From: Acidobacteriota bacterium
GTDB taxonomy: Bacteria > Acidobacteriota > Terriglobia > Terriglobales > Acidobacteriaceae
Direction: 5' to 3'
Assembly (NCBI GenBank): GCA_023265315.1
Contig: JAHFUA010000008.1
Coordinates: 1-43,998 of the forward strand
DNA length: 43,998 bases
Shown here: positions 1 through 43,998 of the stretch, piece by piece
How the letters are laid out: the number at the start of each line of letters is the position of its first letter
Position numbering within the stretch: the first letter of the stretch is position 1
Made by a program: the position numbers and the translations under genes
The notes under the pieces: model-generated
What the model was told of the DNA's origin: nothing
Seen by the model: only the letters and a program-made list of their open reading frames with translations
The model's database searches: none

Positions 1-707
1 AGCGCTTCGTCGTTGAACGCGGCCAGGTCTTCGATGGAGCCGCCGCCACGGGCCACGATGATGACGTCCACGTGGCGCGCGAGGTTGAAATACTGGATGC
101 CCGCGCACACCTCGCCAGGCGCCGCTTCTCCCTGCACCTGCGCGGGATAGATGAGGATGGGCACAGTGGCGTGGCGCCGGCGGAGGATGTTGAGCATGTC
201 GTGGAGGGCGGCGCCGCGCGGCGAGGTCACAATGCCGATCCGCCGGGGCAGCGCCGGCAGCGGCTTCTTGCGCGCAGCATCGAACAGTCCCTCGGCCGCC
301 AGCTTGGCCTTGAGCTGCTCGAAGGCGATCTGCAGCGCGCCCGCGCCCTTGGGCTCCAGGTACTCGGCGGAGAGCTGCAGTTCTCCCCGCTGCTCGTAGA
401 TGGTCAGGCGGCCGCGGGCGATCACCTGCAAGCCGTCGGCGGGCTTGAAGCGCAGCAGCCGCGCCGAGGAGCGGAACATCACGATCCGCAACTGGGCCTC
501 GCCGTCCTTTAGCGTGAAGTAGAGATGCCCGGAATCGGCGGAGCGGAAGTTGGAGATCTCGCCTTCCACCCACACGTCGGTGTACTCGCGCTCGAGCGAA
601 GTGCGGGCCGCGCTGACCAGGTCGGCCACGCGCCACACCGGGCGCGCGGCCGCCACCGCGAAGGTCAGCCCGAGCTGATCGCCTGTGCCCACGAGCGCAG
701 TGTACAA
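1..707 (-). CDS. xseA: Exodeoxyribonuclease VII large subunit, 5' part (runs off the window)
   Basis: Catalytic large subunit of exonuclease VII, which degrades single-stranded DNA in both directions during repair. Reading the minus strand gives an N-terminal OB-fold segment (VSAARTSLEREYTDVWVEGE, then HLYFTLKDGEAQLRIVMF) followed by the start of the nuclease domain (PRRIGIVTSPRGAALHDM and VIIVARGGGSIEDL), all typical of XseA. The 3' half lies beyond base 1. No ATG fits: the likely starts are TTG at 707, with an AAAAGAAG stretch directly upstream, or GTG at 692. Upstream lies a low-complexity inverted repeat and then the divergent solute-binding-protein gene. The family call is firm; the start is not. 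Confidence 0.88.
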   Translation of the reverse strand, partial: MYTALVGTGDQLGLTFAVAAARPVWRVADLVSAARTSLEREYTDVWVEGEISNFRSADSGHLYFTLKDGEAQLRIVMFRSSARLLRFKPADGLQVIARGRLTIYEQRGELQLSAEYLEPKGAGALQIAFEQLKAKLAAEGLFDAARKKPLPALPRRIGIVTSPRGAALHDMLNILRRRHATVPILIYPAQVQGEAAPGEVCAGIQYFNLARHVDVIIVARGGGSIEDLAAFNDEA

Positions 708-742
708 CTTCTTTTTGCCGCAGATAGCCTGGCCCGAGCGAG

Positions 743-816
743 AGGAGGAAGGAAGCAGGAGGCAGGAAGCAGAAACTGCACATGCCGCCTGCGTCCTGCT
801 CCCTGCATCCTGCGTC
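743..816. repeat. Word-type inverted repeat upstream of xseA
   Basis: The left arm (743-773) is made of repeats of the word GGAAGCAGGAGGCA and variants. The right arm (789-816) is built from the complementary word (TCCTGCTCCCTGCATCCTGC). The two arms could form an imperfect hairpin in the gap between xseA and the solute-binding-protein gene. No coding potential is evident. The architecture resembles the repeats at 2866-2944 and 5895-5975, which use different words. Confidence 0.55.
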
Positions 817-830
817 TTGGGCGATACGGG

Positions 831-860
831 TTGACAGAACACGCTCGCGGGGAGTAGATT
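831..860 (+). promoter_or_regulatory. Sigma-70-type promoter of the solute-binding-protein gene
   Basis: A perfect -35 hexamer TTGACA (831-836) and the -10 hexamer TAGATT (855-860) are separated by 18 bases. The start codon lies about 120 bases downstream. No operator was recognised. Confidence 0.5.
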
Positions 861-984
861 CCGGGTCCGTCAATAAACCGGGAGGCTGTGGGGACCGGCC
901 GGGCTATCGTCGGGCCGCGATCATTTCTCAGTCGTCTGCCGGATTTCAAAAAACCCCAGGTATCCCCACATAAAGGAGGAAGGA

Positions 985-2322
985 ATGGCAGGCAAGAAAA
1001 GCAGAGGGTTCACACGTAGAGAGTTTGTGAAACTCACGGGTGCGGGCGCGGTCGCCGCCGGTGCCGGCCCATACTTCCTGTTTCCGGAGCGCGCGCAGGC
1101 TCAACAGAAGACACTGAAGATCGCGCAATGGAGCCACTTCGTCCCCGACTACGACAAGTGGTTCGACAATACCTACACCAAGCAGTGGGGCCAGAAGAAC
1201 AACACCAACGTGGCGGTGGACCACATCAACCTTAACGAGCTGCCGGCGCGGGCCGCTGCCGAGGTGTCGGCCAAGAAAGGCCATGACCTGTTCATGTTCC
1301 TGTCGCCGGCCGCCGCCTATGAGCCGCAGACCCTTGACCTGACCCACGTGTACCAGGAGGTGGAGAAGAAGCACGGTAAGAAGATCGATCTGGCGCACAA
1401 GTCCACCTACAACCCCAAGACCAAGCGCTATTTCGGCTTTGCCGATTCCTACGTGCCCGATCCCGGCAACTGGTACAAGGAGTGGTGGGCGGAAGCGGGG
1501 TATCCCAACGGCCCCGACACCTATGACGACCTGTATAAGGGCGCCAAGAAGATCAAGGACACGAGAGGTAATCCCTGCGGGCTGGGGCTCTCGCAGGAGC
1601 TGGACAGCAGCATGGCCATGCGCGCCATCCTGTGGTCGTTCGGCGGCGCCGAGCAGGATGAGCACGGCAACATCACCATCAATTCCAAGCATACGATCGA
1701 CGCCCTCAAGTACATGAAGCAGCTCTACCAGGACACGGAGACCCCGGAAGTCTTCTCCTGGGACCCGTCGTCGAACAACCGCGCCATGCTGGCCGGCAAG
1801 ACGTCGTTCGTGATGAACGCCATCTCCATCACCCGCCAGGCGGAGCGCGAACACGCACCCATCTCCAGCCACATCATGGTCTCCCGGGCGCTGAAGGGGC
1901 CGGTGCGGCGCATGGCGGCCGAGCACGTCATGGATTGCTACGTGATCTGGAACTTCGCTGAGAACAAAGAAGGCGCACAGAAGTTCCTCATCGACTATAT
2001 CGACAACTTCAAGGACGCGTTCGAGGCCGGCAAGTGGTACAACTTTCCGTGCTTCCCGGCCACGATTCCGGACCTGAAGAAGGTGATCCAGAACGACCCC
2101 GCCGCCGAGCCGCCGGACAAGTACAAAGTGCTGGCCGACGTGCTCGACTGGGCGACCAATATCGGCTATCCGGGATACGCCACCGCGGCCATGGACGAAG
2201 CCTTCCGTACCTGGATCATTCCCACCATGTTCGCGAAGGTCGCACGCGGCGACGAGACTCCGGAGAACGCCGTCAAGGCCGCCGAGCAGGAGTACAAACG
2301 CATCGCGGAGCGCTGGAAGTAG
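985..2322 (+). CDS. Tat-exported ABC transporter substrate-binding protein (family 1)
   Basis: A 445-residue periplasmic binding protein of the extracellular solute-binding family 1 (sugar or oligosaccharide type). The N-terminus carries a twin-arginine signal (FTRREFVKLTGAGAVAAGAG) and a likely cleavage site after AQA, so it is exported folded. The mature part (from QQKTLKIAQWSHFVPDYDKW) has the usual two-lobed family pattern, with a C-terminal stretch typical of these proteins (AEQEYKRIAERWK). The start is fixed by a strong AAAGGAGG ribosome site 6 bases upstream. No permease or ATPase gene is adjacent and a strong terminator follows, so it is an orphan in this window. The ligand cannot be told from sequence. 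Confidence 0.85.
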   Translation: MAGKKSRGFTRREFVKLTGAGAVAAGAGPYFLFPERAQAQQKTLKIAQWSHFVPDYDKWFDNTYTKQWGQKNNTNVAVDHINLNELPARAAAEVSAKKGHDLFMFLSPAAAYEPQTLDLTHVYQEVEKKHGKKIDLAHKSTYNPKTKRYFGFADSYVPDPGNWYKEWWAEAGYPNGPDTYDDLYKGAKKIKDTRGNPCGLGLSQELDSSMAMRAILWSFGGAEQDEHGNITINSKHTIDALKYMKQLYQDTETPEVFSWDPSSNNRAMLAGKTSFVMNAISITRQAEREHAPISSHIMVSRALKGPVRRMAAEHVMDCYVIWNFAENKEGAQKFLIDYIDNFKDAFEAGKWYNFPCFPATIPDLKKVIQNDPAAEPPDKYKVLADVLDWATNIGYPGYATAAMDEAFRTWIIPTMFAKVARGDETPENAVKAAEQEYKRIAERWK

Positions 2323-2344
2323 CCAGTGCGCAAAGTCAAACCCT

Positions 2345-2374
2345 GGGGACGCACATGCGTCCCCATTTTTGTTT
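2345..2374 (+). terminator. Rho-independent terminator after the solute-binding-protein gene
   Basis: A perfect 9-bp stem (GGGGACGCA pairing with TGCGTCCCC) around a CA turn is followed by ATTTTTGTTT. It starts 22 bases after the stop codon and would isolate the gene from the convergent yqeY-like gene. Confidence 0.85.
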
Positions 2375-2383
2375 GGGCACTGA

Positions 2384-2842
2384 CTACGTCCCCGACAATT
2401 CGTGCTTGACGATCTGGTTGACCTGTTTGCCATCCACCCGGGAGCCGGCAGCGGCGAAGCGCGCCATCGCGTTCTTCATCACCGCGCCCATGTCCTTCAT
2501 GGTCGGCGAGCCCATCTCGGCAATGGCGGCGCGCACGGTGCTGACCATCTCCTCCTCCCCGGCGGCGCGCGGCATGTAGGACTCGATGATGCGGATCTCG
2601 GCTGCCTCCTTCTCGGCCAGCTCCTGGCGGCCGCCGCGCGTGAACTGCTCGATGGAGTCCTTGCGCTGCTTGATCAGCGTGCTCAGGACGGCGAGCGCCT
2701 CCTTGTCGTCCAGCGGCCCGCGTTTCTCCACTTCCTTGTTCTTGAATGCCGCCTTGACCATGCGCAGGGTGGAAAGCCGCAGTTCCTCGCGGGCGCGCAT
2801 GGCCGCGGTCATGTCCTTCTGGATCTGCTCGGGGATCGACAT
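2384..2842 (-). CDS. GatB/YqeY domain-containing protein
   Basis: A 152-residue YqeY-family protein, a free-standing relative of the tRNA-binding tail domain of GatB. Its cellular role is not settled. It begins MSIPEQIQKDMTAAMRARE and has the family pattern of helices with LSTLRMVKAAFKNKEVEKRG and, near the end, MKDMGAVMKNAMARF followed by VNQIVKHEL. An ATG further upstream (2896) lies inside repeat DNA and would add residues unlike the family, so ATG 2842 is preferred. A perfect TATAAT lies 6 bases before this ATG, which suggests a leaderless mRNA. It converges on the solute-binding-protein gene. Confidence 0.88.
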   Translation of the reverse strand: MSIPEQIQKDMTAAMRAREELRLSTLRMVKAAFKNKEVEKRGPLDDKEALAVLSTLIKQRKDSIEQFTRGGRQELAEKEAAEIRIIESYMPRAAGEEEMVSTVRAAIAEMGSPTMKDMGAVMKNAMARFAAAGSRVDGKQVNQIVKHELSGT

Positions 2843-2848
2843 GCGGGA

Positions 2849-2854
2849 ATTATA
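2849..2854 (-). promoter_or_regulatory. -10 box TATAAT placed for a leaderless yqeY transcript
   Basis: TATAAT reads on the minus strand with only 6 bases between it and the ATG at 2842. Transcription normally starts 6-7 bases after the -10, so it would start at the ATG itself. No good -35 and no ribosome binding site are visible. Confidence 0.5.
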
Positions 2855-2865
2855 CGAGGGGAATC

Positions 2866-2944
2866 GAGCCATTGGGTCGTTGGGCCATTGAGCCATTTAG
2901 TCCGGTATGCAACGTTAATAGCTCAATGGCACGATGGCTCAATC
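2866..2944. repeat. Word-type inverted repeat between yqeY and the aminotransferase
   Basis: The left arm (2866-2897) repeats the word GAGCCATTG with variants. The right arm (2921-2944) repeats the complementary word GCTCAATGGC. The arms can pair across a 23-base spacer. No ORF of interest is present. Confidence 0.55.
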
Positions 2945-2990
2945 GCGCGCCGAGAGCGTCCATTGATTCCGCCATAAAGTGGGAGCTATG

Positions 2991-4193
2991 ATGCCAAGCA
3001 TGCTAAGGAAGACACGGCTCTTCACTCCCGGACCTACACCGTTGCTGCCGGCGGCGCAACGGGCGATGGCAGCTGCGGACGTGCACCACCGCACCGCCGA
3101 ATACCGCGCCCTGCAGCAGCGTGTGGTCGCCGACCTGAAGACCTTCATCGGGACGCGCAATGACGTGATCCTGCTGGCGTCGTCAGGGTCGGGCGCCATG
3201 GAGGCGGCGGTTTCCAACCTCACCTCGCCCGGAGACAAGGTGCTGGTGCTCAGCGCCGGGAAGTTCGGCGAGCGCTGGCGTGACCTTGCTAGGGCTTTCG
3301 GCTGCCAGGTTGAACTGGTGACCGCCGAATATGGCCAGACCTTCCCGCTCGACCAGGTGCGGGCGAAGCTCTCGCCCGAAGTGCGGGCGGTGTACATGCA
3401 AGCGACGGAAAGCTCCACCGGCTGCCGGCACGACGTGGCGGGTGTAGCCAAGCTCCTGCGCGGCAGCGATGCCCTGCTGGTGGTGGATGCCATCACCGGA
3501 CTGGGCACCACCCATCTCGACGTGGACGGCTGGGGCATCGACGTCATTATCGGAGGCTCGCAGAAGGCGGTCATGGTGCCGCCGGGCGTGGCCTATCTTG
3601 CCGTGAGCGAGCGGGCCTGGCAACGCATGGAGAGCGCCAGGAACCCGCGCTACTACTTCGACCTGCGCAAGGAACGGAAAGTCGCGGCCAAGGGAGAATC
3701 GGCCTACACCCCGGCAATCCCGGTGGTCGCGGGCCTGGCGGCGTCGCTCGACTACATCCGCGAGATGGGCAGCGGCGACCTGGCCGCAGGCCGCGAGGCA
3801 CTGGTCGCCAACGCCGAAACTATGGCGGAGATGACACGGGCGGCGGCGCAGGCGCAGCGCCTGGCTCTGTTCGCGGCCGAGCCGTGCGCGGCGCTGACCG
3901 CCATCCTGCCACCGTCTGGCACCGACTCGGGCGACATCATCAAGCTCTTCCGCCAGCAGTTCGGCGCCGTGGTCGCTAACGGCCAGGGCGAGATGAAGGG
4001 CAGGATCTTCCGCATCGCCCACCTGGGTTACTACGATTACGTGGACACCATGGGGATCCTCGCTGCGCTGGAGCATGTGCTGGCCTATGTGGCGCGCCCG
4101 CGGCACGTGGAGTTCGGCCTGGGACTGAAGGCGGCGCAGGAGGTGTACGCCCGCGCCGTGGCCGAGAAGCAGGCGGTAGCGGTGACCACATAG
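2991..4193 (+). CDS. Class V PLP aminotransferase, probable phosphoserine or serine-pyruvate/alanine-glyoxylate type
   Basis: A 400-residue pyridoxal-phosphate aminotransferase of the alanine-glyoxylate/serine-pyruvate branch. Visible features: N-terminal substrate region FTPGPTPLLP, VHHRTAEYRAL, the ASSGSGAMEAAVSNL cofactor loop, VVDAITGLGTTHLDVDGWG with the PLP-contacting Asp, and the Schiff-base lysine in GGSQKAVMVPPG. The C-terminus ends with the FRIAHLGYYDYVDTMG motif of this branch. GTG 2979 and ATG 2988 are also in frame, but the GGGAG at 2981-2985 is best spaced for ATG 2991. serA follows 104 bases downstream in the same direction, and no serC-type gene is seen nearby. Members of this family act as phosphoserine aminotransferase in several bacteria and archaea, so that role is inferred here. 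Confidence 0.85.
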   Translation: MPSMLRKTRLFTPGPTPLLPAAQRAMAAADVHHRTAEYRALQQRVVADLKTFIGTRNDVILLASSGSGAMEAAVSNLTSPGDKVLVLSAGKFGERWRDLARAFGCQVELVTAEYGQTFPLDQVRAKLSPEVRAVYMQATESSTGCRHDVAGVAKLLRGSDALLVVDAITGLGTTHLDVDGWGIDVIIGGSQKAVMVPPGVAYLAVSERAWQRMESARNPRYYFDLRKERKVAAKGESAYTPAIPVVAGLAASLDYIREMGSGDLAAGREALVANAETMAEMTRAAAQAQRLALFAAEPCAALTAILPPSGTDSGDIIKLFRQQFGAVVANGQGEMKGRIFRIAHLGYYDYVDTMGILAALEHVLAYVARPRHVEFGLGLKAAQEVYARAVAEKQAVAVTT

Positions 4194-4213
4194 TTTTTTC
4201 TACCGCTGGCGTT

Positions 4214-4239
4214 TAGAGACGCCGCCTTTTGCGTCTCTA
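4214..4239. other. Hairpin between the aminotransferase and serA
   Basis: A perfect 9-bp stem (TAGAGACGC with GCGTCTCTA) around the loop CGCCTTTT. The T-run is in the loop, not after the stem, so it is not a standard terminator. It could pause or process a shared transcript. Confidence 0.4.
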
Positions 4240-4284
4240 CACCCGGCGTGATGGCGGTCACACTCGCCCTAAGTCTCCACGCGC

Positions 4285-4290
4285 TACAAT
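4285..4290 (+). promoter_or_regulatory. -10 box TACAAT directly upstream of serA
   Basis: TACAAT is separated from the serA ATG by 7 bases, and no ribosome binding site lies between them. This predicts a leaderless or one-base-leader mRNA. No convincing -35 is present. Confidence 0.45.
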
Positions 4291-4297
4291 CCCTGCC

Positions 4298-5890
4298 ATG
4301 AAAATCGTCATTGCCGAGAAAATCTCCCCCGCAGCGGTCGAGCTGTTCCGCGATGAGGACGGCTGGACGCTGGTCACGCCCGACCAGATTGAAGGCAAGC
4401 TGGCGACGCACCTGGCCGATGCCGATGCGCTGATCGTGCGCTCCGCCGTCAAGGTGGACGCACGCGTGCTCGAGCCCGCCACCCGGCTGCGCGTCATCGG
4501 CCGCGCCGGCGTGGGCGTGGACAACATCGACCTGGAAGCCGCCACCAAGAAGGGCATCGCGGTGATGAACACTCCCGGCGCCAACGCGGTGGCGGTGGCG
4601 GAACACACGCTGGGGCTGATGCTGGCTATGGCGCGCCACCTCTGCCGCGCCGATGCCCTCATGCACGCCGGCAAGTGGGAGAAGAGGACGCTGCAGGGCA
4701 CGGAGCTGCGCGGCAAGACGCTGGGCATTGTGGGGCTGGGACGAGTGGGGCTGGAAGTCGCCAAACGCGCCCGCGCCTTCCACATGACCGTGGTGGCGCA
4801 TGATCCGTTCGTCTCCACCAGCGTGGTGCGCGACTTGGAGATCCGTATGGCCAGCCTGGGTGAGATCTACGCCACCGCCGATTACATCACCCTGCACGTC
4901 GGCTTGACCCCGCAGACCGCCGGCATGATCAACGCGGAGAACATCAAGAAGATGAAGCGTGGGGTGCGCCTGGTGAACTGCGCGCGCGGGGAGCTGGTGG
5001 ACGAAGCCGCTCTGGCCGAAGCGCTCAAGTCGGGACAGGTGGCGGCGGCGGCGCTGGATGTGTTCAGCGACGAGCCGCTCAGGCAGTCCCCGCTGGCGGC
5101 GCTGGAGAACGTGGTGATGTCGCCGCACATCGCCGGCTCCACGCACGAGGCGCAGGAAGCGGTCGGCTACCAGATCGCGCTCCAGGTCAAGGAATACCTG
5201 AAGCACGGCGTCATCCAGAACGCGGTGAACATCCCCTCGGTATCGCACGAAGAGTACCTCGAGATGCATCCCTACATCGTGCTGGCGGAGCGGCTGGGGG
5301 CTTTCCTGGCGCAGGCGACCGAGGGCAACGCCGAGGAAGTCGTGGTCCGTTATTCCGGCCCCATGGCGGAGTGGAAGACGGAGCTGCTGCGGAACGCGGC
5401 TCTGAAAGGCATCATCAACCACATGCTCTCGGAGCCGGCCAACCTGGTGAACGCGGCGGCCATCGCCGGCGAGCGTGGCATTAGGGTGCGGGAGACGAAG
5501 AAGCCGCGGCCCTCGGGCGGCGGCGCCGCCAATGTGCTTTCCGTCGCGCTGAAGACCACGGCGGAAGAGCACCGGGTGCGGGGCACGGTGCTGCACGAGA
5601 AGTCTCCGCGGCTGCTGGGCGTAGACGACATCGACGTGGAAGCGCCGCTGGAACGCAACCTGGTGTACATGCGCAACCTCGACGTCCCCGGCGTGATCGG
5701 CAAGATCGGCACCATCCTCGGCAATCATCGCATCAACATCGCGAATTTTTCCCTCGGCCGGCAGGAGAAAGCGGCCCAGACGGCGGAAGCCATCGCCGTC
5801 GTCCACGTGGATTCCCGCGTGCCGGAAGCGGTGCTGGACGAGCTGCGCCGGGTGGAAGCGGTGAAGGTGGCCAAGGCCATGCGGCTGTGA
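4298..5890 (+). CDS. serA: D-3-phosphoglycerate dehydrogenase, long form
   Basis: First enzyme of serine synthesis: oxidises 3-phosphoglycerate to 3-phosphohydroxypyruvate with NAD. The 530 residues match the long form: substrate domain (MKIVIAEKISPAAVELF), Rossmann domain with GIVGLGRVGLEVAKRA, catalytic Arg in NCARGELVDEAAL, and catalytic His in SPHIAGST. These are followed by the intervening allosteric domain and a C-terminal ACT domain (NLVYMRNLDVPGVIGKIG, then NHRINIANFSLGR). The ACT domain usually gives feedback control by serine. ATG 4298 is preferred over in-frame upstream codons because it matches the family start and sits 7 bases after a TACAAT box. The aminotransferase upstream would carry out the next step. 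Confidence 0.96.
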   Translation: MKIVIAEKISPAAVELFRDEDGWTLVTPDQIEGKLATHLADADALIVRSAVKVDARVLEPATRLRVIGRAGVGVDNIDLEAATKKGIAVMNTPGANAVAVAEHTLGLMLAMARHLCRADALMHAGKWEKRTLQGTELRGKTLGIVGLGRVGLEVAKRARAFHMTVVAHDPFVSTSVVRDLEIRMASLGEIYATADYITLHVGLTPQTAGMINAENIKKMKRGVRLVNCARGELVDEAALAEALKSGQVAAAALDVFSDEPLRQSPLAALENVVMSPHIAGSTHEAQEAVGYQIALQVKEYLKHGVIQNAVNIPSVSHEEYLEMHPYIVLAERLGAFLAQATEGNAEEVVVRYSGPMAEWKTELLRNAALKGIINHMLSEPANLVNAAAIAGERGIRVRETKKPRPSGGGAANVLSVALKTTAEEHRVRGTVLHEKSPRLLGVDDIDVEAPLERNLVYMRNLDVPGVIGKIGTILGNHRINIANFSLGRQEKAAQTAEAIAVVHVDSRVPEAVLDELRRVEAVKVAKAMRL

Positions 5891-5894
5891 AAAG

Positions 5895-5975
5895 CAGTCG
5901 CCGGTAGCCAGTCGCCAGTGACTGGTTCCCGAAATTGGCAACTGGCTACTGGCGACTGACTACTGGCTACTGTTT
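5895..5975. repeat. Word-type inverted repeat covering the 3' end of the protease gene
   Basis: CAGTCGCCGGTAGCCAGT (5895-5912) pairs with ACTGGCTACTGGCGACTG (5941-5958) with one mismatch. Further copies of the word fill the interval and run on to 5972. The last codons and stop codon of the minus-strand protease gene (Ser-Ser-Gln-stop) are inside the right arm. Confidence 0.65.
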
Positions 5976-7063
5976 TGCAGTTTGCGGCTCTCGGCCAGCA
6001 TGCCCATGGAGTGCATCAGGTTCTGCAAGGTGACGATGCCCACCAGGTGTTCGCCCTCCACCACGGGAATGATGCTGAGGTTCCTGGCGGTGATCTTGCG
6101 GAAAGCGGAAGCCAAGGTCTCGCTGCGCTCGGCGATGTCGTAGGCGCTGTTCATCACCGACTGCACGTAAGCGTTGCCGCCGAAGCGCAGCGCGTCCAGA
6201 ATCTTCTGGCGGGAAATCACACCCACCATGTCGTTGCCGCGCACCACGGGAAAATCGTCCTGCAGGGAATGGACGGCCTTGGAAAGCGCGTGCTCCAGGG
6301 TGTCGGCGGGAGAGAGGGTGGAGAATTCGGTGAGCATCACGTCCTCCATGCGCACCGTCTCCAGCACCGATTGGAACTCGATGCTGCGCTCCTCCAGCTG
6401 CGCCGCCACGAAGATGAACAGTCCCACCGCCGTGAACCAGAGGTTGTACATGCCCAGGACAAAGAAGGCGATGGCAAACCCTTGGCCAATGGTGACGGCG
6501 CGGCGGGTGGCCAGCAGATAATCCATGCGGCGGCTCAAGACCGCGCGCAGGATGCGGCCACCGTCGAGCGGGTAGGCCGGGAACACGTTCAGCAAGCCGA
6601 GAAAGATGTTGGTCCACACCAGGCTGCGCAGCAGGCCGGCGGAGTGGATCCAGGGTCGCACCCCCAGGCGCAGGCCGGGAAAGGCGGCCTGAATCAGCAC
6701 TGCCGCCGCGGCGGCAAGTCCCAGACTCAGCAGCGGGCCGGCCAGAGAGATGCGGATCTCGCGCGCCGGATCCAGCTTGCGCGGGGCGAAGGGGGCGTCG
6801 TCCAGTATGCTGACGCCGCCCAGCGGCAGCAGCACGATGGAGCGCACGGAGATGCCGTTACGCATGGCCACCACGGAGTGCGCGATCTCGTGCAGCAGGG
6901 CCGAACCCAGCATCATCAGCATCAGAACCACTCCGCGTAAGGCGTCCTGGGTGGTGTAGGGCGGTCGCATCAGCCAAATGGGCAGCAACAGGGCGAGAGA
7001 AAACACGTGGACCCGCAACTCCGCGCCCAGAAGACGTCCCACCGGAATGGACCAGCCCTTCAT
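5960..7063 (-). CDS. Site-2-type (M50) membrane metalloprotease with two C-terminal CBS domains
   Basis: An intramembrane zinc protease of 367 residues. Membrane segments surround the zinc motif HEIAH (ALLHEIAHSVVAM, about residue 58). A second metal-ligand motif, NVFPAYPLDGGRILRAVL, lies in a later membrane segment (about residue 160). The C-terminal third holds two CBS domains (MTEFSTLSPADTLEHALSKA-like, then ITARNLSIIPVVEGEHLVGIV), which often bind adenosine nucleotides and regulate their host protein. The substrate is unknown. The gene is divergent from rsmD. Its final codons are supplied by an intergenic repeat, so the C-terminus is probably species-specific. No clear ribosome site precedes ATG 7063. 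Confidence 0.9.
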   Translation of the reverse strand: MKGWSIPVGRLLGAELRVHVFSLALLLPIWLMRPPYTTQDALRGVVLMLMMLGSALLHEIAHSVVAMRNGISVRSIVLLPLGGVSILDDAPFAPRKLDPAREIRISLAGPLLSLGLAAAAAVLIQAAFPGLRLGVRPWIHSAGLLRSLVWTNIFLGLLNVFPAYPLDGGRILRAVLSRRMDYLLATRRAVTIGQGFAIAFFVLGMYNLWFTAVGLFIFVAAQLEERSIEFQSVLETVRMEDVMLTEFSTLSPADTLEHALSKAVHSLQDDFPVVRGNDMVGVISRQKILDALRFGGNAYVQSVMNSAYDIAERSETLASAFRKITARNLSIIPVVEGEHLVGIVTLQNLMHSMGMLAESRKLQNSSQ

Positions 7064-7096
7064 AGAAAATGCAGCGGTCAGCTTCCCTCACGACAT

Positions 7097-7104
7097 TGTA
7101 TACA
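7097..7104. promoter_or_regulatory. Palindromic -10-like box between the protease gene and rsmD
   Basis: TGTATACA reads the same on both strands, giving a TATACA -10-like hexamer toward each of the two divergent genes. Neither side has a convincing -35. Confidence 0.3.
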
Positions 7105-7162
7105 TTAGACGCCCGGGTGAGGGCAGCCGTTGGTCGGTGGTCGTTCGTCGTTGGTGAGCCGG

Positions 7163-7717
7163 ATGCGCGTCATCGCAGGGAAATTTCGCAGCCGTCAATT
7201 GCGGTCGTTGCGCGGCAGGGACGTGCGTCCCACCACCGACCGCTTGCGCGAAACCCTGTTCAACGTGCTGGCGCCGCAAGTGGAGGACTTGGTCTGGCTG
7301 GACCTGTACGCGGGAACGGGTGCGGTCGGGATCGAGGCCTTGAGCCGGGGAGCGCGGATGGTGTATTTCGTGGAGTCGTCGCGCCAGGCGGCCGCGGTCA
7401 TCCGGCAGAATCTGCGGTCGCTCGCCATCGAAGAAGGCGGCGAGGTGCTGGAGCGTGAGGCGGAACAGGCGCTGCGGCTGCTCGATTCCCAGGCGGTGAG
7501 CTGTGATGTGTGCTTTCTCGATCCCCCGTACGGCATGGAGCAGGCCTACGCCCAAGCGCTCGGCTTCCTGGGGCAATCGCGGCTGCTGAAGTCCTCGAGC
7601 ATCGTGGTGGCGGAACACGATAAGCATTTCGATCCCGGCGCGAAATTCGGCGCGTTGGAACGGTACCGTGAACTCAGGCAAGGGGATGCGGTGCTGAGCT
7701 TCTATAACCTTCGTTAG
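7163..7717 (+). CDS. rsmD: 16S rRNA (guanine966-N2)-methyltransferase
   Basis: A 184-residue SAM-dependent methyltransferase that modifies G966 of 16S rRNA during 30S assembly. It starts MRVIAGKFRSRQLRSL, the conserved RsmD N-terminus. It carries the family RPTTDRLRETLFNVL segment, the SAM loop LDLYAGTGAVGIEALSRGA, and the catalytic DPPYG tetrad. An in-frame upstream ATG (7130) lies in word-repeat DNA and is disfavoured. The usual rsmD neighbour coaD is not here. Confidence 0.93.
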   Translation: MRVIAGKFRSRQLRSLRGRDVRPTTDRLRETLFNVLAPQVEDLVWLDLYAGTGAVGIEALSRGARMVYFVESSRQAAAVIRQNLRSLAIEEGGEVLEREAEQALRLLDSQAVSCDVCFLDPPYGMEQAYAQALGFLGQSRLLKSSSIVVAEHDKHFDPGAKFGALERYRELRQGDAVLSFYNLR

Positions 7718-7760
7718 CTGCTAGCCACTGGCCGCTAGCTAGTAGCTGGAAGCCAGGAGC

Positions 7761-8312
7761 TTACATCAGCAGTTCGCTGGTGCGGCGGTAGATGGGATGT
7801 TGCATCTCCTGGAGTTCGTTCTTCACCAGGTTCAAGCCGTAGACGCAGCGCTCGAATTCCTGCGAGAGCCGCGCGAACAGCGGCGCCACCTTGGCGTACT
7901 CGAAGAACTCGAACTTGGAGACGATGTAGTAGCTCTCCTTGCCGGCCTTGATGAAGTCGATGAAGCCTTCCATCCGCTTGCGGCGCAGGCGGAAGCGGTT
8001 GATGCTCTCGGGGAACATCCCGGTGAAGAACAGGGTGTAGTCGCCGATATGTTTGCGCACCTGGCGCTCGCGGTCGAACGAAGGGGCGTCACCATAGATG
8101 GGGTCGGACTCGAGCAGCATCTCGCCGGCGTCGTCGAGCGGGCGGCCGGCGGCGTTGCGGATCTTGTAGAGCTGTTCGATTTCGCAGAACTCGGCGAGCA
8201 GGCTGGCTACGTACCCGCTCACCTCCTGACTGCGCAGGCCAACGCCTTGGGAGAAATTCCGGCTTACCAGCTCCAAAAACAGTTGCTGCAACGGATGCGA
8301 TTCCGGGATCAT
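7761..8312 (-). CDS. Conserved hypothetical protein, function unknown
   Basis: 183 residues, predicted soluble and mostly helical, with no signal peptide or membrane segment. Charged and aromatic residues are frequent (for example FDRERQVRKHIGDYTLFFTG and SKFEFFEYAKVAPLFARLS), and the codon composition is like the neighbours, so it looks like a real gene. No catalytic motif is recognised. A GTG at 8324 is in frame, but ATG 8312 has a GGAGGGG site just upstream. It converges on rsmD, whose stop is 43 bases away across another word-type repeat built on GCTAGC. Confidence 0.7.
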   Translation of the reverse strand: MIPESHPLQQLFLELVSRNFSQGVGLRSQEVSGYVASLLAEFCEIEQLYKIRNAAGRPLDDAGEMLLESDPIYGDAPSFDRERQVRKHIGDYTLFFTGMFPESINRFRLRRKRMEGFIDFIKAGKESYYIVSKFEFFEYAKVAPLFARLSQEFERCVYGLNLVKNELQEMQHPIYRRTSELLM

Positions 8313-8570
8313 CCACCCCTCCACACCCTGCGCATCAAAGGCCGTTGCGCGAGTGATACCCCAAGTTCATCGGCACGCGCAAGTGACAAATGCACTGCGC
8401 GCTGTGCCTTTGGTAACGCTGGCGCGCCGGCCGGTAACAGCGACCTCGCGCCGGCCACATACGAATTTGGATACCAGGAACCCGCTTCGGGGTTACCAGC
8501 GCGGGCGATCCGGGGCGGCAGATTGGCAGCCAACCTTTTCGACGGCTGACGAGCGGGAAAGAGAGGACAC

Positions 8571-8960
8571 ATGGCACGGCAGAACATCTCCAGCGGCACA
8601 CCCTGGGAACCGGTGGTGGGCTACTCGCGGGCGGTGCGAGCAGGCCCGTACGTGCACGTGGCGGGAACGACCGCCACCGGCCCGGACGGCACGATTGTGG
8701 GGCCCGGCGACGTGTACGCACAAGCGGTGCAGACGCTGCGCAACATCGAGGCTGCCCTGCGGAAAGCCGGCGCCAGCCTCACGGATGTGGTGCGCACCCG
8801 CATCTTGGTTACGGATATCAGCCAGTGGGAACAGGTCGGGCGAGCGCACGCCGAGTTCTTCCGCGAGATACGCCCGGCGACCTCGATGGTCCAGGTCAGC
8901 CGACTGATCTCGCCGGAGATGCTGGTGGAGATCGAAGCCGACGCTTACGTCGGAGATTGA
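8571..8960 (+). CDS. RidA (YjgF/YER057c/UK114) family protein without the canonical catalytic Arg
   Basis: 129 residues with the family fold: N-terminal [19 protein letters not shown], the [20 protein letters not shown] helix, [15 protein letters not shown], and the C-terminal signature ending [10 protein letters not shown]. True RidA enzymes hydrolyse reactive enamines/imines and have Arg in the P-A-R-S/T motif. Here the equivalent stretch reads [12 protein letters not shown], with Thr in place of that Arg. It therefore probably belongs to a Rid subgroup with another or unknown activity. A GAGAGG site lies 5 bases before the ATG. The 258-base gap upstream shows no gene, only an imperfect AACCC/GGGTT hairpin near 8480. 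Confidence 0.87.
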
Positions 8961-9054
8961 GTCATGGAATCGTGCTCAAGGTTTTGCCAATCGGCGGCAA
9001 CAGTTTTTTTCCGCATTGGAGAGACTAACCCCGGCGAGAAGCCGCGCATCTAGC

Positions 9055-9082
9055 TTGACACGGAGGGCAGGCGGCAGATAAT
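9055..9082 (+). promoter_or_regulatory. Sigma-70-type promoter of the CBS-domain gene
   Basis: TTGACA (9055-9060) and GATAAT (9077-9082) are separated by 16 bases, about 40 bases before the start codon. This is one of the best-matching promoters in the window. Confidence 0.65.
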
Positions 9083-9121
9083 ACCCACTCCACCGGGGAA
9101 CCGCGAGAGGGAGGCAACGAC

Positions 9122-9559
9122 ATGGGAATCCTTAAGTTATGTGATGAGAAGCCGCCCACCGTAGGGCTGGAAGCGACGGTTGCCGAGGCCATCCAGGTGA
9201 TGCTGGACAAGAGCGTGGGCGGCGTGGCCGTGGTCGACGGCGAGCAGCGTGTGGCGGGCATTTTCACCGAACGCGACGTGCTGAAGAAGCTGGCGCTGAG
9301 CGGCCTGGACCCGCAGCAGACCCCGGTCCGGCACCTGATGACCGCGCCGGTGGACATGGCGACGGTGGAGACCACTCCGGGGGAGGCCTTCGAAGAGATG
9401 GTGTCCCGCCATTACCGCCACCTGCCCATCGTGGACAAGGACGGGCGGCTGCTGGGCCTGCTCTCCATCCGTCACCTGCTGCAATGGCGTTTGGACGAGC
9501 TGAGCCAGCAACTGGATTCCATGGAGCAGTACGTTTCCAACGACGCACCCGGAGGATGA
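9122..9559 (+). CDS. Two-CBS-domain protein
   Basis: 145 residues consisting almost only of a CBS pair (Bateman module). CBS1 runs from about residue 12 (PPTVGLEATVAEAIQVMLDK, VAVVDGEQRVAGIFTERDVL). CBS2 runs from about residue 72 (VRHLMTAPVDMATVETTPGE, YRHLPIVDKDGRLLGLLSIR). Such modules sense adenosine nucleotides or SAM; no effector domain is fused. A GAGGGAGG site precedes the ATG. It converges on purH. The partner protein is unknown. Confidence 0.88.
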   Translation: MGILKLCDEKPPTVGLEATVAEAIQVMLDKSVGGVAVVDGEQRVAGIFTERDVLKKLALSGLDPQQTPVRHLMTAPVDMATVETTPGEAFEEMVSRHYRHLPIVDKDGRLLGLLSIRHLLQWRLDELSQQLDSMEQYVSNDAPGG

Positions 9560-9590
9560 AGCAGGCTGTGGGCGTCGCACCGCCGGCTGC

Positions 9591-11150
9591 TCAATGCCGG
9601 AAGTGCCGCACCCCGGTGAACACCATGGCCAGACCCAGGCGGTCGGCGGCGGCGATGGCCTCCTGGTCGCGCACTGAACCTCCCGGCTGAATGATGGCGG
9701 TCGCGCCAGCCTTGGCGATCTCCTCGACGCCGTCCGGGAAGGGGAAGAAGGCGTCGGAGGCGGCCACCGTCCCTTGGACCGGCAGGTGAGCGTGCATGGC
9801 GCCGATCTTCGCCGAGAACACACGGCTCATCTGCCCCGCCCCCACACCGACTGATTGCCCGTCCCGCGCGTAGAGGATGGCATTTGACTTGACGTGTTTG
9901 CAGATTTTCCAGGCGAACAGCAGCGCGCGCATTTCTTCTGCGGTGGGAGCGCGCTTGCTGACCACCTTCAGGTCGGATTCCTTGAGCTGGTGAACGTCGT
10001 CATCCTGCACCAGCAGGCCGCCGGAAACGCTCTTGTACACCCACTTCTTCGGTGCAGCGGTCACCTCAACCAGGCGCAGATTCTTCTTGGCGGCAAAGCG
10101 CTCGCGCGCGGCGGCATCGAAGCCGGGTGCGGCGATGGCTTCGACGAAGAGCTTGGCCATCTCCTCGGCCGCGGCGCCGTCGATTAGGCGGTTGACGCCG
10201 ATCACGCCTCCGAAGGCCGACACCGGGTCGGCTTCATACGCCTTCTTGTAGGCTTCGAGCAGGTCTTTGCCGGTCGCCGTTCCGCAAGGATTGGTGTGCT
10301 TGATGATGGCGCACACCGGCTCGGTGAACTCCTGCGCCAGGTCCCACGCCGCTTGCAGGTCCACGATGTTGTTGTAGGAAAGCTCCTTGCCCTGGAGCTG
10401 GCGTCCGTTGGCCACGCCCTTGCCGCTGCCGTCGGAGTACATGGCCGCTTTCTGGTGCGGATTTTCGCCGTAGCGCAGGTCCATGGTTTTTTCGAAGCGC
10501 AGGCGGAGAGTCTGCGGGAAGCCGGCCTCGGGATGCAGCTCGAAGCCGCGGCCGTTCTTGCCCACGCGCTCCAGCGTGGAGGCGATGGCCGAGTCGTAGG
10601 CCGAAGTAGTGGCAAAGGCCCTCTGCGCCAGCCGCCAGCGGGTCTCGACCGCAAGCTCGCCGCCGGATTTCTTCATCTCGTCGATGATCGCGGCATAGTC
10701 CACGGGCGAGGTCACCACGGCGACGTCGCGGAAATTCTTAGCGGCGGAGCGGATCATGGACGGCCCGCCAATGTCGATGTTCTCGATCAGCTCGTCGAAT
10801 TCCACGCCCGGCTTGGCCGCGGTCTTCTCGAAGGCGTACAGGTTCACCACCACCATGTCGATGGGCTGGATGCCGTGCTCGGCCACGGCGGCGCGGTGGG
10901 CCGGGTTCCCGCGCACGTGCAGGATGCCGCCGTGCACCTTGGGATGCAGCGTCTTCACGCGCCCGTCCAGCATCTCGGGGAACCCGGTGAGTTCGGAGAT
11001 GTCACGCACCGCCACGCCGGAATCGCGCAGCAGCTTGGCGGTGCCGCCGGTGGAGTACAGCTCGACATTGAGTTGGGCCAGTTGGTGGGCGAACTCCGCC
11101 ACGCCGGTCTTGTCCGTTACGCTCAGGATGGCTCGCTGAATCTTTGACAC
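9591..11150 (-). CDS. purH: Bifunctional AICAR formyltransferase / IMP cyclohydrolase
   Basis: 519 residues catalysing the last two steps of IMP synthesis. The N-terminal IMP cyclohydrolase domain (to about residue 190) shows AILSVTDKTGVAEFA, STGGTAKLLRDSG and GRVKTLHPKVHGGIL. The C-terminal formyltransferase shows KTMDLRYGENPHQKAA, the catalytic Lys-His in AIIKHTNPCGTA, and ends QEAIAAADRLGLAMVFTG. The start is GTG, with AGAGAGG about 6 bases upstream and a TATAAA -10-like box at 11162-11167. A triple GTACC word repeat lies just upstream. No other purine gene is nearby. Confidence 0.96.
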   Translation of the reverse strand: MSKIQRAILSVTDKTGVAEFAHQLAQLNVELYSTGGTAKLLRDSGVAVRDISELTGFPEMLDGRVKTLHPKVHGGILHVRGNPAHRAAVAEHGIQPIDMVVVNLYAFEKTAAKPGVEFDELIENIDIGGPSMIRSAAKNFRDVAVVTSPVDYAAIIDEMKKSGGELAVETRWRLAQRAFATTSAYDSAIASTLERVGKNGRGFELHPEAGFPQTLRLRFEKTMDLRYGENPHQKAAMYSDGSGKGVANGRQLQGKELSYNNIVDLQAAWDLAQEFTEPVCAIIKHTNPCGTATGKDLLEAYKKAYEADPVSAFGGVIGVNRLIDGAAAEEMAKLFVEAIAAPGFDAAARERFAAKKNLRLVEVTAAPKKWVYKSVSGGLLVQDDDVHQLKESDLKVVSKRAPTAEEMRALLFAWKICKHVKSNAILYARDGQSVGVGAGQMSRVFSAKIGAMHAHLPVQGTVAASDAFFPFPDGVEEIAKAGATAIIQPGGSVRDQEAIAAADRLGLAMVFTGVRHFRH

Positions 11151-11389
11151 AATGACCTCTCTTTATAAGTACCAAGTACCGAGTACCGGGTGATAAGTTG
11201 GTGCGTTGCTGTGTATCGTTGCAAAAAATCCGTCTTGTGGAAGGGCACAGCTTCAGAGCCTGTGTGAGAACGCCGACCGGACAAGGTCTGGGGGCGCTCC
11301 CGTTGGGGTTGCCGCCGCTGCAAGGCATGGAAATTCTGGTTGGTGTAAGAACCCGAGTCGGCCCCGGCTTCACTGATGGCCACGCCGCG

Positions 11390-11541
11390 GCCGCCCTGGT
11401 CCGCGGCGTCGCAGCCCTGCTGCCACCGCCGCACCTGCCGCTTGTAGGCGGCCAGTTGCCGCGCAGTCGCCGCTCCCGGTCCATCTTCTGATAACTGGGG
11501 TTGGCCTTCAGCTTGGTCGAGTCGCTGGCCACCGTCCCCAG
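11390..11541 (-). pseudogene. Decayed transposase fragment, IS1182-like
   Basis: The purH-accC gap (11151-11641) has no intact gene. Two minus-strand stretches in different frames look like one protein broken by a frameshift near 11460. They are LGTVASDSTKLKANPSYQKM (11541 down to about 11482), which resembles the DGTKxKANAS strand of IS1182-type DDE transposases, and QLAAYKRQVRRWQQGCDAAD (from 11458), which resembles the charged helical spacer that follows. Neither the upstream DUF772-like part nor the remaining catalytic acids are visible, and no terminal repeats were found. The assignment is by motif resemblance only. Confidence 0.45.
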
Positions 11542-11599
11542 ACTGCCGCATCCCACGCCGCTCCGCCACCACCAGCCCCCATTCACTGGAAATCCGAAC

Positions 11600-11619
11600 G
11601 GCACGGCTGACGCCGTGCC
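11600..11619. repeat. REP-like 8-4-8 palindrome (GGCACGGC family)
   Basis: GGCACGGC-TGAC-GCCGTGCC forms a perfect stem-loop between the transposase remnant and accC. It is one of ten members of this palindrome family in the window. Confidence 0.75.
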
Positions 11620-11641
11620 CTCCCGCACTTTTTGCCGTCCC

Positions 11642-13003
<1,362 letters not shown>

Positions 13004-13017
13004 GGAAAAGGAGCGCG

Positions 13018-13515
13018 CTACGACTGCGGCCGGATCAGGAACAGCACCTGCCCGTACTCCACCGGCTGCGCGTTGTTCACCAGCCGCTTGACGATCTCGC
13101 CGCTGACATCGGACTCGATCTCGTTCATCAGCTTCATGGCCTCAATGATGCAAAGCACCTGCCCCGCCTGCACCACGTCGCCCACCTTGACGAAGGGCAG
13201 GGCGCCCGGAGATGGCGCCTCGTAGAACGTCCCCACGATGGGCGACTTGACCTCATGCAGTCCCGTCTCCTCAGCCGCCGGCTTCCCATGCGCGGGTGGG
13301 GCCGGCGCGGGGGTTGGCAGCACCGGGGGATACTCGGCCGGCAGCGTGGATGGCGCGGGCGCCACGTGCACGTAGCGGGTCTCCGCCGGCGCGGTCGCAT
13401 GCGCTTCCACGGCGCGCTTGATCCGCACCTTGACGTCGCCGCGTTCCAATTCGAACTCGGCAATGTCCTTCTCGATTAAGAACTCGATGAGTTCCTTCAG
13501 CTCTTTTTGGTTCAT
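13018..13515 (-). CDS. accB: Acetyl-CoA carboxylase, biotin carboxyl carrier protein
   Basis: 165 residues. The N-terminal [23 protein letters not shown] helix pair is followed by an Ala/Pro-rich linker (about residues 45-85) and the biotinyl domain. The lysine to be biotinylated is in [14 protein letters not shown], preceded by [19 protein letters not shown]. It carries carboxybiotin between AccC and the carboxyltransferase. It sits between pepP and accC; the efp gene often found between pepP and accB is absent. Confidence 0.96.
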
Positions 13516-13539
13516 GAGCAGACGACAGGGCCGCTTTTC

Positions 13540-14616
13540 TTACACGGCGAGGAGTTCCTTGGTGGTGGGTGTCAGCACCTCGCACGAGGCTGTGGTGACG
13601 ACGACCATATCCTCGATGCGGACCCCGCCGTAGCCGGGAACATAAACGCCGGGCTCGATGGTAATCACCATCCCCGGCCGCAGAACTGCCTGCTGCCCAC
13701 GGGCGATGCGCGGAGGTTCGTGGATCTCCAGCCCCACACCGTGCCCGGTGGAATGCATGAAGTAGCGGGCCAGGCGCGCGCGCCGCAGCACCGAGCGCGC
13801 CGCCCCGTCCACTTCACTCACCTTCCTGCCGGGCCGCACGGCCTCGATGGCAGCCTGTTGCGCGTCCCGCACCGCCTGATACAGCCTGCGGACCTCCGCC
13901 GTGGGCTTACCCACGTACACGGTGCGGGTCATGTCCGAACAATAACCGGCGAGTATAACACCGAAGTCGAGCACCACGAATCCGCGCCGGGGAATGGGTT
14001 GCGCCGAAGCCCGCCCGTGCGGCAAAGCCGAGCGCGGCCCAGCCGCCACGATGGTTTCGAATGCCATGCCGTCGGCGCCGGCCTGGCGCGCGGCGTACTC
14101 CAGCTCGGCCGCCACGGCCTGCTCCGGCACGCCGGGACGGATGGCGGCGACGGCTTTGTCAAATAGGCCTGACGCCAATCGCACCGCGGTGCGGATGCGG
14201 TCCACCTCAGCCGGCTCCTTGACCATCCTGTACTCTTCCACCAGCCCCTGCGTGGGGCGCAGGCGCGCCCGCGAACGCAAGGTGCGCGCCACCTGCGCTT
14301 CCGCCGCCACGCTCATGTGCTCGCTTTCCAGGCCGACGGTCTTGACCCTGGAATCGGCGATGGCGCGGGCGGCGGCATCCAAAATCGGGCTCTTGGGCAC
14401 AATCACCCGCGCACCTTGGACTTCGGCCCGCGCCTGCTCGCGGTAACGCCCGTCAGTGAAGAGCGTGAACCTGCCGTTGGCGACCAGCAGCACGCACGCG
14501 CTTCCCGTGAACCCGCACAGGTAGCGAACGTTGGGTAAGTGCGTCACCAGCAGCGCCTGGAGACGGCGGGCGCCGAGCACCTGCGTCACTCGGCGCTGGC
14601 GCCCGCGGTAGTCCAT
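13540..14616 (-). CDS. pepP: M24 family metallopeptidase, Xaa-Pro aminopeptidase type
   Basis: 358 residues; cleaves N-terminal residues before proline. A creatinase-type N-domain (LLVTHLPNVRYLCGFTGSA) is followed by the pita-bread domain. All five metal ligands are visible: Asp in VVLDFGVILAGYCSDMTRTV (two Asp), His in STGHGVGLEIHEPP, and Glu in TIEPGVYVPGYGGVRIED (two Glu). ATG 14640 is also in frame, but the extra eight residues come from repeat DNA (GATCGGGGCATCGGGTGATT words), so ATG 14616 is preferred. It probably heads the pepP-accB-accC operon. Confidence 0.9.
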   Translation of the reverse strand: MDYRGRQRRVTQVLGARRLQALLVTHLPNVRYLCGFTGSACVLLVANGRFTLFTDGRYREQARAEVQGARVIVPKSPILDAAARAIADSRVKTVGLESEHMSVAAEAQVARTLRSRARLRPTQGLVEEYRMVKEPAEVDRIRTAVRLASGLFDKAVAAIRPGVPEQAVAAELEYAARQAGADGMAFETIVAAGPRSALPHGRASAQPIPRRGFVVLDFGVILAGYCSDMTRTVYVGKPTAEVRRLYQAVRDAQQAAIEAVRPGRKVSEVDGAARSVLRRARLARYFMHSTGHGVGLEIHEPPRIARGQQAVLRPGMVITIEPGVYVPGYGGVRIEDMVVVTTASCEVLTPTTKELLAV

Positions 14617-14617
14617 G

Positions 14618-14658
14618 ACATCATCGGGTGATCGGGGCATCGGGTGATTGGGTCATCG
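14618..14658. repeat. Word-type direct repeat upstream of pepP
   Basis: Repeated variants of the word CATCGGGTGAT (ATCGGGTGATCGGGGCATCG, then GGTGATTGGGTCATCG) lie between the pepP start and its -10-like box. They are in one orientation only, unlike the inverted examples elsewhere. Confidence 0.45.
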
Positions 14659-14666
14659 CAGTGCCG

Positions 14667-14672
14667 ATTGTA
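14667..14672 (-). promoter_or_regulatory. -10 box TACAAT upstream of pepP
   Basis: TACAAT on the minus strand, with transcription predicted near 14660. No -35 is recognised. The same hexamer stands upstream of serA, mreB and the PHP phosphatase gene. Confidence 0.35.
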
Positions 14673-14694
14673 AATGGACGGGGCTCGCCTCCGA

Positions 14695-14722
14695 CAGAAA
14701 GCCCCCGGTGGTTGCCGGGGGC
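14695..14722 (-). terminator. Terminator of the pil operon
   Basis: On the minus strand GCCCCCGG and CCGGGGGC form an 8-bp stem around a 6-base loop, followed by TTTCT. It lies about 30 bases past the pilQ stop codon. Confidence 0.65.
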
Positions 14723-14754
14723 CGTCGGTTGGTCGTCCGGTTGTAGCTGGTTGA

Positions 14755-17355
14755 CTACGTCTGGATGATCTTGGGGGTGATGAAGAAGAACAGCTCCTGC
14801 GTCTCGGTGGAGACCGCCCGGTGCTTGAACAGATTGCCCAGCGCCGGGATGGAGCCCAGCAGCGGCACCTGGCTGATGGATACCGAGTTCTTGGTCGAGA
14901 TGACGCCCCCGATAACCACGGTTCCGCCGTCGGTGACCAGTACCTGGGTCAACGCCTGCTGCGTCAGCAAAGCAGGGTTGCCGTTGACCTGTTGCGAGAA
15001 GTCCGGCGTAGTGTTCTCCACATCCACGTTCAGGAAGATGGTGTTTTCCACCGTGATCTGCGGCGTGACGGTCAGGCGCAGGAACGCGTCTATATAGGTT
15101 GTGGTCGGCGGTCCGTTCAACTGGGCCTGGGTGACGACCGGGATGCGGACACCCTGCCTGACGACTGCCTGGATGTTGTTCTGAGTGATGATGCGCGGCC
15201 GCGAGAGGACCTTCAACAGACCACGCGATTCTGCCGCCGTGAGCACCACATCCAACCGATAGTTGGAGCCCAGGTTTACGAGGGAGAAGCCGCTGGTCGG
15301 ACCCGTGGCCGGCAGGTTGCTGAACAGCGGAATGCTGCTACCGCTGGACGAGACAATGTACGGCGGTGGAGGCGCGCCCGTGGGCGGCGTCACCACGATG
15401 GGGCTGGTCCCCGCGGCGGGCGCTCCACCGACCGCCGTGCTCTTACCGTTGCCCCAGGCGAAGCCGAGCTGCGTGCCGATGTCGCGCGCAAAGTTGCGCG
15501 TGGCCGCCACCACCCGGGCTTCGATCTCCACCTCCGGCGTCTTGCGGTCCAGTTGCGTCAGCAGGCGGTCGATCCCGGAAAAGACCTGCGGGATATCCAT
15601 GATGATGAGCGCGTTGGTGCGGTCGTCGGAAACGATCTCGCCGCGCTTGGAGAGGAACTTCTTGATGGTGGGGACCACGTCCTTGGAGTGCGCATAGCTC
15701 AGGAATCGCGTGACCGTGATCCTTTGCGCGGCCAGCGCCTGGGCCTCCACCTGCGCGGTGCGCGACTCGGCTTCGTGTTTCAGCGTGTCGACGGTGGCGA
15801 TGCGCAGCACGTTGCCGTCGAGCTCACGCTCCAAGCCGTTGTTCTTCAGCACAATGTCCAGCGCCTGGTCCCAGGGCACGTCGTCCAGCACCAGGGTGAG
15901 GGTGCCGTGGACGTTGGGATCGAGTACCACGTTCAAGCCGCTGATCTCATGGATCAGGCGGAAGAAGTCCTTCAAATCGACGTCCTTCAGGTTCACCGAG
16001 ATAGGCTCACCCGTATATTTGGGCTTGCCAGTCATCGACATTTGCGGCGGCGCTGCGGGGTGCTGCGCCGCGCTGACGGGGGTGGCCGCATGCAGGCTGG
16101 CGCTGGCTCCAGGCAAAGCCGGAGCGTTGGACAAGGCCACCTCGGTCTTGCCGCCAGCGAACTTGGAAGCTGCGTCGGCGGCGCGGGCAGCCGGCTCGCC
16201 GGCCTCCGTCTTGGGTTGGTAGGTTGGCTGCAGCACCACAAATTCCTGCGCAGCCGCGGGCGCCGGCTGGCTTGCGGCCGCTGGATTGGCCGGAGGCACG
16301 GAGCGGGCCACTTCTTTCACCGGCTCGCCAAGGGCGGCAGCGGCCGCACTCGCGGGTTGGGGAGCGCTGTCCTGCTCAACGGCTGGTGACGCAATCGCTG
16401 GGGCCTTGGGAAGCACAGGCATGGTCTGCGCCGCAGCCGGCGGGACCGGAGGCGCGCCCAGGCTTGCCACCTGGGAGGGAGCGTGCAGTTTCACCCGCAA
16501 TCCACTCGGCGAAGGAACCAGCTCATAATCGCGAGGCGCTTCCAGATCCACGACTACCCGCGTCACAGGAGGATTGACCTGGTACAGGGCCATGCGCACA
16601 GCTTTGACGTCGTCGCTCTTGACCGGCACCTGCACCGGGCGAAGCGTGCGGGCGTTCTCCAGATCGACGACGATGCGGTCAGGATCGGCGATCCTGGTCA
16701 CTGTCGGCTTGAGCACACCGTTGCTGCGAATCTCCAGCTCGATGCCCTGGCGGCCGTGAATCACATTGACGCTGCGCACCCACACCGGCTGGTTCAGCTT
16801 CGCGGCCTGATGCGAAGTGACCTCCATCGTTTCCCCGGACGCTGCCCCCTGCACGGCCTGGCTGGCAGGCGGAGCCACCGCAGTGGCGTGCTTCGGCGCC
16901 GCGGTCGGCGCACCTGACGTCGCCGGCGCCGCAGGAGCCGCGTTCGCCGCTGCGGCCGGTGTTTCCGCCGCGGTCACGCGCACTTCCAGCGCGCCTTTAT
17001 CCTGATTGAACGTAACGAAGGGAGCGCCCCTCAGGGTCAATTCCACGCGCGCGACGTCGGTTCCACCCGTGCCCTGGAACGACTCCACGCGGTAGGCCGC
17101 CACACCGGGGCCCGGCACCGACTGGCTCTGTCCTTCCAGCACGCCGGCGGAGACTCCGGGCAGATCGACCAGCAGCAGATTGTCGGAAGGCCGATACTCC
17201 GTGTGGGTGAAGGCGCCGCTGGCGCGGATGGTGATGGTGGTGGTGGCGTCCTGGGTGCTGATGCTGACCGCGGTCAGTTGCGGCCCCGCGGCCGCCGCCA
17301 TCGTCGACAGCACCAGCGCCATCAGGAAAATTCCCAGCAGTTGCTTTCCCCTCAT
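14755..17355 (-). CDS. pilQ: Type IV pilus secretin
   Basis: 866 residues forming the outer-membrane gate for type IV pili. A signal peptide (MRGKQLLGIFLMALVLSTMA) is followed by two AMIN-type beta domains (about residues 25-290), a long Ala/Pro-rich linker, the secretin short N-terminal domain (ISVNLKDVDLKDFFRLIHEI, NVVLDPNVHGTLTLVLDDVP) and NolW-like domain. The C-terminal secretin beta-barrel contains VEIEARVVAATRNFARDIG and QALTQVLVTDGGTVVIGGVI. ATG 17355 is chosen because it begins the signal peptide and has GGGGAGA upstream; the in-frame ATG at 17457 would bury it. It is the last gene of the pil operon. Confidence 0.95.
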   Translation of the reverse strand: MRGKQLLGIFLMALVLSTMAAAAGPQLTAVSISTQDATTTITIRASGAFTHTEYRPSDNLLLVDLPGVSAGVLEGQSQSVPGPGVAAYRVESFQGTGGTDVARVELTLRGAPFVTFNQDKGALEVRVTAAETPAAAANAAPAAPATSGAPTAAPKHATAVAPPASQAVQGAASGETMEVTSHQAAKLNQPVWVRSVNVIHGRQGIELEIRSNGVLKPTVTRIADPDRIVVDLENARTLRPVQVPVKSDDVKAVRMALYQVNPPVTRVVVDLEAPRDYELVPSPSGLRVKLHAPSQVASLGAPPVPPAAAQTMPVLPKAPAIASPAVEQDSAPQPASAAAAALGEPVKEVARSVPPANPAAASQPAPAAAQEFVVLQPTYQPKTEAGEPAARAADAASKFAGGKTEVALSNAPALPGASASLHAATPVSAAQHPAAPPQMSMTGKPKYTGEPISVNLKDVDLKDFFRLIHEISGLNVVLDPNVHGTLTLVLDDVPWDQALDIVLKNNGLERELDGNVLRIATVDTLKHEAESRTAQVEAQALAAQRITVTRFLSYAHSKDVVPTIKKFLSKRGEIVSDDRTNALIIMDIPQVFSGIDRLLTQLDRKTPEVEIEARVVAATRNFARDIGTQLGFAWGNGKSTAVGGAPAAGTSPIVVTPPTGAPPPPYIVSSSGSSIPLFSNLPATGPTSGFSLVNLGSNYRLDVVLTAAESRGLLKVLSRPRIITQNNIQAVVRQGVRIPVVTQAQLNGPPTTTYIDAFLRLTVTPQITVENTIFLNVDVENTTPDFSQQVNGNPALLTQQALTQVLVTDGGTVVIGGVISTKNSVSISQVPLLGSIPALGNLFKHRAVSTETQELFFFITPKIIQT

Positions 17356-17487
17356 CTTGTGTCTCCCCGTCCCGCCTTCCGCGGGATGTGCGGCAACCTG
17401 ACCCCTGCCGCTGAGGTTGACCCTCTTGGGTTCTTCTGTTGGCGGCGAGGCCGCCATTCGCCGCTTGCACCCCTGCGCGCCCCATCA

Positions 17488-17518
17488 CCCCAACGAGCCA
17501 AATACGGGCTCGCTGGGG
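17488..17518 (-). other. Hairpin between pilP and pilQ
   Basis: CCCCAGCGAGCC and GGCTCGTTGGGG (minus strand) pair with one A-C mismatch around a 7-base loop, inside the 198-base pilP-pilQ gap. No U-run follows, so it may be a processing or stabilising site. Confidence 0.4.
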
Positions 17519-17553
17519 ACCCCTGATCACAGGCGCGCCGGGGCCCCCCGCCG

Positions 17554-18132
17554 TTACGCCGACGAGGGTGTAACCTTCTTCACCACTTCCCGTGTAGCCT
17601 GGCGCCCGATGCGGTCCACCGTCTTCTCCTTGAAGACCACGGAGTCGCCGGTGATGCGCACCACGTATCCGTTGAACACCGGGTCGTTCTCGCGCAGGAA
17701 GTAAGCCTTGTTAATCGGATTGGCGACCACCGCGATCATGCCGGTCGCGGTCTTGACCACGCCCCGCAGCACCAACTGATCGATCACCAGGCAGCGCTTG
17801 CCGCTGGAACAGTTACTCGGCGGCAGCGCCACCCCAGTCGCGGTGGAAATGGGGCTGAGGAAGGGATCGCGCTTGCCCAGACCGGGTTTGCGTTGCGGGC
17901 GCGCCTCGTCTTCAGCCGCCGTCTTGTCACTGGCGTCGTAGCTGCTGTTGGCGGTGATAGGACGAGGCGCCGGAGCGCTCGTCACCTCGACGCGGGCAGG
18001 CGGCGGGGCGGCTTGCGCTGCCGCCGGCCTCTGGCCGCCCAGGATCTGCCGCACGTTGGCGGGCGTGTCCACACGCTGCCCGCAGGCTCCGCAGCTTGCC
18101 ATCACCACGATGAAAAGTGTTTTCTTGACCAT
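17554..18132 (-). CDS. pilP: Type IV pilus assembly lipoprotein PilP
   Basis: 192 residues. The N-terminus has a lipoprotein-like signal (MVKKTLFIVVMASCGACG, probable lipid-modified Cys14), then a Pro/Ala-rich linker. The folded C-terminal part (LVLRGVVKTATGMIAVVANP, YFLRENDPVFNGYVVRITGD) matches the PilP beta domain that links the PilNO inner-membrane platform to PilQ. Overall similarity is modest and the call leans on gene order. It lies 11 bases after pilO. Confidence 0.82.
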   Translation of the reverse strand: MVKKTLFIVVMASCGACGQRVDTPANVRQILGGQRPAAAQAAPPPARVEVTSAPAPRPITANSSYDASDKTAAEDEARPQRKPGLGKRDPFLSPISTATGVALPPSNCSSGKRCLVIDQLVLRGVVKTATGMIAVVANPINKAYFLRENDPVFNGYVVRITGDSVVFKEKTVDRIGRQATREVVKKVTPSSA

Positions 18133-18143
18133 GGCCGTTTTTC

Positions 18144-18779
18144 CTACCTTGCGGGCGCTTTCGCCGGCTTGGGCGGCGCCGCCTGCGGAGTGCTGTCGTG
18201 ACTGAAGAATGTGGTCGCCAAGCAGCTCACCACCACGCTCTCGCTGGGAGCATACTGGTACGTCTTGCGCACCTTGGCGTCACCCGGCTTCTTCACCGAC
18301 GCCATCTGCAATCCACCCACGTTGATGATCCGTTCCAGCTTGCTGGTGCGGTCGAAAAAGTTGAGCACCGAGTAGTAGGGGCCGTCGATGTCCATCTCGA
18401 AGGGCGCCTCGGTGTAGAACTCGCGCGCGGCGACGGGCTTCGAGGTGTAACGGCGGACCTCCACCCCGGCGGAAGCGGCTGTGGCCTGCATAATGTGCAT
18501 GAACTGGTCGGCCTCCTTCTCGTCGGGAACGATCTTCTTCAAGATCTCGAGCTGCTGCTCGAGGGCCGCGATCTTCTGCTCCAGTTCTCGTTCTTGGTCG
18601 CGGTACGGCCGCAGCAGGGTGTTCTCGCGCTGCTTGGCCTGCAGTGCGGTGTTCGCCACCCGATTGGCTTCCGTCAGGCGCCGCAACTGCAGGAAATAAA
18701 ATCCGACCGTCAGAGCGACCGCTCCGCCCACGATGATGGCCACTTGCGTCTTGCCCGGCAATTCGCTGAACTTCGCCAT
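18144..18779 (-). CDS. pilO: Type IV pilus inner-membrane platform protein PilO
   Basis: 211 residues: a short cytoplasmic tail, one membrane helix (VAIIVGGAVALTVGFYFLQL), a coiled coil (RENTLLRPYRDQERELEQKI, AALEQQLEILKKIVPDE), and a ferredoxin-like periplasmic domain (FEMDIDGPYYSVLNFFDRTS). It pairs with PilN in the alignment complex. It lies 15 bases downstream of pilN. Confidence 0.92.
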   Translation of the reverse strand: MAKFSELPGKTQVAIIVGGAVALTVGFYFLQLRRLTEANRVANTALQAKQRENTLLRPYRDQERELEQKIAALEQQLEILKKIVPDEKEADQFMHIMQATAASAGVEVRRYTSKPVAAREFYTEAPFEMDIDGPYYSVLNFFDRTSKLERIINVGGLQMASVKKPGDAKVRKTYQYAPSESVVVSCLATTFFSHDSTPQAAPPKPAKAPAR

Positions 18780-18794
18780 ATGCGACCGTCCCGG

Positions 18795-19388
18795 TTACGA
18801 TTTCTGCCGCTGCGGCTGCTTCTCGCAGACCAAGGTAAAAGCGAACGCCTGCATGGTGCGCACCTGGTCGTCCTGGTAGGACTCCTTCATCTCCACGTTC
18901 TTGAAGTAGCCGGTGCGCTTCAGGTTCGCCATGAGGTTGGCCACGGCATCGATGCTCAGCGCCGTGCCCTCGATGTTGATGTTGGGGCCGTCATCGTTCA
19001 TCTTGTTGAGCCAGACGGCGTCGGTGGCGTTCACGGTGTCGCCGATCATGGCCAGCAGTTCCTTGGGACCGGATTGCTGCGCCCGCAGCCGGTCGATGAC
19101 GTCCACCCGCCGCTGGTAGAGTTCGGCCTGCTTGTTCTTCTGCTCTACCCGCGCCTTCACCTGGAGGAGCTCGCGGTTCTCTTTTTCCGCTTTCGTCATG
19201 TCGGCGGCGAGGCGCCGGCTCTCGTGGTTCAGCTTGTACCACCAGCCCAGGTTCACCCCCGCGGTGAGCACCACCACCACCAGCGCGACAATCATGAGGT
19301 TGGGCCCGGGGCCGCTGACGGCCGGCACCGCCACCGTCCGCTTGCCCCGCTTCGATTTCGGAACGCTCAGCAGATTGATGCGGATCAT
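18795..19388 (-). CDS. pilN: Type IV pilus inner-membrane platform protein PilN
   Basis: 197 residues. It begins MIRINLL, the conserved PilN tail that binds PilM, followed by one membrane helix (LMIVALVVVVLTAGVNLGWW), a coiled coil and a periplasmic domain (INIEGTALSIDAVANLMANL). The start codon overlaps the pilM stop by 4 bases (19385-19388), so translation is coupled. Confidence 0.93.
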   Translation of the reverse strand: MIRINLLSVPKSKRGKRTVAVPAVSGPGPNLMIVALVVVVLTAGVNLGWWYKLNHESRRLAADMTKAEKENRELLQVKARVEQKNKQAELYQRRVDVIDRLRAQQSGPKELLAMIGDTVNATDAVWLNKMNDDGPNINIEGTALSIDAVANLMANLKRTGYFKNVEMKESYQDDQVRTMQAFAFTLVCEKQPQRQKS

Positions 19389-20440
19389 AGATTCTCGAAA
19401 CTCCTTAAGGCCAGGCCCACAGCCACCGCCAGTTGGCCCGGATTCTGGTCCACCAGGGCGGTGGTCTGGCCCAGCGGCAGCGCCACCCGCTGGAAGGGGT
19501 TGAGCAGCTCCACCGGGAGGGAGAACTCCTGGCGCAGCGCCTCGATCAGTCCCGGCACCTTGGACGAGCCCCCGGCCAGGTAAATGCGCTCGATGTGCTC
19601 GCCCGGCGCCGTGGCGCGGAAGAAGTCGAAGGTCTTCTGAATCTCCAGCACGATGATCTCGGTGACCTGCTGCAGGATGGGGGCTTTGGCATCCGCGCTG
19701 ACCGTGCCCACCTGCTGGCCCAGCTTGAGCGCCTCGGCGTCGTCGAAGCTGAGGTCAAGCTCCTTCTGCAGCGAGTCGGTGTACTGATTGCCGCCCACGC
19801 TCACGTCGCGCGTGAACAGCGGCGTTACGCCCTTCACGATGTTGATGTTCATTACGCTGGCGCCCAGATTCAGAAGGGCCACCGTCGCCCCCGGCGCCGG
19901 ATCGTAGTTGTACTCATAACAGTTCTGCAGCGCGAAGGCGTCGATGTCCACGATAGCCGGGCTCCTGCCCGCCAGCGAGAGCACGTTGGTGTAGTTCAGG
20001 ATCTTGTCCTTCTTGACCGCCACCAGCAGCACGTCCATCTGCGGGCCGCTGAGGTCCTCGGAGAGGATCTGGAAGTCGATGTTGACGTCGCTGATGTCGA
20101 AGGGAATGTGCTGCGCCGCCTCCGTCCCAATGTGCTCGGCCAGTTCCTGCTCGCTCATGGTGGGGATCGAGATCTTCTTCACGATCACCGAGTGCCCGCT
20201 CACCGAGGTGGCCACCAGCTTGGACTTCATGATGTTCTCGGTGAAAATCTTGCTGATGGCGCTGGAGACCGAGCCCGAATCCACGATCATCGAGTCCACC
20301 ACGATGTCGCTGGCCAGAGGCTCGAAGCCGATATGCGTCACCTCGATCTGCCCCTTGCTCTTCTTCAGCTCGATGGCCTTGATGCTGCTGGATCCGATGT
20401 CCAGCCCCACGACGTTTTTCGCTGCTCCGATTCCGAACAT
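19385..20440 (-). CDS. pilM: Type IV pilus assembly ATPase-like protein PilM
   Basis: 351 residues, actin-like fold, cytoplasmic. Phosphate motif VVGLDIGSSSIKAIELKKSK at the N-terminus, then TEAAQHIPFDISDVNIDFQI, and the second phosphate and adenosine motifs (ATVALLNLGASVMNINIVKG; ERIYLAGGSSKVPGLIEAL). It binds the PilN N-terminus and anchors the platform to the motor ATPases. An AGAGG site precedes the ATG. It follows the HTH gene by 10 bases. Confidence 0.95.
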   Translation of the reverse strand: MFGIGAAKNVVGLDIGSSSIKAIELKKSKGQIEVTHIGFEPLASDIVVDSMIVDSGSVSSAISKIFTENIMKSKLVATSVSGHSVIVKKISIPTMSEQELAEHIGTEAAQHIPFDISDVNIDFQILSEDLSGPQMDVLLVAVKKDKILNYTNVLSLAGRSPAIVDIDAFALQNCYEYNYDPAPGATVALLNLGASVMNINIVKGVTPLFTRDVSVGGNQYTDSLQKELDLSFDDAEALKLGQQVGTVSADAKAPILQQVTEIIVLEIQKTFDFFRATAPGEHIERIYLAGGSSKVPGLIEALRQEFSLPVELLNPFQRVALPLGQTTALVDQNPGQLAVAVGLALRSFENL

Positions 20441-20450
20441 GAAAGCGCCT

Positions 20451-20684
20451 CTAGTCCCCCGCCGCGGTGCGTGCGGCTCGTGGTTTCTTCTTCCCCCGCC
20501 CCTCGCCCAGCACGCTCTTACGCTCCATCCACGCGTCCAGGATGGTCTTCTTGAATTTCCAGCGGTTGCCGAGCTTGAAAGCAGGGATTTTTTCTTCGTA
20601 CACGTACTTGTACAGGGTGTCCGGACTGACGCCCAGATACTGCGAAGCTTGCCGTATGTTCATCACTTCCCGCGCTTCGGCCAT
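20451..20684 (-). CDS. Small excisionase-type helix-turn-helix protein heading the pil operon
   Basis: 77 residues, nearly all one winged-helix MerR/excisionase-like DNA-binding domain: MNIRQASQYLGVSPDTLYKY (helix-turn-helix) and KIPAFKLGNRWKFKKTILDA (wing and last helix). It ends in a basic tail (RGKKKPRAARTAAG). ATG 20684 fits the domain and has AAAGGG 10 bases upstream; GTG 20723 is in frame but less likely. The 10-base gap to pilM places it in the pil transcript, so a role in regulating pili is plausible but unproven. Confidence 0.85.
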   Translation of the reverse strand: MAEAREVMNIRQASQYLGVSPDTLYKYVYEEKIPAFKLGNRWKFKKTILDAWMERKSVLGEGRGKKKPRAARTAAGD

Positions 20685-20799
20685 GCTGCTTATGCCCTTT
20701 CCACAGGAGAGACCACGTGCCACTGCGGACCATGGCCTCTATCCGGCCCGGAGCTCCGGACCTCGCACAGAACCTGTTTTTTCGGGGGAGACTGCGTGA

Positions 20800-20830
20800 G
20801 TTATATCAGCGTTGCGGTAAGTACTGTCAA
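20800..20830 (-). promoter_or_regulatory. Probable promoter of the pil operon
   Basis: Minus-strand TTGACA (20830-20825) and TATAAC (20805-20800) are separated by 19 bases, slightly long; a GATATA reading gives 17. The 5' leader would be about 110 bases to the HTH gene. No sigma-54 site was found. Confidence 0.5.
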
Positions 20831-21007
20831 GGTACTAATCCCTGTTTTATCCGTGTTTTAGGGGGATTTTAGGCCATGTACTTCTGGAGTGGCCCCAAGC
20901 GATAGTCAAGACTGTGTAGATTAATGCTAAATGACCACAATAGGTAGCGGTGTTAACGCACTGGATTCGAAATTCGGGGCGCTCTTGTTACCGAAGTAGT
21001 ATAGCTC

Positions 21008-21043
21008 CCGTTTGCCTTGAGCAGGGCTCTCCACAGCAAACGG
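21008..21043. other. Nested hairpin in the gap between the HTH gene and aroF
   Basis: The gap 20685-21104 holds no gene. CCGTTTGC (21008-21015) pairs with GCAAACGG (21036-21043), enclosing a GAGC-AGG-GCTC stem. A second imperfect palindrome (AACACCGC with GCGGTGGTT) follows at about 21045-21080. There is no U-run, so these are not obvious terminators of aroF. Confidence 0.35.
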
Positions 21044-21104
21044 AACACCGCGGCAAATTATTGATACAGCGGTGGTTAGCGGAATCAAGATAAGTCGCAC
21101 CCGG

Positions 21105-22139
21105 TCAGCTTGCGCCTCCCCTCCAAGCTACCGCCACGGCGCACTTCTGAAGCGGCAACTCACGCATCATCGCCTGGAATTCGCGGCAGTCGAGCGACTG
21201 CGGACCGTCCGATAAAGCCCGCTCCGGATTGGGATGGACCTCGATGATCAGCCCATCCGCGCCCACCGCGATGGCCGCCTTCGAGAGCGGCGCGATCAAG
21301 CTGCGCCGTCCGGTGCCGTGCGAAGGGTCGGCGATCACCGGCAGGTGCGAAAGTTCCTTGGCCAGGGCGACGGCCGCCAGATCGATCGTGTTGCGCATCT
21401 CAGTCTCGAAGGTCTTGATGCCGCGCTCGCAGAGCACCACGTTGGGGTTGCCGCCGGTGAGCAGATACTCGGCCGCCAGCAGCCACTCCTTCACCGTGGC
21501 CGAGGGCCCGCGCTTGAGAAGCACCGGTTTGTCGATGGTCGCGAGGCGCCGCAGCAAGGCGAAGTTCTGCATATTCCGCGCACCCACCTGGAGCATGTCG
21601 GCGCGCTCGCAGATGGTGTCCACATCCTCCGTGCTCATCACCTCGGTGACCACGGGCAGGCCGGTCTCGCGCCGCGCTTCCGCCAGCAGATCGAGCGCTT
21701 CCTGGCCCAGACCCTGGAAATCGTAGGGAGACGTGCGCGGTTTGTAAGCGCCTCCGCGCAGCATGCGCGCGCCGGCGCTCTTCACCGCACGCGCTGTAGT
21801 TAGGAGCTGCTCGCGGGATTCCACCGAGCACGGCCCGGCGATAACCACCACCGGTTCGCCATTGCCGATGCGCACCCCTCCGACTTTGACCACCGTCCCG
21901 CCGGGCCGCACCTGGCGGCTCACCAGCTTGTAGGGCTGGGCGATGGCGACGACGTTATCCACGCCGGGCGCCGCCTGCAGGGCCTCGAGTTCATGGCGGC
22001 GGCCGTTGCTGCCCACGGCGGCGACGATGGTGCGCTCCACGCCGCGGGTGATGTGCGCCTGATACCCGGCCTCGCGGATGCGCTCGATGACATGCTCGAT
22101 CTGCTCCTCGGTTGCTCCGTCCTTCATGTTCACGATCAT
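21105..22139 (-). CDS. aroF: 3-deoxy-7-phosphoheptulonate (DAHP) synthase, type I-beta with N-terminal regulatory domain
   Basis: 344 residues; condenses phosphoenolpyruvate and erythrose 4-phosphate, the committed step to aromatic amino acids. An N-terminal ferredoxin-like domain ([20 protein letters not shown] to about residue 70), as in Thermotoga-type enzymes where it mediates inhibition by Tyr/Phe, precedes the barrel. The barrel shows [53 protein letters not shown], and [16 protein letters not shown]. An AAGGAG lies 9 bases before the ATG. A REPIN-like element and, beyond it, an aromatic leader-peptide attenuator lie upstream on the same strand. It is a monocistronic unit here. Confidence 0.96.
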
Positions 22140-22168
22140 GACCCGTCTCCTTAAGGAAAGTCGCTAAT

Positions 22169-22387
22169 GGTTTCGGAGGGGCATGGCTTTAGCCATGCCG
22201 AAATCCATTCTTCGAGTTGTCATCCCGAGGACGCGCGAAGCGAGCTTGCGAGGTGAGCGCAACGAGGGATCTACAGTCTTCGCAGAACCTCGCGCCGCGC
22301 TCCCTCATTCCGTTCAGTCGCGCTTGCTCGGTCTGACAATCCGGTAACACCCTTCCGGCGCGGCTGAAGCCGCGCCCCTCCGAAACC
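22169..22387. mobile_element. REPIN-like element with 20-bp terminal inverted repeats, in the aroF leader
   Basis: A 219-bp non-coding element. The ends are GGTTTCGGAGGGGCATGGCT and, inverted, GGTTTCGGAGGGGCGCGGCT (18 of 20 identical). Each end contains an 8-4-8 palindrome (22180-22199 and 22357-22376). The interior carries CATCCCGAG...GAGGGATCT-type sequence and its partial inverse. No ORF is plausible. It sits between the attenuator and the aroF start codon. No target-site duplication was recognised. Confidence 0.65.
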
Positions 22388-22419
22388 TATTCGTGCTTCC
22401 AGACAAATGACTTCTGGAT

Positions 22420-22456
22420 AAATCAAAAGCCGCGATCCTTGAGAGATCGCGGCTTT
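22420..22456 (-). terminator. Intrinsic terminator of the aroF leader
   Basis: On the minus strand AAAGCCGCGATC and GATCGCGGCTTT form a perfect 12-bp stem around a 7-base loop, followed by TTGATTT. The symmetry allows some activity in either direction, but the U-richer side favours the minus strand. Confidence 0.75.
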
Positions 22457-22483
22457 GGGCTTGCTGAACTTGTGCGCCTTACA

Positions 22484-22570
22484 TCAGGCTGGCACGCACG
22501 GAGCGCCCGCGCCGCTACTCTCGAACCAGTAGCGGTAGCTAAAGCCGGCGCTAAATCGGGTGGCGTGCAT
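22484..22570 (-). CDS. 28-residue aromatic-rich leader peptide upstream of aroF
   Basis: ATG at 22570, TGA at 22486-22484. Aromatic residues are Phe6, Phe10, Tyr12, Tyr14, Trp15 and Phe16 (6 of 28), with the core FSYRYWFESS; the tail is Gly/Ala-rich and ends PCVPA. It starts about 3 bases after the predicted transcription start and has no ribosome binding site, so it would be translated from a nearly leaderless mRNA. Clustering of all three aromatic amino acids directly upstream of the DAHP synthase gene, and before a terminator, is the hallmark of an attenuation leader peptide. Confidence 0.65.
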   Translation of the reverse strand: MHATRFSAGFSYRYWFESSGAGAPCVPA

Positions 22571-22579
22571 GAAGCTGAA

Positions 22580-22609
22580 ACTATATGCAGAACCGGCGGG
22601 GCGCGTCAA
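22580..22609 (-). promoter_or_regulatory. Promoter of the aroF leader
   Basis: Minus-strand TTGACG (22609-22604), 18-base spacer, TATAGT (22585-22580). Only 9 bases separate the -10 from the leader ATG. Confidence 0.6.
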
Positions 22610-22663
22610 CCCTGTTTTCTCCTTACAGTCCCCGCCAAGGTCCTCGGCAAGAAAGGGGGAAGG

Positions 22664-22784
22664 GGCACGCCTTCAGGCGTGCCGTAAAAGGCAGGTAGAA
22701 ACTCGGCTTTAGCCGCTAACGGAATCCCCAGGGCCTAAAGGCCAATTCATTCGCGGTGCATATAGGCACGGCTAACGCCGTGCC
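22664..22784. repeat. Paired REP-like palindromes downstream of rne
   Basis: GGCACGCC-TTCA-GGCGTGCC (22664-22683) and GGCACGGC-TAAC-GCCGTGCC (22765-22784) bracket two shorter palindromes, GGCTTTAGCC (22705-22714) and GGCCTAAAGGCC (22732-22743). The first stem differs from the second by a compensated base pair. Non-coding. Confidence 0.65.
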
Positions 22785-22811
22785 CTTTCACCAGTTACCG
22801 CAATAGTGGAC

Positions 22812-25442
22812 CTAATTCAAATCAAACTGCTCCTGGTGCAGCGCGGGGTCTGATTTCACGATCACCGTGCGCCCGGCCAGTTCTTCCATCTCCTGCAGCC
22901 AGCGCCCGCCGTTCGCCTTCAGAGCTTTGACCACCTCGGGATTGGCGCGCAGCATGATGTCGCTGCGGTCGACGTGCTTGGCCAGCTTGCGCAGTTCGAC
23001 GTAGATCTCGTTGCAGATCGTGCTCACGGACTTCACCAGGCCGGTGCCGGTGCAGTAAGGGCAAGGCGCGCCCAGGGTGCGTTCCAGCGACTGGCGCACC
23101 CGCTTGCGGGTGATCGCCACCAGCCCGAAATCGTTGAAGTTGAGCACCTTGGAGGGCGCGCGGTCGTGCTTGAGCTCTTCTTCCAGGGCCTGCAGGACCT
23201 TCTGGCGGTTGCGGCGCTCGTCCATGTCGATGAAGTCGATGACGATGATGCCGCCCAGATCGCGCAGGCGAATCTGGCGCACGATCTCGCGGATGGCGTC
23301 CACGTTGGTTTTGACGATAGTGTCTTCCAGGCGCGCGGTCTTGCCCACGTACTTGCCCGTGTTGACGTCGATGGCCACCAGGGCCTCGGTCTGGTTGATG
23401 ACGATGTAGCCGCCGCTCTTCAGCCACACCTTGGACTTCAGCGCCTTGTTGATCTCTTCCTGGATGTTGAACTGCTCGAACAGCGGGGTTTCCTTGCTGT
23501 AGAGCTTCACGCGCTTGACCAGGCCGGGCTGGAAGCGGCTGACGAAGCGCAGCACGCGCTCGTACTCCTGCTCCGTGTCCACCCAGATCTGGGTGAAGGT
23601 GGCGGTCACCTGGTCGCGAAGAATGCGCTCCACCAGGTTGAGGTCGTGGTAGATCAGCGCCGGGGCCTTGCTGGACTCGGCGCGGTTGCGGATCTCCGTC
23701 CACAGGTTGAACAGGAAGCGGACGTCGGCGCGGAGATCGTCGTCGCTGGCTCCCGCGGCGGCGGTGCGCACGATGAAGCCTCCCGAGCCCTGGTGCTCGG
23801 CCAAAATCACCCGCTTCAGCCGCTGCCGCTCTTCGTCGCTGGCGATCTTGCGCGAAACGCCAATGTGATTCACCGTCGGCATGTACACCAGGAAACGCCC
23901 GGGCAGCGCGATGTGGCTGGTGATGCGCGCGCCCTTCTTGCCGATCGGCTCCTTGGCGATCTGCACCAGGATCTCCTGACCCTCCTTGAGCAGGTCGGTG
24001 ATCTTGGGCGCAGGACCGCGCTGGATGTTGCGGCGGGAGTGCATGCCGCGCCCGCCACGGCGGCGCCGGCGACGCTCGAAGGGCTGCTGCTCGGCCCGCT
24101 GCTGGAAGCCCGCGGTGCCAGGGGTCCCCCGGGTCTCGGCGCGAGCGCGGCCTTCTTCGCCCTGACCGTTCTCGCCGCCGGCAATGGCTTCCGCTTCCTC
24201 TTCCTCGCCTTCCTCCTCGCCCTGCTCGTCGCCTTCCTCGTCGAACTCTTGTTCCGCCTCGACCGCGGCGCGGTCGGTATCGGCCTCTTCCACGGCTTCG
24301 GTCAGGTCAGGAACTTCCACTGCGCCTGCGGCAGGGCTTGGCGCCTCGCGATCGAGGGTTTCTTCCTCGAGTTCTTCATATTCGGCGACGTCGAGCTCCT
24401 CTTCCACGGACGGGAGGTCGGCTTCTTCCTCTTCGATCTCCTCCTCTTCGATCAGGCCGGAGCCGGGGGTGAACGCCGCGGCAGCGTGCGCGTCGGACGC
24501 CTGGGAACGCTCGGTTGAGAATCCCCTGCCAGGTTCATCATGTGCCGTGTCGGCTTCTTCGCCCGCGAAAACGCCCGCAACGTTCATCTGGTCGAAGCGA
24601 GCTTCTTCTTCGTCGTCCAGAGTCGGCGGTAGCTGGTGGCTCTGCTGGGCGGCAGCACCGACACCGAAGCTTCTGTCCTCCTGCGTCGCGGCGGAGAATG
24701 GACGCGCCTCCGCCTGGTGCTCGCGTTCCAGGGAATCGCTGAGCGGCTCCATGGAGGCAGCCAGCGCGGCGGCATCGGCTGCCTGTGCGGCAGCCCCGGT
24801 GCTTACTGCGGCCGCAGTCGGCGCCGGCGCCGCCAAGCGCTGGTACTTGGAGATGGATTCACCGGGCAGGATGATGGGCTGGTATGCGGGCGCCGGCGCA
24901 CTCGCCTTTTCCTGCGGGTGCGGCTGCTCCTGGCGGGCAAATTTGCTCTCGGGGAAACCGCGGCCGCGGCCACGACGGTGGCGGCGTCCGCGCCAGCGAC
25001 GTCCGTCCTCGCCGCCATCTTGGTCCCGCTCGGGACCGCGCGCCGGCTCGGCAACGGCAGGCCGCGCGATCTCCTGCTCCTCCGCGACGGCCGGCGCCGG
25101 CTCAGCGGGGAGAGGCGGGGGAGGAGGAGCTTGCGCGCGCAGCTGCCCTCCGTTGCCGGTGGCATCCTCATGGGCGCGCGCGATCACTTGCTCGAACTCT
25201 TCCTGGTCTTCCTGCTCCTCCAGGAAATCGGTCACGTAAAGAAAGGCATCGCGCTCCAGGCCGACATCCACAAATGCCGATTGCATGCCCGGAAGCACGC
25301 GGGTGACGCGCCCTTTGTAAATGGACCCCGCGAGGGTGTACTCGTTCTCGCGTTCGAAGTAGATTTCAGTTAGCTGGTCTTCCTCGACCACCGCCACCTT
25401 GGTCTCATGTGGCGTCGAGGAGACATAGAGTTCCTTCGACAT
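22812..25442 (-). CDS. rne: Ribonuclease E/G family protein with a ~400-residue acidic insert in the S1 domain
   Basis: 876 residues. Endoribonuclease of mRNA decay and rRNA processing. The S1 domain begins GSIYKGRVTRVLPGMQSAFV (residues 39-58) but is interrupted after VTDFLEE (about 76) and resumes only at ITDLLKEGQEILVQIAKEP (about 481). The insert is Glu/Ala/Pro-rich with two Arg-rich patches (about 148-162 and 456-476). The catalytic core is normal: metal-binding Asp in AIDVNTG (692) and VIDFIDMDERRNRQ (736), and the zinc-link CPYC (794-797). The protein stops soon after the core, like RNase G, with no C-terminal scaffold tail. GGAGA lies 4 bases before the ATG, and the long upstream leader can form a GGACCC/GGGTCC hairpin (25569-25595). 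Confidence 0.93.
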   Translation of the reverse strand: MSKELYVSSTPHETKVAVVEEDQLTEIYFERENEYTLAGSIYKGRVTRVLPGMQSAFVDVGLERDAFLYVTDFLEEQEDQEEFEQVIARAHEDATGNGGQLRAQAPPPPPLPAEPAPAVAEEQEIARPAVAEPARGPERDQDGGEDGRRWRGRRHRRGRGRGFPESKFARQEQPHPQEKASAPAPAYQPIILPGESISKYQRLAAPAPTAAAVSTGAAAQAADAAALAASMEPLSDSLEREHQAEARPFSAATQEDRSFGVGAAAQQSHQLPPTLDDEEEARFDQMNVAGVFAGEEADTAHDEPGRGFSTERSQASDAHAAAAFTPGSGLIEEEEIEEEEADLPSVEEELDVAEYEELEEETLDREAPSPAAGAVEVPDLTEAVEEADTDRAAVEAEQEFDEEGDEQGEEEGEEEEAEAIAGGENGQGEEGRARAETRGTPGTAGFQQRAEQQPFERRRRRRGGRGMHSRRNIQRGPAPKITDLLKEGQEILVQIAKEPIGKKGARITSHIALPGRFLVYMPTVNHIGVSRKIASDEERQRLKRVILAEHQGSGGFIVRTAAAGASDDDLRADVRFLFNLWTEIRNRAESSKAPALIYHDLNLVERILRDQVTATFTQIWVDTEQEYERVLRFVSRFQPGLVKRVKLYSKETPLFEQFNIQEEINKALKSKVWLKSGGYIVINQTEALVAIDVNTGKYVGKTARLEDTIVKTNVDAIREIVRQIRLRDLGGIIVIDFIDMDERRNRQKVLQALEEELKHDRAPSKVLNFNDFGLVAITRKRVRQSLERTLGAPCPYCTGTGLVKSVSTICNEIYVELRKLAKHVDRSDIMLRANPEVVKALKANGGRWLQEMEELAGRTVIVKSDPALHQEQFDLN

Positions 25443-25675
25443 ACTGTCTCCGCGGCCGCTCGCTTCGCGAACGGCTCTACCGGCACGGAAACACGAGGGT
25501 GGGACCGAGACTTGCCGCCGAGGCGGGGTTGCGCACGGCGATGGGTCTGGAATGAAGCATGGAAGCGCGGACCCATAAGCCCTCGCGAAGGGTCCGGCGG
25601 CGCTCGGGGAGGATTCTCTGGCTACGGCTTAGAATCTTTTCACCTATGCGTCATCGCAGGACTTGTGGCCTCACT

Positions 25676-25718
25676 GCCGAAGCACTGCCGTTGCCTGGCA
25701 ACGCGGCCGTGCTTCGGC
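25676..25718. other. Long hairpin in the rodA-rne gap
   Basis: The 446-base gap 25443-25888 has no convincing gene. GCCGAAGCAC pairs with GTGCTTCGGC (10 bp), enclosing CGTTGCC-T-GGCAACG. There is no U-run. It could be a repeat element or a structured part of the rne leader. Confidence 0.45.
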
Positions 25719-25857
25719 GGGGCCGTTACCCGCCCTGCGGCGCTTGTTTCGCTTCAATCCTGTCCGGCCCCTCATGTGTGCGGCCGGGTTGCCCTCTTAT
25801 CGTGGGGCGATACGAAAATCCTGTTCGGGCCGCCTGTGGCGGTCGCCGTTGAATCAA

Positions 25858-25879
25858 GCCGCGGTCTCTCGCCCGCGGC
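25858..25879 (-). terminator. Possible terminator after rodA
   Basis: GCCGCGG and CCGCGGC form a 7-bp GC stem about 10 bases past the rodA stop, followed on the minus strand by TTGATTC. The weak U-run makes it uncertain. Confidence 0.35.
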
Positions 25880-25888
25880 GCGCAATCG

Positions 25889-26983
25889 TCAGTTCACGTA
25901 GCGGCGCATGCGTATGTTCATTACCATGCCCAGCGCCAGGAACATGAACAACACTGACGAGCCGCCATAACTCATGAGCGGCAAGGGTATCCCGGTGACC
26001 GGCATATAGCCGACCACCATACCAACGTTCACCAGGATGTGGAAGAACAGTACGGCCACCACACCCATGACTACGAACGCGCCGACGCGATCAGGCGCCG
26101 TCTGCGCATCGTGGACCAAACGCATCAGCACTAAGAAGTATAACAGCAGGACTGCGACCGCGCCCACAAATCCATGTTCCTCGCACCAGGCGGCGAAAAT
26201 GAAGTCGGTCTGCGGCACCGGCAGGAACATCCCCTGTGTTTGCGTGCCTTTAGTGATGCCCTTCCCCCACAATCCTCCGGAGCCCACGGCGATGAGGGAT
26301 TGCTGGACTTGGTACCCCGAGCCCTGCGGATCCGCCTCCGGCTCGCGGAAGCTGACCAGCCGCTGCTTCTGATAGGGCTTGAGCCCATAATGCCAGACCA
26401 CGGGCACCACCAGCGCCCCCAACAGGATGATGGCAGCCGCATGTCTCAGCCGGATCCCGCCCAGGAACAAGGCCATGACCAGCACCGGGATGTAGGTGAG
26501 GGCCGTCCCCAGATCCGGCTGCTTGAGCACCAGCAGCATGGGCGCGCCGGCCAGCAGCCCCGCCTTGACGATGTCGCTCAGGGACGCTTCCCGCTGGTGC
26601 AGCTCGCTGAAGTACTTGGCCAGCGCCAGGATGAGCACCAGCTTCACCCACTCGGAGGGCTGAAAGTGCTGCCCGCCGGGCATCTGGATCCAGCGCCGCG
26701 CGCCCAGGTACTTCTTGCCGATCAGCAGCACCGCCAGCAGCGAAACCAGGGAAGCGATGTAGAACCAGTGAACCTTGTCCAGCAGCGCGTGATAGTCGAT
26801 CAGGCTGGTCAGGAACATCAGCACCACGCCCGCCATGATCCAGTACACCTGCTTGGTGTGCACGCCGGCGAATTTGGTGTGCAGGGTCGCGCTGTAGATC
26901 TCCATCACCCCCAGACCGCAGATCAGCAGCACGAAGGCGAGCAGCAGCCAGTCGAAATCGCGCAAGGAAAAATAGCGCGTCAT
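25889..26983 (-). CDS. rodA: Rod-shape SEDS glycosyltransferase RodA
   Basis: 364 residues, about ten membrane helices. A SEDS-family peptidoglycan polymerase acting with PBP2 in the elongasome. Recognisable segments: FDWLLLAFVLLICGLGVMEI, GARRWIQMPGGQHFQPSEW, QPDLGTALTYIPVLVMALF and the family C-terminal signature TGIPLPLMSYGGSSVLF. The start codon overlaps the mrdA stop by 4 bases (26980-26983). Last gene of the shape operon. Confidence 0.96.
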   Translation of the reverse strand: MTRYFSLRDFDWLLLAFVLLICGLGVMEIYSATLHTKFAGVHTKQVYWIMAGVVLMFLTSLIDYHALLDKVHWFYIASLVSLLAVLLIGKKYLGARRWIQMPGGQHFQPSEWVKLVLILALAKYFSELHQREASLSDIVKAGLLAGAPMLLVLKQPDLGTALTYIPVLVMALFLGGIRLRHAAAIILLGALVVPVVWHYGLKPYQKQRLVSFREPEADPQGSGYQVQQSLIAVGSGGLWGKGITKGTQTQGMFLPVPQTDFIFAAWCEEHGFVGAVAVLLLYFLVLMRLVHDAQTAPDRVGAFVVMGVVAVLFFHILVNVGMVVGYMPVTGIPLPLMSYGGSSVLFMFLALGMVMNIRMRRYVN

Positions 26984-28926
26984 TGGCCCGCTCCGGTAGC
27001 GCCGAGCTGAAGGCGGAAACGGCCCGCCTGCATGGCTTCAGGATTCCCTTCCGCTGCGCGGTTCCAGACGGCAGCTACATCGGCGCTGCCCTGAGCGCCC
27101 GCCATCTTGAGGCCGCGCTTGCGCTGCTTCTCGACGTAGGCCTTGATGACTTGCGCGCACAGGCGCGCCGCCAGATAGCCGTGCTCGCCTTCCTCCAGCA
27201 ACACGGTGACCACGATCTCCGGATTGCGCCGCGGCGCGACCCCGACGAACCAGCCGTTGTCCTTGAATTTGGCCTTGTTGGCCGTGAGCTTCGCCTTGCC
27301 CACGTTGCTGATGGTCTGCGAGCTGCCGGTCTTGCCCGCGAAGTCGATGCCCTCGAGATGGGCGCTGGGCGCCGTGCCGATGGGATTCACCACATTGGCC
27401 ATGGCGTCGGTGATAGTCTCCCAATTCGCGGGATCGATGGCAACCGTCACTTCATCGGGATGCTGCGCTTGAGTCGGGCGCAGGTTGGGAGGCAACTCAT
27501 CGGGGAAAGCGACGTGCGGGCGGCGCAGCACGCCGTCGGAAGCGATGCCGCCGATGGCGCGCGCCAACTGAATGGGCGTTGCCGCCACCGCGCCCTGCCC
27601 GATGCCCACCGAGATGGTTTCTCCCGCGTACCACTTCTCTTTGAAGTTCTTGATCTTCCACTCTTCCGAGGGCATCACGCCGCTGGCTTCGCTGGGCAGG
27701 TCGATGCCGGTCTTCTGTCCCAGCCCGAGCGCCATGGCGTACTTGGCGATGCGCTCGATGCCCAGCTTGTCGGCCAGGGTGTAGAAGAACGAATCGCAGG
27801 ACTGGTAGATGGCCTTGCTGATCTCCACGACGCCGTGGGTGGTGTGCTGGGAAGTGATCCAGCACTTGAAGAAACGTCCATAGAACACCTTGCCCCCGCC
27901 GCAGACCACGTGCATGCTCTGCGCGACGCCTTCCTGCAGTCCCGCGGTCGCCATGATGATCTTGAACACCGAGCCGGGCGCGAGCTGCGCCTGAATGGCC
28001 TTGTTGAGCAGGGGATGGTTCTCGTCGGTGACCAGCTTGTTCCACTCGTTGCGCTTGATGCGCACCGCGAAATCGTTGGGATCGAACGCCGGACGGCTGA
28101 CCATGGCCAGCACCTCGCCGCTGCGCGGGTCCAGAGCGACGATGGCGCCATTCTTACCGCTGGCGTCGATAGCTTCTTCCGCGGCGATCTGCAGATCGAG
28201 GTCGATGGTCAGCTTCAGGGGCTTGCCGGGCACCGCCGGGGTCTCGCTCAGGCGCCCCACTTCTTTGCCACGGCTGTTGACCAGCGCCCGCCGCGAGCCG
28301 TCCTTGCCCATCAGCATGTCGTTGTAATACTGCTCTACCCCCGACTTGCCCACCACGTCGCCGGGCTCGTAGAGCTCGTATTGCGGCTGATTGAGTTCCT
28401 CTTCGCTCACCTCGCCCACGTAACCGATCAGGTGCGCCATGAAGCCGTTCTTGGGGTACAGCCGGCGATGCACCATGATGGTTTCCAGCTCCGGCAGCTC
28501 GATCTTGTGCGATTCGACGAAGGCCAGCTCGTCCGGCGTAATGTCATCCTTGAGCACCAGGGGCTGGAACTGGGGAGCGTAGGCAAATCTACGGAGCCGT
28601 TCGCGGACAGTGTCGGGATTCATGTGCAGGCCGGCGGCGATCCGGTCCACGTCGGCGTTCAGATCGCGGGTCTGGTCGCGCAACAGCAGCACGGAGAACG
28701 AAGGGTAGTTGTCCACGATAACGCGGCCGTCGCGGTCCAGGATCCTGCCGCGAGGCGCGAGGATGGGAACGGTGCGGATGCGATTGCGCTCCGCCAGCGT
28801 CTCGTATTTTTCCGTGCCCGCAACCTCCAGACGCGCCAGGCGGAATGTCAACACCACCATCACCGCCAGGACTACATACTGCACGGCCGTCAACTTGAAC
28901 TGCGGGACTTTGTCGTCGCGATCCAT
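26980..28926 (-). CDS. mrdA: Penicillin-binding protein 2 (elongasome transpeptidase)
   Basis: 648 residues. A single N-terminal membrane helix is followed by the dimerisation domain and the transpeptidase domain. Active-site motifs: SxxK in APGSVFKIIMA, SxD-type in YQSCDSFFYTLAD, and KTG in FAGKTGSSQT. It crosslinks peptidoglycan made by RodA. It lies downstream of mreD across a REPIN-like element and a word repeat (AGTAGTCAGTAGG type), so it may have its own promoter, though none is obvious. No clear ribosome site before ATG 28926. Confidence 0.96.
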   Translation of the reverse strand: MDRDDKVPQFKLTAVQYVVLAVMVVLTFRLARLEVAGTEKYETLAERNRIRTVPILAPRGRILDRDGRVIVDNYPSFSVLLLRDQTRDLNADVDRIAAGLHMNPDTVRERLRRFAYAPQFQPLVLKDDITPDELAFVESHKIELPELETIMVHRRLYPKNGFMAHLIGYVGEVSEEELNQPQYELYEPGDVVGKSGVEQYYNDMLMGKDGSRRALVNSRGKEVGRLSETPAVPGKPLKLTIDLDLQIAAEEAIDASGKNGAIVALDPRSGEVLAMVSRPAFDPNDFAVRIKRNEWNKLVTDENHPLLNKAIQAQLAPGSVFKIIMATAGLQEGVAQSMHVVCGGGKVFYGRFFKCWITSQHTTHGVVEISKAIYQSCDSFFYTLADKLGIERIAKYAMALGLGQKTGIDLPSEASGVMPSEEWKIKNFKEKWYAGETISVGIGQGAVAATPIQLARAIGGIASDGVLRRPHVAFPDELPPNLRPTQAQHPDEVTVAIDPANWETITDAMANVVNPIGTAPSAHLEGIDFAGKTGSSQTISNVGKAKLTANKAKFKDNGWFVGVAPRRNPEIVVTVLLEEGEHGYLAARLCAQVIKAYVEKQRKRGLKMAGAQGSADVAAVWNRAAEGNPEAMQAGRFRLQLGATGAGQ

Positions 28927-28975
28927 TAAAACCAGTAGTCAGTAGGTAGTTACCAGTTGGCTCTATCTCACAAAT

Positions 28976-29126
28976 GGATTTCGGAAGGGCACGGCTTCAG
29001 CCGTGCCCTTTCAGCCCCAAGATCCCTCGCTCGCGCTCAGTCGCAGGGCTCACTCGCGCTTCGCTCGGGATGACACTCCTAAAATGCCTGCTCCGGCGCG
29101 GCTGAAGCCGCGCCCCCTCCGAAACC
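28976..29126. mobile_element. REPIN-like element between mreD and mrdA
   Basis: A 151-bp non-coding element with ends GGATTTCGGAAGGGC and, inverted, GGTTTCGGAGGGGGC, each running into an 8-4-8 palindrome (28988-29007 and 29095-29114). Outside these ends the flanks also match in inverted order (TCTCACAAAT versus TCTCACAGAT). The interior has CCAAGATCCCTCGC...CGCTCGGGATGAC sequence. It is closely related to the element at 22169-22387. Confidence 0.65.
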
Positions 29127-29166
29127 AATCTGTGAGACAGCTTCAAATCACAAATCACAAATGTCT

Positions 29167-29694
29167 TCACGTGCTGTGCTTGAAGCGATCGAGGACGGCG
29201 AACAGCACGATCGCAGCCAGGCCATTCAGCAAGGCCGCCAGCAGCGTACGCGCCCACAGCCATTCCATGGCGACGCCCAGGATGTTTCTTGCCACCAGGA
29301 AATAGACAGCCTGGTGCACCAAATAGAACCCGCCGGTGACCAGCAGCCGGGTGCCGGGGTTCTCGACGTCGATCTTCACCCCCAGAGACGATGCGCCGTA
29401 GCCGACCACCGTTTTGGCGATGCCGTAGAGCCCAATGGCCTGATGGGTCAACGCGTCCTGGACCAAGCCGATGATCGCGCCCGTCAGCATCCCGGCAAAC
29501 TGGCTGCGCCTCGTCACCGCAAAGAAAACCGTCACCAGAAAGGGCAGATCGAGAATCGCGGCAGCGTGAAACCTCGCAGGGATGAACGCCTGAACAAGCA
29601 GCGCCAGGACCGGGATCAGCACGCTGGCGATCGGTCCAAAACGATAAACTTCGATCTCCTCGCGGCTGGTGCGGACAATGGGCACGTCGGTCAT
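29167..29694 (-). CDS. mreD: Rod shape-determining protein MreD
   Basis: 175 residues with about five membrane helices and little else, as usual for MreD. Examples: AILDLPFLVTVFFAVTRRSQ and GLYGIAKTVVGYGASSLGVK. It belongs to the elongasome. The start overlaps the mreC stop by 4 bases (29691-29694). Family similarity is weak by nature, but gene order makes the call firm. Confidence 0.92.
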   Translation of the reverse strand: MTDVPIVRTSREEIEVYRFGPIASVLIPVLALLVQAFIPARFHAAAILDLPFLVTVFFAVTRRSQFAGMLTGAIIGLVQDALTHQAIGLYGIAKTVVGYGASSLGVKIDVENPGTRLLVTGGFYLVHQAVYFLVARNILGVAMEWLWARTLLAALLNGLAAIVLFAVLDRFKHST

Positions 29695-31070
29695 CGCGAG
29701 ACTGCCTCGCTGGGGGGCGTCTGCGGCGCCGGAGCAGCGGGTCTGGAAGGCTGCCCAGCCGAGTTGACCTGTTTGGACTCTTGAGCTTCCCCGCCCGCAG
29801 CGGGCTTGTTCACGACCGGCTTAGCGGCCGCGGGTTTGGCAGCGGCGGCCGTCGCAGCCCCGGCTGTGCCCGCCGGCGGAGTCGTCCCCGCAGGCTTGGC
29901 GGCTGGCTTCGCTCCGCCTGCAACCGGCGTCACGCCCGCGGTCGAGGGCTTGGGAGCGGCAACCGCCGGCTGCGTGGTCGCGGCTGTGCCGGTCGTCTGC
30001 GACTGGACCGCCGCAGGTTTGGACGGCTGCGTCTCGGCGGCGCTTGGGGCGATTGCAGTGGTGCTGGGCTTGGTCGCGGGGGAGATGGCGGCGGTCCCGG
30101 CCGGTGCCTTGGTTGCAGCCGTCGATGTGGCGGCAGCGCCGGTCGCGGCAACTGTCGGAGGCTTCTGCGGGACCTTGGGCAGGCGTTCGGCCAGAATGTC
30201 GGCCGCGCGCACCGGCGCGGAGGGCTCCGCGACCGGCGGAGTGTTCTCGAGGATCCTGGTGACCACCAGCACTTCTTCCAGCCGGCTGAGGTTGGCGGCA
30301 GGCTTAACGCGTATGTTCAGGAAAAGATCGCTGCCGGGATTGGCTTGCTGCACGGCGCCGACGGGAAGTCCCTTGGGGAAGATGCGGTCGCCGCCGCTGG
30401 TCAGCACACGCTCTCCGGTCGCCACCTTCTCATCGCTCATGACATAGCGCAGCATGGTTTCCCCCGCGGCCGTCCCCTGCAGAATGCCCTGCAGCCGCGA
30501 CGATTCCAGGATAGTGCCCACGCCGCTGGAGGGATCGTTGATCAGCAGCACCTGCGAGGAAGCGTGAAACACGCGCAGCACCTTGCCCACGATGCCGTCC
30601 GGGGTGATCACCGCCATGTCGGGCTTGATGCCGTCGCTCGCGCCCTTGTCGATGTAAATGACGTGCGACTGATCGCTGCCGCTGCTGCCGATCACCTGGG
30701 CCGCCACCGTCTGCGAGATGAACTGTTCCTTGAACTCGAGCAGCGCCTGCAGCCGGCGTGCCTGGGCGGCATCTTCGCTCAACCGCACCTGCTCCACGCG
30801 CAGGCGCTCGATCTGCTCTTTCAAATCACGGTTTTCGTGGCGCACACCGCGCAGGTACAAATAATTCCTCCAGACGTTGCGGACGGCCTGACTGGTGTTC
30901 ACCAGGACTTTTTCCAGCGGAGTGATGGCGTTCACCACCCAGACGCGGATCAGGCGGGTGCCCCCGGTCTCGGTGGTGCGCTTGACCTGCACCGCCAGGC
31001 CTAATACCTGCGCGAAAAGCACCAGCACCAGAATGCTGGAGTTGCGGTACCGGCTGAAGAAGTTTTCCAC
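29691..31070 (-). CDS. mreC: Rod shape-determining protein MreC with a long Ala/Thr/Pro tail
   Basis: 459 residues. One N-terminal membrane helix (SSILVLVLFAQVLGLAVQ) is followed by a coiled coil (HENRDLKEQIERLRVEQVRL) and the MreC beta domains (VAAQVIGSSGSDQSHVIYID, SSQVLLINDPSSGVGTILES). After about residue 285 a roughly 170-residue low-complexity Ala/Thr/Pro/Lys tail replaces the usual short C-terminus; it is probably disordered in the periplasm. The start is GTG (31070) with no strong ribosome site. Confidence 0.94.
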   Translation of the reverse strand: MENFFSRYRNSSILVLVLFAQVLGLAVQVKRTTETGGTRLIRVWVVNAITPLEKVLVNTSQAVRNVWRNYLYLRGVRHENRDLKEQIERLRVEQVRLSEDAAQARRLQALLEFKEQFISQTVAAQVIGSSGSDQSHVIYIDKGASDGIKPDMAVITPDGIVGKVLRVFHASSQVLLINDPSSGVGTILESSRLQGILQGTAAGETMLRYVMSDEKVATGERVLTSGGDRIFPKGLPVGAVQQANPGSDLFLNIRVKPAANLSRLEEVLVVTRILENTPPVAEPSAPVRAADILAERLPKVPQKPPTVAATGAAATSTAATKAPAGTAAISPATKPSTTAIAPSAAETQPSKPAAVQSQTTGTAATTQPAVAAPKPSTAGVTPVAGGAKPAAKPAGTTPPAGTAGAATAAAAKPAAAKPVVNKPAAGGEAQESKQVNSAGQPSRPAAPAPQTPPSEAVSR

Positions 31071-31244
31071 GTCAGTTAACCGACACGTTCCACTACATGC
31101 TCAATGTCCAACACAATTCCGTAGTGGGGACTCTCCTGCGTTTGCGCGGAGAACCCAGAGGCGCATCCGGGCCATTAACTTGGCTATGAGGAACGATCAT
31201 CTGCGTTGCCCACATGCCAGCCCGCAGGGGCGACATAAGAGAGC

Positions 31245-31264
31245 CCCGGCACATTAGTGCCGGG
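31245..31264. repeat. Palindrome of a second family (CCCGGCAC)
   Basis: The 355-base mreB-mreC gap (31071-31425) has no gene. CCCGGCAC-ATTA-GTGCCGGG is a perfect 8-4-8 palindrome, followed by the shorter CGAGTCCCGGAGGGACAGC palindrome-like stretch at about 31285. It has the same geometry as, but a different stem from, the GGCACGGC family. Confidence 0.55.
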
Positions 31265-31366
31265 TAAGTCGCCATACACGTTCCGAGTCCCGGAGGGACA
31301 GCACAAAACCGAGATTCCTCGCAGGCTAAAGAATGCTCGGAATGACAAACATCTGAAGGTTCACTC

Positions 31367-31386
31367 GGCACGGCTAAAGCCGTGCC
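31367..31386. repeat. REP-like 8-4-8 palindrome (GGCACGGC family)
   Basis: GGCACGGC-TAAA-GCCGTGCC, about 40 bases downstream of the mreB stop. It is preceded by a TTCCTCGCAGG...CTCGGAATGAC stretch like the interior of the REPIN-like elements. Confidence 0.7.
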
Positions 31387-31425
31387 CTTTCACAATTCAT
31401 CCGTGCTCATCCGCAGCGAACGCCC

Positions 31426-32487
31426 CTACTCGATCGAAATCTTCCGCAGCAGCTTGAAATCGCTGAGCATCTTGCCGGTACCCAGAACCACGGAGGCGAG
31501 GGGATCATCCGCGATCGAGACCGGCAACCCGGTCTCTTCGCGGATGCGCTTGTCGAGGTTCTTCAGCAGGGCGCCGCCGCCGGTGAGCACGATGCCGCGG
31601 TCGCTGATGTCAGCGGAGAGCTCCGGTGGGGTGCGCTCCAAAGCCACACGGATGGCGTTCATGATGGTGGCCACGCACTCGCCCAGGGCTTCGCGGATCT
31701 CGCTGTCGTCCACGGTGATGGTCTTGGGCACGCCCTCGATCAGGTTGCGGCCCTTGATCTCCATGGTCAGCGGTTTGTCCAGCGGATAAGCCGAGCCGAT
31801 CTCAATCTTGATCTGTTCCGCGGTGCGCTCGCCGATCAGCAGGTTGTACTTGCGCTTCAGGTAATTCATGATGGCTTCGTCCATCTGGTTGCCGGCCATG
31901 CGCACGGAACGCGAATAGACGATGCCGCTCAGCGAGATCACCGCGATGTCGGTGGTGCCGCCGCCGATGTCCACGATCATGTTGCCGCTGGGCTCGGTGA
32001 TGGGCAGCCCGGCGCCGATGGCCGCCACCATCGCCTGTTCCACCAGGTGCACCTCGCTGGCCTTGGCGCGGTAGGCCGAGTCCATCACCGCCCGTTTCTC
32101 CACCTGGGTGATCTCGGAAGGCACCCCGATCACGATGCGCGGATGCACCAGCATCTTGCGGTTGTGCGCCTTCTGAATGAAGTAATTCAGCATCTTCTCC
32201 GTGGTCTTGAAGTCGGCGATCACGCCGTCCTTCATGGGCTTGATGGCCACGATGTTGCCCGGAGTCCGGCCCAGCATCTCCTTGGCTTCCTTGCCCACGG
32301 CTTCCACTTCGCCAGTGTTCTTGTTGATGGCCACGATGGAGGGCTCGTTCACCACGATGCCCTTGGTCTTGGCATAGACCAGCGTGTTGGCGGTGCCCAG
32401 GTCAATGGCCAGGTCGCTGGAAAACAAGCTGAACAGCGACCGCAGATTGTGGACCCAGGACTGGGAATGAAAACCGTTGGATGGCAT
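31426..32487 (-). CDS. mreB: Rod shape-determining actin homologue MreB
   Basis: 353 residues. ATP-binding cytoskeletal protein that orients cell-wall synthesis. Phosphate-1 motif [19 protein letters not shown], phosphate-2 [19 protein letters not shown], and adenosine motif [20 protein letters not shown]. The N-terminus has an extension ([16 protein letters not shown]) that may form the amphipathic membrane-binding helix. First gene of mreB-mreC-mreD-mrdA-rodA; a 355-base repeat-bearing gap separates it from mreC. Confidence 0.97.
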
Positions 32488-32555
32488 ATCGTACTTCTCT
32501 CGCGGAGCGGCTGATTTGTCCAGTTACCAAAGTTGATGCACACAACTGGGGACCT

Positions 32556-32561
32556 ATTGTA
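32556..32561 (-). promoter_or_regulatory. -10 box TACAAT upstream of mreB
   Basis: Minus-strand CTACAAT about 70 bases before the mreB start; predicted leader about 60 bases. No -35 recognised. Confidence 0.35.
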
Positions 32562-32640
32562 GTCGAATTACCGGTTTGGGGGGGGACGCGTGCCGCCCGG
32601 CATGGATGCCATCTTGGAATCCCGTTGGGAATGGGACGGG

Positions 32641-33909
32641 CTACTGGATGACCACCGTTTTTTGCTGGGTATTGACGCCGCCGCGGGCATTCTGAGCCGT
32701 CACCGTGATCAGGCTTTCGCCGTTGGGCAGCGGGGGAGTGAAGTAGTGGAAGCTGCCGTCGGAGGCAATAATAGGCACCTCGTGACCGTTGACCATGACC
32801 CGGGCCGCAGGCTCGGTCCTGCCCAGCACCTCGATCACGTGCCCGTGCTGCACCAAGGGCCGCAGTTCCAGTGCGATCGAGGCTTCCTGCTTGGCTTTGG
32901 CGATGATGGTGAAGCGGTTCTTCTCGCTTTCCACCGACTGTTTGCGGTCCGGCCCGACCGTCTGCGCCACCCAGTAGTACGGCCCCTCACTCAGACCTAC
33001 GACCTGCACGTCCGTCCCCTTCACCACGCGGTCGAAGACGGTGGAAGTGAAGAAAGGGTTGCGCGAGATCCGGATGTGAAACGTGTCCCCTTTCCCCACC
33101 GGCGACCAGCTAAAACCTACCGGGTGCGTTCCGGGCGCGAGGATGGGCGCCATGTTGGCGGGAGCGATCAGCGTAGGCGGACCGACCTCTTTCTCCTTCA
33201 CCATCTTGGGCGAGCCGCTCTGGAACCTGACCTTCTCAAAGTCGGTCAGCCGCACCAGTTGGCCATTGCGCACCACCTCGCCGGAACCTTTCTTCAGCAG
33301 GATCTCGTGCTGATCGGCGGTGGGGTCGCTGCGCACCATGGCGGCGCTCTCCGGAGCCAGGCTGGCGGTGGCGCCGGAAACAATCACCTGGCTCTTCGAC
33401 CCCTGGGCAAAGGTGGCGGTGGTCAGGTCAACGGTGCCGGTGGTCACTTGCACCGCGACCTGCGTCTGCTGCTGCGCGTTGGCCGAGTTCTCCTCCACTA
33501 CGATCAGGGAATCTTGCTGGATGGTGTAGTTGGTGCCATCGGCGAAAACCACTTTTGCCATTCCTTCGGAAGTGGTTTGCACCACATCGCCTTTTTCCAG
33601 CGGCAGCGAGTAGTCCGCCGCTACCCAGGTGTTGCTGTTGGCCTTCTTGACGCGGACCCTGCCGTCGATGGCGGTGAAGTGGGCCTGCTGTTTTCCGGGA
33701 ACAAACTTTTCGGTACTCCCGACCGAGGAATCGACGCGGTTCAGCGCGCTCTGCCAGGCACGCTGCGCGTAGGTTCGGCTCTGAGGGAGCACCAGGTAAA
33801 CGATGAAACCCGCGAACAGGAGCAGCACGAACGCCGCGATAGCAACGCTGCGGTAGGTGATCGTGATCCAGGCGATCACCGATTCGGATTTGGGCTTCTT
33901 TCTGGGCAA
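32641..33909 (-). CDS. FecR-domain membrane protein with a glucodextranase-B-like C-terminal domain
   Basis: About 422 residues from the chosen start. A basic tail and one membrane helix (VAIAAFVLLLFAGFIVYLVL) are followed by a FecR-type domain (FTAIDGRVRVKKANSNTWVA, PLEKGDVVQTTSEGMAKVVF), and a C-terminal Ig-like segment (IEVLGRTEPAARVMVNGHEV, FHYFTPPLPNGESLITVTAQ). It is probably a periplasmic structural or binding protein; FecR itself is a sensor, but no sigma factor or TonB gene is here. The frame stays open to 34209, but that stretch does not look coding. The TTG at 33909 just before the basic tail is my choice; the start is uncertain. Confidence 0.75.
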   Translation of the reverse strand: MPRKKPKSESVIAWITITYRSVAIAAFVLLLFAGFIVYLVLPQSRTYAQRAWQSALNRVDSSVGSTEKFVPGKQQAHFTAIDGRVRVKKANSNTWVAADYSLPLEKGDVVQTTSEGMAKVVFADGTNYTIQQDSLIVVEENSANAQQQTQVAVQVTTGTVDLTTATFAQGSKSQVIVSGATASLAPESAAMVRSDPTADQHEILLKKGSGEVVRNGQLVRLTDFEKVRFQSGSPKMVKEKEVGPPTLIAPANMAPILAPGTHPVGFSWSPVGKGDTFHIRISRNPFFTSTVFDRVVKGTDVQVVGLSEGPYYWVAQTVGPDRKQSVESEKNRFTIIAKAKQEASIALELRPLVQHGHVIEVLGRTEPAARVMVNGHEVPIIASDGSFHYFTPPLPNGESLITVTAQNARGGVNTQQKTVVIQ

Positions 33910-34304
33910 AACTCGACCCAGTGCGCGGAAATATGCGCGCTTGCAGGCAGAGTACCACAAGCCCAACAGCCGAAGAACCGTGCGGGGACACCGAAGTAAC
34001 CGCCGGGGCGATGGTTCCGGCAAGCCCCAGGGAACGAGGAAAGCCTGTGAATCCGGGCCCGAAACGGGACAAGCATTCCCGCGACCGTCCCCAGTCCCAT
34101 TGGGCGTAACACTTCTGAGTACAGGCAGATATAGGACGCCTGCCGGCAGCGTGCGTGCCATAAGGGGAAGTCCGTCATCCCAGAGCTTGCGCAACCAGCA
34201 CATTTTCAAGCCCGATCAGTTCGGCACGCTAACTGCAGAAGCAGGGTCGCCTCCACGGAGAGACTGCGCCGGCTGGTTCGCGGCGCGAGAGGAAGCGAAC
34301 ACGC

Positions 34305-34397
34305 AGCCTGCGGGTTCGGCAGTTTTGGATTGCGCCGAATCCCACGCGCAGGCTCCGGCTCGTCGGGTCTTCACGGGAGCTTGACCCGGCGAGCCGG
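34305..34397. other. Two adjacent long hairpins upstream of the aldehyde dehydrogenase gene
   Basis: The gap 34210-34568 has no gene. Hairpin 1: AGCCTGCG (34305-34312) with CGCAGGCT (34347-34354), enclosing TTCGGC/GCCGAA. Hairpin 2 begins at the next base: CCGGCTCG-T-CGGGTC (34355-34369) with GACCCG-G-CGAGCCGG (34383-34397), 14 pairs and one mismatch. No U-run follows either. Confidence 0.5.
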
Positions 34398-34455
34398 GCT
34401 GTTCGTTCTCTCCACTCTGGGATCCACGATCCTGCCCTCCCCTTCCCTGCTAGCA

Positions 34456-34477
34456 GCGCTGCGCGAAGGCGCAGCGC
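34456..34477. other. Third hairpin in the same gap
   Basis: GCGCTGCGC-GAAG-GCGCAGCGC, a perfect 9-bp stem with a four-base loop, about 90 bases before the aldehyde dehydrogenase ATG. Confidence 0.5.
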
Positions 34478-34568
34478 CTCGCCTGCTCCACCACCACTCG
34501 CCTGTCCGGCTTGCGCACCCCCAAATGCGGGGATTAGGATGGAATTTCCGCATGGGAGGCAACCGGCA

Positions 34569-36107
34569 ATGGCCACGGACACGATCCGCGCAACCGAAGA
34601 TATCGCGCACATCGGCAAGTCGAGGGTCTATAAGAATTTCATCGACGGCGAGTGGGTGGAAGCCAGCACCGGCGAGACTTTCGAGAATCGCAATCCCGCC
34701 GATACCCGCGACCTGGTGGGTATCTTCCAGAAATCGGGCAAGGCGGACGTGGACGCAGCCGTCGATGCCGCCAAACGGGCCTTCCAGAAGTGGCGGCTGG
34801 TGCCGGCACCGCGGCGCGCCGAAATTCTTTACCGCGCCGCCGAACTGCTGATTGAGCGCAAGGAAGATTTTGCCCGCGATATGACCCGCGAGATGGGCAA
34901 GATTCTGAAGGAGACGCGCGGCGACGTGCAGGAAGCCATTGACACCGGCTTTTACATGGCCGGGGAAGGCCGCCGCATGTGCGGCCCGACCGTCCCCTCC
35001 GAGCTGCCCAACAAGTTCGCCATGGCGGTCCGGCAGCCCCTGGGCGTCTGCGCCATGATCACACCGTGGAATTTCCCCATGGCGATCCCGTCGTGGAAGC
35101 TGTTCCCGGCGCTGGTTGCGGGTAATACGTGCATCATCAAGCCGGCGCAAGATACGCCGCTCTCCGTGTTCAACTTCGTGCGTACCTTGAGTGACGCGGG
35201 CGTGCCCCGGGGAGTGGTCAACATCGTGACCGGCTTCGGCTCGAAAATGGGGGCGCCGCTGATGGAGCATCCCGAGGTGCGCGCTGTCTCGCTTACCGGT
35301 TCAACCGACGTGGGCCGCATCGTGGGCGAGACCTGCGCCCGCAGCTTCAAGCACTGCTCGCTGGAGCTGGGCGGCAAGAATCCCATGATCGTGCTGGACG
35401 ATGCCAACCTCGAACTGGCCCTGGAGGGCGGACTGTGGGGCGCTTTCGGCACCACCGGACAGCGCTGCACCGCCACCAGCCGCATCATCGTGCAGAAGGG
35501 CGTGTACGGCGACTTCGTCCACCAGTTCGTGGAACGCGCGCGGCGGCTGAAGGTGGGCAACGGTCTGGACGAGACCACCGAGATGGGCCCCGCGATCAAC
35601 AAGCCCCAGCTCGAGACCGACCTCAGCTACATCGAGATCGGCCAATCGGAAGGCGCGCGCCTTTTGTGCGGCGGCCATCGCCTGGAGGGCGGCGAGTACG
35701 CCAACGGATGGTTCCTCGAGCCTACCGTGTTTGCGGATGTCAATTCCCGCATGCGTATCGCGCAGGAGGAGATCTTCGGGCCGGTAGTATCGATCATCCC
35801 CTGCGACAGCCTCGAGGATGCCATCGCCATTGCCAACAACATCCAGTATGGCCTGTCTTCGGCGGTCTATACCCGCGATGTGAACAAGGCTTTCGCGGCC
35901 ATGCGCGACTTGCATGCCGGCATCACGTACATCAACGCGCCCACCATCGGCGCCGAGGTGCACCTGCCGTTCGGAGGCGTCAAGGCCACGGGCAACGGGC
36001 ACCGCGAAGGCGGAATCGGGGCCATCGACTTCTACACGGAGTGGAAATCCATTTACGTGGACTACTCCGACCGGTTGCAGAAAGCGCAGATTGACCGGCC
36101 GGAGTAG
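34569..36107 (+). CDS. NAD(P)-dependent aldehyde dehydrogenase
   Basis: 512 residues of the ALDH superfamily. Visible: cofactor region [20 protein letters not shown] and [20 protein letters not shown], Rossmann [11 protein letters not shown], catalytic Glu in [13 protein letters not shown], catalytic Cys in [11 protein letters not shown], and [13 protein letters not shown]. The C-terminus ([37 protein letters not shown]) resembles the semialdehyde dehydrogenase branch. The substrate is not determinable. ATG 34569 has GGGAGG about 10 bases upstream; the in-frame ATG 34539 is less likely. Alanine dehydrogenase follows after a 387-base repeat-rich gap, so co-transcription is uncertain. Confidence 0.92.
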
Positions 36108-36156
36108 GGGTTGGGGTGCGCAGTCGCGGCTTTTTGAGCGAGCCCAGGGTTACTAG

Positions 36157-36393
36157 GGCACGACTTCAGTCGTGCCGGTGGGAATGTTTGCATTGTCATT
36201 CCGAGCCCACCCGCGCGAGCCCGCCGCGCCGGGCGAGTGAGGGCGGGCGAGGAATCTTGGTGTTGTCGAGAAGTCAGAGGACACGGCAGAACCCAAGATC
36301 GCTCGACTCGCGCTCCGTTCGCAAGCTCACGTCGCGCGTCGCTCGGGATGACAACTTAGAGAAAGGGCGGTGCGGCACGGCTGAAGCCTTGCC
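36157..36393. mobile_element. REPIN-like element between the aldehyde dehydrogenase and ald genes
   Basis: Non-coding stretch bounded by palindromes GGCACGAC-TTCA-GTCGTGCC (36157-36176) and GGCACGGC-TGAA-GCCTTGCC (36374-36393, one mismatch). The interior is itself inverted: TCATTCCGAG and GAGGAATCTTGG on the left are mirrored by CCCAAGATCGCTCG and CTCGGGATGAC on the right. Confidence 0.6.
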
Positions 36394-36494
36394 CTCCCGC
36401 CCTTTGGTCACGAAAAATCCAAGCTTCAGGGGCAAGGCAGAATCGAGGAAGGTCCGCGGGCATTTCGCCCGCGTTCTTACGGGGAGGCGCTCGC

Positions 36495-37604
36495 ATGCGA
36501 ATCGGTGTGCCCAAGGAAGTCAAGGACCACGAGTCTCGCGTGGGCATTGTGCCCGCGGGAGTGAAAGCGCTGGTTGACGCGGGACATCAGGTGATCGTTG
36601 AAACCCACGCCGGCGATCTCTCTTCGATGCCGGACAGCGAGTACAAGCAGGCCGGCGCGGAGATCGTCGGAACGGCCGCCCAGGTCTGGAGCCGCGCCGA
36701 GATGGTGGTGAAGGTCAAGGAGCCGATCGAGCCGGAATTCGGCTTCCTGCGCGACGGCCTGCTGTTGTTCACCTACCTGCACCTGGCGCCGCTGCCGAAG
36801 CTGACCGCCCAGTTGCTCAAACACAACGTCACCGGGATCGCCTACGAGACCATCCGCGACAAACACAACCGTCTGCCGCTGCTCACGCCGATGTCGGAGG
36901 TGGCGGGGCGCATGTCGGTGCAGGTCGGCGCCGCATATCTCGAGAAGGAGCGCGGTGGCCGCGGCGTGCTGCTGGGCGGAGTGCCCGGAGTGCCTCCCGC
37001 GCAGGTGTGCATCATCGGCGGAGGCACGGTCGGCACTAATGCCGCCAAGATCGCACTGGGCATGGGGGCGCTGGTGGTGCTCATCGATCTCAATCTCGAC
37101 CGCTTGCGCGAGCTGGACGACATCTTCAACGGCCGCGTGTACACCGTCTCCTCCAATTCCTACAACATCTCGAAAGCCGTGAAGCATGCCGACCTGGTAA
37201 TCGGCGGCGTGCTGATCCCGGGTGCGGCAGCACCGAAGCTGGTGAGCAAAGCGATGGTGAAAGACATGAAGCCCGGCGCCGTGATCGTGGACGTCGCCAT
37301 CGACCAGGGCGGCTGTGTCGAGACCGCGCGCCCCACCACCCACAGCGACCCGGCCTTTGTGGTGGACGGCGTGGTGCACTATTGCGTCACCAATATGCCG
37401 GCGGCCGTTCCCCACACTTCGACGCTAGCCCTCACCAACGCGACCTTCCCTTACGTGATGAAGCTGGCGCAGCATGGGCTGGCGGCGGTGAAGTGCGACC
37501 AGGGATTTCGCGAAGGAGTCAACACCTATCGCGGGCAGGTCACCTGCGCGGGCGTGGCGGATTCCCAAGGCAAGCCGCTGAAGGACATCATGGATCTGCT
37601 GTGA
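36495..37604 (+). CDS. ald: Alanine dehydrogenase
   Basis: 369 residues; reversible NAD-dependent deamination of L-alanine to pyruvate and ammonia. N-terminus [20 protein letters not shown], substrate Lys in [13 protein letters not shown], catalytic His in [18 protein letters not shown] loop [20 protein letters not shown], catalytic Asp in [18 protein letters not shown], and the C-terminal [20 protein letters not shown]. Length and motifs match the family closely. GGGGAGG lies about 7 bases before the ATG. Confidence 0.97.
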
Positions 37605-37641
37605 ACCGCCGGCGCCACCTTTTCCACCATCCAGGACGGGC

Positions 37642-37647
37642 TACAAT
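37642..37647 (+). promoter_or_regulatory. -10 box TACAAT upstream of the PHP phosphatase gene
   Basis: CTACAAT ends 19 bases before the ATG, giving a short leader of about 12 bases without a clear ribosome site. No -35 recognised. Confidence 0.35.
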
Positions 37648-37666
37648 AAGCGATTGGTGTTGAGCC

Positions 37667-38401
37667 ATGGTCGATATCCACTGCCACATCCTGCCGGGAG
37701 TCGATGACGGCGCGAAGAGCTGGGAAGTCGCCACCGAGATGTGCCGCATGGCGGTGAGCGACGGCATCACCCACATCGTGGCCACGCCGCACGCCAACGA
37801 GCAGTACGTCTACCATCGCGAAGAACACGCTGCGCGCTTGCAGGAGCTCCAGAAAGCGGCGGGAGAGTGGCCGGTTCTCAACCTGGGCTGCGATTTCCAT
37901 TTCTCCTTCGACAATGTGCAGGACGCGCTCAAGACGCCCGAGCGCTACTCCATCAGCGGCACGCCCTACCTCCTGGTCGAGTTCAGCGATTTCGGCGTCT
38001 CCCGCTACATCCACGACACCATCTACCGCCTGCGCGCGCAGGGCATCGTCCCCATCGTGACCCACCCCGAGCGCAACCGCATGCTGCAGAGCCATCCCGA
38101 AAGCGTGCTGGCCTTCGCCGAGCAGGGTTGCGTGGTGCAGGTGACGGCGTCCTCCTTCACCGGCAATTTTGGAAGCGGCGCGCGCAAGGCCGCAGAGTGG
38201 CTGCTGAAGCACGACGCCGTGCACGTGATCGCTAGCGACGCGCACGACACGGAGCACCGCCCGCCGGTGCTCTCCGCCGGCCGAGATGCGGTGGCCAAGA
38301 TCGTGGGGAGCGACATCGCCCGCGCGCTGGTAGAGGACAATCCCGCCGCCATCGTCGCCGGCGAGGCGCTGCCGTACGTGCCGGCGCCAGTCTCGCGGTA
38401 G
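37667..38401 (+). CDS. PHP-family protein-tyrosine phosphatase (CpsB/CapC/YwqE type)
   Basis: 244 residues. Metal-dependent phosphatase that removes phosphate from bacterial tyrosine kinases controlling capsule/exopolysaccharide export. PHP metal-binding motifs: MVDIHCHILPGVDDGAKSW, VATPHANEQYVYHREEH, VEFSDFG, PIVTHPERNRML and VIASDAHDTEHRPP. No tyrosine kinase or polysaccharide gene is adjacent, so the partner is elsewhere or the protein has another PHP substrate. Its TAG stop abuts the malQ stop on the other strand with no gap. Confidence 0.9.
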   Translation: MVDIHCHILPGVDDGAKSWEVATEMCRMAVSDGITHIVATPHANEQYVYHREEHAARLQELQKAAGEWPVLNLGCDFHFSFDNVQDALKTPERYSISGTPYLLVEFSDFGVSRYIHDTIYRLRAQGIVPIVTHPERNRMLQSHPESVLAFAEQGCVVQVTASSFTGNFGSGARKAAEWLLKHDAVHVIASDAHDTEHRPPVLSAGRDAVAKIVGSDIARALVEDNPAAIVAGEALPYVPAPVSR

Positions 38402-39952
38402 CTAGGCCGCGAACTCCTCGCCCGTTTCCCTGTGGTCATGCTGGCGTGCCGCGGAGAGATGCCGGTCCCGGTCCGTGACTTCGGCGAGGGTCGCCAGGCG
38501 GGAGGCGAGCTCGCCGGTCAGTGCCCCCGGCTCATAGCGCCAAGTCCAGTTGCCGTCGGAACGGCTGGGAACGTTCATGCGCGCCTCGCTGCCCAGCCCC
38601 AGCACGTCCTGCAGCGGCACCACGCACAGGTCCGCGATGGAAGCCTGCCCTGCCCGGATGAAGGCCCAGTTCATCCCCTCGGAGTCGTGACCCAGGTAGG
38701 CCGAGGCGTGACACCGCTCCTGCTCGGTAGCACCTGCCCGCCACCAGCCCAGGATGGTGTCGTTGTCGTGCGTACCGGTGTACACCACGGTGTTGCGCTC
38801 GAACTGGTGGGGCAGGTAGATGTGAGCGCCGGGATTGCCGAAACCGAACTGCATCACCCGCATGCCGGGCAGCTCCAGGCGCTGCCGTAACGCGCGGACC
38901 TCTTCCGTGATCAGGCCCAGGTCCTCCGCGATGATGGGCAACTTGCCGAGCGCCTGGCGGAGGGCGTGGAACAGGTCATCGCGGGGTCCCTCCACCCAGC
39001 GCCCATGCACCGCCGTGGATTCGGTGGCGGGGATTTCCCAGTAATGCTGGAAGCCGAGAAAGTGGTCCAAGCGCAGGATGTCGCAGGTGGTAAGCGCGGC
39101 GCGCATGCGATCCACCCACCAGTCGTAGCCGCGGCTCTTGAGCACGTCCCAGCGGTAAAGGGGATTCCCCCAACGCTGGCCGGTCTCGCTGAAGGCGTCC
39201 GGTGGAACGCCCGCTACCACGTAGGGCTCGAGTTGCTCGTCCAGATGGAAGAGGTCGGGATGGGTCCAGACGTCGGCGCTGTCGTAGCTGACAAAAATGG
39301 CCACATCGCCGATGACCTTGATCCCCAATTCCGCGCAGCGCCGGTGCAGTGCGCGCCACTGCTCGAAGAATGCGAACTGGATCACGCGGGCCACGTCCAA
39401 CTCCCGCGCCAGTCCTCGGCGCGCGCTCTCCAATGCCTCGGTCTGGCGGCGCGCCAGCTCGCGCGGCCAGCGGTTCCAGTTCGCGGGGCGGTAAAGCTGG
39501 CGCAGAACGTCGAAGAGCACGAAGTCATCCAGCCAGACGGCATTTTCCTCGCAGAAGCGGCGGAAGCGTTCATGCTCCTGGGGGCGCCACTGAGCAAGGA
39601 AGTTCCAGGCAGCTTCGCGCAGCAGCGGCAGCTTGGCCGCCCGCGCCTGGTCATACCCGATGGAGGAAACGTCTTCGGGCAGCGATTCCACGCGCTCGCG
39701 TTCGATCCATCCGCGCTCGGCCAGCCGCTCCAGGCTAATCAGCAGCGGATTTCCAGCAAAGGTGGAGGTCGCGGAATAGGGAGAATTTTCCTTCCCCGGA
39801 GGACCGAGCGGCAATACCTGCCAGAGGCCCTGCCGGGCGGCCGCCAGGAACTCTACGAAGTCGTAGGCGGCGGGGCCGAGGTCGCCGATGCCACCACGCG
39901 AAGGCAGCGAGGTGGGATGCAGCAGGATGCCGGAAGCGCGCTCGAAAGACAT
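38402..39952 (-). CDS. malQ: 4-alpha-glucanotransferase (amylomaltase)
   Basis: 516 residues of glycoside hydrolase family 77; transfers alpha-1,4-glucan segments in maltose/glycogen metabolism. Motifs: SGILLHPTSLPSRGGIGDLG, PLGPPGKENSPYSATSTFAG, catalytic nucleophile region LRLDHFLGFQHYWEIPATES, acid/base IAEDLGLITEEVRALR, and VVYTGTHDNDTILGWW. ATG 39952 fits the family start; a TTG at 39961 is also in frame. No glycogen gene is adjacent. The 92 bases upstream show only a weak AACCGC/GCGGTT inverted repeat. Confidence 0.96.
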   Translation of the reverse strand: MSFERASGILLHPTSLPSRGGIGDLGPAAYDFVEFLAAARQGLWQVLPLGPPGKENSPYSATSTFAGNPLLISLERLAERGWIERERVESLPEDVSSIGYDQARAAKLPLLREAAWNFLAQWRPQEHERFRRFCEENAVWLDDFVLFDVLRQLYRPANWNRWPRELARRQTEALESARRGLARELDVARVIQFAFFEQWRALHRRCAELGIKVIGDVAIFVSYDSADVWTHPDLFHLDEQLEPYVVAGVPPDAFSETGQRWGNPLYRWDVLKSRGYDWWVDRMRAALTTCDILRLDHFLGFQHYWEIPATESTAVHGRWVEGPRDDLFHALRQALGKLPIIAEDLGLITEEVRALRQRLELPGMRVMQFGFGNPGAHIYLPHQFERNTVVYTGTHDNDTILGWWRAGATEQERCHASAYLGHDSEGMNWAFIRAGQASIADLCVVPLQDVLGLGSEARMNVPSRSDGNWTWRYEPGALTGELASRLATLAEVTDRDRHLSAARQHDHRETGEEFAA

Positions 39953-40044
39953 CGGTAACAAACCGCAGCGCCCGTCCTGGTGCTAAGACAGGCGGTTGGT
40001 GATAGGCACAAGCGTCCTCATGGCTTGCCGCTGGCCCCGCTGGG

Positions 40045-42018
40045 TTAGCCGCCCTCGGCTCCAAAGCGGGGTTTCATCAGCCGGTCGCGCTCCTCTTTGT
40101 TGTAGCGGATCTTGCCGCTCTTTTCCATCTCGGCCCGCAGGTTGTTGGCGAAATTCTCCAGCACTTCTTCCCGTCTCTTCTGCAAAAGGCTCTCGCGGAT
40201 GCGATCTCTTGCCGCGGCGAGCTGGTCGGGGCTGGGCTCCTGGCGCTCCGTCACCGTGAACACCACCCCGCTGCGCCCAGCGTTGATGGGCCCGCTGATC
40301 CCGCCGGGCTTCATGTCGAAAGCCGCCGCCGCCGGACCCGACATGGCTCCGATGTCCGGCACCTGGCTGCTGCGCGTGACCAGTTCGCTCGTCTTTACCG
40401 TGGCGCCAAGCTCCTTGGCTGCTTTCTTCAGGTCATGGGCAGCGCGGGCGCGGTCGGAAAGTTCCTGCGTCTGCTTCTGCAGCAGTTCCGCGGCCCGCTC
40501 CTGCTTGAAATCGGCCTCCACGCGTGCCCGCACTTCGTCGAACGTCGGCTTCTGCGGCGGCTTGATCTCGGTCACCTGAAACACCACCCGGCCCTGCGGA
40601 ATGGTGGTCATCTCCGGCGGATCCTTGACGCGCGCGCCGAACACCGCATCCATAAGCTCCGGCGAGGCGCCGACCCCCGGCAATGAACTGGCGCGGCTGA
40701 ACAGATCGCTGTGAATCACGGCCAGGCCATACTTGGCGCCGGCGGCGTCCAGCCCGGAGGCGCGGGCCAGGGTACGGACGTCATTGGCCAGGGTCTCGGT
40801 GGCGCGCGCTGCCTTCTCCTGGCGGACCATGGGCTCAATCGCCGCCCTCACATCCTCCAGGCTCTTCACGTGGGCGGTGCGCTTGTCCTCCACCCGGACG
40901 ATGTTGAAGCCGAGCGCGCTGCGCAGGACATCGCTGGTCTGGCCTTTGTTGAGCGCGAAGATCTGGTCTTCGATGTCGGGGATGCGCCCGCGCCCAATCC
41001 AGCCCAGTTCGCCGCCGTTCTCCTTGCTGGGATCGTCGGACTCTTTCTTGGCGAGATCGGCGAAATTGGCTCCGGCTTTGAGCTTCTTTAGGATGTTCTC
41101 GGCCTTCTGCTTGGCGGCATCCACGGCCTTGGGATCGGCTTTGCCGTCCGGGCCGGGGGGCGGCGTGCGCACCTGGATGAGGCGCAGGTTCACCTCGTCG
41201 GGCACGCGGTATTCGTCGCGATGCTGGTTGTAATAGCGCTGCAGGTCCTCGCGCGCGATCTGCACTTGCTCGGAGACCTTGGCGGTGTCGATCACGATAT
41301 AGTTGGCCTTACGCTTCTCCGGGATGGCGTTGGCGTATCGCCCCTGGTTCTTATCGAAGAACGCCTTCAGCTCCGCCTCATTGGGGTGAATCTCGCTCAT
41401 CACCTTGTCGAGGGTCAGCACGGCATACTCCAGCTTGACCTTGGTGTTCTCGCGCCGGAATTCCTGCTCGATCTCGGAATCGGACACCCTGATGCCGCCC
41501 TCGATCAAGCCTTGCAGCTTACGCAGCAGGAGGTCATCTTTGACCTGCTGCTCGAACTGAGCCATACCCATGTTGAATTGTTGCAGGATGAACTGCTCGT
41601 AGCGGTCCTGCCCGATGAAGTTGCCGCCGGGGAACAACTGGGCGCCCAGGGGACCGGAGCGCAATTCGTCGCGCAGCTCGTCGTCGGTGACGCGCAGCCC
41701 CAGGCGGGAAGCCTCCACCAGCATGGCTTGGCGCATTACCATCTGCTGCGCCACCTGGCCGCTAATGAAGGGCAGAAGCGAGGCCGGATATCCCGCCTGG
41801 CGCGCCGCCACCTGCGCGCGCTGGCGCACCTGCTGGATGGTGACCTCCTGGTCGCCTACCTTGGCGAAGACACCCTGTCCGGCCGCGCCGAAGCCGAAGG
41901 CGCTTCCCAGGGTTCCGCCCGGGACGAGGGTGATCACCATGGTCGCACTGATTAGCAACAAGAGGCCGCCGAGCAGATACTTCTTCAGCGGTCCAGGCCT
42001 TTGCAGGAATCGAATCAT
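40045..42018 (-). CDS. PpiD/SurA-like membrane-anchored peptidylprolyl isomerase chaperone
   Basis: 657 residues. One N-terminal membrane helix (YLLGGLLLLISATMVITLV) anchors a SurA-N-type chaperone domain (MVMRQAMLVEASRLGLRVTD). A central parvulin domain follows (VNLRLIQVRTPPPG, ESDDPSKENGGELGWIGRGR, VLRSALGFNIVRVEDKR), then a second, degenerate parvulin-like region (VVFQVTEIKPPQKPTFDEVR). It helps newly exported proteins fold in the periplasm. ATG 42018 is chosen because it precedes the basic tail and helix and has GGAG 10 bases upstream; the in-frame start at 42132 adds unrelated sequence. Confidence 0.9.
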   Translation of the reverse strand: MIRFLQRPGPLKKYLLGGLLLLISATMVITLVPGGTLGSAFGFGAAGQGVFAKVGDQEVTIQQVRQRAQVAARQAGYPASLLPFISGQVAQQMVMRQAMLVEASRLGLRVTDDELRDELRSGPLGAQLFPGGNFIGQDRYEQFILQQFNMGMAQFEQQVKDDLLLRKLQGLIEGGIRVSDSEIEQEFRRENTKVKLEYAVLTLDKVMSEIHPNEAELKAFFDKNQGRYANAIPEKRKANYIVIDTAKVSEQVQIAREDLQRYYNQHRDEYRVPDEVNLRLIQVRTPPPGPDGKADPKAVDAAKQKAENILKKLKAGANFADLAKKESDDPSKENGGELGWIGRGRIPDIEDQIFALNKGQTSDVLRSALGFNIVRVEDKRTAHVKSLEDVRAAIEPMVRQEKAARATETLANDVRTLARASGLDAAGAKYGLAVIHSDLFSRASSLPGVGASPELMDAVFGARVKDPPEMTTIPQGRVVFQVTEIKPPQKPTFDEVRARVEADFKQERAAELLQKQTQELSDRARAAHDLKKAAKELGATVKTSELVTRSSQVPDIGAMSGPAAAAFDMKPGGISGPINAGRSGVVFTVTERQEPSPDQLAAARDRIRESLLQKRREEVLENFANNLRAEMEKSGKIRYNKEERDRLMKPRFGAEGG

Positions 42019-42054
42019 TTGCTGGGTACTCCGAAAGTCATGCGGGAAAAATTG

Positions 42055-42060
42055 ATTATA
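42055..42060 (-). promoter_or_regulatory. -10 box TATAAT upstream of the ppiD-like gene
   Basis: Perfect TATAAT on the minus strand, about 37 bases before the ATG. No -35 recognised at 16-18 bases. Confidence 0.4.
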
Positions 42061-42152
42061 AACCAGCGGGGCAGCCTCACTCTGGACAGAGACCGCGCGC
42101 AGGCTTAGACTCGCGGCGCGCGTGTGCGCCACCGGGCCTCCAACGTGTTGGT

Positions 42153-42743
42153 ATGAAATGGATGAAGGTTTTTGCCGGCATCATCTTGCTGCTCGCGGCC
42201 ACCGGGGCCCCCAACGAAGCCGGTTTTGGTTTGCTGGGGTGGGGCACAGCCTGGTCGCAGCAACGGCAAGGAGGCAGCGCCATGTCGTTCAAGCTGAATT
42301 CAAGCGCCTTCCAGCCCGGGGGCGACGTCCCCCGCAAACATACCTGCGAGGGTCCCGACGTCTCCCCGGCACTGAGCTGGACCGATCCCCCGACCGGAAC
42401 CCAGAGCTTCGCCCTGATCGCCGACGATCCCGACGCGCCCGTTGGAACCTGGGTGCACTGGGTCGCCTATGACATCCCCGCCAGCGCGCGCCAGCTTCCG
42501 GAAGGGGTGCCGAAGACGGAGGCTATCTCCGGAGGAGGCGTCCAGGGGCAGAACGACTTCCGCAGGACGGGATACGGCGGACCTTGTCCGCCACCTGGCA
42601 AGCCTCATCGTTACTACTTCAAGCTGTACGCTCTGGACAGCAAGCTCAACTTGAAACCTGGGGCCACGAAGAAAGCTGTCGAGCAGGCGATCGAGGGGCA
42701 CATCCTTGCCCAGGCTGAAGTCATGGGGCGGTTCCAGCGTTAA
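42153..42743 (+). CDS. Exported YbhB/YbcL (PEBP/Raf kinase inhibitor-like) family protein
   Basis: 196 residues. A signal peptide (KVFAGIILLLAATGAPNEAG) precedes a single PEBP domain: FKLNSSAFQPGGDVPRKHTC, VSPALSWTDPPTGTQSFALI, DDPDAPVGTWVHWVAYDIP, and the ligand-site loop GYGGPCPPPGKPHRYYFKLY. Bacterial members have no agreed function. ATG 42153 and ATG 42162 both work. Its stop codon overlaps the stop of the convergent lipoprotein gene. Confidence 0.9.
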   Translation: MKWMKVFAGIILLLAATGAPNEAGFGLLGWGTAWSQQRQGGSAMSFKLNSSAFQPGGDVPRKHTCEGPDVSPALSWTDPPTGTQSFALIADDPDAPVGTWVHWVAYDIPASARQLPEGVPKTEAISGGGVQGQNDFRRTGYGGPCPPPGKPHRYYFKLYALDSKLNLKPGATKKAVEQAIEGHILAQAEVMGRFQR

Positions 42744-43066
42744 TTAATCACGATCACCACGATGGTAGAGCACGGCTGTCCCAGCTTGAAGCTTACCTGC
42801 GCGAACGAGTTCATGGGAAACTGCGCGCCGACATTGCCGCAGAAATTCGTGGTGGTGAAACCCAGCGTCTGCTGAAGGGTCACGACCGTCACCTCGATCA
42901 GGGTCCCGTTCGGTCCTGCAACCATGATGAGCTGGACGCCGGATACGAATCCGCTGACGGTCACCACGTCAGAATTCAGAAAGCCCTGGATGCGCACCGC
43001 GCCGCAGCCGCACAGAACCGTGCAGACGAGGCTGGAGACAAGGAAGCAGGCCAGCAAGCGCCGCAT
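42740..43066 (-). CDS. Small putative lipoprotein, function unknown
   Basis: 108 residues. Signal sequence MRRLLACFLVSSLVCTVL followed by CGCG gives a lipobox-like Cys. The rest is beta-rich (VVTVSGFVSGVQLIMVAGPN, LIEVTVVTLQQTLGFTTTNF) with further Cys residues. No family recognised. A predicted terminator and candidate small RNA lie 75 bases or more upstream on the same strand. Confidence 0.65.
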   Translation of the reverse strand: MRRLLACFLVSSLVCTVLCGCGAVRIQGFLNSDVVTVSGFVSGVQLIMVAGPNGTLIEVTVVTLQQTLGFTTTNFCGNVGAQFPMNSFAQVSFKLGQPCSTIVVIVIN

Positions 43067-43143
43067 GGCAGGCTCCTGTATTTCCCGATTCTACGCCTCT
43101 GCCGGCAACTGGAGCTTTCGGAAAAAACCAGCGGCTCACCGGC

Positions 43144-43253
43144 AAAAAGGCGTCCAGCTGCGGCCGGACGCCAGGTTCAGGATACGCACGGGGAGTTACA
43201 AAGCTGGTCCTTCCATGATCCGGTCGGACCGAGCAAAGCGCCCTTTTCGGGGC
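43144..43253 (-). ncRNA. Candidate small RNA or lipoprotein leader, promoter to terminator
   Basis: On the minus strand TTGACA (43288-43283), a 17-base spacer and TAGCTT (43265-43260) predict a start near 43253. An intrinsic terminator lies at 43172-43144: GGCGTCC/GGACGCC stem extended inward by GGC/GCU, then TTTTT. The ~110-base product contains GCCC-CGAAAA-GGGC and GGTCC/GGACC hairpins. No annotated gene is in this 294-base gap. It matches no RNA class that I recognise. Confidence 0.5.
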
Positions 43254-43360
43254 CCACAGAAGCTAAACCTGGCCCGATGGCGTGTCAACACCCTCTTGGA
43301 GTGGATACGAGTTGCTGCGCTATGATGTCGAACCACGCTGCGCAATGCCAGGAGGCTGCG

Positions 43361-43846
43361 ATGCTCCAGTTCGATTCCGTGCGCATGGAATTCCCCTCCG
43401 ACGCCAACATCATCGTCGGGCAATCGCACTTCATCAAGACGGTGGAAGACATCTACGAAGCCGTGGTTGGCACCGTGCCGCAAGCGAAGTTCGGCATCGC
43501 CTTCAACGAGAGTTCTGGCCCCTGCCTGGTCCGCTCGGAAGGCAACGACGACGACCTGCGGGCGGCCGCAATCCGCAATGCGCAGGCGCTGGCCGCCGGA
43601 CACGTGTTCGTCCTCATCATTCGCAACGCCTATCCCATCAACCTGCTCAACGCAATCCGCAACATTCCGGAAGTGTGCTCCATCTTTTGCGCGACTGCGA
43701 ACCCTGTGGAAGTGATTGTGGCGGCGAGCGCCCAGGGCCGCGGCATCGTGGGCGTGATCGACGGCAGTTCTCCCAAGGGCGTCGAAGGCCCCGGCGACGT
43801 GGCCGCGCGCAAGGAGTTCCTCAGGAAGATCGGATATAAGCGGTAG
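43361..43846 (+). CDS. Adenosine-specific kinase family protein (DUF355)
   Basis: 161 residues resembling the small family first characterised structurally in Pyrobaculum as an adenosine-specific kinase. Segments: FPSDANIIVGQSHFIKTVED, KFGIAFNESSGPCLVRSEGN, AGHVFVLIIRNAYPINLLNA, IFCATANPVEVIVAASAQGR, and VIDGSSPKGVEGPGDVAARK. ATG 43361 has AGGAGG 6 bases upstream; the in-frame ATG at 43277 lies in non-coding leader. The biological role in bacteria is not established. Confidence 0.85.
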   Translation: MLQFDSVRMEFPSDANIIVGQSHFIKTVEDIYEAVVGTVPQAKFGIAFNESSGPCLVRSEGNDDDLRAAAIRNAQALAAGHVFVLIIRNAYPINLLNAIRNIPEVCSIFCATANPVEVIVAASAQGRGIVGVIDGSSPKGVEGPGDVAARKEFLRKIGYKR

Positions 43847-43926
43847 CCGGCGGCCGATTTTGGGATCCGGGGGTAGACAGCGCATCGTTACGACGTAATT
43901 TTCCACAGCCCGGCATCGCTTGCTGC

Positions 43927-43998
43927 TCAGTGCGCGTATTTGACCGAGCAGCCGTAGGGGCGCGACGTAGGCGTGCTGACCGGCTTGCCCGCCATGGC
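43927..43998 (-). CDS. C-terminal end of a redoxin/thioredoxin-like protein (partial)
   Basis: Only the last 23 codons are inside the window: AMAGKPVSTPTSRPYGCSVK, then YAH and stop. The ending resembles the C-terminus of AhpC/TSA-type thioredoxin-family proteins, where a GCSxK motif near the end is common. The evidence is a short motif, so the family is likely but not certain. Confidence 0.5.
   Translation of the reverse strand, partial: AMAGKPVSTPTSRPYGCSVKYAH

Follow-up and report, generated by a model that had tools for sequence, protein, structure and literature searches.

The window, i.e. the whole stretch of 43,998 nucleotides of acidobacterial DNA that was analysed, contains a DAHP synthase gene, aroF, preceded on the same strand by a short reading frame rich in aromatic codons and a predicted intrinsic terminator (Table 1). 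The promoter in front of the reading frame, TTGACG-N18-TATAGT, shows 10 of 12 consensus matches with an 18-bp spacer, and is the only sigma-70-like site found between positions 20000 and 25000. The encoded peptide MHATRFSAGFSYRYWFESSGAGAPCVPA contains Phe6, Phe10, Tyr12, Tyr14, Trp15, and Phe16, that is, three Phe, two Tyr and one Trp within codons 6–16. Segment CCGCTACT (22535–22528) forms a perfect 8-bp hairpin (1:2) with AGTAGCGG (22519–22512), which lies inside segment 2. An initial annotation of this DNA had described the promoter, the reading frame starting 9 bases after the -10 box, the aromatic codons, the hairpin with its 5' arm in the Tyr-Arg-Tyr-Trp codons, and the DAHP synthase gene aroF as the next one on the strand; all of these were recovered at the same positions. 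The terminator with its T-rich tail is likewise present, but it comprises 13 pairs rather than 12 and begins 27 rather than 28 bases past the leader stop codon.

Table 1. Features of the aroF upstream region (window coordinates)
Feature	Position	Strand	Remarks
-35 box TTGACG	22604..22609	-	promoter scan
-10 box TATAGT	22580..22585	-	ends 9 nt before the leader ATG
Leader peptide ORF MHATRFSAGFSYRYWFESSGAGAPCVPA	22484..22570	-	ATG at 22570, 28 codons
Segment 1 CCGCTACT	22528..22535	-	within the Tyr12-Arg-Tyr14-Trp15 codons; partner of segment 2
Segment 2 CGAGAGTAGCGGCGCGGGC	22505..22523	-	partner of segment 1 or of the terminator 5' arm (antiterminator)
Intrinsic terminator, segments 3 and 4, AAAGCCGCGATCTctcaaGGATCGCGGCTTT then TGATTTAT	22426..22456	-	13 pairs, T-rich tail
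Terminator-aroF spacer	22140..22425	-	REP-like palindromes (cores near 22362 and 22185)
aroF, DAHP synthase (PRK08673 type)	21105..22139	-	344 aa; putative regulated gene

The gap between terminator and aroF, which the initial annotation had not remarked on, amounts to 286–287 bases, compared to a median of 34 in relatives, and is lengthened by two REP-like palindromes. Its size would leave room for another promoter, but the promoter scan found none there, and its 3' end is formed by the Shine-Dalgarno-like motif AAGGAG ahead of aroF. REP-like palindromes flank the element on both sides (22185, 22362, 22669, 22705, 22733) and recur at 28993, 29100, 31372, and 36379; GGCTTTAGCC, GGCTGAAGCC, and GCCTTCAGGC are examples of their cores. 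Folding of the whole leader gave a z value of -2.65. When both strands of the window were scanned, only one place combined an aromatic-rich ORF with a strong terminator behind it, the hairpins at two other places with aromatic ORFs being weak. An Rfam search of the locus detected no known leader, T-box or riboswitch.

For the comparison with related genomes, a leader was defined as an ORF in which four or more residues out of ten are aromatic and which has a terminator at most 90 nt further on and lies no more than 350 nt from aroF. Terminators were called by folding; a perfect-stem finder missed imperfect stems. The sample comprised 115 orthologues from all over the class, with one genome per species, and 87 of them had an aromatic ORF plus terminator directly upstream; the species are related and the counts hence not independent. 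The leader of the window begins slightly past the 350-nt limit and is therefore not among the 87. About 14 of the 115 orthologues lacked a recognisable leader. Dinucleotide shuffles of the orthologous upstream regions produced the combination in 2 of 345 cases, while it was found in none of 64 AroF relatives from other phyla, at none of 18 AroF paralogue loci, and in 9 of 11 named acidobacterial GTDB records. Among the named genomes with a leader are Bryobacterales MAGs and Candidatus Sulfopaludibacter (L037, L107, L069); for a MAG with the label Terriglobia (L044), the case is weaker. Orthologous regions also share the 1:2 hairpin and the predicted near-leaderless start discussed below, so that the comparison on which the initial annotation had staked its interpretation came out in its favour.

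The genome of the window codes for three DAHP synthases of the PRK08673 family. A leader precedes only the aroF gene of Table 1, and none was found before the two AroF paralogues, pheA or trpE of the same genome; the element thus is not a general regulon signal in this organism. Searches of 61 genomes with a covariance model of the attenuator usually returned one copy per genome. One genome has, in addition to the copy before aroF, a second strong match (G148:C496:356-430, minus strand, E 2.8e-11). Forty regions from the other classes of the phylum mostly lacked an aromatic leader; the candidates among them are MPAFPVGPSFSPFVPSYYWYSWYWFSPRG (L241), MNSRFYFYYFGAFTTGP (L248), and MTVRYFYCRAYFKTDP (L254), of which L248 and L254, but not L241, have a strong terminator. 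Longer leaders that end like PYSSFGSFSSLSWYYRGRRAD and have an ambiguous start codon make up a sub-family of five loci (L021, L038, L152, L156, L158).

Of 93 leaders, 57 carry a -10-like hexamer whose last base lies 8–10 nt upstream of the start codon, as compared to about two expected from shuffles, and matches to the -35 box are moderately enriched (22 of 60, versus 9 expected). Shine-Dalgarno-like motifs precede 3 of 94 leader starts but 78 of 94 aroF starts. The -10 spacing and the scarcity of Shine-Dalgarno motifs suggest that translation of the leader probably takes place on a nearly leaderless mRNA; judging from the usual distance between -10 box and start site, transcription probably begins 0–3 nt before the leader ATG.

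As judged from the sequence, the predicted pairings 1:2, 2:3, and 3:4 are mutually exclusive. They include a predicted antiterminator, composed of segment 2 and the 5' arm of the terminator, which the initial annotation had not identified and which matters because attenuation would fail without one. In 90 leaders, duplex formation between the region from ORF start to terminator and the terminator 5' arm gave a mean z of -2.64, with 88% of values below -1; the corresponding 2:3 duplex of the window, involving segment 2 CGAGAGTAGCGGCGCGGGC, has an energy of -19.1 kcal/mol (z -2.66). When only contiguous pairs were counted, the antiterminator of the window was not significant (p 0.41), the test being weak across leaders (median p 0.17). 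Since the antiterminator helix contains a bulged C, the analysis also drew on duplex energies and an alignment. In one large group, GAGTGGcGTTGG, located at or just past the stop codon, pairs with CCAGCCCACTC to form 12 pairs with one bulged C. Among 34 aligned leaders, 93.6% of the cells of this helix are paired, two-sided changes occur at four pairs, and the covariation score is higher than in any of 500 shuffles and drops sharply when the alignment is slid by one column. The terminator helix also covaries.

In 84 of the 90 leaders, segment 1 shares bases with one or more aromatic codons. Despite its perfect 8-bp hairpin, the 1:2 pairing of the window is no better than that of shuffles (z +0.87), and across leaders this protector hairpin is statistically weaker than the 2:3 pairing. 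Compared to synonymous recodings of the same peptides, the leaders are more structured (mean z -1.96, 92% below 0), a value to which species base composition may contribute, as the recodings drew on pooled codon usage.

Among 94 distinct leader peptides, Phe is present in 94, Tyr in 91, Trp in 85, and all three in 82. Total aromatic content was a selection criterion and is not itself evidence, but no ORF was required to contain each of the three amino acids. The residues form clusters such as SFRFWYYF, FSYRYWFE, SFSYRFWHFA, FTYRYYYAS, and FGFTYRFWG, whereas the rest of the peptide drifts freely, which is the pattern the initial annotation had looked to for confirmation. The last aromatic codon typically lies four codons ahead of the stop, which fits a stalled ribosome keeping segment 2 free. 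The attenuator could nevertheless respond mainly to one or two amino acids, for example Tyr and Trp as encoded in segment 1, the remaining aromatic codons being filler. In the window, the codons best placed to free segment 2 are indeed Tyr12, Tyr14, and Trp15, with Phe6 and Phe10 further upstream, and the Phe-Tyr-Phe peptide AroR of Corynebacterium glutamicum is reported to be responsive to Phe limitation (PMC11802643). However, the near-constant occurrence of each of the three residues in the 94 peptides, and clusters of the SFRFWYYF type that place all three side by side just before segment 2, argue for sensing of all three, and we consider such a narrower specificity rather unlikely, though worth keeping in mind.

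In two lineages (L136–L174 together with L216–L223, and L224–L226), aroF is located directly behind pheA in a pheA-aroF operon. No aromatic ORF was found directly before aroF in these lineages, and the expectation that the leader would then precede pheA was borne out, a predicted leader being found there in all 11 further cases fetched (e.g. MSTYNEFFAFTYRFPYRGKRAGETRAENIRK and MTSSMHRTGFSFAFRFFTGGAG). Trp occurs in 4 of these 11 leaders versus 85 of the 94 distinct peptides counted above (p = 0.0001, for cases that stem from two lineages and are not independent), as expected if the codons track the needs of the operon. The position of the leader also bears on the idea that its translation regulates without sensing amino acids, or that the terminated leader gives rise to a small RNA or peptide acting in trans, as described for the leader peptide peTrpL and the attenuator RNA rnTrpL of Sinorhizobium meliloti (PMC7298713). 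That the element stays with whichever gene heads the aroF operon, including its shift to the front of pheA, and that the peptides drift widely outside the aromatic residues, favours action in cis and makes this idea improbable; a further role in trans, beside the cis action, may exist. A chance ORF in front of the ordinary terminator of the upstream RNase G/E family gene, which runs in the same direction as far as 22812 in surroundings where REP-like palindromes are abundant, is a most improbable explanation in view of the class-wide conservation, which is decisive, the covariation of the antiterminator, and the spacing of the start codons.

We are highly confident that the element is a ribosome-mediated transcription attenuator of aroF of the classical type. 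Like trp- and phe-type attenuators, it comprises an aromatic ORF, a terminator before the first structural gene, a mutually exclusive antiterminator, and a 1:2 hairpin; the attenuator proposed in the initial annotation thus gains support from a conserved ORF, terminator and hairpin, and from the covarying antiterminator. RNA polymerase would start no more than about three bases away from the leader ATG; a ribosome would load onto the almost leaderless end and translate the 28-codon leader. With plentiful charged Phe, Tyr and Trp tRNAs, it would reach the stop codon and mask segment 2, allowing the 3:4 terminator to form ahead of aroF. If any one of the three charged tRNAs were short, the ribosome would stall on the aromatic codons in segment 1; covering of segment 1 would free segment 2 for the 2:3 pairing, resulting in read-through into aroF. 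The sequence itself shows the parts, how far they are conserved, the exclusive pairings and the near-leaderless spacing, whereas the transcript start, translation, stalling and read-through are steps that we infer. A single peptide would in this way combine the signals from all three end products for control of the first committed enzyme. Since the sensor ORF and the terminator are conserved throughout the class, the bacterium probably raises aroF expression when any of Phe, Tyr or Trp is scarce. We think it likely that the element constitutes a class-wide, leaderless tri-aromatic attenuator that works as an OR gate for shortage of Phe, Tyr or Trp where the shikimate pathway begins, with codons re-tuned before the pheA-aroF operon.

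Ribosome-mediated attenuation as such is a textbook mechanism. The enterobacterial leaders trpL, pheL, hisL, and ilvL carry stall codons in segment 1 and form exclusive 1:2, 2:3, and 3:4 pairs. The acidobacterial element shares this four-segment architecture, whereas the enterobacterial leaders sense one amino acid (or the branched-chain set) and have Shine-Dalgarno sites. The nearest precedent is the aroR-aroF attenuator of C. glutamicum, a device of this kind that acts on the same enzyme, with a leader peptide encoded before the DAHP synthase gene aroF. Its leader reportedly has a leaderless start, as do other attenuator leaders of C. glutamicum. As reported in PMC11802643 with reference to Neshat et al. 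2014, the peptide is characterized by Phe-Tyr-Phe without Trp (the aroF leader peptide is also covered in PMC4046766); it belongs to an unrelated phylum, and the comparison with the acidobacterial leader concerns the kind of device rather than the sequence. The uORFC-13-1 motif before aroF, with 24 representatives confined to Acholeplasma, likewise combines a leader ORF with a terminator (PMC8632094), but it contains at least one Phe codon only and has a ribosome binding site, whereas the acidobacterial leaders are mostly devoid of Shine-Dalgarno motifs.

Leader peptides translated from leaderless mRNAs, with terminators or hairpins downstream, have been described for Streptomyces attenuators (PMC8079986), and the trpL peptide of S. 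meliloti is also produced from a leaderless mRNA (PMC7298713). These leaders serve other operons, namely trp, leu, ilv, thr and others. The earlier remark that a nearly leaderless sensor of all three aromatic amino acids would be unusual has to be partly tempered, as leaderless leaders occur commonly in Actinobacteria and have been described for Sinorhizobium, and C. glutamicum has a Phe/Tyr attenuator of aroF. In a 2005 study, no conserved RNA regulatory structure was detected ahead of phenylalanine or tyrosine operons of Actinobacteria (PMC1262725).

In some Firmicutes, T-boxes attenuate the same gene via uncharged tRNA, which is bound directly, without a leader peptide; of eight Bacillota loci tested, four (L056, L060, L072, L096) have an Rfam T-box ahead of aroF. 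The T-box covariance model did not match the acidobacterial aroF leaders, and none of the Rfam leader models (Trp_leader, Phe_leader, His_leader, Leu_leader etc.) exceeded its gathering score; one Leu_leader match, at L149, reached 22 bits against a cut-off of 50.

Our search of the open-access literature turned up no description of amino-acid leader-peptide attenuators from Acidobacteriota, and a survey from 2010 lists almost no predicted acidobacterial attenuator with an associated function (PMC2965389). Within the literature searched, the phylum, the presence of Trp in the same peptide with Phe and Tyr, the class-wide conservation, and the probable near-leaderless start as a rule are new. 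The leader peptide would represent a third solution for control of this step, beside the T-boxes of Firmicutes and the repressors of E. coli. The about 100 leaders form a natural series on how codon choice sets sensing, and provide material for an Rfam family and for studies of leaderless mRNA translation. Acidobacteriota are dominant soil bacteria whose regulation is scarcely characterised, and the element offers a concrete, class-wide candidate for control over the first step of their aromatic amino acid synthesis; if the proposed mechanism is true, ribosome-mediated attenuation would be an established regulatory mode in this phylum.
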